DNA of 64,000 nucleotides from Castellaniella defragrans. GTDB taxonomy: Bacteria; Pseudomonadota; Gammaproteobacteria; Burkholderiales; Burkholderiaceae_B. Below are positions 1-64,000 of the stretch, piece by piece. The notes under the pieces are model-generated. The model ran no database searches. It was not told the origin of the DNA and worked only from the letters and a program-made list of their open reading frames with translations. Within the stretch, counting starts at the first letter, position 1. Every line of letters starts with the position of its first letter. Location: the NCBI RefSeq assembly GCF_014203015.1, contig NZ_JACHIB010000014.1:62001-126000 (forward strand). The letters run 5' to 3'. Position numbers and translations under genes: made by a program.

Positions 1-535
1 GCCGGGCGTGATAGACGACCGGCATGCCGAAGCCCAGCGCCGCCCGGCGCGCCAGCGCCTGGCCGATGCGGCCGTAGCCGACGATGCCCAGGGTCTTGCC
101 GTGCACGTCCCAGCCGTATTCCTCGGGGCCGACGTTGCGCACCCACCGCCCTTCGCGCACCAGGCTCGCCATGTCGCACAGCCGGCGGCTGGTGGCCAGC
201 ACCATGCCGAACAGCAGGTCCGCCACCGATTCGGTCAGCACCCCGGGCGTGTGGCACAGCACGATGCCGCGCTCGCGCAGCGCGGCCAGCGGATAGGCGT
301 CCACGCCCACCGAGATGCTGGACACCACCCGCAGGGCGGGCGCCCGGTCGAGCATCGCCGCGTCCAGGCGGACGCTGGAGCCGATCATGCCCTGGACCCG
401 GCCCAGCGCCTGGAAGAACGCCTCGCGCTGGTCCTCGCGCCGGGGATCGGCCTGGATGACCTCGTGCTCCGCCTGGATCCGCGCCAGCTGCGGCTGGGGC
501 AGTTCGCGGTAGACGAGGACGGTCTGGCGTGGCAT
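1..535 (-). CDS. kguD: 2-hydroxyacid dehydrogenase, KguD/GhrB-like (3' end outside window)
   Basis: NAD(P)-dependent D-isomer-specific 2-hydroxyacid dehydrogenase; about 178 N-terminal residues are present and the gene runs off the left edge. It begins MPRQTVLVYREL at 535, with GGGAG a few bases upstream. The nucleotide-binding motif GYGRIG follows VHGKTLGIV at about residues 150-165. The family includes glyoxylate/hydroxypyruvate reductase B and 2-keto-6-phosphogluconate reductase. As last gene of an operon with KguK- and KguE-like genes under a PtxS-type operator, the best reading is KguD, reducing 2-keto-6-phosphogluconate to 6-phosphogluconate in the cytoplasm. The specific substrate is inferred from context; the family is clear from the sequence. 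Confidence 0.8.
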   Translation of the reverse strand, partial: MPRQTVLVYRELPQPQLARIQAEHEVIQADPRREDQREAFFQALGRVQGMIGSSVRLDAAMLDRAPALRVVSSISVGVDAYPLAALRERGIVLCHTPGVLTESVADLLFGMVLATSRRLCDMASLVREGRWVRNVGPEEYGWDVHGKTLGIVGYGRIGQALARRAALGFGMPVVYHAR

Positions 536-633
536 GAGACGGACTCCCTGAAAAGATGGATTGGCCAAGATGGACCGGTCGCCGCGCCGCCCCGCGGGCG
601 GCAGGCCGGCAAGCCGGCCGACGAACCGGCCGG

Positions 634-1584
634 CTACAGCCCGGCCAGCCCCAGCACGGCCCGGGTGGGCAGGCCTTCGGTGTCGCCGCGCACCTGCACC
701 GCGCGCGCGCCGATCCAGGCCCCGCGCGCCACGGCGCGTTCCAGCGGCAGGCCTTCGAGCAGGCCGCTGATCACCCCCACGGCGAAGCCGTCGCCCGCGC
801 CGACGGTATCGACGACGCGCTCCACCGGGCTGGCCGGCACGTGGCCGCTGCGCGTGCCGTCATCGTAATACGCCCCGTCGGGGCCGAGCTTGACGACCAC
901 CAGGCGCGCGCCCAGGCCGAGGTAGAAGCGCGCGACGGCTTCGGGCTCGTGCTCGCCGGTCAGGAGGCGTCCTTCCTCGATGCCGGGCAGCACCCAGTCC
1001 GCCAGGGCGGCCAGTTCGTTGATGCCGGCGCGCATGGCCTCGGTCGAGGCCCACAACGTGGGACGCAGGTTGGTATCGAAGGACACGGTCCGGCCGGCCT
1101 TGCGCATCAGGCGCATGGTCTGGCGCGACACCTCGAAGCTGTCCGCCGACACCGCCGCGAACACCCCGGTGGCGTGCAGGTGGCGGGCCGACAGCAGCCA
1201 GTCCAGGTCCACGTCGTCCAGGCGCATGCGGCTGGCGGCCGAGCCCGCCCGGTGGTATTCGACCTTGGGGTCGCTGCCGTCCAGGACCCGGCCCTTGAAC
1301 AGCAGGCCGGTGCGCTCGCCCGGCGCCAGGGCCACGCGCGAACAGTCCACGCCCTCGCCACGCAGGCTGTCGAGCAGGTAGCGGCCCAGGGAATCCTGTC
1401 CCAGGCGGCTGCCCCAGCCCACGTGCAGGCCCAGGCGGGCCAGGCCGATGGCCACGTTGGTCTCGGCGCCGGCGGTGCGCTTGTGGAAGATCTCCACCTG
1501 TTCCAGCGGCCCGGGCTGCCCGGCCACCAGCATCACCATCGCCTCGCCCAGCGTGACGACGTCGAGCGGTTCAGTCGTTGTCAT
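634..1584 (-). CDS. kguK: PfkB-family sugar-acid kinase (2-ketogluconokinase / KDG kinase type)
   Basis: A 316-residue PfkB/ribokinase-fold kinase. The N-terminal GEAMVML and the AGAETNVAIGLARLG substrate-lid region are present, and the C-terminal anion-hole/catalytic-base motif DTVGAGDGFAVG lies near residue 260. Family members phosphorylate 2-keto-3-deoxygluconate or 2-ketogluconate with ATP. Its start overlaps the end of the kguE-like gene by 14 bp, which suggests translational coupling. Because it sits between KguE- and KguD-like genes and behind a PtxS-like operator, 2-ketogluconate is the preferred substrate. 2-keto-3-deoxygluconate remains possible and cannot be excluded from sequence. 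Confidence 0.85.
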   Translation of the reverse strand: MTTTEPLDVVTLGEAMVMLVAGQPGPLEQVEIFHKRTAGAETNVAIGLARLGLHVGWGSRLGQDSLGRYLLDSLRGEGVDCSRVALAPGERTGLLFKGRVLDGSDPKVEYHRAGSAASRMRLDDVDLDWLLSARHLHATGVFAAVSADSFEVSRQTMRLMRKAGRTVSFDTNLRPTLWASTEAMRAGINELAALADWVLPGIEEGRLLTGEHEPEAVARFYLGLGARLVVVKLGPDGAYYDDGTRSGHVPASPVERVVDTVGAGDGFAVGVISGLLEGLPLERAVARGAWIGARAVQVRGDTEGLPTRAVLGLAGL

Positions 1585-2368
1585 GGGAAGATTGCTCCAG
1601 TCGGCGCAGCGCGTCCAGCGCCTGGCCGGTGATCCGGGCGAGATCCGCGCCCGTCAGCGGATATTCGATGGCCCGGGGGGCGGCGGCGGGCAGCGCCCGC
1701 AGCACCGCGCGCCAGGGCGCGGCGGACGACTCCAGCGGCACGGCCACCCAGCGGTCGGGACGCCGCAGCGCCCCTTTGCAATGCACGTAGCGCACGCGCG
1801 ACCCGAAGACGCCGGCCGCCCGCAGGGGGCATTCGCCCACCCAGTGCCAGTTGCCCATGTCGAAGGTCATGCCCAGCGGCAGCCCGGCATCGTCGGCCGC
1901 GCGGAAGAAGGCCCGCAGGGCCGGGACCGTGCCCGCCGATTCCGTCTGGTCGTTCTCCACCAGCAGCTCGACCGGCGCGCCGGCCAGCAGGATCCGCAGG
2001 CTGTCCAGGCCCGCCGGGGCGTGCGGTGCGAAGCCGCCGATCGACATTTTCAGCCAGGCCGCCCCCAGCCGGGCCGCGCGCTCCAGGCCTTCGCGCACCG
2101 CGGCCTCGTCGAGGCGGCCGGAGGCGTCCCAGATCCCGCGCGGACTGGAATAGACGCGCGCCAGGCCGGCCTCGGCGGCCAGCGCCGCCAGCGCGTCGAG
2201 CTCGCCCGCGGCATCCTCGCGCAGCAGCTCGCCGCGCACCTCGATGCCGTCGGCGCCGGCCGTGCGCGCCAGGCGCGCGAACCAGGCCTGGCCATGGCGC
2301 CGGACTTCGTCGGCGCCGAACGCCGTCAGGGACACCAGCGCGCCGCGCGCCGGAATCTGCATGTGCAT
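1571..2368 (-). CDS. kguE: sugar phosphate isomerase/epimerase (KguE-like TIM barrel)
   Basis: A 265-residue AP-endonuclease-2/xylose-isomerase-like TIM barrel. Metal-site-type motifs are visible: VENDQT, TFDMGNWHW and YVHCKGA. In Pseudomonas kgu operons a protein of this family (KguE) accompanies KguK and KguD. Its exact reaction is poorly defined, so no substrate is claimed. It starts 9 bp after the ABC ATPase stop and overlaps the kinase start, so it belongs to the same transcript. The second methionine (2362) is an alternative start. Confidence 0.78.
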   Translation of the reverse strand: MHMQIPARGALVSLTAFGADEVRRHGQAWFARLARTAGADGIEVRGELLREDAAGELDALAALAAEAGLARVYSSPRGIWDASGRLDEAAVREGLERAARLGAAWLKMSIGGFAPHAPAGLDSLRILLAGAPVELLVENDQTESAGTVPALRAFFRAADDAGLPLGMTFDMGNWHWVGECPLRAAGVFGSRVRYVHCKGALRRPDRWVAVPLESSAAPWRAVLRALPAAAPRAIEYPLTGADLARITGQALDALRRLEQSSHDND

Positions 2369-2377
2369 GGCCGGCCC

Positions 2378-3148
<771 letters not shown>

Positions 3149-3168
3149 GGCGGCGGGTCGGGAGTCGA

Positions 3169-3978
3169 TCAGGATTGCTTCAGCTGGGGCAGCGGCGTGC
3201 CCAGCCACTTCTGGTAGAGCTTGCTGAATTCGCCGTTCTGGACGTTGCGGTCGATCAGCTCGTTGACGGCCTTGAGCGTTTCCGGCTGGCCCGGGCGCAT
3301 GGCGACCGCCATTTCCTGCTGCAGCAGCACGAACTTGTTGTCGAAGCGGTCCGGGGCGCGCTTGGCGATGCCGGCGGCCACCGTGGTGGAGCAGCCGATC
3401 GCATCGACCTGGCCCGACAGCAGGGCCTGCATGGCCGAGGCGTCGTCGTCGAAGCGGCGGATGTCGGCGTCCTTCGGGGCGATCTTGCTGACCGCGATGT
3501 CCTGGGTGCTGGCGCGCGCCACGCCGATCTTCTTGCCCGACAGGCCTTCCGGACCGGAGATCTTCAGGTCCTTGCCGCCGAACACCACGATCTGCGCGGC
3601 CGAGTACGGGTGCGAGAACTGCACCTGCTTGGCCCGCTCCGGCGTGATCGCCAGCGAGGCCACCAGCACGTCGACCTTGTCGGTCAGCAGGTAGGGGATG
3701 CGGTTGGGGCCGGTGACCGGCACGATCTTGAGCTTCACGCCCAGGTCCTTGGCGAGGAGCTTGGCCACGTCGGCGTCGTAGCCGTCGGGCTGGTTCTCGG
3801 CGTTCATGATGCCGTAGGGCGGGAAATCGACCAGCATGCCGACCGTCAGCTCGCCCTTCTGCCTGACCTGGTCGATGGTCTCGGCCGAAGCCGCGGGCGC
3901 CAGGCCGACGGCCAGGGTGGCGCAGGCGGCCAGCAGGGTGCCCCCCAATATGCCGCGCAAGGTGTGACTCTTGAACAT
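3169..3978 (-). CDS. family 3 periplasmic solute-binding protein (amino-acid type)
   Basis: Secreted substrate receptor of the ABC importer, about 269 residues. The start MFKSHTL at 3978 is preceded by GGAG about 8 bp upstream; the longer frame from 4020 lacks this. A signal peptide ([22 protein letters not shown]) ends near residue 33. The mature part is a typical SBP_bac_3 fold: [17 protein letters not shown] near the start, later [10 protein letters not shown] and the hinge-region segment [10 protein letters not shown]. This family normally binds polar amino acids, but the operon suggests 2-ketogluconate or a related sugar acid. Confidence 0.9.
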
Positions 3979-4056
3979 AGTACGTCTCCGTGAGGTTGTC
4001 GGCCTGGGGCCTGTTGACACTGAAAAGGGGCGGGACTCGCCCCGGAAATCAGGCGC

Positions 4057-4713
4057 TCATTCGCGCGCCTGGGAAAGCGCCAGGCGCCGCTCCATCCGCC
4101 CGGCCAGCAGCGACAGCGGCCAGCACAGCAGGAAATACAGGGCCGCCACGATGGAGAACACCACCATGGGCTCGAACGTGGCGTTGTTCACGATCTGGCC
4201 GGCGCGGGTCAGTTCGGTGAAGCCGATGATGGCGGCAAGCGACGTGCCCTTGATGACCTGGACCAGATAGCCGACCGTGGGCGGCACGGCGATCTTGAGC
4301 GCCTGCGGCAGGATCACGTCGCGCAGGCGGTCGCGGTAGTTCAGCCCCAGGGCGGCGGCGGCTTCCCACTGGCCGCGCGGCACGGCTTCGATGCAGCCGC
4401 GCCAGATCTCGCCCAGGAACGAGCCCGCGTTCAGCGTCAGCGCCACGGCCGCGGCCGTCCAGGGATCGACCTCGAAGCCGACCACCGGCGCGCCGAAGAA
4501 CACCAGGAACAGCTGCAGCAGCAGCGGCGTGCCCTGGAACACCTTGATGAATCCCGTGGCCAGCGTCCGGAGGGCGCGGTTCGCGCCGGTGCGCGCCAGG
4601 GCCACCGCCAGCCCGACCAGGCCGCCGCCGATGAAGGCGATGATCGACAGCAGCACCGTCCACTGGGCGGCCTGCAGGATGTACCAGAAGTCGGAGGAGC
4701 CGAAGGTTCTCAT
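4057..4713 (-). CDS. ABC transporter permease, polar-amino-acid type (second subunit)
   Basis: Inner-membrane permease of 218 residues starting MRTFGSSDFWY. It has several hydrophobic segments and the EAA coupling loop EAAAALGLNYRDRLRDVILPQALK that docks on the ATPase. Its ATG overlaps the stop of the upstream permease by 4 bp (ATGA), consistent with coupled synthesis of a heterodimeric channel. The HisM/GlnP family is clear; the substrate is inferred only from the surrounding kgu-like genes. The long frame extending upstream of 4713 is a shadow of the neighbouring gene. Confidence 0.92.
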   Translation of the reverse strand: MRTFGSSDFWYILQAAQWTVLLSIIAFIGGGLVGLAVALARTGANRALRTLATGFIKVFQGTPLLLQLFLVFFGAPVVGFEVDPWTAAAVALTLNAGSFLGEIWRGCIEAVPRGQWEAAAALGLNYRDRLRDVILPQALKIAVPPTVGYLVQVIKGTSLAAIIGFTELTRAGQIVNNATFEPMVVFSIVAALYFLLCWPLSLLAGRMERRLALSQARE

Positions 4714-5384
4714 GAGCGGCCGTCCGGATAGCTGAGATACCGGTCGTGGATCCGGCGGAAGACGTAGGAGAAGCACAGCGTCAGCGCCAGGTAGATCAGC
4801 GTGATGACGATGTAGATCTCGAAGCTGCGGAAGGTCTCGGACTGCAGGGTGGCGGCCACCGAGGTCAGGTCGTCGGCCGAGATCACCGACACCACGCTGG
4901 AGGCCAGCATCAGCAGGATGAACTGGCTGGTGAGCGCCGGATAGATGGCGCGCAGCGCGGGTTTCAGCACCACGAAGCGGAAGATCTCGACCCGCGTGAG
5001 ATTCAGCGCCAGGCCGGCCTCGATCTGGCCGCGCGGGATGGCCTCGATCCCGGCGCGCACGATTTCCGTGGCGTAGGCGCCCAGATTGACCGTCATGGCC
5101 ACCAGCGCCGCCGTGTAGGGCGACCAGCGCACGCCGACGGCCGGCAGCGCGAAGAAGAAAAAGAACAGCTGGACCAGGAACGGCGTGTTGCGGATGAGTT
5201 CGATGTAGACCTGGATCAGCGCCCGCAGCGGCGCCGGCCCCGACGTCTTGCCCCAGGCGCACAGCACCGCCACCGCCAGGCCGAGCAGCATCGCCAGGCC
5301 GGAGAGCTGGATCGTCATCCACGTGCCGTGCAGCAGCAGCGGCCATGCCTGGAATACCGGACCGAACTGGAAGGTGTAATTCAT
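4710..5384 (-). CDS. ABC transporter permease, polar-amino-acid type (first gene of operon)
   Basis: Permease of 224 residues. The chosen start is MNYTFQFGPVFQAW at 5384, because the upstream in-frame extension would run across the operator and promoter. The EAA loop EAGLALNLTRVEIFRFVVLKPALR is clear. It is the first gene of the predicted seven-gene operon permease-permease-SBP-ATPase-kguE-kguK-kguD. A TACAAT -10-like hexamer (5424-5429, minus strand) and the PtxS-like palindrome lie 27-45 bp upstream. Confidence 0.92.
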   Translation of the reverse strand: MNYTFQFGPVFQAWPLLLHGTWMTIQLSGLAMLLGLAVAVLCAWGKTSGPAPLRALIQVYIELIRNTPFLVQLFFFFFALPAVGVRWSPYTAALVAMTVNLGAYATEIVRAGIEAIPRGQIEAGLALNLTRVEIFRFVVLKPALRAIYPALTSQFILLMLASSVVSVISADDLTSVAATLQSETFRSFEIYIVITLIYLALTLCFSYVFRRIHDRYLSYPDGRS

Positions 5385-5410
5385 GGGGATCGCCGGGGAA
5401 TCCGCATCGA

Positions 5411-5424
5411 TGAAACCGGTTTCA
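5411..5424. promoter_or_regulatory. PtxS-type LacI-family operator TGAAACCGGTTTCA
   Basis: A perfect 14-bp palindrome with the central CpG typical of LacI-family operators. It abuts a minus-strand TACAAT -10-like element (5424-5429), so a bound repressor would block the ABC-kgu operon. From memory, the sequence equals the published Pseudomonas PtxS operator. The adjacent LacI-family gene is the obvious binder. Confidence 0.8.
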
Positions 5425-5562
5425 TTGTACTGAAGCGCACCGCCTTTGAAAATCGGGGCTAACCCTGGGCGCATCGGATCGCGTCGCCGCCCGTCCGATG
5501 GCACATCTTTCCACGCCGCGCCCCGCGGAGCGCGCCGATCCGGGCGGCCGCCGGCGGCCCGC

Positions 5563-6588
5563 CTACGGCTCCAGCCGCGTCGAACCCCGCGCCATCAGCG
5601 TCCCGGGCAGACGGATCGTGCGGGCGGGCACGGCCAGTCCGCCGATGCGCTCGATCAGGCATTGCGCCGCCAGGCTGCCCAGGGCATCGGTGGGCTGCGC
5701 CACCGCGCTGATGCCCGGCCCGACGTACGGCGCCCAGGGCGTGTCGTCGATGCCGATCAGGCCGATGTCCGGCCCCAGGCGCCAGCCCAGTTCCGCCACG
5801 GCGGCCACGATGCGCATGGTCACGACCCCGTTGCCCGCGATCACCGCGGGCGGGCGGCGCGCGCCGGCGCGCAGATCCCGCAAGGCCCGTGCCAGGCCGG
5901 ACGGATCGCCGGCGCCCGCCTCGATCCACCAGCCGGTGGCCGGCGCGCCCAGGGCCGCCAGCCGCGTCTCGTAGGCGCGGATGCGCTCGATGCGGGAACT
6001 GACCGCGCCCAGCGGCTCGCTGACGAACAGGAAATCGCGGTAGCCCGCGGCCATCAGGTGGTCCAGGCAGGCATCGACGGCCTGGCGGTTGTCCAGCGAG
6101 ACGAAATCGACGTCCAGGCCCTGGTGCAGGCGATCGACCAGCACCACCGGCCGGCCGCGCAGGGCCGGCGTCAGCACCGCGCCCTGCTCCAGGCCCATGG
6201 TGTTCAGGATGAAGCCCTCGACCTGGTAAGTGGACAGCACCTGCAGGCCCACGCTCTCGCGCTCGCGCTCGTTGCCCAGGTTGAACAGCATCATCAGGTA
6301 GCCCGCCTGGCGGCAGGCCTGCTCGGCCCCGCTCAGCACGGCGACGGAATAGGGATTGGTGATGTCGGCCACCACCAGGCCGATCAGCCGCGAGCGGCCG
6401 CGCTTGAGCGCCCGGGCCATCGGGCTGGGCGTATAGGACAGGGCCTCGATCGCGGCCTCGACCCGGCGGGCGATTTCCGGCGACAGCAGGGTGTCGCGGT
6501 GGTTCAGGAACCGCGATACCGTGGCCTTGGAAACCCCCGCGTGGCGGGCCACGTCGGCGATCGTGCTGCGCGGCGGATGATTGCTCAT
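5563..6588 (-). CDS. ptxS: LacI-family transcriptional regulator, PtxS-like
   Basis: A 341-residue LacI/GalR repressor. The N-terminal HTH (STIADVARHAGVSKATVSRFLN) and hinge helix (PMARALKRGRSRLIGLV) are intact, followed by a periplasmic-binding-protein-like effector domain (VVADITNPYSVAVLSGAEQA). The start is MSNHPPRS at 6588; the open frame continues far upstream but antisense to zwf. It lies directly upstream of the operon carrying a PtxS-type palindrome and in the same direction. PtxS of Pseudomonas responds to 2-ketogluconate, which fits the kgu-like genes. The effector is inferred. Confidence 0.85.
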   Translation of the reverse strand: MSNHPPRSTIADVARHAGVSKATVSRFLNHRDTLLSPEIARRVEAAIEALSYTPSPMARALKRGRSRLIGLVVADITNPYSVAVLSGAEQACRQAGYLMMLFNLGNERERESVGLQVLSTYQVEGFILNTMGLEQGAVLTPALRGRPVVLVDRLHQGLDVDFVSLDNRQAVDACLDHLMAAGYRDFLFVSEPLGAVSSRIERIRAYETRLAALGAPATGWWIEAGAGDPSGLARALRDLRAGARRPPAVIAGNGVVTMRIVAAVAELGWRLGPDIGLIGIDDTPWAPYVGPGISAVAQPTDALGSLAAQCLIERIGGLAVPARTIRLPGTLMARGSTRLEP

Positions 6589-6630
6589 GGGCGGAAAGTC
6601 CGGAAGGATGCGCGGGGAGCGGAGCGGGAC

Positions 6631-6645
6631 TGTACTTTTACTACA
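6631..6645. promoter_or_regulatory. HexR-like operator upstream of zwf
   Basis: The 15-mer TGTACTTTTACTACA (other strand TGTAGTAAAAGTACA) has TGTA/TACA arms around a 7-bp centre, like reported HexR sites. It lies 70 bp before the zwf start and 43 bp before the ptxS start, so it could affect both divergent genes. A hexR gene is in the same cluster. Confidence 0.65.
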
Positions 6646-6714
6646 TAATGGATGCGGAGCCCTATTCCACACCACGCCACCCCACACGGCCGACCCGCCC
6701 CCCGCACCGAAACC

Positions 6715-8169
6715 ATGAGCGCGCTTCCAGACACCGACTTCATCCTCTTCGGCGGCACCGGGGATCTCGCCGTGCGCAAGCTGCTGCCCGCCCTGTACCG
6801 CCTGCACTGCCAGGGCCTGCTGCCCGACCCGATGCGGATCGTCGCCAGCGGGCGCACGCCCCACGACGACGACGCCTACCGGGCATGGCTGCGCGCCGCG
6901 CTGGAGGCGCGCGGCCTGCTGCTGCGCGACTGGGCCGGCTTCGAGCAGCGGCTGCACTACCAGCCGCTGAACGTCCACCAGCAGGAAGGCTTCGCCGCGC
7001 TGGCCGCGCGCCTGCGGCCGGACCGCACGCGCGTGTTCTACCTGTCCACCGCGCCGTCGCTGTTCTCCCCCATCTGCCGCGGGCTCCACGCCCACGACCT
7101 GATCCTGCCCGACAGCCGGATCGCCGTGGAAAAGCCCCTCGGCCAGGACCTGGCCTCCTCGCAGGCCATCAACGACGACATCGGCCGCTATTTCCTGGAA
7201 TCCCGGACCTACCGCGTCGATCACTACCTGGGCAAGGAAGCGGTCCAGAACCTGCTGGCCCTGCGCTTCGGCAACACCCTGCTCGAACCGCTCTGGCGCC
7301 GCGAATGGGTGCGCGACGTCCAGATCACGGTCGCCGAACAGGAAGGCATCGGCTCGCGCGGCGAGTTCTACGACCACACCGGCGCGCTGCGGGACATGGT
7401 GCAGAGCCACCTGCTGCAGATGCTGTGCATCATCGCCATGGAGTCCCCGCCCAGCATCCATGCCGACGCCGTGCGCGACGAAAAGCTGAAGGTGCTCGCC
7501 GCGCTGGAGCCGCTGGGCGGCGCGGCCGTGCTGACGCACACGGTGCGCGGCCAATATCTGGCCTCGGCGGCCGGGCCCGCCTACCGCGAGGAAGCCGGCG
7601 TCCAGGCCGACAGCCAGGTCGAGACCTTCGTCGCCCTGACGGCGCGCATCAACAACTGGCGCTGGGCCGGCGTGCCGTTCTTCCTGCGCACCGGCAAGCG
7701 CATGCACCGGCGCCTGGCGGAAATCGTGATTTCGTTCCGCGACGTGCCCACGTCGATCTTCGACACGCCCCTGGCCGGCCTCCAGGCCAACCGCATCGTC
7801 ATCCGCATGCAGCCGCAGGAAACCCTGTCGCTGCACCTGATGGCCAAGCGGCCCGGCGACGGCATGCGCCTGCAGCCGGTGTCGCTGAACCTCGATTTTT
7901 CCAAGGCCTCGCAGTCCCGCCGGCTGGCGGCCTACGAGTGGCTGCTGGGCGACATCCTCAAGGGCAACCTGACCCTGTTCGTGCGCCGCGACGAGCAGGA
8001 GGCCGCCTGGCGCTGGATCGAGCCCATCCTGCGGGCCTGGACGGAGGTGGGCCAGGCCGCCGAACCCTACGCTGCCGGCTCCTGGGGCCCCGCCGCAGCC
8101 GAGGCCATGCTGGCCCGCCACGGCCTGTACTGGCACACCGGGCTGGATCTCGAAGGGCAGGACCCATGA
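6715..8169 (+). CDS. zwf: glucose-6-phosphate 1-dehydrogenase
   Basis: Oxidises glucose 6-phosphate to 6-phosphoglucono-1,5-lactone with NAD(P)+; cytoplasmic, 484 residues, normal family length. The N-terminal dinucleotide fold has FGGTGDLAVRKL and the substrate/catalytic motif RVDHYLGKE sits at about residues 167-175. The start MSALPDTDFILFGG at 6715 places the nucleotide motif at the usual distance; the open frame begins at 6652 but lacks conserved sequence there. First gene of zwf-glk-pgl, each overlapping the next by 4 bp. A HexR-like site lies upstream. Confidence 0.95.
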   Translation: MSALPDTDFILFGGTGDLAVRKLLPALYRLHCQGLLPDPMRIVASGRTPHDDDAYRAWLRAALEARGLLLRDWAGFEQRLHYQPLNVHQQEGFAALAARLRPDRTRVFYLSTAPSLFSPICRGLHAHDLILPDSRIAVEKPLGQDLASSQAINDDIGRYFLESRTYRVDHYLGKEAVQNLLALRFGNTLLEPLWRREWVRDVQITVAEQEGIGSRGEFYDHTGALRDMVQSHLLQMLCIIAMESPPSIHADAVRDEKLKVLAALEPLGGAAVLTHTVRGQYLASAAGPAYREEAGVQADSQVETFVALTARINNWRWAGVPFFLRTGKRMHRRLAEIVISFRDVPTSIFDTPLAGLQANRIVIRMQPQETLSLHLMAKRPGDGMRLQPVSLNLDFSKASQSRRLAAYEWLLGDILKGNLTLFVRRDEQEAAWRWIEPILRAWTEVGQAAEPYAAGSWGPAAAEAMLARHGLYWHTGLDLEGQDP

Positions 8170-9176
8170 CGCGCGCGGCGCTTCCCACGGCCGCCGGGGA
8201 TACCTTCCCCCGGCTGGTCGGCGACATCGGCGGCACCCACGCCCGCTTCGCCCTGATCCTGGCCGAGGGCGAGCCCCTGGTCCACACCCGCGTCCTGCCC
8301 AGCCCGGCCTTCGGCGGCCCGGCGCAGGCCATCGCCGCCTACCTGGAAGCGGTCCGCGCGCCCGCGCCGCGCTGGTGCGCCTTCGGCATCGCCAGCCCGG
8401 TCTGGGAAGACCAGGTGCGCATGACCAACCTCCACTGGCGCTTCTCGATCTCGGCGCTGCGGGCCGCCCTGGGGCTGGACGTGCTGCGGGTGATGAACGA
8501 TTTCGCCGTGCTGGCCATGGCGATCCCGGCGCTGCGCCCCGCCGACCTGCGCCAGGTCGGCGGCGGCGCGCCCCGGGCCGGCGCGGCGATCGGCCTGATC
8601 GGCCCCGGCACGGGCCTGGGCGTCTCCGGGCTCGTCCCCTGCGGCGCGGACTATGTCCCCGTGGCCGGGGAAGGCGGCCACGCCACGCTGGCCGCGCGCG
8701 GACGCGAGGAGGCCGAGCTGATCGAATGGATCGGCGAGCGCCACGGCCACGTTTCGGCCGAACGCCTGGTGTCCGGCCCCGGGCTGGAAAACCTGTACCT
8801 GGCCCACGCCGCGCGCCAGGGCGTGGCCGTGGCCGCGCTGGACGCGGCGGAAATCGGCGCGCGGGCGCTCGCCGGCACGGATCCGCTGTGCGTGCAGGCC
8901 CTCGACAGCCTGTGCGCCTTCCTCGGCACGGCCGCCGCCGACCTGGCCCTGATCCTGGGCGCGCACGGCGGCATCTGCATCGGCGGGGGCATCGTGCCGC
9001 GGCTGGGCGCGTTCTTCGACCGCTCTCCCTTCCGCGCCCGCTTCGAGGACCAGGGGCGGTTCCGCGGCTACCTGGCCCGCATCCCGACGCGGGTCATCCA
9101 GGCGCAGCACCCCGCCCTGCTGGGCGCGGCCCGCGTCCTCGCCCAACTGGCCCGATCCGGGGAGCCCGCCGCATGA
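8166..9176 (+). CDS. glk: glucokinase
   Basis: ATP-dependent glucokinase of the ROK-independent Glk family (336 residues), converting glucose to glucose 6-phosphate for Zwf. The phosphate motif LVGDIGGTHARFAL is at residues 17-30, and GPGTGLGVSG and VPVAGEGGHAT are present. The ATG overlaps the zwf stop by 4 bp and its own stop overlaps the pgl ATG by 4 bp, so the three are a tight, translationally coupled operon. No sugar PTS gene is visible nearby, consistent with phosphorylation of free glucose. Confidence 0.94.
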   Translation: MTRAALPTAAGDTFPRLVGDIGGTHARFALILAEGEPLVHTRVLPSPAFGGPAQAIAAYLEAVRAPAPRWCAFGIASPVWEDQVRMTNLHWRFSISALRAALGLDVLRVMNDFAVLAMAIPALRPADLRQVGGGAPRAGAAIGLIGPGTGLGVSGLVPCGADYVPVAGEGGHATLAARGREEAELIEWIGERHGHVSAERLVSGPGLENLYLAHAARQGVAVAALDAAEIGARALAGTDPLCVQALDSLCAFLGTAAADLALILGAHGGICIGGGIVPRLGAFFDRSPFRARFEDQGRFRGYLARIPTRVIQAQHPALLGAARVLAQLARSGEPAA

Positions 9177-9835
9177 ATCTGCCCGTCTGGCGCATCGCCG
9201 CCGATCCGGCGGCCCAGGCCCGCGCGCTCGCGGCGGCGCTGGCCGCCGTGCTGGCGGAGGCCGCCGGCCGCCACGGCGAGGCCTGCCTGGCGGTCTCGGG
9301 CGGCCGCTCGCCCGGCCCGCTGTTCGACGTCCTGCACGACGCGGCCCTGCCCTGGGCGCGCATCCGCGTCGTCCTGGTCGACGAGCGCCTCGCCCCGGAG
9401 GAGTCGGACGAGCGCAATGAAGGGCTGGTGCGCCGGCGCCTGCTGCGCGGGCCGGCCGCCGCCGCGCGCTTCACGCCGCCCCTGGACGCCGCCGGGCGGC
9501 CGATCCGCGCGCCCGCGCGCATCGACGCGCTGGTGCTGGGCATGGGCGCCGACGGCCACACCGCCTCCCTGTTTCCCGATGCGCCGGAACTGGCCGCCGC
9601 CCTGGATCCGGGCCGCCCGCCCGCCTACGTCTTCGTCACCCCGCCGGCCGCGCCCTGGCGCCGCGTCACCCTGAACCTGGCGGCGATCCTGGGCGCGGAC
9701 CGGCTGTTCGTCGCCCTTTCGGGCGGCGACAAGCGCGCCGTGCTGGAACGGGCGCTGCGCGCGGGCCGCGCCGGCCCGCCGATCGGCGCGGTCCTGGCCG
9801 GGGCCGCCACGCCGGAAATCCACTGGTGCCCGTAG
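9173..9835 (+). CDS. pgl: 6-phosphogluconolactonase
   Basis: Hydrolyses 6-phosphogluconolactone to 6-phosphogluconate; 220 residues, DevB/SOL family. Family motifs include [30 protein letters not shown] and [14 protein letters not shown], followed by [10 protein letters not shown]. Last gene of zwf-glk-pgl. It ends 10 bp from the convergent edd gene, so the two transcripts meet end to end with no obvious terminator between them. Confidence 0.93.
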
Positions 9836-9845
9836 CGGCATCCGC

Positions 9846-11678
9846 TCAGCGGCCCGCCCACTGCGGCCACTGGAAAAAGCAGGCGCCCTGCTCGGCCCCG
9901 TCCGCGTGGGCGCGGGCCACGCCGAACAGGTCGCGGCCGATTCCCTGCGCGGACGCCTCCGGATCGAAGGCGGCCGGCGCGCGCGCCAGCCAGGCCGCGT
10001 CCCCCCGCACCTCCAGCGTGCCGGCGACGGCGTCCAGCCGCACGAGGTCGCCGTCGCGCAGCCGCGCCAGCGGCCCGCCCGCGCAGGCCTCGGGCGTGAC
10101 GTGGATGGCGGCGGGCACCTTGCCCGAGGCGCCCGACATGCGGCCGTCGGTGACCAGGGCCACCCGGTGGCCGCGGGCCTGCAGCACGGACAGCGCGGGC
10201 GTCAACTGGTGCAGTTCGGGCATGCCGTTGGCGCGCGGCCCCTGGAAGCGCAGCACCGCCACCAGGTCGCGCTCCAGTTCGCCGCGCCCGAAGGCTTCGA
10301 GCAGCGCCGCCTGGGTCTCGAAGATCCGCGCGGGGGCCTCGACCACGCGGTGCTCGGGCGCGACGGCGGACACCTTGATCACCGCGCGCCCCAGGTTGCC
10401 GCGCAGCAGCTTCAGCCCGCCGTCGGGGCTGAAGGGCGCGTCCGCCGCGCGCAGCACCGCCGCGTCCGCCGAGGCGCGCGGGCCGTCCTCCCAGACCAGC
10501 GCACCGTCGCGCAACGCCGGGCGGCGCGTGTAGGCCTCCAGCCCCCGGCCCATGATGGTGGTCACGTCCTCGTGCAGCAGCCCGGCCTCGCGCAGGCTGC
10601 GGATCAGGACCGCCATGCCGCCCGCCGCCTGGAACTGGTTCACGTCGGCCGGGCCGTTCGGATAGACGCGCGCCAGCAGCGGCACCACCGCCGACAGCTC
10701 GGAAAAATCGTCCCAGTCGATGGCGATGCCCGCCGCGCGGGCGACCGCCACCAGGTGCAGGGTGTGGTTGGTGGAGCCGCCGGTGGCCAGCAGGCCGACG
10801 ATGCCGTTGACCAGCGCGCGCTCGTCGATGACTTCGGCCACCGGCGTGAAGCGCCCGCCTCCGGCGGCCAGGCCCAGCGCGTGGCGCGCGGCCTCGCGCG
10901 TCAGGGCCTCGCGCAGCGCGGTGCCCGGCGGCACGAAGGACGCCCCCGGCAGGTGCAGGCCCATGATCTCCATCAGCATCTGGTTGGAATTGGCCGTGCC
11001 GTAGAAGGTACAGGTGCCGGGCGCGTGATAGGCCGCCATTTCCGAGGCCAGCAGCGCGTCGCGGCCCACCTCGCCCTGCGCATGCCGCTGCCGCACGCGG
11101 GACTTTTCCTCGTTGGAGAGGCCCGAAGGCATCGGACCGGCCGGCACGAAGACCACCGGCAGGTGGCCGAAGCCGAGCGCGCCGATCAGCATGCCCGGCA
11201 CGATCTTGTCGCACACCCCCAGGCAGACCGCCGCGTCGAACATCTGGTGGCTGAGCGCGATCGCCGTGGCCATGGCGATCACGTCGCGGGAAAACAGGCT
11301 CAGTTCCATGCCCGCCTGGCCCTGCGTGATGCCGTCGCACATGGCGGGCACGCCGCCCGCGAACTGCGCGCTGCCGCCGGCGGCGAAGGCGGCCTGCCGG
11401 ATCCAGGCCGGATAGCGCCCCAGCGGCTGGTGCGCCGAGAGCATGTCGTTGTAGGCCGAGACGATGGCCAGGTTGGGCCGTTCGGAGCCCGCCAGGCGCG
11501 CCTTGGCGGCAGCGGGCTCGGCCGCCAGGGCGTGGGCCAGGTTGGCGCACGCCAGCCCGGCGCGCTGGGTCTTTTTCCCATAGGCGGCGCGGCTGCGCGC
11601 CAGGTAGCGCTCGCGCGTGGCGCGGCTGCGGGCGGCGATGCGTTCGGTGACGGACTGGACGACGGGATGAAGGGTCAC
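9846..11678 (-). CDS. edd: 6-phosphogluconate dehydratase (Entner-Doudoroff)
   Basis: Dehydrates 6-phosphogluconate to 2-keto-3-deoxy-6-phosphogluconate (KDPG); 610 residues, full IlvD/Edd length. Fe-S ligand regions are visible: [25 protein letters not shown] and [13 protein letters not shown]; the C-terminal part has [18 protein letters not shown]. It is divergent from hexR, with two HexR-like 15-mers between them. No KDPG aldolase gene follows it, and none was seen elsewhere in the window, so eda must be unlinked or replaced. Confidence 0.96.
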
Positions 11679-11735
11679 GGCAGCCTCCGGAGGGCGGGAT
11701 GGAATGGGACGAGGGAGTTTCAGTATAGGTCTTTT

Positions 11736-11750
11736 TATAGTCGAACTACA
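11736..11750. promoter_or_regulatory. HexR-like operator (edd-proximal)
   Basis: The 15-mer TATAGTCGAACTACA (other strand TGTAGTTCGACTATA) is a near-palindrome with the same TGTAGT/ACTAnA plan as the site upstream of zwf. It lies 58 bp before the edd start in the edd-hexR intergenic region, a position suited to repressing edd. Confidence 0.6.
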
Positions 11751-11756
11751 TTTTTC

Positions 11757-11771
11757 TTCGTTAAAAACGAA
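11757..11771. promoter_or_regulatory. AT-rich palindrome TTCGTTAAAAACGAA
   Basis: A perfect inverted repeat with 6-bp arms and a 3-bp centre, lying between the two HexR-like sites. It differs from the HexR pattern, so it may be a second regulator's site or part of a promoter. No binder is identified. Confidence 0.4.
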
Positions 11772-11785
11772 TTTTTCTTATTTAA

Positions 11786-11800
11786 CGTAGTTTTGCTACT
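11786..11800. promoter_or_regulatory. HexR-like operator (hexR-proximal)
   Basis: The 15-mer CGTAGTTTTGCTACT has perfect GTAG/CTAC arms around a 5-bp centre and resembles the sites before zwf and edd. It lies 118 bp before the hexR start, suited to autoregulation. Confidence 0.55.
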
Positions 11801-11854
11801 TTCGTGTCCGATCCCCCCCACCTCCCGGCCTGCAGGCCGGTCGGATTCGATAGG

Positions 11855-11884
11855 CACGGAATGGTCCGCAGGGACCATTCCGTG
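11855..11884. repeat. 30-bp perfect inverted repeat in the hexR leader
   Basis: Two exactly complementary 13-base arms (11855-11867 and 11872-11884, outer end CACGG...) enclose a 4-base loop. There is no following T-run, so it is not a standard terminator. The right arm overlaps a second copy of CGTGTCCGATC; the first copy lies at 11803-11813. It could be an mRNA hairpin just before the hexR start or a protein-binding site. Confidence 0.6.
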
Positions 11885-11918
11885 TCCGATCTCATCGCGC
11901 CTTTATACTGGTGCCCTC

Positions 11919-12764
11919 ATGAACACATCCATCCTGCCCGAGCTGCGCGCCCGTCTGCCCAGGCTGAGCCGCGCCGCCGCCCGTGTCGCGCGCCTGGCGC
12001 TCGCCCAGCCCGGCGAGGTCGCGCGCATGACCATCGGCGAGATCGCCCGGGCGGCCGAAGTCAGCGAGCCCACGGTCATCCGCTTCTGCCGCGCGCTGGG
12101 CCATGCGGGATGGCCGGATTTCAAGGTCAGGCTGGCCGCCAGCCTGATGGCCGGGGTGCCCTACGTGCATTCCTCGCTGCGGCCCGACGAAAGCGTGGCC
12201 GGCCTGACCGGCAAGGTCTTCGACAACGCCGTCTCGGCGCTGCTGCGCGTGCGCGACGCGCTCGACCCCGCCGCGCTCGAAGCGGCCATCGACCTGCTGG
12301 CGCGGGCGCGCCGCATCGAGTTCTACGGCGTGGGCAATTCCGGCATCGTCGCCGCCGACGCGCAGCACAAGTTCTTCCGCTACGACCTGGCGGTCGCCGC
12401 CTATGCCGACAGCCACATCCAGGCCATGGCGGCCTCGCTGCTGGGTCCGGCCGACGCGCTGGTAGCCATCTCGCACTCGGGCCGCTCGCGCGAACTGCTC
12501 GAAGCCGCCGGCCTGGCGCGGGCCAACGGCTGCCCCCTCGTCGCCATCACCGCCTCGGGCACGCCCCTGGCCGAACTGGCGACGCTGCACCTGCGCGCCG
12601 ACACCCAGGAGGACACCGCGCTCTACAGCCCCATGATCTCGCGGCTGGCGCACCTGGCGATCATCGACGTGCTGGCCCTGGGCGTGGCCCTGCGGCGCGG
12701 CGACCAGGCCAGCCGGGTGCTGGAAAAGACCAAGAAAAGCCTGCTCGGCAAGCGCCGGCCGTAA
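11919..12764 (+). CDS. hexR: RpiR-family regulator of glucose catabolism, HexR
   Basis: A 281-residue regulator with an N-terminal HTH_6 domain (MTIGEIARAAEVSEPTVIRFCRALG at about residues 37-60) and a C-terminal SIS sugar-phosphate-binding domain (FYGVGNSG, AISHSGRSREL, ITASGTPLAE). HexR proteins repress zwf/edd-type genes and are released by KDPG. Its position divergent from edd and next to zwf-glk-pgl, with matching 15-bp palindromes at both promoters, supports that role. The family could also be read as a generic RpiR regulator, but context makes HexR likely. Confidence 0.88.
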   Translation: MNTSILPELRARLPRLSRAAARVARLALAQPGEVARMTIGEIARAAEVSEPTVIRFCRALGHAGWPDFKVRLAASLMAGVPYVHSSLRPDESVAGLTGKVFDNAVSALLRVRDALDPAALEAAIDLLARARRIEFYGVGNSGIVAADAQHKFFRYDLAVAAYADSHIQAMAASLLGPADALVAISHSGRSRELLEAAGLARANGCPLVAITASGTPLAELATLHLRADTQEDTALYSPMISRLAHLAIIDVLALGVALRRGDQASRVLEKTKKSLLGKRRP

Positions 12765-12792
12765 CCCCCGCCGCCACTCCCACCGGACCCTC

Positions 12793-15700
12793 ATGGACCA
12801 CCCGATTTCCATTCCTTCCCTGCCCTCGGTCGGCCCCACCCTGGCCGCCCTGCGGCCCGGCCAGCGCTACGCCCAGCCGCGCCCGCCGGGCTCGGGCGAC
12901 GCCCTGCTGCTGGCCGCCCTGGCGCGCGAGGCCCGGCATCCCCTGGCCGCCTTCTGCGCCGACCCGCTGGCCGCCCGGCGCCTGGCCGACGAGACCGCCC
13001 TGTTCGACCCGGACCTGCGCGTGCGCTTCCTGCCCGACTGGGAAACCCTGCCCTACGACAGCTTCTCGCCGCACCAGGACCTGATTTCCGAACGCCTGCG
13101 CACCCTGCACGCCCTGAGCCAGGGCGCCGTGGACATCCTGGTGGTGCCGGTCACCACCGCGCTGGTCCGGCTGGCCCCGCCCGCCTTCCTGGCGGCCTAC
13201 ACCTTCCATTTCCGCCAGGGCGACGCCCTGGACGAGGACCGCCTGCGCACCCAGCTGACCCTGGCCAACTACAGCCACGTCACCCAGGTCGGCGCGCCCG
13301 GCGAATTCTGCATCCGCGGCGGCCTGATTGACCTGTTCCCCATGGGATCGGCCCTGCCCTACCGCATCGACCTGTTCGACCGCGAGATCGAATCCATCCG
13401 CAGCTTCGACGGCGACACCCAGCGCAGCCTGTACCCGGTGCGCGAGATCGAGCTGCTGCCCGGCCGCGAATTCCCCATGGACGAGGCCGCACGCAACCGC
13501 TTCCGCGCGCGCTTCCGCGAAGTCTTCGAGGGCGACCCGTCGCGCGCCCTGCCCTACAGGGACATCGGCAGCGGCATCGCCTTCGCCGGCATCGAGTACT
13601 ACCTGCCGCTGTTCTTCGAGCAGACGGCCACGCTGTTCGACTACCTGCCGCCCGACACGCTCGCCGTCACGCTGGGCGACGCCCCGGCGGCCATCGACCG
13701 CTTCACGCAGGACGCGCGCAACCGCTGGCAGTTCCTGAAGTCCGACCCGGAACGCCCGGTGCTGCCGCCCGACGCCCTGTTCCTGGACGACGAGGCCTTT
13801 CACGCCCGCCTGCGCGGCCTGGCCCGCCTGGCGTTCACCGGCGAAGGCACGCATCCGGACTTCGCCCCCTGCCCGCCCGCGGCCGTCAACCGCCGCGCCG
13901 ACGACCCCCTGGCCGACCTGCGCCGCCACCTGGACGCGACCCCGCTACGCACGGCGCTGTGCGTGGACTCCGCCGGCCGGCGCGAGACCATCGCCGAACT
14001 GCTGGCCGACTACCATCTGAAGCCCGACGCCATCTTCGATACCTGGCAAGACTGGCTGCAGAGCGAAGCGCGCCTTCCCTCGCCGGACCGCCCCGGGACG
14101 GAAGGCGCCCCCTCGGGCGGCGGCAAGCCGGAGGCGCAGCGCGGGGGCCATTTTTCCCTGGTGGTGGCCCCGCTGTCGGGCGGCTTCCAGGCGCCGCCCG
14201 CCGGCCTGGCGGTGCTGACGGAAAACGACCTCTACCCCGCCCAGGCCGGCCGCCCGCCGCGCACGCGCCGCCACGAGCGCAGCAGCGACGTCGACGCCAT
14301 GGTGCGCGACCTGGCCGAGCTGCACGTGGGCGACCCGGTGGTGCACGTGCAGCACGGCATCGGCCGCTACCGCGGCCTGGTCAGCATGGACCTGGGCGAA
14401 GGCCCCATCGAGCTGCTGCACCTGGAATACGCGCGCGACGCCACCCTGTACGTGCCGGTCTCGCAGCTGCACCTGATCGCCCGCTACAGCGGCGCCGATC
14501 CGGACCAGGCGCCGCTGCATCCGCTGGGCTCGGGCCAGTGGGAGAAGGCCCGCCGCAAGGCCGCGCGCCAGGCGCGCGACACGGCCGCCGAACTGCTGGC
14601 CCTCTACGCCAAGCGGGCCGCCCGCGAAGGCCTGCGCTTCAAGTTCCCCACCCGCGACTACCAGGCCTTCGCCGAGGGCTTCGGCTTCGAGGAAACCCCC
14701 GACCAGGCCGCCGCCATCGCGGCGGTGATCCAGGACATGACCTCCGGGCGTCCCATGGACCGCCTGGTCTGCGGCGACGTGGGCTTCGGCAAGACCGAGG
14801 TCGCCCTGCGCGCCGCCTTCCTGGCCGTCATGAACGGCCGCCAGGTGGCGCTGCTGTGCCCCACCACCCTGCTGGCCGAGCAGCACGCGCAGAACTTCGC
14901 CACGCGCTTCGCCGACTGGCCGGTGCGCATCGCCGAGCTGTCCCGCTTCCGCACCGGCAAGGAAACCGCCAAGGCCATCGCCGGCCTGGCCGAGGGCTCG
15001 GTGGACATCGTCATCGGCACGCACAAGATCCTCTCCAGGGAGGTGCGCTACAAGCAGCTGGGCCTGGTCATCATCGACGAGGAGCACCGCTTCGGCGTGC
15101 GCCAGAAGGAGGCCCTGAAGGCCCTGCGCGCCGAGGTGGACGTGCTGACCCTGACGGCCACGCCCATCCCGCGCACCCTGGGCATGTCGCTGGAAGGCAT
15201 CCGCGACTTCTCCGTGATCGCCACCGCGCCGCAGAAGCGGCTGGCGATCAAGACCTTCGTGCGCCGCGAGGACGGCAGCACCATCCGCGAGGCCATCCTG
15301 CGCGAGCTCAAGCGCGGCGGCCAGGTCTACTTCCTGCACAACGAGGTCGAGACCATCCACAACCGCCGCGCGCGGCTGGAGGAACTCGTCCCCGAGGCCC
15401 GCATCGCCGTCGCCCACGGCCAGATGGCCGAGCGCGAGCTGGAAGAAGTCATGAAGGGTTTCTACCAGCAGCGCTTCAACGTGCTGCTGTGCACCACCAT
15501 CATCGAGACCGGCATCGACGTGCCCACGGCCAACACCATCCTCATCCACCGCGCCGACAAGCTCGGCCTGGCGCAGCTGCACCAGCTGCGCGGGCGGGTG
15601 GGCCGGTCCCACCACCAGGCCTACGCCTACCTGCTGACCCCGGGCGAGGACGCCATGACCGCCAACGCCAAGAAGCGCCTGGAGGCCATCCAGTCCATGG

Positions 15701-16335
15701 AGGAACTGGGCGCGGGCTTCTTCCTCGCCATGCACGACCTGGAGATCCGCGGCAGCGGCGAAGTGCTGGGCGAATCGCAGTCCGGCAACATCCAGGAGAT
15801 CGGCTACAGCCTGTACAACGACATGCTGGCCGCCGCCGTGCGCGCCCTGAAGTCCGGCGAGGAGCCCGACCTGGAATCGCCCTTCGGCAGCCAGTGCGAG
15901 GTCAACCTGCACGCTCCGGCGCTGCTGCCCTCGGACTACTGCGCCGACGTCCAGGCCCGGCTGGGCCTGTACAAGCGCCTGGCGCACGCCGCCGACGCCG
16001 ACGCGCTCGCCCTGCTGCAGGAAGAGCTGATCGACCGCTACGGCAAGCTGCCCGAGGCCGGCCAGACCCTGCTGTCGCTGCACCGCCTGCGGCTGCTGGC
16101 CGAGCCGCTGGGCGTGATCAAGATCGACGCCGGCGAGACCCAGGCCTCGATCCAGTTCGCCGCCCAGCCCAACGTGGACCCGATCCGCATCATCGAGCTG
16201 GTGCAGCAGGACCGCCAGGTCCGCCTGAACGGCCCCGACCGCCTGAAGATCACCTTCGGCGGCACGGTGGACGTGCCCGGCCGCGTGCAGAAGCTGCGCG
16301 GCCTGCTGCAAAGGCTGGCGGGCGCGGCGGCGTAG
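12793..16335 (+). CDS. mfd: transcription-repair coupling factor Mfd
   Basis: A DNA translocase that displaces stalled RNA polymerase and recruits UvrA; 1180 residues, close to family size. Order: UvrB-homology region (from PDWETLPYDSFSPHQDLISERL at about residue 80), RNA-polymerase-interacting domain (VGDPVVHVQHGIGRYRGL), translocase with Walker A GDVGFGKTEVALRA near residue 661, DEEH box in IIDEEHRFG, and the C-terminal TRCF domain. Residues ~427-453 (LPSPDRPGTEGAPSGGG...) form an extra low-complexity segment encoded by a GC-rich palindromic insert. The gene starts 28 bp after hexR and seems otherwise intact. Confidence 0.96.
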   Translation: MDHPISIPSLPSVGPTLAALRPGQRYAQPRPPGSGDALLLAALAREARHPLAAFCADPLAARRLADETALFDPDLRVRFLPDWETLPYDSFSPHQDLISERLRTLHALSQGAVDILVVPVTTALVRLAPPAFLAAYTFHFRQGDALDEDRLRTQLTLANYSHVTQVGAPGEFCIRGGLIDLFPMGSALPYRIDLFDREIESIRSFDGDTQRSLYPVREIELLPGREFPMDEAARNRFRARFREVFEGDPSRALPYRDIGSGIAFAGIEYYLPLFFEQTATLFDYLPPDTLAVTLGDAPAAIDRFTQDARNRWQFLKSDPERPVLPPDALFLDDEAFHARLRGLARLAFTGEGTHPDFAPCPPAAVNRRADDPLADLRRHLDATPLRTALCVDSAGRRETIAELLADYHLKPDAIFDTWQDWLQSEARLPSPDRPGTEGAPSGGGKPEAQRGGHFSLVVAPLSGGFQAPPAGLAVLTENDLYPAQAGRPPRTRRHERSSDVDAMVRDLAELHVGDPVVHVQHGIGRYRGLVSMDLGEGPIELLHLEYARDATLYVPVSQLHLIARYSGADPDQAPLHPLGSGQWEKARRKAARQARDTAAELLALYAKRAAREGLRFKFPTRDYQAFAEGFGFEETPDQAAAIAAVIQDMTSGRPMDRLVCGDVGFGKTEVALRAAFLAVMNGRQVALLCPTTLLAEQHAQNFATRFADWPVRIAELSRFRTGKETAKAIAGLAEGSVDIVIGTHKILSREVRYKQLGLVIIDEEHRFGVRQKEALKALRAEVDVLTLTATPIPRTLGMSLEGIRDFSVIATAPQKRLAIKTFVRREDGSTIREAILRELKRGGQVYFLHNEVETIHNRRARLEELVPEARIAVAHGQMAERELEEVMKGFYQQRFNVLLCTTIIETGIDVPTANTILIHRADKLGLAQLHQLRGRVGRSHHQAYAYLLTPGEDAMTANAKKRLEAIQSMEELGAGFFLAMHDLEIRGSGEVLGESQSGNIQEIGYSLYNDMLAAAVRALKSGEEPDLESPFGSQCEVNLHAPALLPSDYCADVQARLGLYKRLAHAADADALALLQEELIDRYGKLPEAGQTLLSLHRLRLLAEPLGVIKIDAGETQASIQFAAQPNVDPIRIIELVQQDRQVRLNGPDRLKITFGGTVDVPGRVQKLRGLLQRLAGAAA
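14071..14149. repeat. GC-rich palindromic repeat inserted in frame within mfd
   Basis: It opens with an 8-bp inverted repeat (CGCCTTCC at 14071-14078, GGAAGGCG at 14100-14107). It continues from GGCGCCCCC to GGGGGCC, resembling interspersed intergenic repeats of Bordetella/Achromobacter-type genomes. The reading frame stays open and encodes about 26 Pro/Gly-rich residues absent from the usual Mfd pattern. Repeat identity is from memory, not searched. Confidence 0.45.
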
Positions 16336-16687
16336 CCGCGCGCCAACGGCCGCAAGGGCGGCCGGCCGCGCAAGCGGCCGGACGGGGGCTGAACCCGCGC
16401 GCCGCTCTACCGGCCCGTATTTCCGACAGCCCGCCTTCCCGCCGCCCCGCCTTCCCATCGGCCCGCCGGCCCGCCTTCCCGCCGCCCCGCATTATTTGAA
16501 CTGATAATTATTATTGTTTAGAATTTCACCCTCATCCTGGCAGGATCCGCACGCCAACGCCAATCGCCTGCGCGCCGCTCCCGCCTCCGAGAGGAAATTC
16601 GCGTCGAAGCCGCCGCCGGGTCCAGAAGATCCGCCCGGGCCTTCCCCTCCCTTTCCGTTCCTCCACCGACCATCAAGCAGGAAAGAC
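16336..16687. other. intergenic region mfd to siderophore receptor, with a 22-bp direct repeat
   Basis: No gene is seen. It holds an exact 22-bp direct repeat (16429-16450 and 16469-16490, 40-bp offset, pattern GCCCGCCTTCCCGCC...). An AT-rich promoter/Fur-like patch (16496-16524) and a roughly 160-base leader precede the receptor start. Confidence 0.6.
16496..16524 (+). promoter_or_regulatory. sigma-70 promoter with an embedded Fur-like site
   Basis: The -35 is TTGAAC (16496-16501), followed by a 17-bp spacer and the -10 TAGAAT (16519-16524). The spacer contains GATAATTATTATTG (16503-16516), close to the GATAAT hexamer arrays of Fur boxes. The same -35, spacing and -10 recur before the second receptor gene at 22370-22398. 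Confidence 0.65.
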
Positions 16688-18838
16688 ATGCGGAAATCGA
16701 TCCATAGACTCCAGGCCTGGGCGGCGCTCGCTGCGACCGGGTGCCTGGCGCTGGCATCGGCCCCCGGCCATGCGCAGAACGCCGCGACGGATGCGGCCAA
16801 CGCCGACGCCCCGGCGATCCGGTCCGGAAGCGCGGCGCCGGCGGCCCGGCCGGAGGCCGCCGGCGCAGGCGGCCGCGCCGTCGGCGAACTCGACGCGGTC
16901 ACCGTCGTCGGCACCGTCGACGACCTGCAGGGCCTGGACTTCTACGCCCCCAATTCCAGCGCCGTGATCAGCGCCAAGGACATCGAGGCCCAAGGCGCCC
17001 GCAAGCTCGACGAGGCCCTGCAATACCAGGCGGGCATCCTCAGCGAACCCTTCGGCGCGGACAACAAGGTCGAGTGGTTCAAGATCCGCGGCTTCGACGC
17101 CTCCGTCTCGCTCGACGGCACGCCCACGACCCCGAACGGCTTCTTCGTCTGGAAGCCCGAGATCTTCGGCATCGAGTCGGTCGAAGTGCTCAAGGGGCCG
17201 AACTCCCTGGAATTCGGGGCCTCCGAGCCGGGCGGCGTGGTCAATCTGGTGACCAAGCGGCCCCACAAGGAAGAATCCCTGCGGATGAACGCCGAGGCCG
17301 GCCACCGCGGCCGCCTGGGCCTGGGCATCGACTACAACGGGCTCGCCAACGAGGCGGGCAGCGTCTACTACCGCATCGTCGCCCAGGCGCGCCGCGCCGA
17401 CGGCATGCAGCGGCAGACGGACATGAAGAGCTACTACCTCGCGCCCAGCCTGACCATCGACTTCAGCGAGCGCACTTCTCTGACGCTGCTCGCCAGCATC
17501 CAGCGCGAGGACGGCCGCCCGACCAACGGCTTCCTGCCCGCCTACGGCACCGTCATCGGCACCCCCTACGGCAAGATCGACCGGCGCCTGAACGCGGGCG
17601 AACCCGGCTTCGACCACCTGAAGCGCACGCAGGCCAGCGCCGGCTGGCTGTTCAGCCACACGTTCGCCCCGGACTGGACCTTCATGCAGAACTACAGGTT
17701 CTCGCACCTGGACATCGACCAGCGCAACGTGTTCGCCTGGGGCTCCGACGGCAACCGCGAACTGCTGCGCGGCTATTCGCTCACCGACGGCAGCACCCGC
17801 AACCACTACATCGACAACCGCATCAAGGGCCGCGTGCGCCTGGGCGAGTCGGTGGAGATCCTGCCCGTCGTCGGCATCGACTACCTGAAGTCCGACACCT
17901 CGGGCAGCAACAACGGCTTCGGCTGGGTGCCGAACCTGGACATGTTCGATCCGGTCTACGGCCAGCCCTTCCCGCTCTCCGCGCCGCCCTACGAACTGCG
18001 CACCAACCAGCTCGGCCTGTACGCCGCCGCCCAGGCGCGCGTCGGCTCGCACTGGAACTTCAACGCCGGCATCCGCCACGACCGCGCCCGCAGCGACGGC
18101 ATGATCGCCGGCGTCGACTCCGGCTACGACGTCAGCCGCAACAGCGTGAACGTCGGCGCCATGTACGTCAGCGACTACGGCGTCTCGCCCTACGTCAGCT
18201 ATTCCGAATCGTTCAAGCCCATCGCCGGCGTCGACGGCTACGGCAACACCTACCAGCCCTACGTGGGGAAACAGAAGGAAGCCGGGATCAAGCTGGACCC
18301 CGACTGGCTGGGCGGCACCCTGACGCTCGCCTACTTCGACGTCGAGGAGCGCAACGCCCTGATCTCGGACGCGTCCAACATCCAGTCGCAAAGCGGCAAG
18401 CGCACCAACCGCGGCGTGGAACTGCAGGGCGATTTCGATCTCACGCCCGCCACCCGCCTCAGGGTGTCCTATACCTACAACCATTCGCGCCAGGACGTCA
18501 ACGGCGGCCAGACGGTCCGCACGCCGCTGATTCCCCGGCACCAGGCCAGCCTCTGGCTGAGCCACCGCCTGGGCCTGCCCAACGGCGGCGCGCTCACGCT
18601 CGCGGCCGGCGCGCGCTACAACGGCCCGACCGAGGACCAGCAGTACTACCCCGGCGAGACCATTCCCGGCTACACCCTGTTCGACCTGATGGCGCGCTAC
18701 CAGATCGACCGCAACTGGGCCGTGCAGCTGAACGCGCGCAACCTGGCCGACAAGACCTACGTCAGCGGCTGCGACTTCTACTGCTACTACGGCGGCGAAC
18801 GCACCATCGACATGCAGCTCCAGTATCAATGGCGCTGA
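16688..18838 (+). CDS. TonB-dependent ferric siderophore receptor (FhuA-like)
   Basis: Outer-membrane gated receptor of 716 residues. The start MRKSIHRLQAW is preceded by AGGAAAG, and a signal peptide ends at ASAPGHAQ. The TonB-box-like LDAVTVVGT precedes the plug domain (RKLDEALQYQAGI, WFKIRGFDASVSLDGTP, VEVLKGPNSLEFGASEPGGVVNLVTKRP), then a beta-barrel. The end CDFYCYYGGERTIDMQLQYQWR resembles hydroxamate-siderophore (FhuA/FoxA) receptors, with the paired cysteines typical of that group. The Fur-like promoter indicates iron-repressed expression. It overlaps the following MFS gene by 10 bp. The ligand is not determinable. Confidence 0.9.
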   Translation: MRKSIHRLQAWAALAATGCLALASAPGHAQNAATDAANADAPAIRSGSAAPAARPEAAGAGGRAVGELDAVTVVGTVDDLQGLDFYAPNSSAVISAKDIEAQGARKLDEALQYQAGILSEPFGADNKVEWFKIRGFDASVSLDGTPTTPNGFFVWKPEIFGIESVEVLKGPNSLEFGASEPGGVVNLVTKRPHKEESLRMNAEAGHRGRLGLGIDYNGLANEAGSVYYRIVAQARRADGMQRQTDMKSYYLAPSLTIDFSERTSLTLLASIQREDGRPTNGFLPAYGTVIGTPYGKIDRRLNAGEPGFDHLKRTQASAGWLFSHTFAPDWTFMQNYRFSHLDIDQRNVFAWGSDGNRELLRGYSLTDGSTRNHYIDNRIKGRVRLGESVEILPVVGIDYLKSDTSGSNNGFGWVPNLDMFDPVYGQPFPLSAPPYELRTNQLGLYAAAQARVGSHWNFNAGIRHDRARSDGMIAGVDSGYDVSRNSVNVGAMYVSDYGVSPYVSYSESFKPIAGVDGYGNTYQPYVGKQKEAGIKLDPDWLGGTLTLAYFDVEERNALISDASNIQSQSGKRTNRGVELQGDFDLTPATRLRVSYTYNHSRQDVNGGQTVRTPLIPRHQASLWLSHRLGLPNGGALTLAAGARYNGPTEDQQYYPGETIPGYTLFDLMARYQIDRNWAVQLNARNLADKTYVSGCDFYCYYGGERTIDMQLQYQWR

Positions 18839-20145
18839 GCCCGGAGACCGCGCCGCATCGCCCCGCCGAGCCCGCCGCCTGGGCTTCGCGGGGCGTTTTC
18901 ACGGTCGCCTTCCTCGGCATCGCCGCCGGCCTGCAGCTGGGCGACATGGGGCTGCAGGCCGTGTCGCTGTCCGCCATCCAGCGCAGTTTCGGCGTCGGCG
19001 ACGCCGCCCTGGGCGCGCTGCAGGGCCTGGCCGGCGTCCTGATCGGCAGCGCGCTGGCGATCCCGCTGGCGCGCTTCTCGGACCGGTTCTCGCGCAAGCG
19101 GGTGCTGCTGTGGCTGATCGCCGCCTCGTCGGCCATGATGGCGCTGAGCGGGCTCGCACGCGACTTCCCGCTCTTTTTCATCGGCCGCTCGGCGGCGGGC
19201 ATCACCGAATTCGCCATGGTCCCGCTGGTCTATTCCATGATTCCCGACCTCGCGCCGGAACGGCACCGGGTGGCGGCCAACCTCGGCTTCGCGGCCCTGG
19301 TGGCGGCCGGGGCGAGCGGCGGCTTCTATTTCAGCGGCGCCCTCCTGTCCGCGGCGGACGCGCTGTTCGCCCGGGACGCGGAACCCTGGCGCAAGGCCTT
19401 CCTGCTGCTCGGCCTGGCCGGCCTGCCGCTGCTGCTGCTCGGCACGCTCACCGCCGATCCCGCCCGGCGCACCGCGGCGGCGGATCTCGCGGCGGCCTCG
19501 TCGCTGCGCCTGTTCCTGCGGCTGCGCTGGCGGGCCGTCGGCCTGTTCGTCGGCACGGCCGGCTGCCTCATCACCGCGGTGCAGGCGCTCAACCAGCTGA
19601 TCGCGCTGGCGCTGGAGCGCCGGTTCGGCGCGGCGCCCGGCGACATCGGCCACGCCATGGGCCTGATCATCCTGGCCACGAGCGTGGGCTGCCTGCCGGC
19701 GGCCGGGCTGCTGGACCGCGCTCTGGCCCGGCGCATCGGACAGGCGGCGCGCCCCCTCATCATGGGACTGTCGGTGATCGCGGCCATGCCGGTGCTCCTG
19801 CTGCTGGGTTCGGTGCGCACGCTCGACCACGCCTTCGTCGCCGCCGGGCTGTTCCTGTTCCTGACCTGCACGGCCAACGCCCTGGTGCCCACCATGCTGC
19901 AGGACCTGGCCCCCGCGCCGCTGAGGGCGCGCTGCTTCGCCATCTGGAGCTTCGTCGTCTCGCTGTTCGGCGCAGCCGGCCCGCTGCTCGCGGGCACGCT
20001 TTCGGACTGGCTGTTCGAGCGGCGCATGCTGGACGCCGCCGCCGCGGTCGCCCTGCCCGCGCTGGCCGTGTCGGCCGGCTGCGCCCTGCGCACCGTCCTG
20101 CGCGCGCGGCGGGAACGGGGACTGGCCGCCAGCCGTCCCGCCTAG
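18829..20145 (+). CDS. MFS transporter, probably an inner-membrane siderophore permease
   Basis: A 438-residue major facilitator with about 12 hydrophobic segments and the loop motif RFSDRFSRKRVLLW after TM2. Its ATG lies inside the last codons of the receptor gene (10-bp overlap, different frame), so the two are probably translationally coupled. Single-protein MFS permeases paired with TonB receptors (RhtX/FptX type) carry ferric siderophores across the inner membrane, which is the favoured role here. A siderophore exporter is the alternative. Its stop shares bases with the convergent peptidase gene (CTAG). Confidence 0.8.
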   Translation: MALSPETAPHRPAEPAAWASRGVFTVAFLGIAAGLQLGDMGLQAVSLSAIQRSFGVGDAALGALQGLAGVLIGSALAIPLARFSDRFSRKRVLLWLIAASSAMMALSGLARDFPLFFIGRSAAGITEFAMVPLVYSMIPDLAPERHRVAANLGFAALVAAGASGGFYFSGALLSAADALFARDAEPWRKAFLLLGLAGLPLLLLGTLTADPARRTAAADLAAASSLRLFLRLRWRAVGLFVGTAGCLITAVQALNQLIALALERRFGAAPGDIGHAMGLIILATSVGCLPAAGLLDRALARRIGQAARPLIMGLSVIAAMPVLLLLGSVRTLDHAFVAAGLFLFLTCTANALVPTMLQDLAPAPLRARCFAIWSFVVSLFGAAGPLLAGTLSDWLFERRMLDAAAAVALPALAVSAGCALRTVLRARRERGLAASRPA

Positions 20146-22259
20146 GGACGGTCCGCGCCGCCGGGCGGCACCGGCACGCCCGCGCACCGGCAGGCGTAGG
20201 CCCAGAACAGCGCCGCCTGCGCGAACGCGCGGTCCCGGTCGTCGCTGCCCTGATGGCCGCTGTCCGGATCCAGCACCAGGATCGCCGGATTGCCGCCCGT
20301 CCCCCGATGGCGCACGTTCGCCACCAGCTTGGCCGGCTCCCAGTAGGGCACGCGGTCGTCCTTCAGCCCGGCCGTGCACAGCAGGGGCGGATAGGCGGCC
20401 CGGCCGACGTTCTCGCAGGGCGAGATCGCGGCGATCCAGTCGTAGGCCGCGGGATCGGCCAGCGGATCGCCCCAGTCCGGCCGCAGCAGCGGCACCAGCG
20501 GGTGGCCGGCGTCGCTCATGGTGTTGAGCATGTCCACGAAAGGCACCTGGGCGATCACGCCCGCCCACAGCTCCGGCGCCTCGTTCATGGCGCCGCAGAC
20601 CAGCAGCCCGCCGGCCGACACGCCGTGGGCCACGATCCGGCCGGGCGCGGCGTAGCCGATCTCCACCAGGTGGCGCGCGCAGGCGATGAAATCGGTCATG
20701 GAATTGCGCTTGCGCCCGCGGCATCCGTCCCGGTACCAGCGCGCGCCTTTCTCCGAGCCGCCGCGCACGTGCGCGATGGCATGGCGGAATCCCGCATCGA
20801 CCAGCACGGCCGCCGGCCAGGAGAAATCGGGTTCCCGGGCGATGCCGTAGGCGCCGTAGCCCGTCAGCAGCAGGGGCTGCGGCCCCCGCGCATCCCGGCG
20901 GGACAGCACGGTGACGGGAACCATCTCTCCGTCGGGCGCCCGCGCCTCCAGGCGCTCGACGCGGTACGCAGCCGGATCGAAGCCGCGCGGATCGGCCCGC
21001 CCCGCCTCCTCGCACCGTCCGCTCGCCAGGTCCACGTCCAGCCAGCGCGGCGGGCTGGCCGGCGTCTGGCGCATGATGCGCACCCGCTTCGCGCCATATG
21101 GCTGGGAAGCGGCGAGTTCGAGGCTGCAGGCGGGCTCGTCGAAGCCGATGGGGGTTTCGCGCCCGTCGGGATGCATCAGCACGAGGCGGAGCAGGCCGTC
21201 CACGCGTTCCAGCCGCGCCAGCGCCTCGGCGAAGGGCCGGACCGCGACGACAGGCACGCCGGGGCGGTGGGGCACCAGTTCGTCGCGCACGGCCAGCGTG
21301 GCGGGATCGAGACGCAGCAGCTTGCGGTCGAACGCGCCGTCCGCATCGGTCAGCATCAGCAGGGCGCCGTTCCACTCGTCCACCTCGTAGCGCACGCCCC
21401 GCCGGCGCGGCCGCACCGGCCGGGGCGGCTCCGTCTCGGCGTCGGCGGCGATCAGGCGCACCTCGCCGGTGTCCGGGCCGGCCAGCGTCAGCGCCACGAA
21501 GCGGCCGGCGGCCGTGCGCGCCACGCGCATGAAGATCGCGGGATCGCGCTCCTCGTGGACCAGCACCGGCTCGCCGCCCTCGACCGGGGACCGGTACAGG
21601 CGCGCGGGGCGGCTGTGCGCGTCGCGCCAGATCCAGAACAGGTAGCGGGACGAGGGCGAAAAGGCGAAGCCGCCGTAGCCGAACGCGTCGGACGCCACCA
21701 GGGTGCGGAGGGCGCCGCTCTCCGTGTCGAGCACGCAGATCCGGTGGCGGTCGTCGCCGACCACGTCCTCCGCCCAGGCGAAATAGCGGTCGTCCGGGCT
21801 GGGCTGATGGTCGGTCGCGCGGTAGTAGGCATGGCCGCCGGCGCGCGCGGCCTCGTCGAGCAGGCGCTGCGTCCGCCCGTCCACGCCGGTGCGCGCAAAG
21901 ACGCGATGCGCGCCGCCCTCGGGCACCGCGGCGTGGTAGCGCCAGCCCGCGGGCGAGTCGGACAGCGGCTCGCGGACCTCCGGCGCGCCGCCCGCCAGGC
22001 GCTCGTAAAACCACCGGACGGCGGGCTCCAGGGGACCGAGGACGTCCCGCGCATATCGCATCTCGGCTTCCAGGTGCGCGCGCAATCGCGGCGGCAGGGT
22101 GTCCAGCGTGCGCGTGCCGGCGGCGGGAACGAACCGCATCCAGGCATAGGCGTCGGTGCGCACGCGCCCGAGCTGGCGGATTTCATGGGGTTCGCGGGGC
22201 GCGACGGGAGGAGCGGTCGCGGGCCAGGCGGCGGGACGGAACGATGCGGCAGAGGACAT
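20142..22259 (-). CDS. S9A prolyl oligopeptidase family, oligopeptidase B-like
   Basis: Serine peptidase of 705 residues with an N-terminal beta-propeller and a C-terminal alpha/beta-hydrolase. The nucleophile is Ser548 in HGVSAGGLL, the acid lies in GLKDDRVPYWEPAKL and the histidine in DSGHQGS; AHVRGGSEKG and GYGAYGI are family signatures. Oligopeptidase B cleaves short peptides after basic residues in the cytoplasm; no signal peptide is evident here. The start MSSAASF at 22259 is preferred over the longer frame from 22310. It converges on the MFS gene with a 4-bp overlap. Confidence 0.88.
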   Translation of the reverse strand: MSSAASFRPAAWPATAPPVAPREPHEIRQLGRVRTDAYAWMRFVPAAGTRTLDTLPPRLRAHLEAEMRYARDVLGPLEPAVRWFYERLAGGAPEVREPLSDSPAGWRYHAAVPEGGAHRVFARTGVDGRTQRLLDEAARAGGHAYYRATDHQPSPDDRYFAWAEDVVGDDRHRICVLDTESGALRTLVASDAFGYGGFAFSPSSRYLFWIWRDAHSRPARLYRSPVEGGEPVLVHEERDPAIFMRVARTAAGRFVALTLAGPDTGEVRLIAADAETEPPRPVRPRRRGVRYEVDEWNGALLMLTDADGAFDRKLLRLDPATLAVRDELVPHRPGVPVVAVRPFAEALARLERVDGLLRLVLMHPDGRETPIGFDEPACSLELAASQPYGAKRVRIMRQTPASPPRWLDVDLASGRCEEAGRADPRGFDPAAYRVERLEARAPDGEMVPVTVLSRRDARGPQPLLLTGYGAYGIAREPDFSWPAAVLVDAGFRHAIAHVRGGSEKGARWYRDGCRGRKRNSMTDFIACARHLVEIGYAAPGRIVAHGVSAGGLLVCGAMNEAPELWAGVIAQVPFVDMLNTMSDAGHPLVPLLRPDWGDPLADPAAYDWIAAISPCENVGRAAYPPLLCTAGLKDDRVPYWEPAKLVANVRHRGTGGNPAILVLDPDSGHQGSDDRDRAFAQAALFWAYACRCAGVPVPPGGADRP

Positions 22260-22369
22260 GATCGGGAGGCGGAATCCCGCCGGGCGGCCCGGCGAGGCGG
22301 CGGTCCGCACCCCGGCTGGAGCGGCCCGCCTACTTCAAACTTATCATTCTTTCATAATTCCCACACAAT

Positions 22370-22427
22370 TTGAACTACGAACAATTCTTGTTTAGAATTC
22401 CATCCCTAATTGAGAATTATTTTCATG
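22370..22427 (+). promoter_or_regulatory. promoter and Fur-like site of the Fiu-like receptor gene
   Basis: The -35 TTGAAC (22370-22375), 17-bp spacer and -10 TAGAAT (22393-22398) match the promoter at 16496-16524 base for base in the hexamers. Just downstream, TTGAGAATTATTTTCATGG (22409-22427) resembles a Fur box, so Fur would sit over the transcription start. Confidence 0.65.
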
Positions 22428-22454
22428 GTATTTACCATTTCAGGGAGATTTTGC

Positions 22455-24692
22455 GTGGAAGACACTCTAGAGTCCCGGACGGGCAAGCTGGCCGGCGGCC
22501 TGGCCACGGCGCTGGCCACCCCCGGCCTGTTCCTGCTGCCGCAGGCCGCCCAGGCCCAGAACACGGACCCGGCCCAGCTCAGCCCCATCAAGGTCCAGGG
22601 CGAAAGGCCGGAACCCTTCCTGGTGAAGGAATCCGCCTCCGAGAAGTTCACCGCGCCCGTGCTGGACACGGCCAAATCCCTGCAAATCATCCCCAAGGAA
22701 CTGATCCAGAGCCAGGCCGCCACCACGCTGACCGACGTGCTGCGCAATTCCCCGGGCATCACCTTCGGCGCCGGCGAAGGCGGCAACCCCCTGGGCGACC
22801 GCCCCTTCATCCGCGGCTATGACGCCCAGTCCAGCACCTTCGTCGACGGCATGCGCGACATCGGAGCCGCTTCCCGCGAGGTCTTCAACCTGGAACAGGT
22901 CGAGGTCATCAAGGGCGCGGACGGCGCCTACGCGGGCCGCGGCGGCGCGGGCGGCAGCATCGACCTGATCAGCAAGACCGCCAAGCTGCGCGACTTCACC
23001 GACGTGTCGGCCGGATTCGGCACCGCCAAGTATTTCCGCCAGACCGTGGACAGCAACTGGCAGCTGGGCGAATCCACCGCCTTCCGCCTGAACGCCATGA
23101 ACCACAGCCAGGACGTCGATGGCCGGGATGCCGTGGACTACAAGCGCTGGGGCGTGGCGCCGACGATCTCCTTCGGCCTGGGCACGCCCACGCGCGTGTC
23201 GCTGAGCTACTACCACATGGAATCGGACGATACGCCCGACGGCGGGATTCCGTACACGATCTCCCCCAAGGGCTCCAGCGATCCGGATTTCCATCGCAGC
23301 CCGATCACCAGCGTGGACCGCGACAACTTCTACGGCCTGGACAGCGACTACCGCCGCACGCGCAACGACATGGGCACGCTGCTGGCCGAGCACGACTTCA
23401 GCGACCGCCTGACCCTGCGCAACCGGACCCGCTATACGCGCGGCACGCAGCGGTACGTCTGGACGCAGCCGGACGACAGCCAGGGCAATGTGAACAAGGG
23501 CATGGTCTGGCGCCGCACCAATACGCGCGACAGCCGCGTCAGCACCTGGGCCAACCAGACGGAACTGCAGGGCGAATTCCAGACCGGCCAGCTGAAGCAC
23601 CGTTTCCTGACGGGGCTCGAACTGTCGGTGGAAGATGCGCGTTCGGACAGCCTGAACGTGGACCGCGGCAACAGCAAGTGCCCCGCCGGCATCGGCGCGG
23701 CCGGCAACTACACCTGCACCAGCCTCTACGACCCGAACCCGGGCGATCCCTGGGTCAATCCGCTGAACGGCGGCCCCAAGGGCACCCCCACCTACACCCG
23801 CACCCTGACCAAGTCGATCTACGGCTTCGATACCATCGAATTCAACGAACATTGGCAGACGACGCTGGGGCTGCGCGTGGATGACTACGCCACGCATCGG
23901 GACCCCACGGGCGGAGACCGCGTCGACCGCCACGACACCCTGTTCAACTACCAGCTCGGCCTGGTCTACAAGCCGGCCCCCAACGGCAGCATCTACGTGT
24001 CCTACGGCACCTCGTCCACCCCGGCGGGCGCCACCATGGGCGAAGGCAGCGAAACGCAGGGCCTGACCCCGGGACGTGGCGGCGTGGGCCTGAATGCCGC
24101 CGATCTGGCGCCGGAAAAGAACCGCACCATGGAACTGGGCACCAAGTGGGACGTCCTGGATGGGCGCCTGGGCCTGACCGCCGCCGTGTTCCGCGTCGAG
24201 ACGACCAATGCGCGCATCACCCTGCCCGACAACACCTACGCCATGGCGGGCGACAAGCGCGTGGACGGCTTCGAGCTGGGCGCATCCGGCAACATCACGC
24301 CGGAATGGCAGGTCTATGCGGGCTACACCTACCTGAAGAGCCGCATCGGCGACAGCGGCAAGAACAGCGCATACGAGGGCAACGTCTTCCCCAATACGCC
24401 GGAAAGCAGCTTCAGCCTGTGGAACACCTACGACTTCACGCCGCAGTTCACGGCCGGCGTCGGCGCCTACTTCGTGGACAAGCAATACGGCAACGAGGCC
24501 AATACCGTCAGCATCCCGTCCTACTGGCGCTTCGACGCCATGGCCAGCTACCGGTTCAGCAAGACGGTTGACCTGCAGGTCAACGTGAACAACCTGTTCA
24601 ACAAGACCTACTACGACAAGGCCTACCCGTCGCACTACGCCTCCATCGCTCCGGGACGCTCGGCCGTCGCCACGGTGAACCTGCACTTCTGA
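22455..24692 (+). CDS. fiu: TonB-dependent catecholate siderophore receptor, Fiu/PiuA-like
   Basis: Outer-membrane receptor of about 745 residues. A GTG start at 22455 is chosen because AGGGAGA precedes it by 6-7 bp and a signal peptide ending in LPQAAQAQ follows; the frame is open from an ATG at 22410 but that start lies in the Fur site. The plug has LDTAKSLQIIPKELI, RPFIRGYDAQSSTFVDGMRDIG and VEVIKGADGAYAGRGGAGGSIDLISK. The C-terminus, ending HYASIAPGRSAVATVNLHF, is typical of Fiu-type receptors for ferric catecholates. Downstream Sel1 and PiuC genes complete the usual fiu-piuC grouping. Confidence 0.88.
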   Translation: MEDTLESRTGKLAGGLATALATPGLFLLPQAAQAQNTDPAQLSPIKVQGERPEPFLVKESASEKFTAPVLDTAKSLQIIPKELIQSQAATTLTDVLRNSPGITFGAGEGGNPLGDRPFIRGYDAQSSTFVDGMRDIGAASREVFNLEQVEVIKGADGAYAGRGGAGGSIDLISKTAKLRDFTDVSAGFGTAKYFRQTVDSNWQLGESTAFRLNAMNHSQDVDGRDAVDYKRWGVAPTISFGLGTPTRVSLSYYHMESDDTPDGGIPYTISPKGSSDPDFHRSPITSVDRDNFYGLDSDYRRTRNDMGTLLAEHDFSDRLTLRNRTRYTRGTQRYVWTQPDDSQGNVNKGMVWRRTNTRDSRVSTWANQTELQGEFQTGQLKHRFLTGLELSVEDARSDSLNVDRGNSKCPAGIGAAGNYTCTSLYDPNPGDPWVNPLNGGPKGTPTYTRTLTKSIYGFDTIEFNEHWQTTLGLRVDDYATHRDPTGGDRVDRHDTLFNYQLGLVYKPAPNGSIYVSYGTSSTPAGATMGEGSETQGLTPGRGGVGLNAADLAPEKNRTMELGTKWDVLDGRLGLTAAVFRVETTNARITLPDNTYAMAGDKRVDGFELGASGNITPEWQVYAGYTYLKSRIGDSGKNSAYEGNVFPNTPESSFSLWNTYDFTPQFTAGVGAYFVDKQYGNEANTVSIPSYWRFDAMASYRFSKTVDLQVNVNNLFNKTYYDKAYPSHYASIAPGRSAVATVNLHF

Positions 24693-24694
24693 CC

Positions 24695-25537
24695 GTGGAC
24701 AGCGCCGCGCTGGACAGCCGCGCCATCAACCAGGCCTCTCCGGAGGCCCTGGCGGCCGACCTGCAACGCATCCTGGCCGGCCCGCCCGAACAGGCGGCCG
24801 CGACGCTGCGCGCGGCCGCCGAGGGCGGCGTCGTCCAGGCGCAGCTGGTGTACGGCCAATGGCTGCTGGACGGCCGGGGCGTCGCCCGCGACCCGGCCCA
24901 GGCCGTGCAGTGGTTCGAGCACGCCAGCCGCAAGGGCGAGCCCATGGCCCTGAACATGCTGGGCCAGTGCCACGCCCACGGCTGGGGCGTTCCGGCCAAC
25001 CCCCTGCTGGCCGCGTACTGGTTCCGCCTGGCGGCCCTGGGCGGCCTGGACTGGGGCATGTACAACTACGCCACCGCCCTGGCCCTGGGCCAGGGCATCC
25101 CCGCGGACCGCGCCGCCGCGCTGGACTGGTTCCGCAAGGCGGCCGCGCTGGGCCACGCCAAATCCAGCAACATGATCGGCAGCTTCCACGAGGACGGCTG
25201 GGTCGTGGACCGCGACGAGGACGCCGCCCTGGCGCACTATCTGCGGGCGGCGCAGGGCGGCGACTTCCGCGGCCGCTTCAACGCCGCCCGCCTGCTCGTC
25301 GCGCGCGGCCGGCCGGACCAGGCCCTGCCCTGGCTGGAGCGGGTCCCGGACACCGCCACCCCGGCCTTTCTGCGCAAGGCGGCCGCCTGGCTGCGGGCCT
25401 GGATCGAACCCGAAGACCGGGCCGCGCCAGCGCTCGCTGCCGAAACCGCCGATTCGATCCGGCGCCTGATCCGGATCTACGAGCGGCATCCGGGCACGCC
25501 TCCGCCCGGCGCGGGGATCGCCGGCCCGCGGACCTGA
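24695..25537 (+). CDS. Sel1-like repeat protein
   Basis: A 280-residue protein built of Sel1/TPR-like repeats, for example [59 protein letters not shown] and [32 protein letters not shown] at 24695, two bases after the receptor stop, is the start. It has no signal peptide and is therefore predicted cytoplasmic. Such genes often sit between fiu-type receptors and piuC; their function is unknown, presumably a protein-interaction scaffold in iron uptake. The C-terminal 60 residues are low in repeats. Confidence 0.85.
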
Positions 25538-25577
25538 CTTTCGCCGCCCGCGCCCAACACCCGACCCGAACGCCGCC

Positions 25578-26258
25578 ATGCTGATCTCCATCCCCGACCT
25601 GCTGTCCCCCGACGAAGTGCGGCAATGCCGCGCCGCCCTGGAGGCCGCGCCGTGGACGGACGGCCGCCGGACGGCGGGCCATGTCGCGGCCCACATCAAG
25701 GCCAACCGCCAGCTGGCCCTGGACGACCCCACGGGCCGGCGGATCGGCGAGCACATCGTTCAGGCGCTGAGCCGGCACCCCGTCTTCCAGTCCGCCGCCC
25801 TGCCCGCGCGCATCCTGCCGCCGCGCTTCAACCGCTACGAAGGCGGCGAGCACTACGGCTTCCACATCGACAACGCCATCTTCCAGGTGCCCGGGACGCC
25901 GGAGCGCATCCGCACCGACGTGTCCACCACGGTGTTCTTCAGCGACCCCGACGAATACGAGGGCGGCGAGCTGGTCATCCAGGACACCTACGGCGAACAG
26001 CGCGTCAAGCTGCCCGCCGGCCACGCCGTGGTCTACCCCGGCACCAGCCTGCACCGCGTCACCCCCGTCACCCGGGGCGTGCGCTACGGTTCGTTCTTCT
26101 GGACCCAGAGCCTGGTGCGCGACGACGGCCGCCGCGCCCTGCTGCTGCAGCAGGACGTCGCCATCCAGCGCCTGATCCAGGCCGGCGCCGACCCCGAAAC
26201 CGTCGCCCAGCTCACCGGCGTCTATCACAACCTGCTGCGCCTGTGGTCGGAGCCGTAA
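25578..26258 (+). CDS. piuC: PKHD-type Fe(II)/2-oxoglutarate hydroxylase PiuC (YbiX family)
   Basis: Non-haem iron dioxygenase of 226 residues. The facial triad is His96 and Asp98 in [11 protein letters not shown], with His159 in GTSLHRVTP; Arg169 is the probable 2-oxoglutarate anchor. [11 protein letters not shown] and [13 protein letters not shown] are family signatures. YbiX/PiuC genes co-occur with catecholate receptors and are iron-repressed, but the hydroxylated target is not known. It lies 40 bp after the Sel1 gene, in the same iron operon. Confidence 0.92.
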
Positions 26259-26332
26259 GGCGCCGACCCCGCCCCCGCCCTCCATGCCGCCGCGGCCGAT
26301 GCGGCACGGCCGCGGGGATCCGCTTTCTAGGA

Positions 26333-26349
26333 ATACTGTTTTTTAGTAT
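26333..26349. promoter_or_regulatory. HicB operator candidate
   Basis: Inverted repeat ATACT-n7-AGTAT ending 8 bp before the hicA start. Its geometry (17 bp, AT-rich, promoter-proximal) is like the other hicAB operator candidate at 47436-47452, though the arm sequences differ. Confidence 0.55.
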
Positions 26350-26357
26350 CATCCAAA

Positions 26358-26612
26358 ATGGAAATCCGGCATCGCAAGACCCTGGCGCTCATCTTCTCCA
26401 AACCCATCCCTGCAGGGGTGAAATGGGCCGACGCCAAGGCGCTGCTGACCGAACTGGGCGCGGAGATCACCGAGCGCGAAGGTTCCCGCGTCTCGATCTT
26501 CCTGCTCGGGCAGATGAGGGTCCTGCACCGGCCCCATCCCTCGCCGGACATGGACAAGGGCGCCATCGCCTCCCAGCGCCGGTGGCCCGCAGCACACGGA
26601 GTACGGCCATGA
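26358..26612 (+). CDS. hicA: HicA-like toxin (module 1)
   Basis: An 84-residue small basic protein of the HicA mRNA-interferase type, whose fold is a double-stranded-RNA-binding-like domain. Recognisable pieces are WADAKALLTELGAEITEREGSRVSIFLLGQMRVLHRPHPSPDMDKGAI. The catalytic-type histidine may be in LHRPHP. It overlaps the antitoxin gene by 4 bp (ATGA), the usual hicAB order. The toxin would cleave mRNA when HicB is lost. The sequence is complete and the module appears functional. Confidence 0.85.
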   Translation: MEIRHRKTLALIFSKPIPAGVKWADAKALLTELGAEITEREGSRVSIFLLGQMRVLHRPHPSPDMDKGAIASQRRWPAAHGVRP

Positions 26613-26959
26613 AAAACGTCATGACGATCGGCGGCCACCAGGCCGCCATCACCTACGATCCGGACCTGGAAATGTTCCGCGGCGAATTCGTCGGACTCAA
26701 CGGCGGGGCCGATTTCTATGCGGCCGACATCGCCGGACTGCGCCAGCAGGGCGAACAGTCGCTCCAGGTCTTCCTGGACGAATGCGGGCGGCGCGGGATC
26801 GAGCCGCGCAAGCACTACTCCGGCCGGTTCGTGCTGCGCGTCGCCCCCGGCCTCCACGAGGCCGCCGCCCTGGCCGCCGCCGCCCGGGGAGAAAGCCTGA
26901 ACCAATGGGTGTCCGGCATACTCCAGGAAGCGCTGGAGCACGCCCACGCCCCGGCCTAA
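26609..26959 (+). CDS. hicB: HicB-like antitoxin (module 1)
   Basis: A 116-residue antitoxin. The N-terminal degenerate RNase-H-like HicB fold (GGHQAAITYDPDLEMFRGEFVGLNGGADFYA) binds the toxin, and a C-terminal ribbon-helix-helix (GRFVLRVAPGLHEAAALAAAARGESLNQWVSGILQEAL) binds DNA. It would autorepress through the palindrome at 26333-26349. Its stop overlaps the convergent serB stop by 4 bp. Confidence 0.88.
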   Translation: MKNVMTIGGHQAAITYDPDLEMFRGEFVGLNGGADFYAADIAGLRQQGEQSLQVFLDECGRRGIEPRKHYSGRFVLRVAPGLHEAAALAAAARGESLNQWVSGILQEALEHAHAPA

Positions 26960-27807
26960 TGCCGCAGCCGGAACCAGTTCAGCACCGCGTCCAGCGGGCT
27001 GTGATCCAGGGCGAAGCGCGCCTGGGCGCGCACCACGGGCTTGGCCCGGTAGGCCACTGAATAGAACGCCTGCGCCATCATCGGCAGGTCGTTGGAGCCA
27101 TCCCCCAGCACGATGATCTGCTCGGGCGCCGCGCCCGTGGACTGCGCCAGCGCGCGCACGTGGGCCGCCTTGGCGGCGCCGTCGACGATGTCGCCCAGCA
27201 CCCGGCCCGTCAGCACGCCGTCCGCGACCTCCAGGGTGTTCGCATGGGCCTCGTCCAGCGCCAGCCCGCGGCGCAGGCGCTCGGTGAAGAAAGTGAATCC
27301 GCCGGACACCAGGAGGGTCTTCAGGCCATGGGCGCGGGCGACCTCGATCAGGCGCTCGGCCCCCGGGTTCAGCCGCAGGCGCTGGGTGAAGACCTGCTCC
27401 AGCGCGGTTTCCGGCACGCCGCGCAGCAGCGCCACGCGGCGGCGCAGGCTTTCGGCGAAATCCTTGATCTCGCCGCGCATGGCCGCCTCGGTGATGGCGG
27501 CGACCTCGGCCTTGCGGCCCACGGCGTCGGCGATCTCGTCGATGCACTCGATGTTGACCAGGGTGGAATCCATGTCCATGGCCAGTACCCGGCAGTCCGC
27601 CAGGCGATGCACCGTGTCCAGCCAGGCCGCGTCCATGCGCGCGGCCGCGGCCTGCGCCAGGGCCTCGTCCCGGCAGTCCGGATCCACGTCCAGCAGGCGC
27701 ACGGCGGTGGGTCCCAGCTCCTGGACCCCGCTCGCGCAGGCCACGGCCGCGAGCCGTTCGATATCCGCCGCCGACAGGCGCGGCGCCTGCAGGATGATGT
27801 GTGCCAT
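26956..27807 (-). CDS. serB: phosphoserine phosphatase
   Basis: Last step of serine biosynthesis, hydrolysing L-phosphoserine; HAD superfamily, about 283 residues. Motif I is DMDSTLVNIECIDE, motif II is LLVSGGFTFF, and motif III plus the Mg site is in VLGDGSNDLPMM. The N-terminal 75 residues form an ACT-like region as in other SerB proteins. Start MAHIILQAP at 27807 is chosen; an ATG at 27837 would add 10 residues. It is convergent with hicB and does not look part of the TA module. Confidence 0.94.
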   Translation of the reverse strand: MAHIILQAPRLSAADIERLAAVACASGVQELGPTAVRLLDVDPDCRDEALAQAAAARMDAAWLDTVHRLADCRVLAMDMDSTLVNIECIDEIADAVGRKAEVAAITEAAMRGEIKDFAESLRRRVALLRGVPETALEQVFTQRLRLNPGAERLIEVARAHGLKTLLVSGGFTFFTERLRRGLALDEAHANTLEVADGVLTGRVLGDIVDGAAKAAHVRALAQSTGAAPEQIIVLGDGSNDLPMMAQAFYSVAYRAKPVVRAQARFALDHSPLDAVLNWFRLRH

Positions 27808-27884
27808 ATGGAGGTCCTTGGAAATCAGCGCGGCCATTTTACCGTCTGCACACGACCTGCCTCGCGCCGTAGCCCGCCTCGGAT

Positions 27885-28208
27885 TCAGAGCACGGCTTCC
27901 AGTCCCTTGCGCTCGATGAGATCGAGCAATTTTCGCGATGGGCCGCTGGGGCGCTTGTCACCCACCTCCCATTTTCGGACGGTAGATGCGCTGGTATTGA
28001 GAACCGAGGCCAGAACGGCCTGACTCAGTTGCAAACGCTCGCGCAGCGCCTTGATTCTGGCGGCATCGTAGTTCCGCACCGGTTCCAGGCACAGCACGTC
28101 GTATTTCCGCATCTTGCGCTTGTCGATGAACCCCAGGCGATGCAGATCACTGGCGCCTTCATGCACCGCATCCATCATGCGGCTCCTGGATCGGGCTTTT
28201 TCAGTCAT
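27885..28208 (-). CDS. XRE-family antitoxin of RelE/HigB-type module (copy 1)
   Basis: A 107-residue HTH protein. The C-terminal lambda-repressor-type HTH is in IKALRERLQLSQAVLASVLNTSASTVRKWEVGDKRPSG. The N-terminal half is shared with the paralogue at 51068-51391 (both 107 residues and ending in GLE/D-V-L). It overlaps the toxin gene by 8 bp, in toxin-first order. Expected to neutralise the toxin and autorepress at the palindrome around 28590-28600. Family: NadS/HigA-like. Confidence 0.88.
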   Translation of the reverse strand: MTEKARSRSRMMDAVHEGASDLHRLGFIDKRKMRKYDVLCLEPVRNYDAARIKALRERLQLSQAVLASVLNTSASTVRKWEVGDKRPSGPSRKLLDLIERKGLEAVL

Positions 28209-28572
28209 CGGTGATCTCCAGCAAGGCGCCGTCGGCTACGGCTGCATCCAGATGCGCGGCGGAGAGCAGCAACAAGTCAGCAGCGTAGGCCTGCAGGGCC
28301 TGCAATTCATCGCCACCGATGTTGTCCCGCTCGCTCTTCTCGAAGCCGAACAGGAAGAACCAGCGGTTGCCCTTGTTGGTGGCGACCAGCGTTCTCGCCC
28401 CACCTCGCTTGCCGCGCCCGGCCAGTCCGATGCGTTTCTTCACCACGCCACCGCCAAGATCGGTGTCGATCAATCCGGCTGTCATTTCCTGGACAGCCTT
28501 GCGCAAAGCGGCATCGCTCAATGCCGTCTTGCGCACCCAGCGCTGGAAGTGGCGGGTTTTGAAGATGCGCAT
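28201..28572 (-). CDS. RelE/HigB-type toxin (PF06296-like), copy 1
   Basis: A 123-residue RelE-superfamily protein: FKTRHFQRWVRKTALSDAALRKAV, LGGGVVKKRI, GRGKRGGARTLVATNKGNRWFFLFGFEKSERDNI. This pattern is characteristic of the HigB-2/RelE-like toxin family. Start MRIFKTRHF at 28572, preceded by GGGGAAG; the frame continues to 28593 but that would cover the operator. Members typically cleave ribosome-associated mRNA. It is identical in length to the paralogous toxin at 51381-51752. Confidence 0.88.
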   Translation of the reverse strand: MRIFKTRHFQRWVRKTALSDAALRKAVQEMTAGLIDTDLGGGVVKKRIGLAGRGKRGGARTLVATNKGNRWFFLFGFEKSERDNIGGDELQALQAYAADLLLLSAAHLDAAVADGALLEITDD

Positions 28573-28586
28573 CGCTTCCCCATAGC

Positions 28587-28603
28587 ATACCACTCAGTGG
28601 CAT
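28587..28603. promoter_or_regulatory. operator candidate of TA module copy 1
   Basis: CCACTCAGTGG (28590-28600) is a perfect 11-bp palindrome, extended by AT/AT outer pairs. It shares the CACTnAGTG core with the palindrome upstream of the paralogous module at 51778-51792, which supports binding by related antitoxins. Confidence 0.6.
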
Positions 28604-28644
28604 TATTCATTCACGATGTCCATGACTGCAACAGTCCGGAAACC

Positions 28645-28728
28645 ATGATGCGGACTCCGACGCCGAGTCGAAAGGCAATCGGACCGGTTTTGATCGTGTT
28701 TGCCACTGCGGGGAAATACGGGCTGCGG
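28645..28728 (+). repeat. TA-flanking conserved element, copy 1
   Basis: An 84-bp stretch about 80% identical, without gaps, to 47333-47416 on the other strand; the core TGCGGGGAAATACGGG is identical. It lies upstream of the TA operon and points away from it. It could encode a short peptide (…PVLIVFAxAGKYG…), or it may be a non-coding repeat or regulatory element. Confidence 0.6.
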
Positions 28729-28810
28729 GTCAGGACATGCCCTCCCACCCCGCCCCCGGCGACTCTGTGGCATTCTTCAGGCTTCACGTCACGACACCGG
28801 TGCCTCGCCC

Positions 28811-29905
28811 ATGACCGCTCCCCTCTGCGCCCAGGACTATGCCGAACTCGCCCGCGCGCGCCTGGACCCGGCGACCTGGGCCTGGCTGGAATCCGGCGGC
28901 GCGGACGAATGCACGACCCGGGCCAATCTCGACGCCTGGCCGGCCCTGCGGCTGCGCGGCCGCGTGCTGCGGCCGCTGGCCGGCGCCCATACCCGCCTGG
29001 AACTGGGCGGCCAGGCCCTGGCGCATCCGATCCTGATCGCCCCCACCGCCTGGCACGGCCTGGTCCATGCGGACGGCGAGACCGCCACCGCCCTGGCCGC
29101 CGCGGCCACCGGCACGCCCTACGTCCTGAGCGCGCAGTCCGGCACCGCCATCGAAGCCCTGGCCGCGCTGCCCGAGCCGCCCCTGCTGTGGTTCCAGTTC
29201 TATGCCCAGGTCCGCCGCGAGGACACCCTGGCCCTGGCGGCGCGCGCCCTGCGGGCCGGCGCCCGCGCCCTGGTGCTGACCGTGGACGCGCCCGTCAACG
29301 GCGTGCGCAACGCCGAGCAGCGCAGCGGCTTCCGGCCGCCGGCGCACATCCGCAGCGTGCACCTGGAAGGCCTTTCGCCGCCCGCCGCCCGGCCGGCGCC
29401 CGCCGGCGGCAGCCCGCTGTTCGGCAGCGGCCTGCTGGAATCCGTTCCCACCTGGGACGACGTGGCCCGGCTGCGCGAACACCTGCCCGCCGGCACGCCG
29501 CTGTGGCTCAAGGGCGTGCTGGACCCCGAGGACGCGCGCCTGGCCCTGGCGCACGGCATCGACGGCCTGATCGTGTCCAACCACGGAGGCCGCTGCCTGG
29601 ACACCCTGCCGTCCACCTGCGAGGCCCTGCCGGCCGTGGCGCGGGCCGTGGCGGGCCGCATCCCCCTCCTGGCCGACGGTGGCATCCGGCGCGGCACGGA
29701 CATCCTCAAGGCGCTGGCGCTGGGTGCCCGGGGCGTGCTGATCGGCCGGCCCGCGCTGCATGCCCTGGCGGCGGGCGGCGCGCCCGCCCTGGCGCACCTG
29801 ATCCAGGTGCTGCGCGGGGAACTGGAAGTGGCGATGGCCCTGACGGGCTGCCGCACGCTGGCCGACATCGGGCCTTCGGTGCTCGCCGCGCCGCCACCCC
29901 GATGA
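28811..29905 (+). CDS. FMN-dependent alpha-hydroxy-acid oxidase/dehydrogenase
   Basis: A 364-residue FMN TIM barrel related to lactate oxidase, glycolate oxidase and 4-hydroxymandelate oxidase. Motifs are HPILIAPTAWHGLVHADGE (FMN phosphate region), LWFQFYAQ, VLTVDAPVNGVRN, WLKGVLDPEDA, and the catalytic His and Arg in SNHGGRCLDTLP, then LLADGGIRRGTDILKALALGA. The substrate is unknown; related enzymes accept lactate, mandelate or other 2-hydroxy acids. Start MTAPLCAQDY at 28811. It stands alone beside a TA module, an arrangement repeated for a second family member at 51925. Confidence 0.88.
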   Translation: MTAPLCAQDYAELARARLDPATWAWLESGGADECTTRANLDAWPALRLRGRVLRPLAGAHTRLELGGQALAHPILIAPTAWHGLVHADGETATALAAAATGTPYVLSAQSGTAIEALAALPEPPLLWFQFYAQVRREDTLALAARALRAGARALVLTVDAPVNGVRNAEQRSGFRPPAHIRSVHLEGLSPPAARPAPAGGSPLFGSGLLESVPTWDDVARLREHLPAGTPLWLKGVLDPEDARLALAHGIDGLIVSNHGGRCLDTLPSTCEALPAVARAVAGRIPLLADGGIRRGTDILKALALGARGVLIGRPALHALAAGGAPALAHLIQVLRGELEVAMALTGCRTLADIGPSVLAAPPPR

Positions 29906-30017
29906 AAGCAAGACCCGGTACGCGGAAAGGCCTCCATGGAAGGTCTCTGTACAAATCATCACATCCGTAGTAACTTTTCACGCTTTGCTGGCCAGGATCC
30001 TCGTTACCCATCTGTTG

Positions 30018-30035
30018 TTACTAATTTATTAGTAA
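30018..30035. promoter_or_regulatory. AT-rich inverted repeat TTACTAA-n4-TTAGTAA
   Basis: Perfect 7-bp arms around TTTA, 20 bp before the ATG of the PilZ-like pseudogene, in an AT-rich patch that stands out from the GC-rich surroundings. Probably a regulator site or promoter element; no binder is identified. Confidence 0.45.
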
Positions 30036-30055
30036 ATTGCTCAAAGGGGTTGTCC

Positions 30056-31234
30056 ATGCCTCCCGGTCTGTGCACTTGCCGGCCCGCGCTGCAGCTGGCC
30101 GCGTGTTTCTGCCTCCTCCTGCTCATCGTCACCCTGGGCGGCGTCAGCCTCTGGCACATGCGCGCCAGCCGGCCCCTGGAGGCGCAGGCCCGGCAGCACG
30201 CCCTGGCCGCCTCGCTGGCCGACACCCTGGCGCAGCAGATCGAGTTCGGCCACAGCCAGGCCAGGGCCTACGTCCAGGTCGCCGAGCCCGCCGCCCGCAC
30301 CTTCTACCAGTCCAATCTGTAGGGCATCGCGCAGAGCAATGCCGCCCTGCAGACGCAGCTGGCTTCGCTGCTGCCGCAAGGCGAAGCGCACCCCCTGTTC
30401 CAGGCCCTGCTGCAGGCCCGCCAGCCCTACGTCGCCGATGTGGAAGCCGCCCTCGAACTCCTGCCCCGCCACCCCGCGCAGGCCAGCCGGCTGATCGCCA
30501 GCGAACACACGAGCGAAAGGGAAAAAACCTACCAGGACAGCGCCGCGGCGCTCGCCGCCTACCATCAACGCCTGGCGTCCGAACTGGGCATCCAGGCGGC
30601 GGACATCGGCCAGATCAGCCTGTGCAGCCTCATCGCCAACAGCCTGATCGCGCTCGCCCTGACCGCCGGCATCACCTGGCGCGGCATCCGCGCCCTCGAA
30701 CGGGGCCAGGGTGCCAACCCGCCGGAAGGGCCATCCGATCACCTGCCGCGGCCGAAGCAGGCCGGGCGCATCCAGCAGCAGCTGGCCGCGTACCTGGCCC
30801 GCCTCGGCACCAGCCCGGCCGCCGAAGCGGAAGTCTGCGAGCAGCGGCGGGCGTCCTTCCGGGTGCGGGTTCCCCGGCAGCATCCGGCCACGTTCACGAT
30901 TCTCGACCCCACCATCCCGGTGTTCAACGTCTGCCTGCCGCTGTACGACCTCGGCACCGGCGGGCTGCGCCTGGTGGATAAGGACGACCGCCTGGGCGAG
31001 CTACTCGGCCACACCGTGCACGGGCGGCTCGACTTCCCCGACGGCCCCTCCGTCCAGGTGGACTGCCTGCTCCTGCGGGCCCGGGAAGCGCTGCGCGACG
31101 GCCGCCACACGGTCAACACGGCGGCGGCGCAGTTGCAGGATCTCGCCCCGCCCCAGCTGGTCGCCATCCAGCAGTACATCGACCGGATCGAGCGCCAGCT
31201 GCTGCAGCGCGCCCAGGCATTGAGCCGGCAATGA
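30056..31234 (+). pseudogene. membrane-anchored PilZ-like protein interrupted by one in-frame TAG
   Basis: A single frame of 393 codons with one amber stop at 30320-30322 (…RTFYQSNL*GIAQSN…). The coding signal continues unbroken on both sides. The N-terminus has a membrane anchor (LQLAACFCLLLLIVTLGGVSLW) and a helical sensor-like region; a second hydrophobic stretch lies at LCSLIANSLIALALTAGITW. The C-terminal part looks like a YcgR/PilZ domain with the RxxxR motif in EQRRASFRVRVP and a degenerate DLGTGG for DxSxxG. Start 30056 follows AAGGGG. Two separate proteins are unlikely, because the downstream part lacks its own start and ribosome site near the break. Readthrough or a sequencing error are alternatives. 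Confidence 0.72.
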
Positions 31235-31354
31235 GCCAGAAATGAGTCAGTGGACCCAGCGGCCGTCCCGCCCAGTTCTCCCGCTCCGCGAGGACCGGAG
31301 CGCCAGGGCGGCGCAAGGCGCTGCGCCCCGCGAAGTCCAAGCTCTCGGGCGGAT

Positions 31355-31942
31355 TCAGGCGTGCCGGCGGCGCAGCATGTAGCGCCAGACGAAACCGGGG
31401 TAGCCCAGCACCAGGAACAGGGCCAGGGTCACGGCATAGAACTCCCAGCGCTGGGGAAAGGCGTTGCCCAGGTTCAATTCCAGGGCGAAGCCCAGCGTGC
31501 CGACCAGCACGTAGCCCACCAGGACTTCCAGCAGGCGGTCGAAGAAGGACTTGGCGCCCGCGCCGTGCGGCCGGACGCCCGAATGGCGCGCCGCGGCGGC
31601 GCCAGCCGCAGTATCCGCGGACGCGCCCGCCGCCGGCCGGCGCCAGCCCGGCAGGGCCAGCAGCAGGCCGGCCGCCAGCAGGCTCGCCAGCAGTTTCAGG
31701 AAGAACAGCCCCGCCGTCGCGCCGCCGCCGGCGAAGGTCCCGCCCACCAGCTTGAGCGTGCCCCAGCACCACAGCGCCATCCCCGCCAGGAAGGCCAGGC
31801 CCAGGCCCCAGCGCGCCAGGCCGGACAGCGCGCCGTCCGGCGCCCAGGGCCAGGGCGCCAGCCGCCGCTCCAGCAGGAACGGCAGGTTGGCCATGACCAG
31901 GGCGCAGAGAATGACGATCCAGACCGCCGCCGTCAGGGACAT
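31355..31942 (-). CDS. DUF2818 family membrane protein, enlarged
   Basis: A 195-residue integral membrane protein downstream of nuoN, its usual place in betaproteobacteria. The ends match DUF2818: VWIVILCALVMANLPFLLERR at the start, and SFFDRLLEVLVGYVLVGTLGFALELNLGNAFPQRWEFYAVTLALFLVLGYPGFVWRYMLRR at the end. Most relatives are about 100 residues. Here some 90 extra residues in the middle carry about two more hydrophobic helices and an Ala-rich linker. Function is unknown; the linkage suggests a role with complex I. Confidence 0.8.
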   Translation of the reverse strand: MSLTAAVWIVILCALVMANLPFLLERRLAPWPWAPDGALSGLARWGLGLAFLAGMALWCWGTLKLVGGTFAGGGATAGLFFLKLLASLLAAGLLLALPGWRRPAAGASADTAAGAAAARHSGVRPHGAGAKSFFDRLLEVLVGYVLVGTLGFALELNLGNAFPQRWEFYAVTLALFLVLGYPGFVWRYMLRRRHA

Positions 31943-31958
31943 GAAGACGGGCGCCCGG

Positions 31959-33443
31959 TCAGAAGGCCAGAGACTGGCGGATGACGTCCACGCACAGCGA
32001 CATCAGGCCGCCCGGCAGGATCCCCAGGCCGATCACCAGCAGGCCGTTGACGGACATCACGCCGCGCGTGGCCAGCGTGCCCGAACCCAGCGTGACGCTG
32101 TCCTCGGGCTCGTCGAAATAGGCCATCTTCACCACGCGCAGGTAGTAGAAGGCGCCAATCAGCGAGCACATCACCGCGAACACCGCCAGCCAGACGTGGC
32201 CGGCGCCGACCACGGCCTGCAGCACCACCAGCTTGGCGTAGAAGCCCGACAGCGGCGGGATGCCCGCCAGCGAGAACATAGACAGCAGCAGCACGCCGGC
32301 CAGCAGCGGATTGCGGCGGTTCAGGCCCTTGAGGTCCGAGATCTCCTCGCACTCGAAGCCCTGGCGCGACAGCAGCAGGATCAGGCCGAAGGTGGACAGC
32401 GTGGTCAGCACGTAGATGACCACGTAGAACAGCGAGGAGCCGTAGGCCGCGGCGCTGGCGCCGGCCTGGCCCTCGTACACGCCCGACAGCAGGCCCAGGA
32501 ACACGAAGCCCATCTGGCCGATGGTCGAGTAGGCCAGCATGCGCTTGAAGTTGGTCTGGGCGATGGCGACGATGTTGCCGATGGCCAGCGACAGCACGGC
32601 CAGGATCAGCAGCATCGGCTGCCAGTCCACCGCGATGCCGTGCAAGGCCTCGATCAGCAGGCGCAGCGTGATGACGAAGGCGGCGAACTTGGGCGCCGTG
32701 CCCACCAGCAGCGTGACGGTGGTCGGCGCGCCCTGGTAGACGTCGGGCGTCCACATGTGGAAGGGCGCGGCCGTCAGCTTGAAGGCCAGGCCCGAGACGA
32801 TGAACACCACGCCGAACACCAGCGGCATGCGGTCGGCGCCGCCGTCGCGGATCACCTGGGCGATCTCGACCAGGCCAAGCTGGCCGGTGGCGCCGTAGAT
32901 CATGGACATGCCGTAGAGCAGGATGCCGGAAGCCAGGCAGCCCAGCACGTAGTACTTCATCGCGGCCTCGACCGAGGCCAGGTGATCGCGGCGCAGGGCC
33001 ACCAGGCCGTACAGGGCGAAGGACATCAGCTCCACGCCCAGGTACACCGTCAGCATGCTGCCGGCCGAGATCATGACGAACTCGCCCAGCAGGGTGAGCA
33101 GCGCCAGGGAATACATCTCGCCGCCGCGCGCCACCATGTCGCGCTTCTCGGCATAGGCGCGGCCGTAGATCAGCGTCACGCCCACGGCGATGGCCGACAG
33201 GATCTTCAGGAAATGGCCCAGCGAATCGGCCACGTACAGGCTGCTGAAGGTGCGGCCCTGCGTGGCTTCGCCCCACTGCCCCCAGGACACCAGGATGACG
33301 ACCAGCAGCGTGCCCATGGTCAGCATGAAGGTCATGCGCCGGCTGGGCTCGTTGCCGAAGGCGTCGATCAGCAGCACGGCTCCGGTCAGCACCAGCAGCA
33401 CGATCTCGGGAGTCGCCAGCGCGAAGTCGAAAAGATTTTGCAT
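31959..33443 (-). CDS. nuoN: NADH-quinone oxidoreductase subunit N
   Basis: Antiporter-like proton-pumping subunit of complex I, 494 residues and about 14 transmembrane segments. The Proton_antipo_M core is clear ([59 protein letters not shown]), and [20 protein letters not shown] carries the conserved Lys and the HMWTPDVY motif. Last nuo gene of the operon, 12 bp after nuoM. Confidence 0.97.
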
Positions 33444-33455
33444 AGTGGTTCCGGC

Positions 33456-34955
33456 CTACAGTTTCGAGATGGACACGTGCTGCAGCAAGGCTTGCACCGA
33501 GGGATGCATCAGGTCCGTGAAGGGCTTGGGATAGATGCCCATGAACAGGGTCAGGATGGCCAGCAGGCCCAGGATCAGGAACTCGCGGCTGCACAGGTCG
33601 GACATGCCGTCCACCTGCTCGTTGGCCACGGGGCCGAAGGCCACGCGCTTGACCATCCACAGCGAATAGCCCGCGCCCCAGATCAGCGCCGAGGCGGCCA
33701 GCAGGCCGATCCAGAAGTTGTACTGCACCGCGCCCAGGATCACCGTGAATTCGCCGATGAAGCCGCTGGTGCCCGGCAGGCCCGCGTTGGCCATGGAGAA
33801 CAGCACGAAGTACGTGACGAAGCGCGGCATGCGGTGCACCACCCCGCCGTAGGCGTCGATGCGGCGCGTGTGCAGGCGGTCGTACATGACGCCGATGCAC
33901 ATGAACATGGCGCCCGAGACGAAGCCGTGCGAGATCATCTGCACGATGGCGCCTTCCAGGCCGGTGACGTTGAACAGGAAGAAGCCCAGGGTGACGAAGC
34001 CCATGTGCGCCACGGACGAATACGCCACGAGCTTCTTCATGTCGTCCTGGACGATGGCGACCAGGCCGATGTAGATCACCGCGATCAGCGACAGCGCGAT
34101 CATCAGGCCGGCCAGGCTGTGCGAGGCATCCGGCGCGATCGGCAGCGAGAAGCGCAGGAAACCGTAGGCGCCGAGCTTCAGCATGATCGCCGCCAGCACG
34201 ATGGAGCCGCCCGTGGGGGCTTCCACGTGGGCGTCGGGCAGCCAGGTGTGCACCGGCCACATCGGCACCTTGACCGCGAAGGCCGCCAGCAGCGCCACGA
34301 AGATGAAGACCTGCTCGGTGTAGCTCAGGGGCAGCTTGTGCCAGGTCGCCACGTCGAAGGACCCACCCGAGGCGTGCCACAGGTAGATGAAGGCGATCAG
34401 GGTCAGCAGCGAACCCATCAGCGTGTAGAGGAAGAACTTGAAGGCCGCGTACACGCGGTTCGGACCGCCCCAGGCGCCGATGATGATGTACATCGGGATC
34501 AGGGTGGCCTCGAAGAACACGTAGAACAGCATGCCGTCCAGGGCGCAGAACACGCCGACCATCAGGCCCGACAGGATCAGGAACGCGGCCATGTACTGCG
34601 CCACGCGCGACTTGATGACTTCCCAGCCGGCCAGCACCACGATGATGGTGATGAAGGCCGTCAGCAGCACGAACCACACCGAGATGCCGTCGATCCCCAG
34701 GTGGTAGTTGAGGTTGAAGGCCTCGATCCACGGCGTCTTCTCGACGAACTGCATGTCGGCCGTGTCCGGGTTGAAGCCGGTGTACAGGGGGATGGTCACC
34801 AGCAGCCCGGCGATGGACCCGACCAGCGACAGCACCCGGGCCGGCCCCGGATTGTCGTCCCGGCCGACCAGCAGCACCAGCAGCCCGAAGAAGATCGGGA
34901 CGAAGATCGAGAGGGTCAGCCAGGGGAGTGTAGAGGACGCCATTTCGCTAGCCAT
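33456..34955 (-). CDS. nuoM: NADH-quinone oxidoreductase subunit M
   Basis: Antiporter-like proton-pumping subunit, 499 residues. Signature segments are YHLGIDGISVWFVLLTAF, FYVFFEATLIPMYIIIGAWGG (conserved Glu) and KVPMWPVHTWLPDAHVEAPTGGS. Start MASEMASSTLPW at 34955 shares one base with the nuoL stop (TGATG), indicating coupled translation; MASSTLPW at 34943 is an alternative. A normal member of the family. Confidence 0.97.
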   Translation of the reverse strand: MASEMASSTLPWLTLSIFVPIFFGLLVLLVGRDDNPGPARVLSLVGSIAGLLVTIPLYTGFNPDTADMQFVEKTPWIEAFNLNYHLGIDGISVWFVLLTAFITIIVVLAGWEVIKSRVAQYMAAFLILSGLMVGVFCALDGMLFYVFFEATLIPMYIIIGAWGGPNRVYAAFKFFLYTLMGSLLTLIAFIYLWHASGGSFDVATWHKLPLSYTEQVFIFVALLAAFAVKVPMWPVHTWLPDAHVEAPTGGSIVLAAIMLKLGAYGFLRFSLPIAPDASHSLAGLMIALSLIAVIYIGLVAIVQDDMKKLVAYSSVAHMGFVTLGFFLFNVTGLEGAIVQMISHGFVSGAMFMCIGVMYDRLHTRRIDAYGGVVHRMPRFVTYFVLFSMANAGLPGTSGFIGEFTVILGAVQYNFWIGLLAASALIWGAGYSLWMVKRVAFGPVANEQVDGMSDLCSREFLILGLLAILTLFMGIYPKPFTDLMHPSVQALLQHVSISKL

Positions 34956-37039
34956 CAGTGAACCATCAAGACGAAGAAAGTGAGAAACACCATGATGCCG
35001 ATGATCATGGCGAAGGCGTAGTGATAGATGTAGCCGGACTGCAGCAGGCGGGCCGTGGCGGCCGCGGCCCCCACCAGCCGCGCGCTGCCGTTGATGATCA
35101 GGCCGTCGATCAGGCCGCGGTCGCCGCCCTGCCACAGGCCGCGCCCCAGGGCGCGGGCGAAGCGGGCGATGACGTTCTCGTTGAACCAGTCGAAGTAGTA
35201 CTTGTTGTCCAGCAGGCGGTAGACCGGCGCCAGGCTGCGCGCCAGCGCGGCGGGCACCGACGGGTTCACCAGCCAGCAGTACCAGGCGACCACGAAGCCG
35301 GCCAGCAGCAGCAGGAACGGCACCGAGGTGAAGCCGTGCAGCGCGAAGGCCACCCAGCCGTGCCATTCGTGGGCCAGCTCGGCCATGGCCGGATGGTGGG
35401 ACGCTACCGTGATGGCCTTGCCGAAATAGCCGTCGAACAGCAGCGGGTCGATGAACCAGACGCCGGCCACCACCGACATCACTGCCAGCAGCGCCAGCGG
35501 CAGCGTCACCACCCAGGGCGATTCCTTGGGCAGGCCGCCGCCGTGGTGCGCGTCGTGGCCGTGATCGCCGTGCGCGTGGCCGCCGTGCCCGTGCGCATCG
35601 TGGCCATGGCCGTGGGCCGCCAGGGTGCGGCCTTCGTCATGATGGACGTGGGCCGGGCCGTGCACGGTGTCGAAGCGTTCCTTGCCGTGGAAGACCAGGA
35701 AGTACAGGCGGAAGGAATACAGCGAGGTCACGAACACGCCGCACAGCGTCGCGTAGTAGGCGAAGTTCGCCCCCCAGACGTTGGCCGCGCCGGCGGCCTC
35801 GATGATGTGTTCCTTGGAATAGAAGCCGGAGAAGAACGGCGTGCCCACCAGGGCGAGCGTGCCGATCAGCATGGTGATCCAGGTGATCGGCATGTACTTG
35901 CGCAGGCCGCCCATGTGGCGCATGTCCTGATCGTGGTGCATGCCCAGGATCACCGAGCCCGCGCCCAGGAACAGCAGCGCCTTGAAGAAGGCGTGCGTCA
36001 TCAGGTGGAAGATCGCCACCGGGTAGGCCGAGGCGCCCAGCGCCACCGTCATGTAGCCCAGCTGCGACAGCGTGGAATAGGCCACCACGCGCTTGATGTC
36101 GTTCTGCACCACCCCGAGGATGCCCAGGAACAGCGCGCCGAAGGCGCCGATCACGATGATGACCGACAGCGCCGTGGGCGACATCTCGAACACGGGCGAG
36201 AAGCGCGCCACCATGAAGATCCCGGCCGTCACCATGGTGGCGGCGTGGATCAGGGCGGAGATCGGCGTCGGGCCTTCCATGGAGTCGGGCAGCCAGACGT
36301 GCAGCGGGGCCTGGGCCGACTTGCCCATGGCGCCCACGAACAGCGCCAGGCAGGCCACGGTCAGCAGGTGCCATTCGGTGCCCGGGAACAGCAGGCCCGA
36401 GAGCCGGTCGACCTGGGCGAAGACTTCCGCGTAGTTCAGGCTGCCGGTGTAGGCGTACAGCAGGCCGATCCCCAGCACGAAGCCGAAGTCGCCCACGCGG
36501 TTCACCATGAAGGCCTTGAGGTTGGCGAACACCGCCGACGGACGGCCGTAGTAGAAGCCGATCAGCAGGTAGGACACCAGGCCCACGGCTTCCCAGCCGA
36601 AGAACAGCTGCAGCATGTTGTTCGACATCACCAGCATCAGCATGGAGAAGGTGAACAGCGAGATGTAGGAGAAGAAGCGCTGGTAGCCCGGATCGTCGGA
36701 CATGTAGCCGATGGTGTAGATGTGCACCATCAGCGACACCGAGGTCACCACCACCATCATCAGCGCCGTCAGCGGATCGATCAGGAAGCCGATCTCGAAC
36801 TTGACCGAGCCGATCATGGACCAGGTGTAGACCGTGCCCTCGAAGGTCTGGCCGTCCAGCACCTGCTGCAGCACCAGCAGCGAGCCCGCGAAGGACACCG
36901 CCACCCCCAGGATGGTCAGCAGGTGCGAGCCGCGGCGCCCCAGCCACGAGCCGAGGAAGCCCGTGCCGAAGAAGCCGGCGATCACCGCGGTGGCCAGCGG
37001 CGCCAGCGCGATCAGGAGATACAGATTCTGTGCGGACAT
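34955..37039 (-). CDS. nuoL: NADH-quinone oxidoreductase subunit L, with a His-rich loop
   Basis: Largest proton-pumping subunit, 694 residues, with the C-terminal lateral helix region. Motifs are FEIGFLIDPLTALMMVVVT, LFFGWEAVGLVSYLLIGFYY and KSAQAPLHVWLPDSMEGPTPISALIHAATMV. Between about residues 460 and 500 lies a His/Gly/Asp-rich loop (repeats of HGHDAHGHGGH), which may bind metal ions. Such loops occur in other betaproteobacterial NuoL proteins. It lies 7 bp after nuoK. Confidence 0.97.
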   Translation of the reverse strand: MSAQNLYLLIALAPLATAVIAGFFGTGFLGSWLGRRGSHLLTILGVAVSFAGSLLVLQQVLDGQTFEGTVYTWSMIGSVKFEIGFLIDPLTALMMVVVTSVSLMVHIYTIGYMSDDPGYQRFFSYISLFTFSMLMLVMSNNMLQLFFGWEAVGLVSYLLIGFYYGRPSAVFANLKAFMVNRVGDFGFVLGIGLLYAYTGSLNYAEVFAQVDRLSGLLFPGTEWHLLTVACLALFVGAMGKSAQAPLHVWLPDSMEGPTPISALIHAATMVTAGIFMVARFSPVFEMSPTALSVIIVIGAFGALFLGILGVVQNDIKRVVAYSTLSQLGYMTVALGASAYPVAIFHLMTHAFFKALLFLGAGSVILGMHHDQDMRHMGGLRKYMPITWITMLIGTLALVGTPFFSGFYSKEHIIEAAGAANVWGANFAYYATLCGVFVTSLYSFRLYFLVFHGKERFDTVHGPAHVHHDEGRTLAAHGHGHDAHGHGGHAHGDHGHDAHHGGGLPKESPWVVTLPLALLAVMSVVAGVWFIDPLLFDGYFGKAITVASHHPAMAELAHEWHGWVAFALHGFTSVPFLLLLAGFVVAWYCWLVNPSVPAALARSLAPVYRLLDNKYYFDWFNENVIARFARALGRGLWQGGDRGLIDGLIINGSARLVGAAAATARLLQSGYIYHYAFAMIIGIMVFLTFFVLMVH

Positions 37040-37046
37040 GGCGTGA

Positions 37047-37355
37047 CTACCCCTTCAGCGAGTCGAGCTTGTCGACGTTGATGGTGCTGAGATTGCGGAA
37101 CAGCAGCACCAGGATCGCCAGCCCGATGGCGGCCTCGGCGGCGGCCACGGTCAGCACGAAGAACACGAAGATCTGCCCGGCCGGGTCGCCCGACCCGATG
37201 GAGAAGGCGACGAAGTTCATGTTGGCCGCCAGCAGGATCAGCTCGATCGACATCAGCAGCACGATCAGGTTGCGGCGGTTCAGGAAGAAGCCGAACACGC
37301 CCATGGCGAACAGGATCGCCCCGACGATCAGGTAATGGCTCAGGCCTATGGTCAT
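37047..37355 (-). CDS. nuoK: NADH-quinone oxidoreductase subunit K
   Basis: Small membrane subunit of complex I, 102 residues with three transmembrane helices. The conserved glutamates for proton transfer are in [19 protein letters not shown] and [15 protein letters not shown]. Its ATG overlaps the nuoJ stop by 4 bp. MrpC/NuoK family; normal length. Confidence 0.97.
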
Positions 37356-37978
37356 TTTTGGGCTCCTTCGGATTGCGCGTCGGCCGTCTCGACCTGCGCG
37401 GGCATGCTCACCAGGCGCACGCGGTCGGCGGCGCGCACGCGCACCTGCTTGCCGGGATGGGTGCGCTTGTAGTCGGCGCGCTTGCGCATGGTCAGGGCGA
37501 TGGCGCAGATCATGCCGACCAGCAGCACCACCCCGCCGATCTCGACGGCGTAGGCGTACTGGGTGTACATCGCCGTGCCCAGGGCCAGGGTGTTGTCGAA
37601 GTCGTCGGCCGGGACCGGCAGCGCCGGGGCCTCGCCCCAGGAGCGCAGCAGCACGAAGGCCATCTCCAGCACCATGATCCCGCCGATGGTCAGGCCCAGC
37701 GGCAGGTAGACCCGCAGGCCCTGCTTGAGGCCCTCGGTGCGCATGTCGAGCATCATGACGACGAACAGGAACAGCACCATCACGGCGCCGACGTAGACGA
37801 TCACCAGCACCAGCGCCAGGAATTCCGCCTGGATCAGCATCCACATCATGGACGCGGTGAAGAAGGTCAGGATCAGGTGCAGCACCCCGGTCACGGGGCT
37901 GGAGGCCGTGATGACGCGGAACGCCGCCACGACCAGCACGATGGCCAGCAGGTAGAACAGAACGGTATCGAAACTCAT
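37352..37978 (-). CDS. nuoJ: NADH-quinone oxidoreductase subunit J
   Basis: Membrane subunit of complex I, 208 residues and five hydrophobic helices. Conserved pieces are [45 protein letters not shown]. The chosen start, [12 protein letters not shown] at 37978, lies 16 bp after nuoI; the longer frame overlaps nuoI and is not credible. The C-terminal tail (after about residue 165) is polar. Confidence 0.96.
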
Positions 37979-37994
37979 GGTCGGGTTCCCGGCA

Positions 37995-38483
37995 TCAACG
38001 GTAGGGCGCGTCGGCGGCGCGGCGGGCCGCGATTTCCGACTCGTAGCGGTCGCCCACGGCCAGCAGCATGTCCTTGGTGTAGTACAGGTCGCCGCGTTTT
38101 TCGCCATGGTATTCGTGCAGGTGCGTCTCCACGATGGCGTCGGTGGGACAGGCTTCCTCGCAGAAGCCGCAGAAGATGCACTTGGCCAGGTCGATGTCGT
38201 AGCGCGTGGTGCGGCGCGTGCCGTCCTCGCGCTCGTACGATTCGATCGTGATGGCCAGGGCCGGGCAGACCGCCTCGCACAGCTTGCAGGCGATGCAGCG
38301 TTCCTCGCCGTTGGCGTAGCGGCGCTGCGCGTGCAGGCCGCGGAACCGCGGCGAGGCCGGCGTCTTTTCCATCGGGTAGCGCAGCGTGATCTTGCGCTTG
38401 AAGAAGTATTTGCCCGTCAGGCGCATGCCTTCGAGCATTTCCTTCAGCATCAGGCTGCCGAAGAAATCCTTGATCGCTTCCAT
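37995..38483 (-). CDS. nuoI: NADH-quinone oxidoreductase subunit I (2x 4Fe-4S)
   Basis: Electron-transfer subunit of 162 residues carrying clusters N6a and N6b. The two ferredoxin motifs are [12 protein letters not shown] and [31 protein letters not shown] is typical of the family. It is peripheral on the membrane arm and passes electrons to NuoB. It starts 10 bp after nuoH. Confidence 0.98.
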
Positions 38484-38493
38484 CTCGTACCCC

Positions 38494-39567
38494 TTACTGC
38501 CAGATGTTCCAGGGCGTCTGCATCCAGATCGCCACCACCACCAGCCAGATCCCCGTCAGGGGAATGAAGACCTTCCAGCCCAGCCGCATGATCTGGTCGT
38601 AGCGGTAGCGCGGAAAGGTCGCGCGGAACCAGATGAACATGGACACCACCACGAAGGTCTTCAGGCCCAGCCACAGCCAGCCCGGCACCCAGGTGAAGGG
38701 CGCGAAGTCCAGCGGCGCGGCCCAGCCGCCCAGGAACATGATCGAGGCCATCGCCGACAGCAGGATCATGTTGGCGTATTCGCCCAGGAAGAACAGCGCG
38801 AAGCCCATGCCGGAATATTCCACCATGTGGCCCGCCACGATTTCCGATTCGCCTTCCACCACGTCGAAGGGGTGGCGGTTGGTCTCGGCCACCGAGGACA
38901 CGACGTAGATCACGAACAGCGGCAGCAGCGGCAGCCAGTTCCAGGACAGGAAGTTCAGGCCCATGCCGGCGAAGTGGCCGACGGTCTGGCCCTCGACGAT
39001 GCCCGACAGGTTCAGCGTGCCCGACACCAGCAGCACCGTCACCATGACGAAGCCGATGCCCAGTTCGTAGGACACCATCTGCGCCGAGGCGCGCAGCGCG
39101 CCCAGCAGGGCGTACTTGGAGTTCGACGCCCAGCCGGCCATGATGACGCCGTAGACTTCGATCGAGGTGATGGCCAGGATGAACAGCAGGCCCGCGTTGA
39201 CGTCGGCCAGGACCACTTCCGGCTGGAAGGGGATCACGGCCCAGGCCGCCAGCGCCGGCATCAGCGTGACCACCGGGGCCAGGATGTACAGCACGCGGTT
39301 GGCCTTGGACGGAACGATCAGTTCCTTGGTCAGCAGCTTGAACACGTCGGCGAAGGGCTGCAGCAGGCCGCGGTAGCCCACCCGGGTGGGCCCCAGGCGC
39401 ACGTGCATGGCGCCGATCATCTTGCGTTCCCAGTACGTCAGGTAGGCCACGCACAGGATGATGGGCACGGCGATGACGACGATCTTCACCAGCGTCCAGA
39501 CCACCAGCCAGGGGGTCTCGCCGATCAGGCCCGTGCCGAAGGCGTTGAGGGTGTTCAACCAGTCCAT
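38494..39567 (-). CDS. nuoH: NADH-quinone oxidoreductase subunit H
   Basis: Quinone-site membrane subunit, 357 residues and eight or nine transmembrane helices. Motifs are [74 protein letters not shown] and [22 protein letters not shown]. The ATG shares its first base with the nuoG stop (TAATG). Confidence 0.98.
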
Positions 39568-41897
39568 TAGCGACGCTCCACCTGGATTGCGCCCGAGCCC
39601 ATGCCCAAGGCGGCGGTCTGTTCAAAGGCCCCGGCGATGCGCACGGCCCCGTCGGCCACGGTGTCGTCCAGGGCGGCTTCGAGTTCGGCCGAGCCGTGGG
39701 CCGTGGACACGCGCAGCGCGTCCCCGGCCGCCAGGCCCTGCGCCCGCAGCGTGGCGGCGTTCATCGCCGCGCGCGGCGGCGCGGAATTGACGTGCTCCTG
39801 CAGCGGCTGCGAACGGCGCACCAGCGCGTCGGTGCGGTAGATGGGCAGCTCGGCCACGCGCTCCAGGCCGGCGGCCGGGGCCGCGGCGGCCGGCGCCAGG
39901 CGGATCTCGTTGGACAGGCGGCCGTCCAGGCCGCCCACCATCACGGTGTCGCGCACCGATTCGGAGGTCTCGTCGTCGAAGCCCTGCAGGTCCATCAGGT
40001 TGCCCAGCACGCGCAGGACCTTCCAGGCCGGGCGGGTGTCACCCACCGGGGCGGCCACGCCCTTGAAGCTCTGCACGCGGCCCTCGGCGTTGACGAAGGT
40101 GCCGGACGTCTCGGTGAAGGGCGCGATCGGCAGCATCACGTCGGCCCAGTCCTCGGCCGCCGAGCGGAAGGCCGTGAAGGCCACCGCCATGGCCGAGCCC
40201 TGCAGCGTGCGCACGGCGCGCTCGCCCAGGTCGCTGTCCAGGCGCGGCTCGGCGTGCAGCACCAGGTAGGCCTTGAGGGGCTCGCCGCCCAGCATGCGGC
40301 GCGCGTCCAGGCCGCCGTCGGCCGGCACGGCGCCCGCCAGGTAGCCGCCCACGGTGTTGCCGCCCGGGGTCAGGAAGCCGAAGCGCCCGCCCGCCAGCTG
40401 CGCGATGGCCTGGGCGTTGGCCGCCAGCTGCGCGGCCTGGTCGTCGGCCAGGGCCAGGTTGCCCATCAGCACCGCCACCCGCTCGCCGGAGGCGAGGCTG
40501 GCGGCGATGGCGCGCGCGGACTCGCCCGGCTGCACGCCGGACAGGCCCTCGGGCACGGGCTGGGATTTGATGGCGGCCAGGGCGACGGCGATCTCGGCCA
40601 GGGCCGATACCAGGGCCGAGGGCTTGACCGTCAGGCGGCCGGCCACCGGCACCAGCGGATCGGCGGCGACGCTGTCCACCAGGGAGAGCTGCATGCCGCG
40701 CTTGGCCGCCTGGCGCAGGCGCTGCGCCAGCAGCGGATGATCCTTGCGCAGGAAGGAGCCCACCACCAGGGCGCGGTCCAGGGTGTTCAGGTCGGCGATC
40801 GGCATGCCCAGCCAGGGCGCGCCGGTGCGCACGGCGTCGAAGGCCGCGCCGTCGCCGCGCAGGCGGAAGTCGATGTTGTCCGAGCCCAGGGCGCGCGTCA
40901 GGCGCGCCAGCAGGGCGAGCTCTTCGAGCGTGGCGGTCTCGGTGGCCAGCGCGCCGATCTGGGCGCCGCCGCCGTCCTCGCGCACCTGCTTCAGGCCGGT
41001 GACCACGGACTGCAGGGCGTCGGACCAGGAGGCCTCGTGCCACTGGCCGTCACAGCCGCGCACCATCGGGTGCTGCAGGCGGTCCTCGACGTACAGGCCG
41101 GCATAGGAGAAGCGGTCGCGGTCGCTGATCCAGCATTCGTTGACCGGCTCGTTCTCGAAGGGCACCACGCGCAGCACGCGGTCCATCTTGGTCTGCACGA
41201 CCAGGTTGGCGCCCACGCTGTCGTGCGGGCTGATCGAGCGGCGCCGGGCCAGTTCCCAGGTGCGCGCGCCCATCATGAAGGGCTTGGACAGCAGCGCGCC
41301 CACCGGGCAGACGTCGATCATGTTGCCCGAGAGCTCGGATTCGACGGCCTCGCCCACGAAGGTGGTGATCTCGGAGAACTCGCCCCGGTTGAGCATGCCG
41401 ATTTCCATGTAGCCGCCGATTTCCTGGCCCACGCGGATGCAGCGGGTGCAGTGGATGCAGCGCTGCATCTGTTCGGCCGAGATCAGCGGGCCCATGGGCT
41501 TGTGGAAGACCACGCGCTTGGGTTCCTTGTAGCGCGAGGCCGATTCGCCGTAGCCCACGGCCAGGTCCTGCAGCTGGCATTCGCCGCCCTGGTCGCAGAC
41601 CGGGCAGTCCAGCGGGTGGTTGATCAGCAGGAATTCCATGACCGCGCGCTGGGCGTCGATGGCCTTGGGCGAGCGGGTGTGCACCACCATGCCGTTGGTG
41701 ACCGGCGTGGCACAGGCCGGCAGGGCCTTGGGCGCCTTTTCGACCTCGACCAGGCACATCCGGCAGTTGGCGGCGATGCTGAGCTTCTTGTGATAGCAGA
41801 AATGGGGGATGTACAGGCCTACCGCATGGGCAGCCTGGATGACCATGCTGCCTTCTGCGGCTTCGACCTTAAGCCCGTCGATGGTGAGTTCTACCAT
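39567..41897 (-). CDS. nuoG: NADH-quinone oxidoreductase subunit G
   Basis: Large iron-sulphur subunit of the hydrophilic arm, 776 residues. The N-terminal 2Fe-2S domain has [21 protein letters not shown]; the His/Cys cluster is [16 protein letters not shown]; the next ferredoxin motif is [16 protein letters not shown] with CPVGALL. A molybdopterin-oxidoreductase-like domain follows, without the cofactor function in this family. Start [13 protein letters not shown] at 41897; the longer upstream frame overlaps nuoF and is a shadow. Confidence 0.98.
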
Positions 41898-41911
41898 GGC
41901 GTGTCCTGACC

Positions 41912-43279
41912 CTACAGATACTTGGCGACCACGCAGTCCTTGTGGTCCACGTGGTGCACGAATTCGTCGCGGAAGTGCTTGATGAAGCTGCGCACGGGCA
42001 TGGCGGCCGCATCGGCCAGGGCGCAGATCGTGCGCCCCATCATGTTGTGCGCCACGGAATCCAGGGTCTCGATGTCCTCCATCGTGCCCTGGCCGTGTTC
42101 CATGCGGTTCATCATGCGGTACAGCCAGCCGGTGCCCTCGCGGCAGGGCGTGCACTGGCCGCAGGACTCCTCGAAGTAGAAATACGACAGGCGCATGAGC
42201 GACTTCACCATGCAGCGGGTCTCGTCCATGACGATGACCGCGCCCGAGCCCAGCATCGAGCCGGCCTTGGCGATGGAGTCGTAGTCCATGTTGGTCTGCA
42301 TCATGATGTCGGCCGGCAGCACCGGAGCCGAGGAGCCCCCGGGGATCACGGCCTTGAGCCGGCGCCCGCCGCGCATCCCGCCGGCCAGCTCCAGCAGCTT
42401 GGGAAACGGCGTGCCCAGCGGGATTTCGTAGTTGCCGGGGCGTTCGACGTCGCCCGAGACCGAGAAGATCTTGGTGCCGCCCGCCTTCTCGACGCCGAGT
42501 TCGGCGTAGGCCTGCGCGCCCAGGCGGATCACCCAGGGCACGGCGGCGAAGGTTTCGGTGTTGTTGATCGTGGTGGGCTTGCCGTACAGGCCGAAGCTGG
42601 CCGGGAACGGCGGCTTGAAGCGCGGCTGGCCCTTCTTGCCTTCGATGGATTCCAGCAGCGCGGTTTCCTCGCCGCAGATGTAGGCGCCGAAGCCGTGGTG
42701 CGAGTGCAGCTGGAAGCTGAAGCCCGAGCCGAGGATGTCATCGCCCAGGAAGCCGGCCTCGCGGGCTTCTTCCAGGGCCTGCTCGAAGCGCCGGTGGATC
42801 TGGAAGATCTCGCCGTGGATGTAGTTGTAGCCCACCGAGGCGCCCATCGCGTAGCCGCCGATGATCATGCCTTCGATCACGGCGTGCGGGTTGTAGCGCA
42901 GGATGTCGCGGTCCTTGAAGGTGCCGGGCTCGCCTTCGTCCGAGTTGCAGACGACGTATTTCTGGCCGGGGATGTTGCGCGGCATGAAGGACCATTTCAG
43001 GCCCGTCGGGAAGCCCGCGCCGCCGCGGCCGCGCAGGTTGGAGGCCTTCAGTTCGGCGATCACGTCGTCGGCCGTCATGCCCGACAGGACCTTTTTCAGG
43101 GCCTCGTAGCCGCCGCGCGCCATGTAGTCGCGGATGCCCCAGTTGTGCCCGTCCAGGCCGGCGAGGATCTGCGGCTGGATGTGGCGGTCGTGGAAGATCA
43201 TGCTGCGGGCGGGGTCTCCGCCCAGGTCGGGCGACAGCGCGTCCGTGGAGAATTTCTGCAGTACGTCCAGAGCGCTCAT
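41912..43279 (-). CDS. nuoF: NADH-quinone oxidoreductase subunit F (FMN, NADH site)
   Basis: NADH-oxidising flavoprotein subunit of 455 residues. The Gly-rich NADH/FMN site is [15 protein letters not shown], followed by [15 protein letters not shown] and [17 protein letters not shown]. The C-terminal 4Fe-4S (N3) ligands are in [15 protein letters not shown], with the fourth cysteine in [12 protein letters not shown]. It overlaps the end of nuoE by 4 bp. Confidence 0.98.
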
Positions 43280-43761
43280 GCGGATTCCTTCAGTTCACCG
43301 ATCAAGGCGTCGATTTTTTCCGGCTGCATGCGGCAGCACATGTGCGTGCCGTTGGCCAGCATCACCGGCGCGTCGCCGCAGGCCCCCATGCATTCGCCCT
43401 CGATCAGGGTGAACAGGCCGTCGGGCGTGGTTTCGTGGAAATCGATGCCCAGCGTGCGCTTGAGGTGTTCGGCCGCCTGCGTGCCGCCCTGGAGCGCACA
43501 GGGCAGATTGGTGCAGATGGTCAGCGTGTAGCGGCCCACCGGCTTGGTGTTGTACATGTTGTAGAAGGTCGCGACCTCCTGGACGGCGACCGGCGGCATG
43601 CCCAGGTAGGCGGCCACCTCGCGGATCATGTCCGGCGACACCCAGCCTTTTTCCCCCTGGGCGATCGTCAGCGCCGCCATCACGGCGGACTGCTTCTGGT
43701 CCGCCGGGTACTTGGTGATTTCCCGGTCGATGTCCCGGTAGGCTTGTTCGGAAAGCAGCAT
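43276..43761 (-). CDS. nuoE: NADH-quinone oxidoreductase subunit E (2Fe-2S)
   Basis: A 161-residue thioredoxin-like [2Fe-2S] subunit (cluster N1a). The cysteine ligands are in [13 protein letters not shown] and [12 protein letters not shown]. The N-terminal helical part has [35 protein letters not shown]. Partner of NuoF in the NADH-dehydrogenase module. Confidence 0.98.
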
Positions 43762-43789
43762 AATCAGATTCCCTGTGATGTCCGCGCGG

Positions 43790-45043
43790 CTAGCGATCGA
43801 TCTCGCCGAACACGATGTCCTGGGTCCCGATGATGGTGACCACGTCGGCGATCATGTGGCCCTTGGACATTTCTTCCAGCGAGTGCAGATGGGCGAAGCC
43901 CGGCGCGCGGATCTTCATGCGATAGGGCTTGTTGGCCCCGTCGGACACCAGGTAGATGCCGAACTCGCCCTTGGGGTGCTCCACGGCGGCGTAGGTCTCG
44001 CCTTCGGGGACGTGCATGCCCTCGGTGAAGAGCTTGAAATGGTGGATCATGTCTTCCATGCCCGACTTCATGCGCGCGCGCTTGGGCGGGGCGACCTTGT
44101 GGTTGCCGGTGATGACGGGGCCGGGATTGTTGCGCAGCCATTCGACGCACTGGCGGATGATGCGGTTGGATTCGCGCATTTCCGCGATGCGGCACAGGTA
44201 GCGGTCGTAGCAGTCGCCGTTCTTGCCCACGGGGATGTCGAATTCCAGGCGGTCGTAGACGTCGTAGGGCTGGTGCTTGCGCAGGTCCCATTCGACGCCG
44301 GAGCCGCGCAGCATGGGGCCGGTGAAGCCCAGCGCCAGCGCGCGTTCGGGCGAGACCACGCCGACGTCCACCAGGCGCTGCTTCCAGATGCGGTTGTCCG
44401 TCAGCAGGACCTCGTATTCGTCCACACAGGACGGGAAGCGGTTGGTGAAGTCCTCGATGAAGTCCAGCAGCGAGCCCGAACGCGATTCGTTCATGGCGCG
44501 CAGTTCCTTGTCGGAGCGGTACTTGGAACCCTTGTACTGCGGCATGGTGTCGGGCAGGTCGCGGTACACCCCGCCCGGGCGGTAGTAGGCCGCGTGCATG
44601 CGCGCGCCCGAGACCGCCTCGTAGCAGTCCATCAGGTCCTCGCGCTCGCGGAAGGCGTACAGGAACACCGCCATGGCGCCCACGTCCAGCGCGTGCGAGC
44701 CCAGCGACATCAGGTGGTTCAGGATGCGCGTGATCTCGTCGAACATGACGCGGATGTACTGCGCGCGCAGCGGGACTTCGATGCCCAGCAGGCGTTCGAC
44801 GGCCATGCAGTAGGCGTGCTCGTTGCACATCATGGACACGTAGTCCAGCCGGTCCATGTAGGGCAGCGTCTGCAGGTAGGTGCGGGTTTCCGCCAGCTTT
44901 TCGGTGGCGCGGTGCAGCAGGCCGATGTGCGGGTCGGCGCGCTGGACGACTTCGCCGTCCAGTTCGAGCACCAGGCGCAACACCCCGTGCGCGGCCGGGT
45001 GCTGCGGGCCGAAGTTCAGGTTGTAATTCTGGATCTCTGCCAT
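43790..45043 (-). CDS. nuoD: NADH-quinone oxidoreductase subunit D
   Basis: Quinone-reduction subunit (49-kDa type), 417 residues. [54 protein letters not shown] and [13 protein letters not shown] are family signatures; the end is DIVFGEIDR. The start is [12 protein letters not shown] at 45043, one base from the nuoC stop; the earlier ATG at 45058 would overlap nuoC. Confidence 0.97.
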
Positions 45044-45044
45044 G

Positions 45045-45659
45045 TCAGTACCGTTCAATGCCGTAGTGGTCTTCGCGCACGACGCGCGGGGTGATCTCGC
45101 GCGGCTCGATCGTGACGGGCTGGTAGACGACGCGCTTCTGCTCGGCGTCGTAGCGCATTTCGACGTGGCCGGAAATCGGGAAGTCCTTGCGGAACGGGTG
45201 GCCGATGAAGCCGTAGTCCGTCAGGATGCGGCGCAGGTCGGGGTGGCCCTCGAAGACGATGCCGTACAGGTCGAAGGCCTCGCGCTCGTACCAGTTGACC
45301 GAGGGCCAGATGTCCACCAGCGAGGCGATCACCGGGAAGGCGTCGTCCGGCGTGTACGCGCGCACCCGCAGACGCCAGTTGTGCGTCACCGACAGCAGGT
45401 GGATCACCACGGCGAAGCGCTGCGGATGCGGGGCGTGGGAGGCGTCGTAGGTGGGCGCCTTCCAGGCGGAATAATCGACCCCGCAGAGGTCGATGCAGGT
45501 CTCGAAGCGCAGGCTGGCGTGGTCGCGCAGCACGCGACAGGTGTCCACCCAGGCGTCTGCGGCCACCTGCAGCGTGAGTTCGCCGCGGTCCTCGGTCAGA
45601 TCGGCCGAGGCCCCCAGGACCGCGCGCAGATTCGTGTCTAAAGTCTGTAGCCGTGTCAT
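45045..45659 (-). CDS. nuoC: NADH-quinone oxidoreductase subunit C
   Basis: Peripheral 30-kDa-type subunit, 204 residues. Motif [12 protein letters not shown] is followed by [19 protein letters not shown], and the signature [39 protein letters not shown] is intact. It contacts NuoD and NuoI. It is separate from nuoD, unlike the nuoCD fusion of enterobacteria. Confidence 0.98.
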
Positions 45660-45699
45660 AGCGGTTGTGTCAGCGGTGTTGGATGGCGCCGGGCGGTGC

Positions 45700-46176
45700 C
45701 TAGCGGGCGATGGTGTTGGTCAGGCGGATCTTGTTCTGCATCTGCAGCAGGCCGTAGACCAGGGCCTCGGCCGTGGGCGGACAGCCCGGCACGTAGACGT
45801 CCACGGGCACGATGCGGTCGCAGCCGCGCACCACGGAATACGAGTAGTGGTAGTAGCCGCCGCCATTGGCGCAGGAACCCATGGACACCACCCAGCGCGG
45901 CTCGGGCATCTGGTCGTAGACCTTGCGCAGGGCCGGCGCCATCTTGTTGCACAGCGTGCCGGCCACGATCATCAGGTCGGACTGGCGCGGGCTGGGGCGG
46001 AAAATGATGCCGAACTGGTCCAGGTCGTAGCGCGCCGCGCCGGCGTGCATCATCTCGACCGCGCAACAGGCCAGGCCGAACGTCATGGGCCACAGCGAGC
46101 CCGTCTTTGCCCAGTTGAGGAACTTGTCCGCGCTGGTGGTGATGAAGCCTTTGTCCATGACACCTTCGATAGCCAT
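45700..46176 (-). CDS. nuoB: NADH-quinone oxidoreductase subunit B (4Fe-4S N2)
   Basis: A 158-residue subunit that holds cluster N2, the electron donor to quinone. The ligands are the tandem cysteines in [14 protein letters not shown], then [40 protein letters not shown]. It lies 13 bp after nuoA. Confidence 0.98.
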
Positions 46177-46189
46177 GATGTACCCCCGT

Positions 46190-46549
46190 TTATTCCCAGT
46201 CGAGCGCGCCGCGCCGCCATTCGTAGATGAAGCCGACCGTCAGCACGCCCAGGAAGATGGCGACCGTCCAGAAGCCCACCATGCCCACCGTGCCATTGGC
46301 CATGGCCCAGGGAAACAGGAAGGCGATTTCCAGATCGAACATGATGAACAGGATGGCCACCAAGTAGTAGCGCACGTCGAACTTCATGCGCGAATCGCCG
46401 AAGGTCTCGAAGCCGCATTCGTAGGCCGAGAGCTTTTCGGCGTCCGGCACGTTCCTGCCCAGCAGGCGGCCGGCGCCCAGCAGGGCCGCACCGATCAGCG
46501 TGGCGACGATGATGAAAAGCAGCACGGGAAAGTACTGTGCCAGATTCAT
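46190..46549 (-). CDS. nuoA: NADH-quinone oxidoreductase subunit A
   Basis: Small three-helix membrane subunit of complex I, 119 residues. [44 protein letters not shown] carries the conserved glutamates and the cysteine loop. First gene of nuoA-N. A minus-strand TACAAT hexamer at 46584-46589 could be the -10 of the operon promoter, but no good -35 was found. Confidence 0.97.
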
Positions 46550-46849
46550 GAGCAGCCCCTGTTCCAGATGATCAAACCACGGGATTGTAGCATTTCGACA
46601 AGCCCGACCGCCGGGAAAACCCGGAGTGGAAACATATTCGAGATCAAGAATTTCAGAAGATCACGGGGCGCCTTTCAAGCGCCTGAAAGCGCGTCTCCCG
46701 CCGGCGGCGCAAGGACCGTGCCAAGGAGCGCGGAGGGACGGCCGGGCCCGGGCCGCGGGCGCGGGCGGCGCATCGCCGGGGCGCGGCGCGGCCGGAGGCG
46801 GGCCAGGGTTGCAAGACATGCGTCGGGCGGACGACACGCCCGAGGCGGC
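46550..46849. other. intergenic region upstream of nuoA
   Basis: No convincing gene. It contains the putative minus-strand -10 TACAAT (46584-46589) for nuo and, from about 46660 to 46820, a very GC-rich stretch. No secG, tpiA or tRNA precedes nuoA, unlike some related genomes. Confidence 0.55.
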
Positions 46850-47119
46850 CTACGAACGCCGGTGGCGCGCGACGTCCGATTCCAGCAGCATGCGCACGTA
46901 GCGGGTGTAGGGGATGCCCCGAGCCTTCGCGCGGGCCTTGACCGCGTCGAGCAGCGCGGCAGGCAGACGCATGTTCAGCGACGCAGATTTGGGTTCGAGT
47001 TCGAAGCGCATGGGCTTGAACTGCGACAGGTCGTACTCCGACAGATCGGCATTGGCGACGAAGTCTTCCGCCGCCTCATCGCTGGGGAAAGAGGGGATCG
47101 ATTTCAATCTGGCGCTCAT
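46850..47119 (-). CDS. CopG/BrnA-like ribbon-helix-helix antitoxin
   Basis: An 89-residue antitoxin-like protein: a toxin-binding N-terminal part (SFPSDEAAEDFVANADLSEYDLSQFKPMRFELEPKS) and the RHH region NMRLPAALLDAVKARAKARGIPYTRYVRMLLE. Start MSARLKSIPSF at 47119 lies within the end of a truncated BrnT-like frame, as in intact brnTA pairs. With its toxin broken, it is an orphan antitoxin. It might still repress or neutralise a related toxin elsewhere. Confidence 0.85.
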   Translation of the reverse strand: MSARLKSIPSFPSDEAAEDFVANADLSEYDLSQFKPMRFELEPKSASLNMRLPAALLDAVKARAKARGIPYTRYVRMLLESDVARHRRS

Positions 47120-47207
47120 AGTGCTTGATCTCTTTTTCGTGCATGTACCGAGCACTGATCGGACGTATTTTCAGCTGCCCGCCCACTGTCCGCAGCACGA
47201 ACCCGTT
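47076..47207 (-). pseudogene. BrnT-like toxin, C-terminal remnant only
   Basis: The 43-codon frame NGFVLRTVGGQLKIRPISARY / MHEKEIKHYERQIEIDPLFPQR ends at 47076 and overlaps the antitoxin start. IRPISARxMxxxEIxxYE is the usual BrnT C-terminus. The N-terminal half is missing: a TGA (47208-47210) closes the frame and the sequence beyond it does not resemble BrnT. Probably cut by an earlier recombination or deletion. Confidence 0.7.
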
Positions 47208-47332
47208 TCAGCTTACGCCCTTGTGTAGACAAAAGCAAAACAAGCCCGGACGGGGCAACTCGCATCATGATGGCCGGATCGCAGGCCGGCGGCCAGATCG
47301 CAAAACTACGATGAGATGAAAACGCCCCGCCT

Positions 47333-47416
47333 CCGCTGCCCGTATTTCCCCGCAATGGCAAACACGATCAAGACCGGCCGGATCGCCTTTCGGTGCGGCG
47401 CGTGGAGCCGCATCAT
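47333..47416 (-). repeat. TA-flanking conserved element, copy 2
   Basis: An 84-bp element gaplessly alignable to 28645-28728 (about 80% identity, with the identical core TGCGGGGAAATACGGG). It points away from the hicAB module, 19 bp before its operator. In this copy AGGAG precedes tandem ATG codons and a 36-codon frame (MMRLHAPHRKAIRP…), so a small peptide is conceivable. Confidence 0.6.
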
Positions 47417-47435
47417 GCTCCTTCCGATTTCATTC

Positions 47436-47452
47436 GCTATAATGTGTATAGC
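47436..47452. promoter_or_regulatory. hicAB operator overlapping the -10 box
   Basis: GCTATA-n5-TATAGC is a perfect inverted repeat. It contains the consensus -10 hexamer TATAAT (47438-47443), so a bound HicB would occlude the promoter. It ends 7 bp before the hicA ATG. Confidence 0.72.
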
Positions 47453-47459
47453 ACACACG

Positions 47460-47642
47460 ATGAACAGCAAAGACCTCATCAAACAACTTGAACAGGCCGG
47501 ATGGCGATTGCAGAACGTCAAAGGCTCACATCACGTGTACAGACATCCAGAACTGCCTGGCCATATCAGCGTGCCACATCCCAAAAAGGCTTTAGGCATC
47601 GGACTCGTCACCAAGCTGCTTCGTCACGCTGGCATGAAATAA
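47460..47642 (+). CDS. hicA: HicA toxin (module 2)
   Basis: A canonical 60-residue HicA mRNA interferase: MNSKDLIKQLEQAGWRLQNVKGSHHVYRHP with the catalytic histidine in GSHHVY, then ISVPHPKKALGIGLVTKLLRHAG. The YcfA/HicA family fold is a single dsRNA-binding-like domain. Start at 47460 just after the operator; the longer frame upstream would include the operator and element. hicB begins 10 bp downstream. Confidence 0.95.
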   Translation: MNSKDLIKQLEQAGWRLQNVKGSHHVYRHPELPGHISVPHPKKALGIGLVTKLLRHAGMK

Positions 47643-47652
47643 GGAGGCCTTC

Positions 47653-48045
47653 ATGAAATACCCCATTGCCATCGAGCCCGGCAACGACACCTCCGCCTGG
47701 GGGGTCGTGGTGCCTGACTTGCCCGGCTGCTTCTCCGCCGCCGACAACGGTATCGACGAAGCCATCGAGAACGCCAAAGAGGCGATCAGCTTGTGGATAG
47801 AAGACGCCATCGCCCACAAAGAGGCCATCCCCAGGCCCTCCAGCATCACCGATCTGCAGCAGTCTGGTGAATACGACGGATGGATATGGGCAATCGCCGA
47901 GGTCGACCCGGCCCTGATCGACGACACGATCGAACGCGTGAACATCACCCTGCCCCGTCGCATTCTTGCCCTGCTGGACCAGCGGGCCAAGTCTGCGGGC
48001 GAAACCCGATCCGGCTACATCGCACAGATGACCTTGACGCGCTGA
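47653..48045 (+). CDS. hicB: HicB antitoxin (module 2)
   Basis: A 130-residue antitoxin. The N-terminal HicB domain is MKYPIAIEPGNDTSAWGVVVPDLPGCFSAADNGIDEAIENAKEAI, which caps HicA. The C-terminal ribbon-helix-helix, RVNITLPRRILALLDQRAKSAGETRSGYIAQM, binds the operator. GGAGG precedes the ATG. Followed by a stem-loop shared with the convergent porin gene. Confidence 0.95.
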   Translation: MKYPIAIEPGNDTSAWGVVVPDLPGCFSAADNGIDEAIENAKEAISLWIEDAIAHKEAIPRPSSITDLQQSGEYDGWIWAIAEVDPALIDDTIERVNITLPRRILALLDQRAKSAGETRSGYIAQMTLTR

Positions 48046-48058
48046 CGCACACGCAAAA

Positions 48059-48078
48059 AACCACCCCGGAGGGTGGTT
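48059..48078. terminator. terminator after porin 1 (also reached by hicB)
   Basis: AACCACCC-CGGA-GGGTGGTT hairpin with an A-run on the left, i.e. a T-run when transcribed leftward from the porin gene. The same hairpin follows porin 2. Confidence 0.8.
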
Positions 48079-48165
48079 CTTGCATCGGGAGCCGAAGCCC
48101 CCGGCCCTTCGCGGCGGCCCGGCAAGCCGGGCCGCATCGGGCGCATGACGCGCCCCACGGGACGA

Positions 48166-49341
48166 TCAGAAGCTGTGGCTCAGGCCGACGCCTGCTTCGG
48201 TGCCCTTCAGGTCCCTCACGTAGGCCAGGTTCCTGCCGTACGTGCCGTAGGCATAGACGCTGGTGCGCTTGGACAGCGGGTACATGTAGTTCAGGTGATA
48301 CGTGCTGATGCTGCCGGAGAGATCGCCGGCCGCTCCGCCCGGCGCCAGGTCGTCGGCGTTCGAGGTCGAATATCCCCAGCCCGCGTACAGCGTGCCTCCC
48401 GCCACGGGCGCGCTCAGGCCGACGTGGTAGTTGTTCGACTTGAAGTCCGTGCCGAAGAAGTTCCCCAGGCCCAGGCCCTCGAAATCGGCGAAGTCCTCGA
48501 CGCTGCCGCCCCAGCCGATCTTGCCGTGGCGGTCCTGGCCGTAGGCCAGGGACAGCTTCACGACCTCGAAGTCGTAGGAGCCGTTGATCTGCCAGTTCGT
48601 GGCCGCGGAGGCGTCGCCCCCGCCGATGTCGTCGCCGTACACGCTCTGGCGGTCATAGCTGGCGCCCGCGCTGATCGAGCCGCCGGCATAGAGCAGGCCC
48701 AGCGAGACGCGGGAGCCGCGGTCGTCGAACGAGACGCCGTTGGCGCGGCCCACCGTGGCCGAAGCCGCGTAGCCGTCGGCCGTCAGCCGGCCGCTGTCGC
48801 CCGTCCCGTACATCACGATGGCCTGGAAGCCCGACAGGCTGGGCGTCGTGTACTTGAAGGAATTGTCGACGCGGTTGCCTTCGTTCATGCCCATGGAGCC
48901 GAAGACCTTGTCGGCATCGCCCATGTTGAAGCCGTTGTCCACCAGGAAGGTGTCCACGCCGGCGGAATACTGGCGGCCCATGGTGAGGGAGCCCCAGGCG
49001 TCGCTGGACAGGCCGGCGAACGCCTGGCGGTGGAACTGGCGATCGCTGGAGCTCTGGCCGGTGCCGATGTCGAAGCCCTGCTCCAGCTGGAAGATGGCGC
49101 GCAGGCCGTCGCCCAGGTCTTCGGAGCCCTTCAGGCCGAAGCGGCTGCCGTTGAGGGTCCCGTCGCGCAGGCCCGAGGATTTCGCGGTGGCGTCGGCGCC
49201 GCCGCGATCGTACTTGTAGTTCTGGTAGCCGTAGCCGGCATCCACGATGCCGTACAGCGTGATGGACGTTTCCGCCCGGGCCGCGCCGGCGGCTGCGAAA
49301 CCGGCCAGCAACGCCGCCGCCAATAAGGTTTTCTTCAGCAT
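48166..49341 (-). CDS. general porin (OmpC/Bordetella type), Fur-box controlled
   Basis: A 391-residue trimeric outer-membrane porin. Start MLKKTLLAAALLAGF at 49341 is preceded by GGAG; the signal peptide ends at AAGAARAE. The mature N-terminus TSITLYGIVDAGYGYQ and the C-terminal EAGVGLSHSF, with terminal Phe for BAM recognition, are typical. It is closely similar to porin 2 through the first 80 residues and the core but differs in loops. A strong Fur-type palindrome and TATAAT box lie 127-150 bp upstream, so it is probably iron-regulated. Confidence 0.93.
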   Translation of the reverse strand: MLKKTLLAAALLAGFAAAGAARAETSITLYGIVDAGYGYQNYKYDRGGADATAKSSGLRDGTLNGSRFGLKGSEDLGDGLRAIFQLEQGFDIGTGQSSSDRQFHRQAFAGLSSDAWGSLTMGRQYSAGVDTFLVDNGFNMGDADKVFGSMGMNEGNRVDNSFKYTTPSLSGFQAIVMYGTGDSGRLTADGYAASATVGRANGVSFDDRGSRVSLGLLYAGGSISAGASYDRQSVYGDDIGGGDASAATNWQINGSYDFEVVKLSLAYGQDRHGKIGWGGSVEDFADFEGLGLGNFFGTDFKSNNYHVGLSAPVAGGTLYAGWGYSTSNADDLAPGGAAGDLSGSISTYHLNYMYPLSKRTSVYAYGTYGRNLAYVRDLKGTEAGVGLSHSF

Positions 49342-49467
49342 TCGATACTCCATCCAGGCCTGGCGACATGCATGAGCGGCGCGCGGGTGCTTGTCGACAG
49401 GGCGCAACGACCATCGGCACGGCGTTCTCCCGCTCGCCGGCCGAAAATACATGACATCTCAAACATT

Positions 49468-49491
49468 AATGAGAATCATTCTCGTATTATA
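49468..49491 (-). promoter_or_regulatory. Fur box and -10 of porin 1
   Basis: AATGAGAATCATTCTCGTA (49468-49486) contains the perfect 13-bp palindrome GAGAATCATTCTC, a near-consensus Fur site. On the minus strand TATAAT (49486-49491) immediately precedes it. No good -35 is visible. It lies between the porin 2 terminator and porin 1. Confidence 0.85.
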
Positions 49492-49525
49492 CAGGCTCCA
49501 CCGGAAAAAAATCGAGAATAGACGC

Positions 49526-49553
49526 AAAAAACCACCCCGGAGGGTGGTTTTTT
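49526..49553. terminator. terminator after porin 2
   Basis: A perfect 12-bp stem (AAAAAACCACCC / GGGTGGTTTTTT) with a CGGA loop. It is symmetric, so it can stop transcripts from both sides. Two further perfect hairpins precede it on the porin side: CGGGAGC-CGAA-GCTCCCG (49558-49575) and CGGCCCGG-CGAG-CCGGGCCG (49586-49605). Confidence 0.9.
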
Positions 49554-49636
49554 GCATCGGGAGCCGAAGCTCCCGTCGTTCGTGACGGCCCGGCGAGCCG
49601 GGCCGCATCGCAGCGTGGACACGCCACGCGAAACGA

Positions 49637-50791
49637 TTAGAACTTGTGGTTGATCCCCACGCCGGCTTCGGTACCCGTCAGGTCCTTGACGTAACCAACA
49701 TTCTTCATGTACGAAGCGTAGGTGTACAGGCTGGTGCGCTTGGACAGGGGGTACACGTAGTTCAGCTGGTAGGCGCTGATGTTGTCGGCAGCGTCGCCCC
49801 AACCGCCGTCAGCGACCGAGTCATCCAGGTTGGACGTGGAGTAGTTCCAGCCGGCGTACAGAGTACCGCCACCGATCGGGGCGCTCAGACCAACGTGGTA
49901 GTTGTTGGACTTGAAGTCGTTATAGGAAGCAGGATCCGTGCCGGTTTGCAGAGCCTTCGAATTCGCTTCCGACAGGCCACCGATATAGCTACCAGCATTA
50001 CCGTTCCAACCCAGCTTACCATGACGATCCTGACCATAGGCCAGCGCCAGTTTCACGACTTCAAAGTCGTAGCTGGCGCTCAACTGCCATGAGGTCATGG
50101 CGTCTTGACCCGTCACGCTTTGACGGTCATAGCTGGCGCCGACACCGATCGGGCCATTGGCATAGAGGGCGCCGACGGACACGCGGGAACCACGATCACC
50201 GTAAGAGGTGGAAGTATTACCATCGCGGTTGACCCAGGTACCGCCATCATCGCCCGTGCCGTACAGCACGATGGCCTTGAAGCCGGACAGATCAGGCGTC
50301 ACGTACTTGAAGGAATTTTCGACGCGGGTGCCTTCGCCCAGGCCGACCGAGCCGAAGACCTTATCAGCATCACCCAGGTTCACGCCGTTGGGACCCTGGA
50401 AGGTTTCCGTGCCGGCGGAGTACTGACGACCCATCGTGAAGGTACCCCAGCTGTCGCTGGACAGACCGACGAAGGATTGGCGGGCAAAGCCACGCTGGCC
50501 GTTACCGGCTTGGCTACCCAGATTAACACTGGCTTCCAGTTGGAAGATGGCGCGCAGGCCGTCGCCCAGGTCTTCAGCACCCTTCAGACCCCAACGGCTG
50601 CCGTTGAAGGTACCGTCGCGCAGGCCCGAGGACTTGGCGGTAAGGTCGGCGCCGTTACGATCGTACTTGAAGTTCTGGTAGCCGTAGCCGGTATCCAGGA
50701 TGCCGTACAGCGTCACGGACGTTTCCGCTTGGGCAACACCGGCGGTGGCGAAACCAGCCAGCAGAGCGGCGGCGAGCAGAGTCTTTTTCAT
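49637..50791 (-). CDS. general porin, major form
   Basis: A 384-residue porin paralogous to the neighbour at 48166-49341. Start MKKTLLAAALLAGFATAGVAQAE at 50791 with GGAG upstream. Mature TSVTLYGILDTGYGYQNFKYD and C-terminal GTEAGVGINHKF with a final Phe. Synonymous positions are less GC-saturated than in neighbouring genes, consistent with high expression. No Fur box is seen upstream, so this copy is probably the constitutive major porin. Allows passive entry of small hydrophilic solutes. Confidence 0.94.
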   Translation of the reverse strand: MKKTLLAAALLAGFATAGVAQAETSVTLYGILDTGYGYQNFKYDRNGADLTAKSSGLRDGTFNGSRWGLKGAEDLGDGLRAIFQLEASVNLGSQAGNGQRGFARQSFVGLSSDSWGTFTMGRQYSAGTETFQGPNGVNLGDADKVFGSVGLGEGTRVENSFKYVTPDLSGFKAIVLYGTGDDGGTWVNRDGNTSTSYGDRGSRVSVGALYANGPIGVGASYDRQSVTGQDAMTSWQLSASYDFEVVKLALAYGQDRHGKLGWNGNAGSYIGGLSEANSKALQTGTDPASYNDFKSNNYHVGLSAPIGGGTLYAGWNYSTSNLDDSVADGGWGDAADNISAYQLNYVYPLSKRTSLYTYASYMKNVGYVKDLTGTEAGVGINHKF

Positions 50792-51067
50792 GTAAGAAAT
50801 CTCCGTAGATTTGTGTGAATCAGAGCAGGCCAACAACAACCTGTGCCGCTGCTCTTCCAACTCCGCGATGGGAAGTTGTAGGTATTGCATCAAAAATCCG
50901 GAGCGAACGCCACGTTGACCGGGCCAAAACCGCCAGTTTCCCGGGAAGGCGTTGCTTGTTCACAACATCGGTCCGGACGCCTCCCGGGAGGATCGGGGAT
51001 TACCCTGAACCGGTATCCAATCGTGAAAGTCTGGATCAAACCCTGCGGGCGGCGATCCGGCCCACCC

Positions 51068-51391
51068 TCACGCCAGCACATCGAGCCCATGCTTCTTGAC
51101 GACCTGCAGCAGGCGCGCAGCCATGCCGCTGGGTTGTTTGGCACCGCTTTCCCACTTTTGTACGGTCGACGTGCTCGTGTTCAGGTACTTGGCAAATACG
51201 GACTGGCTGACCTGTGCGTCTTTGCGAATCTGGACGACGGCCTTGGCATCGAGCCGGGGCGCCGCCGCAAGACACATCGCATCGAAATCCCGCAGGGTCC
51301 GTTTGGTCACCACGCCGGCCCGGTGAAGGCCCGTGGCTGCGCTATGAATCGCTTCGAACGCATCGCTCTTGAAGTGGGGCTTAGTCGTCAT
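51068..51391 (-). CDS. XRE-family antitoxin of RelE/HigB-type module (copy 2)
   Basis: A 107-residue HTH antitoxin. The C-terminal HTH is VVQIRKDAQVSQSVFAKYLNTSTSTVQKWESGAKQPSG. It matches copy 1 (27885-28208) in length, N-terminal LHRxGxxxKRxxRxxD region, HTH (LNTSxSTVxKWExGxKxPSG) and C-terminus. It overlaps the toxin gene by 11 bp. Expected to repress from the palindrome at 51778-51792. Confidence 0.88.
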   Translation of the reverse strand: MTTKPHFKSDAFEAIHSAATGLHRAGVVTKRTLRDFDAMCLAAAPRLDAKAVVQIRKDAQVSQSVFAKYLNTSTSTVQKWESGAKQPSGMAARLLQVVKKHGLDVLA

Positions 51392-51752
51392 GGCTGAAAA
51401 CCTCCAGGATTTCCTTCAGAACCAGTAGATCATCAAGCTGCTCGTCACGCATGGCAGCATACTGGGCGGCCAGCAGCTTGAAAGCGGCCTCTTCCGCCTG
51501 GTCAATATTTTCACGATCGCTCTTTGCGTACAGGTAGACGAAAAACCACCAATCCGCCACTTGCTCAACCACGATGCTGCGGTGCATGTTCTTGTTGAGC
51601 CGCTTCTTCCAGACGCCACCGCCCAGATTGGCGCCTTTCCCCTGTGTCAGATCGAAGCCCGCCTGAAACAGTTCCAAGTCGGAAATCCGCGCCTTGGCCG
51701 CCAGTTTGGCGAATGCCTTGGTCTTGAAAAAACGGGGGTTGCCTTTGCTCAT
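51381..51752 (-). CDS. RelE/HigB-type toxin, copy 2
   Basis: A 123-residue toxin starting MSKGNPRFFKTKAFAKLAAKA. FFKTKAF, LGGGVWKKRLN and WWFFVYLYAKSDRENI align with RelE/HigB-type motifs and with copy 1 (same length). It lacks the GRGKRGGARTL loop and has NKNMHRSIVVEQV instead, so specificity may differ. The longer upstream frame is rejected because it would cover the operator and a flanking element. Confidence 0.85.
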   Translation of the reverse strand: MSKGNPRFFKTKAFAKLAAKARISDLELFQAGFDLTQGKGANLGGGVWKKRLNKNMHRSIVVEQVADWWFFVYLYAKSDRENIDQAEEAAFKLLAAQYAAMRDEQLDDLLVLKEILEVFSHDD

Positions 51753-51777
51753 CAACGCCACCTGTCGTGTTAAATTG

Positions 51778-51792
51778 TAGCACTGAGTGCTA
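51778..51792. promoter_or_regulatory. operator candidate of TA module copy 2
   Basis: TAGCACTGAGTGCTA is a perfect palindrome with 7-bp arms, 25 bp before the toxin start. Its CACTnAGTG core equals that of the copy 1 operator. Confidence 0.65.
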
Positions 51793-51862
51793 TAAACATG
51801 AAGAACGATCAGAACTCCACGCAGTATCCATGACAAGCGGTTTATCCTTCTGCCGACACAGA

Positions 51863-51897
51863 CCGTTCTGACCGAATTTGCCATTGGGGGAAATCCC
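51863..51897 (+). repeat. TA-flanking element, divergent copy 3
   Basis: ACCGTTCTGACCG followed by TTTGCCATTGGGGGAAAT resembles the core of copies 1 and 2 with short gaps. It has the same orientation relative to its TA module, pointing away. Similarity is weaker than between copies 1 and 2 and could be chance. Confidence 0.3.
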
Positions 51898-51924
51898 ATC
51901 ACCCCCGCCTTCCGGAGCCTTCCC

Positions 51925-53085
51925 TTGCCCGCCCTGAACCAGATCACCTGCGTCGAGGACTTTCGCCGCCTCGCGCGGCGCCGCGTGCCGCGCATGTTCT
52001 ACGACTACATGGATTCCGGATCCTGGACCGAATCCACCTACCGGGCCAACGAAGCCGACCTGCAGGCGCTGAAGTTCCGCCAGCGGGTGGCGGTGGACAT
52101 CGCCCGGCGCAGCCTGCGGGCGCGCCTGCTGGGCGAGGACGTGGCGATGCCGCTGGCGCTGGCGCCCACGGGGCTGACGGGCATGCAGCGCGCCGACGGC
52201 GAGATCCTGGCCGCGCGGGCGGCGGAGCGCTTCGGCGTGCCGTTCACGCTGTCGACGATGAGCATCTGCTCGATCGAGGACGTGGCGGCCCGCACCAGCC
52301 GGCCGTTCTGGTTCCAGCTGTACGTGATGCGCGACCGCGAGTTCATCGGCCGGCTGATCGACCGTGCCCGCGCGGCGCGCTGCTCGGCCCTGATGGTGAC
52401 GCTGGACCTGCAGGTGATGGGGCAGCGGCACAAGGACATCCGGAACGGCCTGTCCACGCCGCCGCGCCCGACGCTGGCCAACCTGGCGAACCTGGCGCTC
52501 AAGCCGCAGTGGTGCCTGGAGATGCTGCGCACGCCCCGGCGCGCGTTCGGCAACATCGTGGGCCACGCCAAAGGCGTGGCGGACATGCGTTCCCTGGCGT
52601 CCTGGACGGCGGAGCAGTTCGACGCCACGCTGAACTGGAGCGACCTGGCCTGGATCAAGGAGCGCTGGGGCGGCAAGCTGATCGTCAAGGGCATCATGGA
52701 CGCGCAGGACGCGCGCTGCGCGGTGGACGCGGGGGCGGACGCGCTGGTGGTGTCGAACCACGGCGGACGCCAGCTGGATGGCGCGCCCTCGTCGATCGCC
52801 GCCCTGCCCGCCATCGCGCAGGCCGTGGGCGGGCGCATCGAGGTCTGGATGGACGGCGGCGTGCGCAGCGGCCAGGACACGCTGCGCGCCCTGGCGCTGG
52901 GCGCGCGCGGAGTGCTGATCGGCCGGGCGTTCCTGTACGCACTGGCCGCGCGCGGCGAGGCCGGCGTGCTGCGCTGCCTGGAAATCCTGGCCAACGAACT
53001 GGACGTGACCATGGCCTTCTGCGGCCGCACGCGCATCCAGGACGTGGACCGCCGCGTACTGACGAATCCGGAGGCCGCATGCTGA
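51925..53085 (+). CDS. lldD: alpha-hydroxy-acid dehydrogenase, L-lactate dehydrogenase (LldD)-like
   Basis: A 386-residue FMN TIM-barrel enzyme. It starts with TTG at 51925 (PALNQITCVEDFRRLARRRVPRMFYDYMDSGSW), with GGAG 8-10 bp upstream and no better start in frame. FMN/substrate motifs are LALAPTGLTGMQRADGE, WFQLYVMRD, VTLDLQVMGQRHKD, and the catalytic His in SNHGGRQLDGAPSS, then WMDGGVRSGQDTLRALALGA. Electrons probably go to the quinone pool from L-lactate or a similar hydroxy acid. It overlaps the next gene by 7 bp. Confidence 0.9.
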   Translation: MPALNQITCVEDFRRLARRRVPRMFYDYMDSGSWTESTYRANEADLQALKFRQRVAVDIARRSLRARLLGEDVAMPLALAPTGLTGMQRADGEILAARAAERFGVPFTLSTMSICSIEDVAARTSRPFWFQLYVMRDREFIGRLIDRARAARCSALMVTLDLQVMGQRHKDIRNGLSTPPRPTLANLANLALKPQWCLEMLRTPRRAFGNIVGHAKGVADMRSLASWTAEQFDATLNWSDLAWIKERWGGKLIVKGIMDAQDARCAVDAGADALVVSNHGGRQLDGAPSSIAALPAIAQAVGGRIEVWMDGGVRSGQDTLRALALGARGVLIGRAFLYALAARGEAGVLRCLEILANELDVTMAFCGRTRIQDVDRRVLTNPEAAC

Positions 53086-54308
53086 ATCTCCTCTGGCTCG
53101 GATTCTTTCTCGTCGCGGCGGCCGCCGCGCTGTTCCAATGGCTGGTCCTGGGCGATCCGACCGTGTTCGCCCGCCTGATCACCAGCCTGTTCGACATGGC
53201 GGACCTGTCGGTCAAGCTGATGCTGATGTTGTTCGGCACGCTGACGCTGTGGATGGGCTTCCTGAAGATCGCCGAGTCGGCCGGGCTGGTGGCCGGCCTG
53301 GCGCGGCTGCTGGGGCCGCTGTTCCGCCGCCTGATGCCGGACGTGCCGGCCGGGCACCCCGCCCTGGGCCTGATCACGCTGAACTTCGCCGCCAACGCGC
53401 TGGGGCTGGACAATGCCGCCACTCCGATCGGCCTGCGGGCCATGCACGCGCTGCAGACGCTGAACCCCGAACCCAAGTCCGCCAGCAACGCGCAGATCCT
53501 GTTCCTGGTGCTGAACGCCTCGTCGCTGACGCTGCTGCCGGTGACGATCTTCATGTACCGGGCGCAGCAGGGCGCGGCCGATCCGACGCTGGTGTTCCTG
53601 CCGATCCTGCTGGCGACCTCGGCCTCGACGCTGACGGGCCTGCTGGCGGTGGCCTTCATGCAGCGGCTGCGGCTGCACGACCCCGTGGTGCTGGCCTGGC
53701 TGGGCAGCGGCGCGCTGCTGCTGGGCGGCTTCATGGCGCTGCTGGCGTCCATGAGCGCCGCGGCCGTGGCCGCCCTGTCCTCGCTGCTGGGCAACCTGGT
53801 GGTCTTCGGCATTCTCGTCGCCTTCCTGATCGCCGGCGCCTGGAAGCGCATCCCCGTCTACGAAAGTTTCATCGAGGGCGCGAAGGACGGCTTCGACGTC
53901 TGCAAGGGACTGCTGCCCTACCTGGTGGCCATGCTGTGCGCGGTGGGCGTGCTGCGCGCCTCCGGGGCGCTGGACGTGCTGCTGGACGGCATCCGCTGGC
54001 TGGCGCACGCGGCCGGCCTGGACGGGCGTTTCGTCGACGCCCTGCCGACCGCCCTGGTCAAGCCGTTTTCCGGCAGCGCGGCGCGCGCCATGATGATCGA
54101 GACCATGCAGCACTTCGGGCCGGACAGCTTCCCCGCCCTGCTGGCCGCGACCGTCCAGGGCAGCACCGAGACGACCTTCTACATCCTGGCGGTGTATTTC
54201 GGCGCGGTCGGCGTCCAGCGCGCGCGCCACGCCGTGGGCTGCGCGCTGCTGGCCGACCTGGCGGGCGTGCTGGCCTCGATCGGCGTGTGCTACTGGTTCT
54301 TCGGGTAG
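53079..54308 (+). CDS. nucleoside-recognition (Gate) domain membrane protein, SpmA-SpmB fusion type
   Basis: A 409-residue integral membrane protein with two Gate domains. The first half (LMLMLFGTLTLWMGFLKIAESAGLV, ITLNFAANALGLDNAATPIGLRAM) resembles SpmA; the second (KRIPVYESFIEGAKDGFDVCKGLLPYLVAMLCAVGVLRASGALD, KPFSGSAARAMM) resembles SpmB. SpmA/B names come from Bacillus spore maturation, but this organism would not sporulate. The transport function is unknown. Its ATG overlaps the lldD-like gene by 7 bp, suggesting joint expression. Confidence 0.88.
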   Translation: MLNLLWLGFFLVAAAAALFQWLVLGDPTVFARLITSLFDMADLSVKLMLMLFGTLTLWMGFLKIAESAGLVAGLARLLGPLFRRLMPDVPAGHPALGLITLNFAANALGLDNAATPIGLRAMHALQTLNPEPKSASNAQILFLVLNASSLTLLPVTIFMYRAQQGAADPTLVFLPILLATSASTLTGLLAVAFMQRLRLHDPVVLAWLGSGALLLGGFMALLASMSAAAVAALSSLLGNLVVFGILVAFLIAGAWKRIPVYESFIEGAKDGFDVCKGLLPYLVAMLCAVGVLRASGALDVLLDGIRWLAHAAGLDGRFVDALPTALVKPFSGSAARAMMIETMQHFGPDSFPALLAATVQGSTETTFYILAVYFGAVGVQRARHAVGCALLADLAGVLASIGVCYWFFG

Positions 54309-54320
54309 GGGCGCCCCGCC

Positions 54321-55340
54321 CTAGCCCGGCACTCCGACGCTGGCCAGCGCCCGCAGGGGGCCGGCTTCGCGGATGGCGTCGATCTGGGCGGGGTCGCGCA
54401 CGTAGAAGGTGCCGCCGAAGGACAAGGCGTTCAGGGACACGCCCTGGAAATGCTCCTGGCTGCGGGGCAGCACCAGCATCCAGCCGTCGCCGACCAGCAT
54501 GTTGCAGGGCGGCAGCAGGCCGTCGGCGCCCGGGCGCAGGTCGAGCGCGGCGCAGGCCTGGCCGAAGGCGATCAGCATGGCACGGGCGCTGGACCCGGCA
54601 TCGGCGCCCAGGCCGGCGTCCACGCGCACGAAGCAGTGCGCCAGATCCAGCGCGGGATGGCGCACGATGGCGCCCTGCGCCTGGTCGGCCGGCAGGCCGG
54701 CCGCCAGGGCGCGCAGCGAGACGTTGCCCGGCGCATCGGGGATCCACTGGACGTGCTTGTGCCGCTGGCTCGCGCCCGCGGCGGCGCCGCCGTTGTAGAA
54801 GCCCAGGCCGCCCTCCGCCGACAGGATGGAGGCCAGGGCCCGGAAGTCGATCTCCTCCAGCGGCGAGAGCTGCTCGGCGAACGCGCGCCGGGCCAGCACC
54901 AGGTGGTGCAGGCACACCGGGAACTTGTTGAGGATGGCCGCGTGATGCTCCCCCACCGGGCCGACGAGCAGGGCGGGATCGGGTTTCAGGAAGGGATTGA
55001 AGTCCGGATCGCGCGGCCCGCCGGGCAGCACGACGGCCTGCCGGGCCGAGGGCGCGGGGGCGCCCGCCGCCGCGCTCCGCGCGGCAGGATCTCCGGCCGC
55101 ATCCGGGACGGCAGGCCCCCCGGCGGCCTCGCCCCGGGCGGCGGCGTCCCTGGCGGCCGCATCCTTGGCAATCTCCCTGGCGGCCGCATCCTTGGCGGCC
55201 AGGGCGGCCACCCAGCGGATGGTGAAGGGCAGGCCCTGGTCCTGGATCAGGACTTCCTCGGCCACGATGGGCTGCAGCTCGCCCGAGGCGATGGCCTGGC
55301 TGCTGCGCGCGCGTACGGCATCCATGAAGTTAGAATGCAT
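54321..55340 (-). CDS. ATP adenylyltransferase / Ap4A phosphorylase-like protein
   Basis: A 339-residue HIT-superfamily protein. The catalytic HxHxQ is HKHVQ in SQRHKHVQWIP; FNPFLKPDPALL and HHAAILNKFPVCLHHLVL are Apa1/2-type signatures. These enzymes split diadenosine tetraphosphate by phosphorolysis, lowering an alarmone. Between about residues 47 and 105 an Ala-rich segment (AKDAAAREI AKDAAARDA…), encoded by a 27-bp tandem repeat, interrupts the N-terminal region. Start MHSNFMDAVRARS at 55340. Confidence 0.85.
   Translation of the reverse strand: MHSNFMDAVRARSSQAIASGELQPIVAEEVLIQDQGLPFTIRWVAALAAKDAAAREIAKDAAARDAAARGEAAGGPAVPDAAGDPAARSAAAGAPAPSARQAVVLPGGPRDPDFNPFLKPDPALLVGPVGEHHAAILNKFPVCLHHLVLARRAFAEQLSPLEEIDFRALASILSAEGGLGFYNGGAAAGASQRHKHVQWIPDAPGNVSLRALAAGLPADQAQGAIVRHPALDLAHCFVRVDAGLGADAGSSARAMLIAFGQACAALDLRPGADGLLPPCNMLVGDGWMLVLPRSQEHFQGVSLNALSFGGTFYVRDPAQIDAIREAGPLRALASVGVPG
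55147..55196. repeat. 27-bp tandem repeat in the Ap4A phosphorylase-like gene
   Basis: A 23-bp exact repeat (55147-55169 and 55174-55196, pattern TCCCTGGCGGCCGCATCC…) at 27-bp spacing, flanked by degenerate copies. It encodes repeating nonapeptides AKDAAARxx and keeps the frame, so copy number could vary by whole codons. Confidence 0.7.
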
Positions 55341-55482
55341 GTTCCTCCCCCTGCATGGGCGCTTGTCGTCCCGCCGGCCGCATCGGCGGATTCCGCAGGG
55401 CGCCGGCGATTTTTCCCGATTGTAGGAGATCGCCGCCAAAGATGCCCGTTCAGGGGATGAAAACCGCACATGGAGACGTTTC

Positions 55483-56013
55483 ATGTTTTCCTGCCCACGC
55501 ATGCGGACCCTGATCCGAAGCGCCCTCGCCACGGGGGCGGGCCTCTGGCTGGCGGGCTGCGCCAGCATCGCCGCCACCCCGCCGGGCACGCCGCTGGCCC
55601 AGGTGAGCGCGCAGTTCGGCGCGCCCACCCTGCAATGCACCGACCGCCAGGGCAGAAACCGCGTCGTCTGGTCGCAGCAACCGCTGGGGCAGTATGCCTG
55701 GGGCGCCACGGTGGACGCCGGCGGCCTCGTCCAGGGCATCGAGCCCATCCTGACCGACGAGCATTTCCAGGTGCTGAAGCAGGGCGAATGGACGGCCGAC
55801 CAGGTGCGCTGCGAGTTCGGCCCGCCCGCCATCGTCGACACGGCCGGCCTGCCCAGCGTGCGCCAGATCGTCTGGAGCTACCGCTACAAGCAGGACCACG
55901 TCTGGAATTCGCTGATGTACGTGTTCATGGGGCCCGACGGGACGCGGGTCACGCGCTTTCATCCGGGGCCCGATCCCATGTACGACCGCGAGGACGCGTA
56001 CCCGAGGCTCTGA
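55483..56013 (+). CDS. hypothetical lipoprotein
   Basis: A 176-residue exported protein. The lipobox LAGC (in ATGAGLWLAGCASI) predicts cleavage before Cys27 and lipidation. The mature region has two repeat-like halves (AQVSAQFGAPTLQC and DQVRCEFGPPAIVD), similar to SmpA/OmlA-like folds that pack as short beta sheets. Start MFSCPRMRTL with GGAG upstream. No function is assigned. It stands alone, between a divergent Ap4A phosphorylase-like gene and a convergent MFS gene. Confidence 0.82.
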   Translation: MFSCPRMRTLIRSALATGAGLWLAGCASIAATPPGTPLAQVSAQFGAPTLQCTDRQGRNRVVWSQQPLGQYAWGATVDAGGLVQGIEPILTDEHFQVLKQGEWTADQVRCEFGPPAIVDTAGLPSVRQIVWSYRYKQDHVWNSLMYVFMGPDGTRVTRFHPGPDPMYDREDAYPRL

Positions 56014-56043
56014 GCCCGCGCGAGACTCTGAGCCCGCGCCGGC

Positions 56044-57186
56044 TCAGGCCAGCGGCCTCTGGCGCAGCGCCAGCGCGCCGGACAGCAGCAGCATCAGGGC
56101 CGACACGGCCAGCCCGAAGGACAGGGAGCCGGCCCGGTCGCTGATCCAGCCGCAGGCGGCCGGGCCGATCGTCTGGCCGATGGCGAACAGGCTGGTGGCC
56201 ACCGCCATGGCGTTGCCCCAGGCCGGCCGGGCCAGATTGCCCTTGACGAAGCCGGTCACCGCGGACGGCACCATGAAGACGCTGCCGCCCACCAGCATCG
56301 CGGAGAGCCAGACGCCCGCCAGGTTGGGCAGGACCAGGGGCAGGGCCGCGCCCGCCGCCAATACGAACAGCGCGGCGCCCATGGGCCAACCGTCCCGGCG
56401 GCCGTCGAACAGCCGCGCCCAGAGCAGCGGAGCGAGCAGGGTCATCACGCCCAGCAGCGCCCACATGACGGACGTGGTGACGGCCAGGCGCGCCGGGTCG
56501 GCGGCGTGCTGCCGGACCCAGGCCACGATGAAGGTCATGTAGGCGATGTAGCCCAGGCCGAAAATGAAATACGCCGCCAGCACCGGCAGGCAGGGCCGCC
56601 ACGGCCAGCGGGCGTCGGACCGCATGGACGAGGGCTCCGCGATGGCGGCCGCGGCGCGGATCGCGGCGATGGAACACGGGAGGCAGACGGCCCCCATCGC
56701 AATCCACGCCGCCGGCCACGCGGCCGGCCCCCGCAGCTCGAACAGCCACGGCAAGGCCGCGCCCGTCAGCAGCGTGCCCAGGCCGCCCCCGCTGAAGAAG
56801 ATCACGATGGCGCGCGTGCCGAGCACCCCCGCCAGCACGCCGCCGCAGACGAACGCCCCCGCGCCGCCGAATCCGGCCACGAAGCGGAACACGCTCAGCC
56901 AGAAGAAGTCGCGCGTCAGCCCGCTGGCCAGCACCGACAGCGTCGTCAGCGCCATGCCCCACATGAACAGGCGCCGGTTGCCCAGCCGGGCGACGAAGTA
57001 GATGGCGAGCACGGCGCCCAGCAGGTATCCGAGCGCGTTCACGGTATTGAGCCAGCCGGCCTGCGCATAGTTCAGCGCCAGGTCGGTGCGCATCGCCGGC
57101 AGGATCAGCGCGTAGCCGAAGCGCGCGAAGCCCACCGCGACCGCCGAGCCGCCGGACAGCGCCCACGCCGAGGCGGCCGGCCTCAT
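56044..57186 (-). CDS. YbfB/YjiJ-family MFS transporter
   Basis: A 380-residue major facilitator with about 12 membrane segments. The N-terminus SAVAVGFARFGYALILPAMRTDLALNYAQAGWLNTVNALGYLLGA is the YbfB/YjiJ signature. The substrate is unknown. Start MRPAASAWALSGG at 57186 has GGAG 8 bp upstream; the open frame continues another 100 codons but with no conserved sequence. A tandem 13-bp direct repeat at 57264-57291 lies upstream and may be regulatory. Confidence 0.85.
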   Translation of the reverse strand: MRPAASAWALSGGSAVAVGFARFGYALILPAMRTDLALNYAQAGWLNTVNALGYLLGAVLAIYFVARLGNRRLFMWGMALTTLSVLASGLTRDFFWLSVFRFVAGFGGAGAFVCGGVLAGVLGTRAIVIFFSGGGLGTLLTGAALPWLFELRGPAAWPAAWIAMGAVCLPCSIAAIRAAAAIAEPSSMRSDARWPWRPCLPVLAAYFIFGLGYIAYMTFIVAWVRQHAADPARLAVTTSVMWALLGVMTLLAPLLWARLFDGRRDGWPMGAALFVLAAGAALPLVLPNLAGVWLSAMLVGGSVFMVPSAVTGFVKGNLARPAWGNAMAVATSLFAIGQTIGPAACGWISDRAGSLSFGLAVSALMLLLSGALALRQRPLA

Positions 57187-57563
57187 GCGCGGCTCCGCGG
57201 GGACGCGTCGGGGCGGGGACTCCGGAATCGGGGAGGTGGAGGGTTCATCACGCACATCATACGGATACCGGACACGACGATACCAGACACGCGCATCATG
57301 CGGAGCGGGGAGCCGGGCAACACGGGCACAGCCCGGCCGTGATGAGGGGGGCCTGCGCACGTCGGGTTCCCGGGACGGACGTCGGCCGGACGCCAGGTGC
57401 CCGCCGGAGCCCGGATGCCCGCCGGAACCGACGCCATCGGCCGTGTGGTTTCCGCGGCCCATCCGCAGTGCCCGGCCGTATCGACCCGGCAGCATCTCCT
57501 CAGCTCACGCGGCCGCCAGAAAAGGAAAAGCCCTGAGTCAACAGGGCTTCAGGCCAGCCAAAC
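57187..57563. other. intergenic region between YbfB-type MFS and tRNA-Ser
   Basis: No gene seen. It contains the direct repeats GATACCrGACACG (57264-57276, 57279-57291; 15-bp period) flanked by related CATCATxCG motifs. The tRNA terminator lies at 57528-57549. The rest is GC-rich without recognisable features. Confidence 0.55.
57528..57549 (-). terminator. rho-independent terminator after tRNA-Ser
   Basis: AAGCCCTG / CAGGGCTT stem with a 6-base loop. On the minus strand it is followed by TTTTCCTTTT, 15 bases after the encoded CCA end of the tRNA. Confidence 0.75.
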
Positions 57564-57656
57564 TGGCGGAGACGGAGGGATTCGAACCCTCGATGCGGGT
57601 ATAAGCCGCATGCTCCCTTAGCAGGGGAGTACCTTCAACCACTCGGCCACGTCTCC
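57564..57656 (-). tRNA. tRNA-Ser(GCU)
   Basis: 93 nt including an encoded CCA. The acceptor stem GGAGACG pairs with CGTCTCC, the D-arm region is TGGCCGAGTGGTTGAAGG, the anticodon loop reads CTGCTAA (anticodon GCU), a long variable arm is typical of serine tRNAs, and the T-loop is GGTTCGAATCC. It decodes AGC/AGU. Confidence 0.96.
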
Positions 57657-57727
57657 AGCAAAGCGGGCATTCTAGCACAGGACGCGGCGCACGCCGGCAA
57701 GACCGGCGCCGCGCCCGGCGCGGCCGA

Positions 57728-58993
57728 TCAGGCTTCGGCCTGGACGGATTCCTGGTCCAGTTCGAAGGCTTTGTGCAGGGCGCGCACGGCCAGTTCCATG
57801 TACTTGTCGTTGATCAGCACGGAAGTCTTGATTTCCGAGGTGCTGATCATCTGGATGTTGATGCCTTCTTCGGCCAGGGTGCGGAACATGAGGCTGGCGA
57901 CGCCGACGTGGCTGCGCATGCCGATGCCGACGATGGAGACCTTGGCGACCTTGTCGTCGGAGACGACCTCGCCGGCACCCACGGCCGGGCCGATCTGGTT
58001 TTTCAGCAGGTCCAGGGTGCGCGCGAAGTCGTTGCGGTTGACCGTGAAGGAGAAATCGGTCATGCCCTGCTGGGAGATGTTCTGCAGGATCATGTCCACG
58101 TCGATGTTGGCCGCGGCCACGGGGCCCAGGATCGAATAGGCCACGCCCGGGGTGTCGGGGACGTTGCGCAGGGTGACTTTGGCTTCGTCGCGGCTGAAGG
58201 CGATGCCGGAGACAACGGCGGTTTCCATTTTCTGGTCTTCCTCGAAAGTGATGAGCGTGCCCGAGTGCATTTCCTCGTCGACCGGGATCATGGGATCGGT
58301 CAGCGAGGACAGGACCCGCAGCGGCACCTGGTATTTGCCGGCGAATTCCACGGAGCGGATCTGCAGGACCTTGGAGCCGAGCGAAGCCATTTCCAGCATT
58401 TCCTCGAAGGAAATGACGTTCATGCGGCGGGCTTCGGGCACCACGCGCGGGTCGGTGGTGTAGACGCCGTCCACGTCGGTGAAGATGAGGCATTCGTCGG
58501 CGCCCATGGCCGCGGCGACCGCCACGGCCGAGGTGTCCGAGCCGCCCCGCCCCAGGGTGGTGATGTGGCCTTCGTCGTCGACGCCCTGGAAGCCGGTGAC
58601 GATCACCACGCGGCCCGCGTCCAGGTCGGCGCGGATGCGGGTGTCGTCGATGGAGCGGATGCGCGCCTTGGTGTAGGCGCTGTCGGTGCGCACCGGAACC
58701 TGCCAGCCGGCGTAGCTGCGGGCGGCCACGCCCTGGCGCATCAGGGCGATGGCCAGCAGCGCGCTGCTGGCCTGCTCGCCGGTGGCGGCCAGCATGTCGA
58801 GCTCGCGCAGGTCGGGCTGGGGAGAGATTTCCTTGGCCAAGCCCAGCAGGCGGTTGGTTTCGCCCGACATGGCCGAGGGCACGACGACGACCTGGTGGCC
58901 GGCGGCGTGCCATTTGGCGACCCGCCGCGCGACGTTCTGAATGCGTTCGACGGAGCCCATCGAGGTGCCGCCGTATTTCTGGACGATTAGCAT
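57728..58993 (-). CDS. lysC: aspartate kinase
   Basis: First step of the lysine/threonine/methionine pathway, phosphorylating aspartate; 421 residues. Start [18 protein letters not shown]. Kinase motifs are [19 protein letters not shown] and [15 protein letters not shown]. Two C-terminal ACT domains (from about residue 265: [24 protein letters not shown] and [44 protein letters not shown]) mediate feedback inhibition. The gene lies between tilS and tRNA-Ser, the Alcaligenaceae order. No regulatory site seen. Confidence 0.96.
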
Positions 58994-59037
58994 GATGCCT
59001 TGACGAAGGTTGAAGCCCGGTGAACCAGCAAAACGGA

Positions 59038-60258
59038 TTATTCTACCTGGGTTTTCGGCAGGCAGAGGACGCGGCCGCGCCGCACCGCGATCCAGACGCC
59101 CTCGTGCAACAGCCGCACGTCGCGGTCGTGCCCCAGGGCATGGACGCCGCGCAGCGTGCGCAGCCAGGCGCGCAGGCGGGCTTCGGTGGGCATGCGCAGG
59201 CCCAGGGCGCGCAGCCAATGGCGCAGCGCCTGGGCCTGGCGGTGGGCCGGCAGCGCGCGCCAGGCGGCAAGCGAGAATTCCCGCCCGTCGGGCGAGGGAT
59301 CCAGCCCCTGCCAGTCGGCCTGGGCGGCCTCCTCCACCCAGTCCGACAGCGCCTGCGCCTGGCCGGCGTGGCGGGCCAGGGTCCGGCGCCAGGCGGGCCA
59401 ATGCGCGTCCAGCACCGGCGCCAGCCCGGTGCGCAGGGCGGCGCGGGCGTAGCGGGCGTCGGCATTGCTGGGATCGCGCGCCGGCTGCCAGCCGCTCAGG
59501 TCCCCGAAGCGCCGGGCGCAGGCCAGGATCACCGACCGGGGCTGATCCAGCCAGGGCCGGCTCCAGACCAGGCCGTCGCGCTCCATCACGGGGCGCATGG
59601 CCGCCAGGCCCAGCGGACCGGTCCCGCGCAGCAGGCGCAGCAGCACGGTCTCGGCCTGATCGTCCTGGTGATGGGCCAGCAGCAGGTGGCCGACGCCGGC
59701 ATGGGCGGCCAGCCCGGCCAGGGCGGCGTAGCGGGCGTCGCGCGCGGCGGCCTCCAGGCCCCGCCCGTCGATCTCGACGGTCACCCGGCGGCTGTGGCAG
59801 TCCGCCTCCAGCAGCCCCGCCAGCCGGTGCGCGCGGATCAGCCAGTCGTCGGCCTCGGGCTGCAGGCCATGGTGGACGTGGAAGCAATGCAGGCGCAGCC
59901 CGCGCCGCCGGGCCGCATGGGCGGCGTGCAGCGCCAGCATGGCGGAATCGGCACCGGCGCTCAGCGCCACGCCGACGGCGGAGCCGGCCGGCCCCGCCAT
60001 CAGGGCGGTATCGACCGCCCGCAGCAGCGCCGGATCGAGCGCCGCCCGCCAGGGGCCGGCATCGTCGCCGGACGCGGTGGCGGGCCGCTTCAGGGAAGGC
60101 GGAACGGACTCGCCGGCGGGCCGCTGCGAAGAACGTGAGAAGGACGCGGCGGCGGGCCGCCGCGGAGCACGCGAGACGGGCTCGCCGGACGGCCGCGTCC
60201 CGCCGGGGGGCGTCGTGCGGGGAGCGGGCTTCCTAGCGGGCTTCCTGGAAGCGCCCAT
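59038..60258 (-). CDS. tilS: tRNA(Ile)-lysidine synthase with N-terminal repeat extension
   Basis: Modifies C34 of tRNA-Ile(CAU) to lysidine; 406 residues as read. The PP-loop is [15 protein letters not shown] near residue 95 (a variant of SGGxDS), then [18 protein letters not shown] and [20 protein letters not shown]. The first ~70 residues are a Pro/Arg/Ser-rich extension containing 12-residue repeats beginning RP, not part of the enzyme fold. The start at 60258 lies inside the end of accA (26-bp overlap); a start within the extension is possible, since no strong ribosome site is visible. Confidence 0.9.
60079..60196. repeat. 36-bp tandem repeat (3.3 units) within tilS
   Basis: Units begin at 60079, 60115, 60151 and 60187. 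The first three open with the identical GGCGGGCCGC and the fourth with GGACGGCCGC; the 26 bases between are diverged. Each unit encodes 12 residues ([36 protein letters not shown]). The period is a multiple of three, so gain or loss of units keeps the frame. Confidence 0.85.
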
Positions 60259-61195
60259 AGGCGGAGATGCGTTCGAGGCGGCGGCGCAGCAGTTCGTCCA
60301 CGTCCATGCCGGAGAGCTCGCGCAGGGCGTCGGCCAGGGCGCGCTGGAGCTGGCGGGCCATGGTGGCCGGATCGCGGTGGGCGCCGCCCACGGGCTCGTT
60401 GACCACGCGGTCGATCAGGCCCAGGTCCTTCAGGCGCGGCGCGGTGATGGCCAGGGCCTCGGCGGCGACGGAAGCCTTGTCGGCGCTGCGCCACAGGATG
60501 GAGGCGCAGCCTTCCGGCGAGATGACGGCATAGGTGGCGTATTGCAGCATCATGACCGTGTCGCCCACGGCGATCGCCAGCGCGCCGCCCGAGCCGCCTT
60601 CGCCGATGATGGTGACGATGATGGGGACTTTCAGGCCGGCCATGGCGTACAGGTTGTGGCCGATGGCTTCGGACTGGCCGCGTTCTTCCGCGCCGACGCC
60701 GGGATAGGCGCCTGGGGTGTCGACGAAGGTGAACACCGGCAGGCGGAATTTCTCGGCCAGCTTCATCAGGCGCAGGGCCTTGCGGTAGCCCTCGGGCAGC
60801 GGCATGCCGAAGTTGCGCAGGGCGCGTTCCTTGGTGTCGCGGCCCTTCTGGTGGCCGATCACCATGCAGGGCGTGCCGTTGAAGCGCGCCAGCCCGCCCA
60901 CGATGGACTGGTCGTCGGCGTACATGCGGTCGCCGTGCAGTTCGTGGAAATCCGTGAACAGCGCCTGGACGTAGTCCATGGTGTAGGGCCGCTGGGGATG
61001 GCGGGCCACCAGCGCGGTCTGCCAGGGGGTGAGCTTGGCGTAGATGCTCTTGGCCAGGGACTGGCTCTTCTGCTGCAGGCGGTTGACTTCCTCGGAGATG
61101 TCCACGGCCGAATCGGTCTGCACGTAGCGCAGTTCTTCGATCTTTTGGTCGAGCTCGGCCAGAGGCTGTTCAAATTCAAGAAATGTATTTCGCAT
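60233..61195 (-). CDS. accA: acetyl-CoA carboxylase carboxyltransferase subunit alpha
   Basis: Transfers carboxyl from biotin to acetyl-CoA together with AccD, first committed step of fatty-acid synthesis; 320 residues. Motifs are [66 protein letters not shown] and the oxyanion site [17 protein letters not shown]-terminal [12 protein letters not shown]. accD is elsewhere. It overlaps the tilS start by 26 bp and follows the DNA glycosylase gene by 45 bp. Confidence 0.98.
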
Positions 61196-61240
61196 GGGAG
61201 CAGGGGTCCTAGGACGGAATTTCGGGACTCGGTCGGGGCT

Positions 61241-61894
61241 TCAGTACTCGACGGCGGCGGCATCCATGCTGCGCCACAGGTACCAGCTGGCGACCGTGCG
61301 CCACGGCGCCCAGGCCTGGGAGACCTCGCGCGCCTCGAAGCGCGAGACCGGCTCGCCGCTGAAGTAGTGGTGGGAGATGGCCTTGAGCAGCGCCGTGTCG
61401 TCCAGCGGCAGGACGTCGGGACGCCCGAGGAAGAAGATCAGGAACATTTCCGCCGTCCAGCGGCCCACGCCGCGGATGTCGCACAGCAGCGCCATCACGG
61501 CCGCGTCGTCGCGCGATTCCCACCAGGCCGGGTCCAGCCGGTCGGGCAGCGCGAAGAATTCGGCCGCGGCGCGCAGGTACTGGGCCTTGCGCAGGGACAG
61601 CCCGAGCGCGCGCAGTTCGGCTTCGGTGCAGCCGGCGATGCAGGCGGGCTGCACGTCGCTGCCGCAGGCCTGCACCAGCCGTGCCCAGAGCTTGCGCCCC
61701 AGCGCGAGGGAAATCTGCTGGCCGACGATGATGCGGATCAGGGTCTGGAACGGGCTGTGGCGCGCCTGGATGGATTCGTGGCCGTAGACCGGGATCAGCT
61801 TGCGCAGGATGCGGTCGCGCTGCATGAGGTGTTCGCAGGCCTGCGTCCAGTAGACGGGCCGCAGCGCGGCGGAACTGTGATGCTGCATGTCCAT
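61241..61894 (-). CDS. DNA-3-methyladenine glycosylase, HhH/AlkA type
   Basis: A 217-residue base-excision glycosylase removing alkylated purines. The helix-hairpin-helix and catalytic region is LCDIRGVGRWTAEMFLIFFLGRPDVLPLDDTALLKAI, with the catalytic Asp in LPLDD. PFQTLIRIIVGQQISLALGRKLW is the family N-terminal motif. It starts two bases after the cysS stop and lies in the cysS-glycosylase-accA-tilS-lysC run; no regulatory link is visible. Confidence 0.93.
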   Translation of the reverse strand: MDMQHHSSAALRPVYWTQACEHLMQRDRILRKLIPVYGHESIQARHSPFQTLIRIIVGQQISLALGRKLWARLVQACGSDVQPACIAGCTEAELRALGLSLRKAQYLRAAAEFFALPDRLDPAWWESRDDAAVMALLCDIRGVGRWTAEMFLIFFLGRPDVLPLDDTALLKAISHHYFSGEPVSRFEAREVSQAWAPWRTVASWYLWRSMDAAAVEY

Positions 61895-61896
61895 GG

Positions 61897-63339
61897 TCAC
61901 ACCCGCCGCCACTGGGTGGCGCCGCCGGCCGCGTCGGCCAGCTCCACGCCCTGCTCGCGCAGCCGGGCGCGGATGGCATCGGCCCGGGCGAAATCGCGCG
62001 CGGCCTTGGCCTGGGCGCGTTCGGCGACCAGGGCCTCGATGGCGTCGGCCGACAGCGTGTCCGCGCGGGCGCCGCCCGCGAGGAAGCGGGTGGGGGATTT
62101 CAGGTAGGCGGCCGGATCGGTCTGCAGCAGGCCGAGGATGCCCCCCAGCGCGCGCAGCAGGCCGCTGGCCCGGGCGCTGGATTCGCGGTTGGCCTGGCCG
62201 GCCAGGTCGAACAGCACGGCCACGGCGCCGGCCGTGTTGAAATCGTCGTCCATGGCGGCGCGGAAGGCCTGCGCGGCCGGATCGTCCCAATCGACGGCCA
62301 CGTCGGCCGGCGGCACGCTGGCCAGGGTCTGGTAGAGCCGGTCCAGGGCGTTCTGGGCGTCCATCAGGTTGTCCGGCGCGTAGTTCTGCGCGCTGCGGTA
62401 GTGGCTGCGCACCAGGAAGAAGCGCAGCATCTCGGCTTCGCGCGGGTTGACGGCGTAGTCCGCGCGGTCGTCGGCCGCGTCCAGCGCCACCGTGTCGCGG
62501 ATGCGCCGGAAATTGCCCAGGGACTTGGACATCTTTTCGGCGTCCACCATCATCGGGCCGCAGTGCATCCAGGTCGTGGCCAGGGTGCCGCCGAAGGCGC
62601 CCTCGCTCTGGGCGATCTCGTTTTCGTGGTGGGGGAATTTCAGGTCCGGGCCGCCGCCATGGATGTCCAGCGGCATGCCCAGCAGGGCGTGGCTCATGGC
62701 CGAGCATTCGATGTGCCAGCCGGGGCGCCCCGGCCCGTAGGGGGAATCCCAGCGGGTGTCGGCGGGCTCGTCGGGCTTGGCGGATTTCCACAGCACGAAA
62801 TCGAGCGGGTCCTGCTTGCCGGCCGACACGGCGACGCGCTCGCCCGCGCGCAGGTCGTCGAGCGACTTGCCCGAGAGCTTGCCGTAGCCGGGAAACTTGC
62901 GCACCGGAAAGTTGACGTCGCCGTCCGCGCCCTGGTAGGCCAGGCCCTTGGATTCGAGCGTGCGGATGATGTCGAGCATGCCGGCCACGTGCTCGGTGGC
63001 GCGCGGCTCGTCGTCGGGAGGCTGGACGCCCAGGGCGCGCTCGTCGGCGCGCATGGCGTCGATGAAGAATTCCGTGAGCGCGCGGATCGTCACGCCGCGC
63101 TCGACGGCGCGGCGGATGATCTTGTCGTCGATGTCGGTGATGTTGCGCACGTAGCGCACCCGGTAGCCCGAGGCCCGCAGCCAGCGCTGCACCACGTCGA
63201 AGCTCACCAGCATCCGCGCGTGGCCCAGGTGGCAGAAGTCGTAGACCGTCATGCCGCAGACGTACATGCGCACCACCCCCGGCTCCGCCGTGCGCAGCGG
63301 AATTTTCTGGCGTGTCAGGGTGTCGTGGATATGGAGCAT
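61897..63339 (-). CDS. cysS: cysteinyl-tRNA synthetase
   Basis: Charges tRNA-Cys; class I synthetase of 480 residues. Start [16 protein letters not shown] at 63339; the longer frame to 63447 has no conserved sequence. Zinc-site and HIGH-like motifs are [30 protein letters not shown] and [12 protein letters not shown] follow, then KMSKSLGNF. The C-terminal DALR/anticodon region is intact. A normal single-copy essential gene. Confidence 0.97.
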
Positions 63340-63497
63340 GTCGGGCCGGATGAGACGAGCAGACCCGCCGCACCGGACCATGCGGGCAGCGCGCGGGGAT
63401 GTAAAATGGACTGACAAGTATACCGTCCCTAGGGAACCTCTGAACACGTCGGTTCCTTAGTCCAATCCCAGAACCCCATCCATAGGCGCCCCGAGAC

Positions 63498-64000
63498 GTG
63501 ACCCGCCCCTTCCTCCCTGTTTTGGCCCTGTGCGCCTGCCTGGCGGCGGGTCCGTCCATCGCGGCATCTTCGGGCGCCGGCGCGGGCCCTTCGAGCCTGA
63601 ACTACAACCCCGAAACCGGGGCGTTCACCGAGCCCCTCCCGCCCGAGCGCGGCTGGCAGGCCTTCGCCGAGCTGCTGAAAAAAGCCGCGCCCTCGGTGGA
63701 CACGGCCATCCCGCTGACGCCCGCCCAGGTCGCCGGCCACGTGGCGGCGCTGATCGACGCGGGCCGCGCCGCGGAAGCGCTGGACATCATCGGCAAGCAG
63801 CAGGCCGCGCGCGACGCGGCCGCCGTGCCGGGCGCCGACGTGCAGCTGCGCTACCAGCAGGGCCGCGCCCTGGCGGCGCTGGGCCGGCACGACGAGGCCA
63901 TGGCCGTCTGGCGCCAGATGACCACCGACTATCCCGAACTGCCCGAGCCCTGGAACGCGCTGGCGATCGAATACGCCCGCCGGGGCCAGCTGCAGCTCGC
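63498..64000 (+). CDS. exported TPR-repeat protein (5' part; 3' end outside window)
   Basis: A GTG-initiated frame at 63498 (TRPFLPVLALCACLAAGPSIAAS) with a signal peptide; the mature part begins SSGAGAGPSSLNYNPETG. TPR-like helices appear at AGHVAALIDAGRAAEALDIIGKQQAARDA and QLRYQQGRALAALGRHDEAMAVWRQMTTDYPELPEPWNALAIEYARRGQ. About 167 residues are in the window. The start codon is inferred and its ribosome site is weak. In related genomes it precedes peptidyl-prolyl isomerase genes. It is divergent from cysS. Confidence 0.8.
   Translation, partial: MTRPFLPVLALCACLAAGPSIAASSGAGAGPSSLNYNPETGAFTEPLPPERGWQAFAELLKKAAPSVDTAIPLTPAQVAGHVAALIDAGRAAEALDIIGKQQAARDAAAVPGADVQLRYQQGRALAALGRHDEAMAVWRQMTTDYPELPEPWNALAIEYARRGQLQL

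Follow-up and report, generated by a model that had tools for sequence, protein, structure and literature searches.

A polar-amino-acid-type ABC importer probably takes the place of KguT in a 2-ketogluconate utilisation locus of Castellaniella defragrans

The window, by which we mean the whole 64,000-nucleotide stretch of Castellaniella defragrans DNA that was analysed, carries a seven-gene kgu set and a PtxS-like repressor gene, all on the minus strand and in the order ptxS-like gene, operator, permease 1, permease 2, substrate-binding protein (SBP), ATPase, kguE, kguK and kguD, with eda directly adjoining kguD beyond the window edge. Gene content was computed directly, with domain calls from Pfam and NCBIfam profile searches. 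The LacI-family repressor (5563..6588; LacI and Peripla_BP_3) is 45% identical to PtxS of Pseudomonas putida (L085). Permease 1 (4710..5384) and permease 2 (4057..4713), both of the polar-amino-acid type, have BPD_transp_1 domains and reach 100.3 and 98.6 bits with HEQRo_perm_3TM, for which the cut-off is 42.2 bits. They are followed by a family 3 SBP (3169..3978; SBP_bac_3), the proposed receptor for 2-ketogluconate (2KG), and by a GlnQ/EhuA-like ABC ATPase (2378..3208; ABC_tran), which scores 316 bits with the GlnQ model, under its cut-off of 379, and whose start may be the GTG at 3208 or the ATG at 3148. SBP_bac_3, the HEQRo 3-TM permeases and the ABC ATPase together mark an importer of the PAAT class, and the fold match agrees. 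Downstream lie genes for a KguE-like xylose-isomerase-like TIM barrel (1571..2368; AP_endonuc_2), a KguK-like PfkB kinase, the putative 2-ketogluconate kinase (634..1584; PfkB), and a KguD-like 2-keto-6-phosphogluconate reductase (2..532; 2-Hacid_dh), which is truncated by the window edge and was taken at full length from the adjoining sequence (L004 9567-10532). These are 40%, 57% and 50% identical to their P. putida counterparts.

A first-pass annotation had described a complete SBP/two-permease/ATPase set followed by KguE-, KguK- and KguD-like genes, and the profiles and P. putida alignments bear this out: the cluster of kguEKD with the importer is real and confirmed. Its phrase “one overlapping operon” holds for the permease pair and for kguE/kguK, which do overlap, but not for the gaps of about 78 bp between permease 2 and the SBP gene and about 100 bp between kguK and kguD; co-transcription of the set is predicted. 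The same annotation had the route feeding an adjacent edd. An edd gene for 6-phosphogluconate dehydratase is indeed in the region (9846..11678, minus strand; TIGR01196, 976 bits, cut-off 708), but about 3.3 kb from ptxS, with a divergent zwf-glk-pgl cluster (6715..9835, plus strand), predicted to lead from glucose to 6-phosphogluconate, in between; the gene that adjoins is eda. The zwf, glk and pgl products score 528 (TIGR00871), 275 (TIGR00749) and 146 bits (TIGR01198), all above cut-off, and the three genes are also found beside several orthologous loci.

When P. putida KguK and KguD are used as queries, the best match in the genome is the window locus for both, and the KguK-like kinase is by far the best. 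Assignment of the two enzymes to the related NCBIfam equivalogs was rejected, KguK reaching 192 bits as a KDG kinase (cut-off 400) and KguD 352 bits as GhrB (cut-off 492); the P. putida proteins also stay under these cut-offs, at 162 and 438 bits, and thus share the sub-cut-off profile of the window proteins. In Pseudomonas the substrates of KguK and KguD are 2KG and its phosphate, according to PMC11678583 and PMC5902321. The locus accordingly has orthologues of KguK and KguD, KguE and PtxS with its operator; the MFS carrier KguT is absent, so that it represents a variant and not a canonical kgu operon. KguK alone is not diagnostic, since KguK-like kinases with 59-61% identity exist outside kgu loci, beside didehydro-deoxy-rhamnonate-hydrolase-like and Eda-like genes.

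The operator is the perfect 14-bp palindrome TGAAACCGGTTTCA (5411..5424), which lies 26 bp upstream of the permease 1 start and occurs as an exact copy only once in the 3.94-Mb assembly; no match with at most one mismatch arose in 100 shuffles of the window (0/100). It is identical to the PtxS site published for Pseudomonas, for which PMC11678583 and PMC5902321 name 2KG as effector, and the recognition helix of the window protein reads VSKATVSRF where that of P. putida PtxS reads VSKASVSRF. The LacI-family gene and promoter palindrome singled out at first pass have thereby gained an identity, and repression by the window PtxS is likely.

The first-pass proposal that an ABC importer stands in for KguT agrees with the searches, which gave no KguT in the locus and none in the window genome at E 1e-60. 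Among 200 genomes of the family a KguT-like match at E 1e-75 was obtained in only one, at 37% identity, with at most eight candidates scored per genome. Loss of kguT abolishes growth of P. aeruginosa on 2KG (PMC6237876), and a kgu locus without KguT therefore needs another importer. Neighbourhoods that combine kguEKD with family 3 SBPs, which the annotation had suggested looking for, do exist: the best 80 of at least 588 KguE loci comprise 53 with KguT, 25 with a family 3 ABC importer (one of which, at the end of a contig, could be followed no further than the ATPase), one with a TRAP carrier and one in which the queries used recognised none, although these proportions are not frequencies because the loci were ranked by similarity to a single Herbaspirillum sequence. 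KguT and an adjacent ABC importer occur together in none of these best 80 of at least 588.

The pairing of importer and enzymes is conserved. Of the 200 genomes, 34 have an orthologue of the SBP (at least 63% identity), 40 have KguK (E 1e-75) and 33 have both (Fisher p 1e-29, kinship ignored); SBP and KguK genes are at most 2.8 kb apart in 32 of the 33 pairs, and the 33rd is split over two contigs. Among 22 loci of the window's kind (type A) read in detail, 14 have all seven genes and 21 have the permeases and ATPase; the exact operator stands about 15-150 bp upstream of permease 1 in 19 of the 21 loci that have permease 1. kguE is missing from three of the 22 (L017, L039, L193), kguD from L188 and L191, and the operator from L018 and L039, while L037 (genome G006) retains the SBP and kguEKD but has no permeases or ATPase beside them. 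Seven of the 200 genomes have KguK without the SBP. That these might be kgu loci with another carrier was considered and dropped, as neither kguD nor kguE was found beside the kinase in the four loci read (L180, L181, L186 and L182, the last on a short contig; G368, G469 and G479 were left out).

A second version of the SBP (type B) accompanies kgu genes in Herbaspirillum, Duganella and Janthinobacterium (Oxalobacteraceae). A tree test of 47 chosen rows rejected a common clade for types A and B (p-AU 2.1e-5), and with it their single origin; the swap of carrier thus seems to have occurred separately in two bacterial groups. Another tree of the SBPs had been thinned of the type-B rows from 12 loci. 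The KguK tree does not unite type A, because three non-kgu kinases group beside part of it, with weak support (82/84).

The pocket of the SBP was compared with that of the lysine-arginine-ornithine protein LAO, in which, according to PMC5740067 and PMC4192606, Ser72 and Asp161 hold the α-amine of the ligand and Arg77 its carboxylate. The loci came from among the SBP matches listed, 27 and then 40 more (25 at 35% identity or above and 15 below); matches under 450 bases were dropped in one comparison, and the fragments L040 and L041 were left out. The window SBP has Ala110, Arg115 and Ser197 at positions 72, 77 and 161, and so lacks the α-amino-acid signature of Ser/Thr72, Arg77 and Asp161; at LAO Asp11, Tyr14 and Phe52 it has Leu, Phe and Gly. 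Arg77 is kept in all 101 aligned rows. Ala at 72 with no Asp at 161 is common to 14/14 type-A and 25/25 distinct type-B rows, or 39/39 together, the latter 25 coming from 22 loci after identical sequences had been merged (two further loci are identical copies). Escherichia coli GlnH, HisJ, ArgT and TcyJ all keep Asp161 (4/4), whereas it is found in 0/80 SBPs at 35% identity or above, and in 0/41 of those other than the kgu-linked members; 9 of 17 more distant controls also lack it. Since the loss is common to the whole branch, it speaks against ordinary amino-acid binding without singling out 2KG.

Taken together, this suggests a complete 2KG utilisation locus in which a PAAT (family 3) ABC importer replaces KguT, a reading that we consider probable on the strength of gene linkage, the missing KguT, the operator, the second pairing and the pocket losses. 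The first-pass claim that the importer carries 2KG is in this way supported as a prediction from sequence. Without 2KG, the PtxS-like repressor bound to TGAAACCGGTTTCA would shut off perm1-perm2-sbp-atpase-kguE-kguK-kguD. When 2KG is present, the periplasmic SBP would grip its carboxylate through Arg115 (LAO Arg77), its pocket having Ala and Ser in place of the two side chains, Ser72 and Asp161, that hold the amine, and the two permeases and the ATPase would import it at the expense of ATP. In the cytosol 2KG would relieve repression by PtxS; KguK would phosphorylate it, KguD would convert 2-keto-6-phosphogluconate to 6-phosphogluconate, and the nearby Edd and Eda would finish the Entner-Doudoroff route.

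The importer might instead carry a different or broader sugar acid, such as gluconate, another keto-aldonate or a 2-keto-3-deoxy acid, with 2KG at most one cargo and with KguE or other enzymes converting the imported acid into the kgu route. The closest paralogous SBPs (53-58%) do lie beside SDR and 2,4-didehydro-3-deoxy-L-rhamnonate-hydrolase-like genes, and in G006 (L019) this paralogous cluster further includes permeases at 63-64% and an ATPase at 75% identity; an SBP of 63-64% in G429 (L183) accompanies Edd, Eda and a 2-hydroxyacid dehydrogenase without the kgu kinase; and, taken over the whole branch, the neighbouring genes belong to several sorts of acid catabolism. However, PtxS and its operator belong to the 2KG regulon, Pseudomonas KguK and KguD act on 2KG and its phosphate, and the pocket motifs of type A are almost invariant, unlike those of the rhamnonate-type paralogues, which together make a broader cargo unlikely. 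Far less probable still is an ordinary polar amino-acid importer that lies beside kgu by chance while 2KG enters through an unrelated carrier elsewhere. The family-level annotation (SBP_bac_3, HEQRo permeases, GlnQ-like ATPase) and an SBP fold closest to amino-acid-binding proteins would fit it, as would OccJ, which PMC5740067 describes as a family 3 protein with Asn at 161 that yet binds arginine, lysine and ornithine with weak, micromolar affinity, and in which restoring Asp changes little, so that position 161 alone is not decisive. At position 72 PMC5740067 and PMC4192606 point the other way: Gly in place of the Ser72 equivalent abolishes arginine binding by OccJ, and for NocT, with Gly and Ser at 72 and 161, binding of arginine, histidine and ornithine was not seen. 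Both amine-holding side chains are gone from every distinct kgu-linked SBP, and linkage in 32 of 33 genomes, an operator placed before the permease, two separate pairings and no KguT above 37% identity in 200 genomes all argue against chance. That the SBP is mainly a receptor or scavenger while an unrecognised 2KG permease elsewhere carries most of the flux, as L037 and a systematic carrier search limited to KguT might allow, is scarcely credible given permeases and ATPase at nearly all type-A loci.

Returning to an importer of 2KG, a sugar-acid cargo had been called unusual for family 3 binding proteins; it is less so than supposed, in that related SBPs of the branch also adjoin sugar-acid genes. 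Enzymes of a sugar-acid panel (at least 40% identity) adjoin 17 of 39 other SBP loci and 22 show none, against one 29% match and none at 40% among 17 control rows at 16 loci, a contrast that is biased because the panel was partly drawn from the loci counted (5 of the 17 positives are sources; without them 12/34). Together with the absence of Asp161 from 80 SBPs, this hints at a sugar-acid branch. We tentatively speculate, with rather less confidence than we place in the 2KG locus, that the branch serves to a large extent for the uptake of sugar acids, its members having been recruited separately to 2KG (twice), to deoxy-sugar acids of the L-rhamnonate kind and to arabinonate/talarate-like, galactarate/altronate-like and apionate/threonate-like acids, and that many Burkholderiales-type “amino acid ABC transporter” annotations may be wrong in cargo class. 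Against so wide a reading, L022, L025, L026 and L031 lie beside M20 peptidases and L024 beside adenosine deaminase; the genes put through family scans in such neighbourhoods had been picked by hand. Were the reading true, cargo predictions for many family 3 importers could be revised with the aid of LAO positions 72 and 161. A glucosaminate ABC transporter is reportedly known from fitness data. Searches of the open-licence literature, at the level of titles and abstract beginnings, showed no report of a 2KG ABC importer or of family 3 SBPs that form a branch for sugar acids, and term searches gave no “PtxS” in PMC4052901 and no “ketogluconate” in PMC9007349.

Compared with ptxS-kguEKTD of P. 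putida, P. aeruginosa and P. plecoglossicida, the window shares a PtxS-like repressor, an identical operator, kguE, kguK and kguD and the feed into Edd/Eda, but differs in gene order and in having a four-subunit ABC importer first in the putative operon where Pseudomonas has KguT. In contrast to the PAAT importers HisJQMP, LAO (ArgT) and GlnHPQ, its SBP has Ala and Ser at 72 and 161 and is tied to, and probably regulated with, sugar-acid catabolism. The Agrobacterium opine importers NocT and OccJ resemble it as family 3 proteins without the Asp161 carboxylate (NocT also has Ser) and in the contact, predicted for the window SBP, to a keto-acid part of the ligand, but their opine ligands are built on arginine, and of the nopaline signature Gly97-Met117-His170-Ser207 (LAO 72, 92, 122 and 161, PMC4192606) the window SBP, with Ala, Ile, Gln and Ser, agrees at one position of four. 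In L064, from a Competibacteraceae MAG, kguEKD likewise has a carrier other than KguT, though of a third unrelated class (TRAP DctP/DctM). The 2KG pathway would thus keep its enzymes and regulator while the carrier is exchanged among MFS, ABC and TRAP, and an importer class labelled as amino-acid uptake by annotation pipelines gains a testable ligand. ATP-driven, high-affinity uptake would allow 2KG to be scavenged from other oxidising bacteria; of the first 14 kgu-ABC genomes, just 6 gave a match to a gluconate 2-dehydrogenase subunit (PF13618), so the remaining genomes would need external 2KG or another oxidase.

The first-pass annotation had described a kgu-type locus served by an amino-acid-type ABC importer, with a LacI-family gene and a palindrome, and its gene content and operator confirm this description. 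In the window (C14:62001-126000, from a 3.94-Mb genome in 45 contigs), the LacI-family gene (5563-6588) and the palindrome TGAAACCGGTTTCA, a PtxS-type operator (5411-5424), precede permease 1 (4710-5384), permease 2 (4057-4713), a family-3 solute-binding protein (SBP; 3169-3978), an ATPase (2378-3208) and kguE-like (1571-2368), kguK-like (634-1584) and kguD-like (2-532) genes, all on the minus strand, the last being cut by the window edge. The whole kguD and a convergent eda (256 bits against NF004325, cut-off 241) were recovered from the 10 kb beyond that edge, and the opposite flank carries a divergent zwf-glk-pgl set and then edd, all four above their NCBIfam cut-offs, so that the Entner-Doudoroff genes that would use the kgu product lie within about 13 kb.

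The enzymes, regulator and operator of the kgu locus are already known. The P. putida locus has the published order ptxS-kguE-kguK-kguT-kguD, and the window shares with it 45% identity in PtxS, 40% in KguE, 57% in KguK and 50% in KguD; P. putida KguK and KguD find their best matches in the genome in the window's kguK (351 bits, next 27) and kguD (321 bits, next 142). Excerpts of two papers (PMC11678583, PMC5902321) give a PtxS site identical to TGAAACCGGTTTCA, name 2-ketogluconate as the effector and place the P. plecoglossicida transcription start inside the site, 34 bp upstream of kguE. Here TGAAACCGGTTTCA precedes permease 1 by 26 bp, is the single exact copy in the assembly and appeared in none of 100 shuffles of the window.

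A KguE alignment scanned against GTDB species genomes gave 80 named loci, that of P. putida among them, the best 80 of at least 588: 53 carry the MFS carrier KguT (Pseudomonas, Azotobacter, Chimaeribacter, a Verrucomicrobiota MAG), 25 a family-3 ABC importer without KguT (Herbaspirillum, Duganella, Janthinobacterium), one a TRAP DctP/DctM carrier, one (a Xanthobacteraceae contig) no carrier that the queries used could recognise, and none both KguT and an adjacent ABC importer. SBP, both permeases, ATPase and kguEKD are complete in 22 of the 25; L053 is visible only from the ATPase onward at a contig end, kguK and kguD were not found in L059, nor kguD in L063. Three loci from another family of the same order (L174-L176) have KguT. 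The TRAP locus (L064, Competibacteraceae MAG, 2749-9482), a third carrier class, runs DctP and DctM, then kguE, kguK and kguD, followed by a GntP permease and an FGGY kinase.

Among window-like (type A) loci, 22 were read (14 first, 8 later), and 14 are complete for the seven genes. Contig ends truncate L014 and L035; kguE was not found in L017, L039 and L193, kguD in L188 and L191, or permeases and ATPase in L037 (G006:C8:52000-65000), which retains SBP and kguEKD with an mfd-like gene immediately upstream on the opposite strand. Of the 21 loci having permease 1, 19 carry the exact operator about 15-150 bp ahead of it; L018 and L039 do not carry it there. Of 200 genomes in the family, 34 have the SBP (at least 63% identity), 40 have KguK and 33 have both (Fisher p 1e-29, kinship ignored); in 32 of these 33 the two lie within 2.8 kb of each other. 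KguT gave one match in the 200 at E 1e-75 (37% identity); at E 1e-60 it matched 2 of 61 relatives (32-33%) and nothing in the window's own genome. The proposal that the importer takes up 2-ketogluconate is supported as far as sequence allows, and 2-ketogluconate is its predicted ligand.

Type B, the Oxalobacteraceae version, has the SBP first, another operator, TGGAACCGGTTCCA, and an SBP 40-43% identical to the window's. A phylogeny of 90 SBPs places type A with paralogues adjoining L-rhamnonate-type genes (support 100/97), and type B with an SBP adjoining an arabinonate-dehydratase-like gene (100/98) and with three further SBPs (100/99). A tree constrained to unite the two types is worse by 138 log-likelihood units (p-AU 2.1e-5, 47 rows), which implies either two or more couplings of kgu genes to this class of importer or a single one with later switches in several paralogues; the tree accommodates either history. 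In Herbaspirillum L050, L051 and L058, two tandem type-B SBP genes precede a single permease set. No report of an ABC carrier in a PtxS/kgu locus was found in the open-licence PMC articles searched; new against that literature are this carrier, the two separate pairings and the lost amine contacts (LAO Ser72 and Asp161).

The wider branch (SBPs of at least 35% identity) may tend to adjoin sugar-acid genes. In G006, the nearest cluster of paralogues (SBP 55%, permeases 63-64%, ATPase 75% identity) lies next to genes for an SDR, a regulator of the IclR type and a hydrolase that falls short of the cut-off of the 2,4-didehydro-3-deoxy-L-rhamnonate hydrolase model (437 bits against 500). Elsewhere in the branch the neighbours are an L-arabinonate-dehydratase-like IlvD/Edd enzyme, a talarate/galactarate-dehydratase-like enolase, a galactarate/altronate dehydratase (Pfam; the window's own genome, C6) or OiaX/OiaK-like proteins; only general dehydratase subfamily models scored above NCBIfam cut-offs, so only enzyme class is claimed. 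A neighbour at least 40% identical to a sugar-acid panel enzyme was found in 17 of 39 other branch loci, not in the remaining 22, and in 0 of 17 control rows, a contrast that is suggestive only, since the panel enzymes were drawn from branch loci. Four members adjoin M20 peptidases instead.

The window's genome holds two more branch importers: L029 (G000:C6:11000-24500; SBP 6266-7024), beside a galactarate/altronate-dehydratase-like gene and an IclR regulator, and L030 (G000:C7:129500-142500), with SDR, didehydro-deoxy-rhamnonate-hydrolase-like and enolase-family dehydratase genes. In L020, L021, L189 and L190, a type-A-like SBP (53-58%) has no permeases of its own beside it, and a complete ABC importer with another SBP lies a few kb away; one importer may be shared by two binding proteins. 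L183 (G429:C1:2190000-2203000) resembles type A in its importer (SBP 64%) and has Edd, Eda, a LacI regulator and a 2-hydroxyacid dehydrogenase. It lacks a kgu kinase, and 2-ketogluconate is perhaps reduced directly to gluconate there. KguK-like kinases (59-60%) in L180, L181 and L186, where kguD and kguE were not found, stand beside a didehydro-deoxy-rhamnonate-hydrolase-like gene and an Eda-like aldolase and are read as putative members of a different keto-acid pathway.
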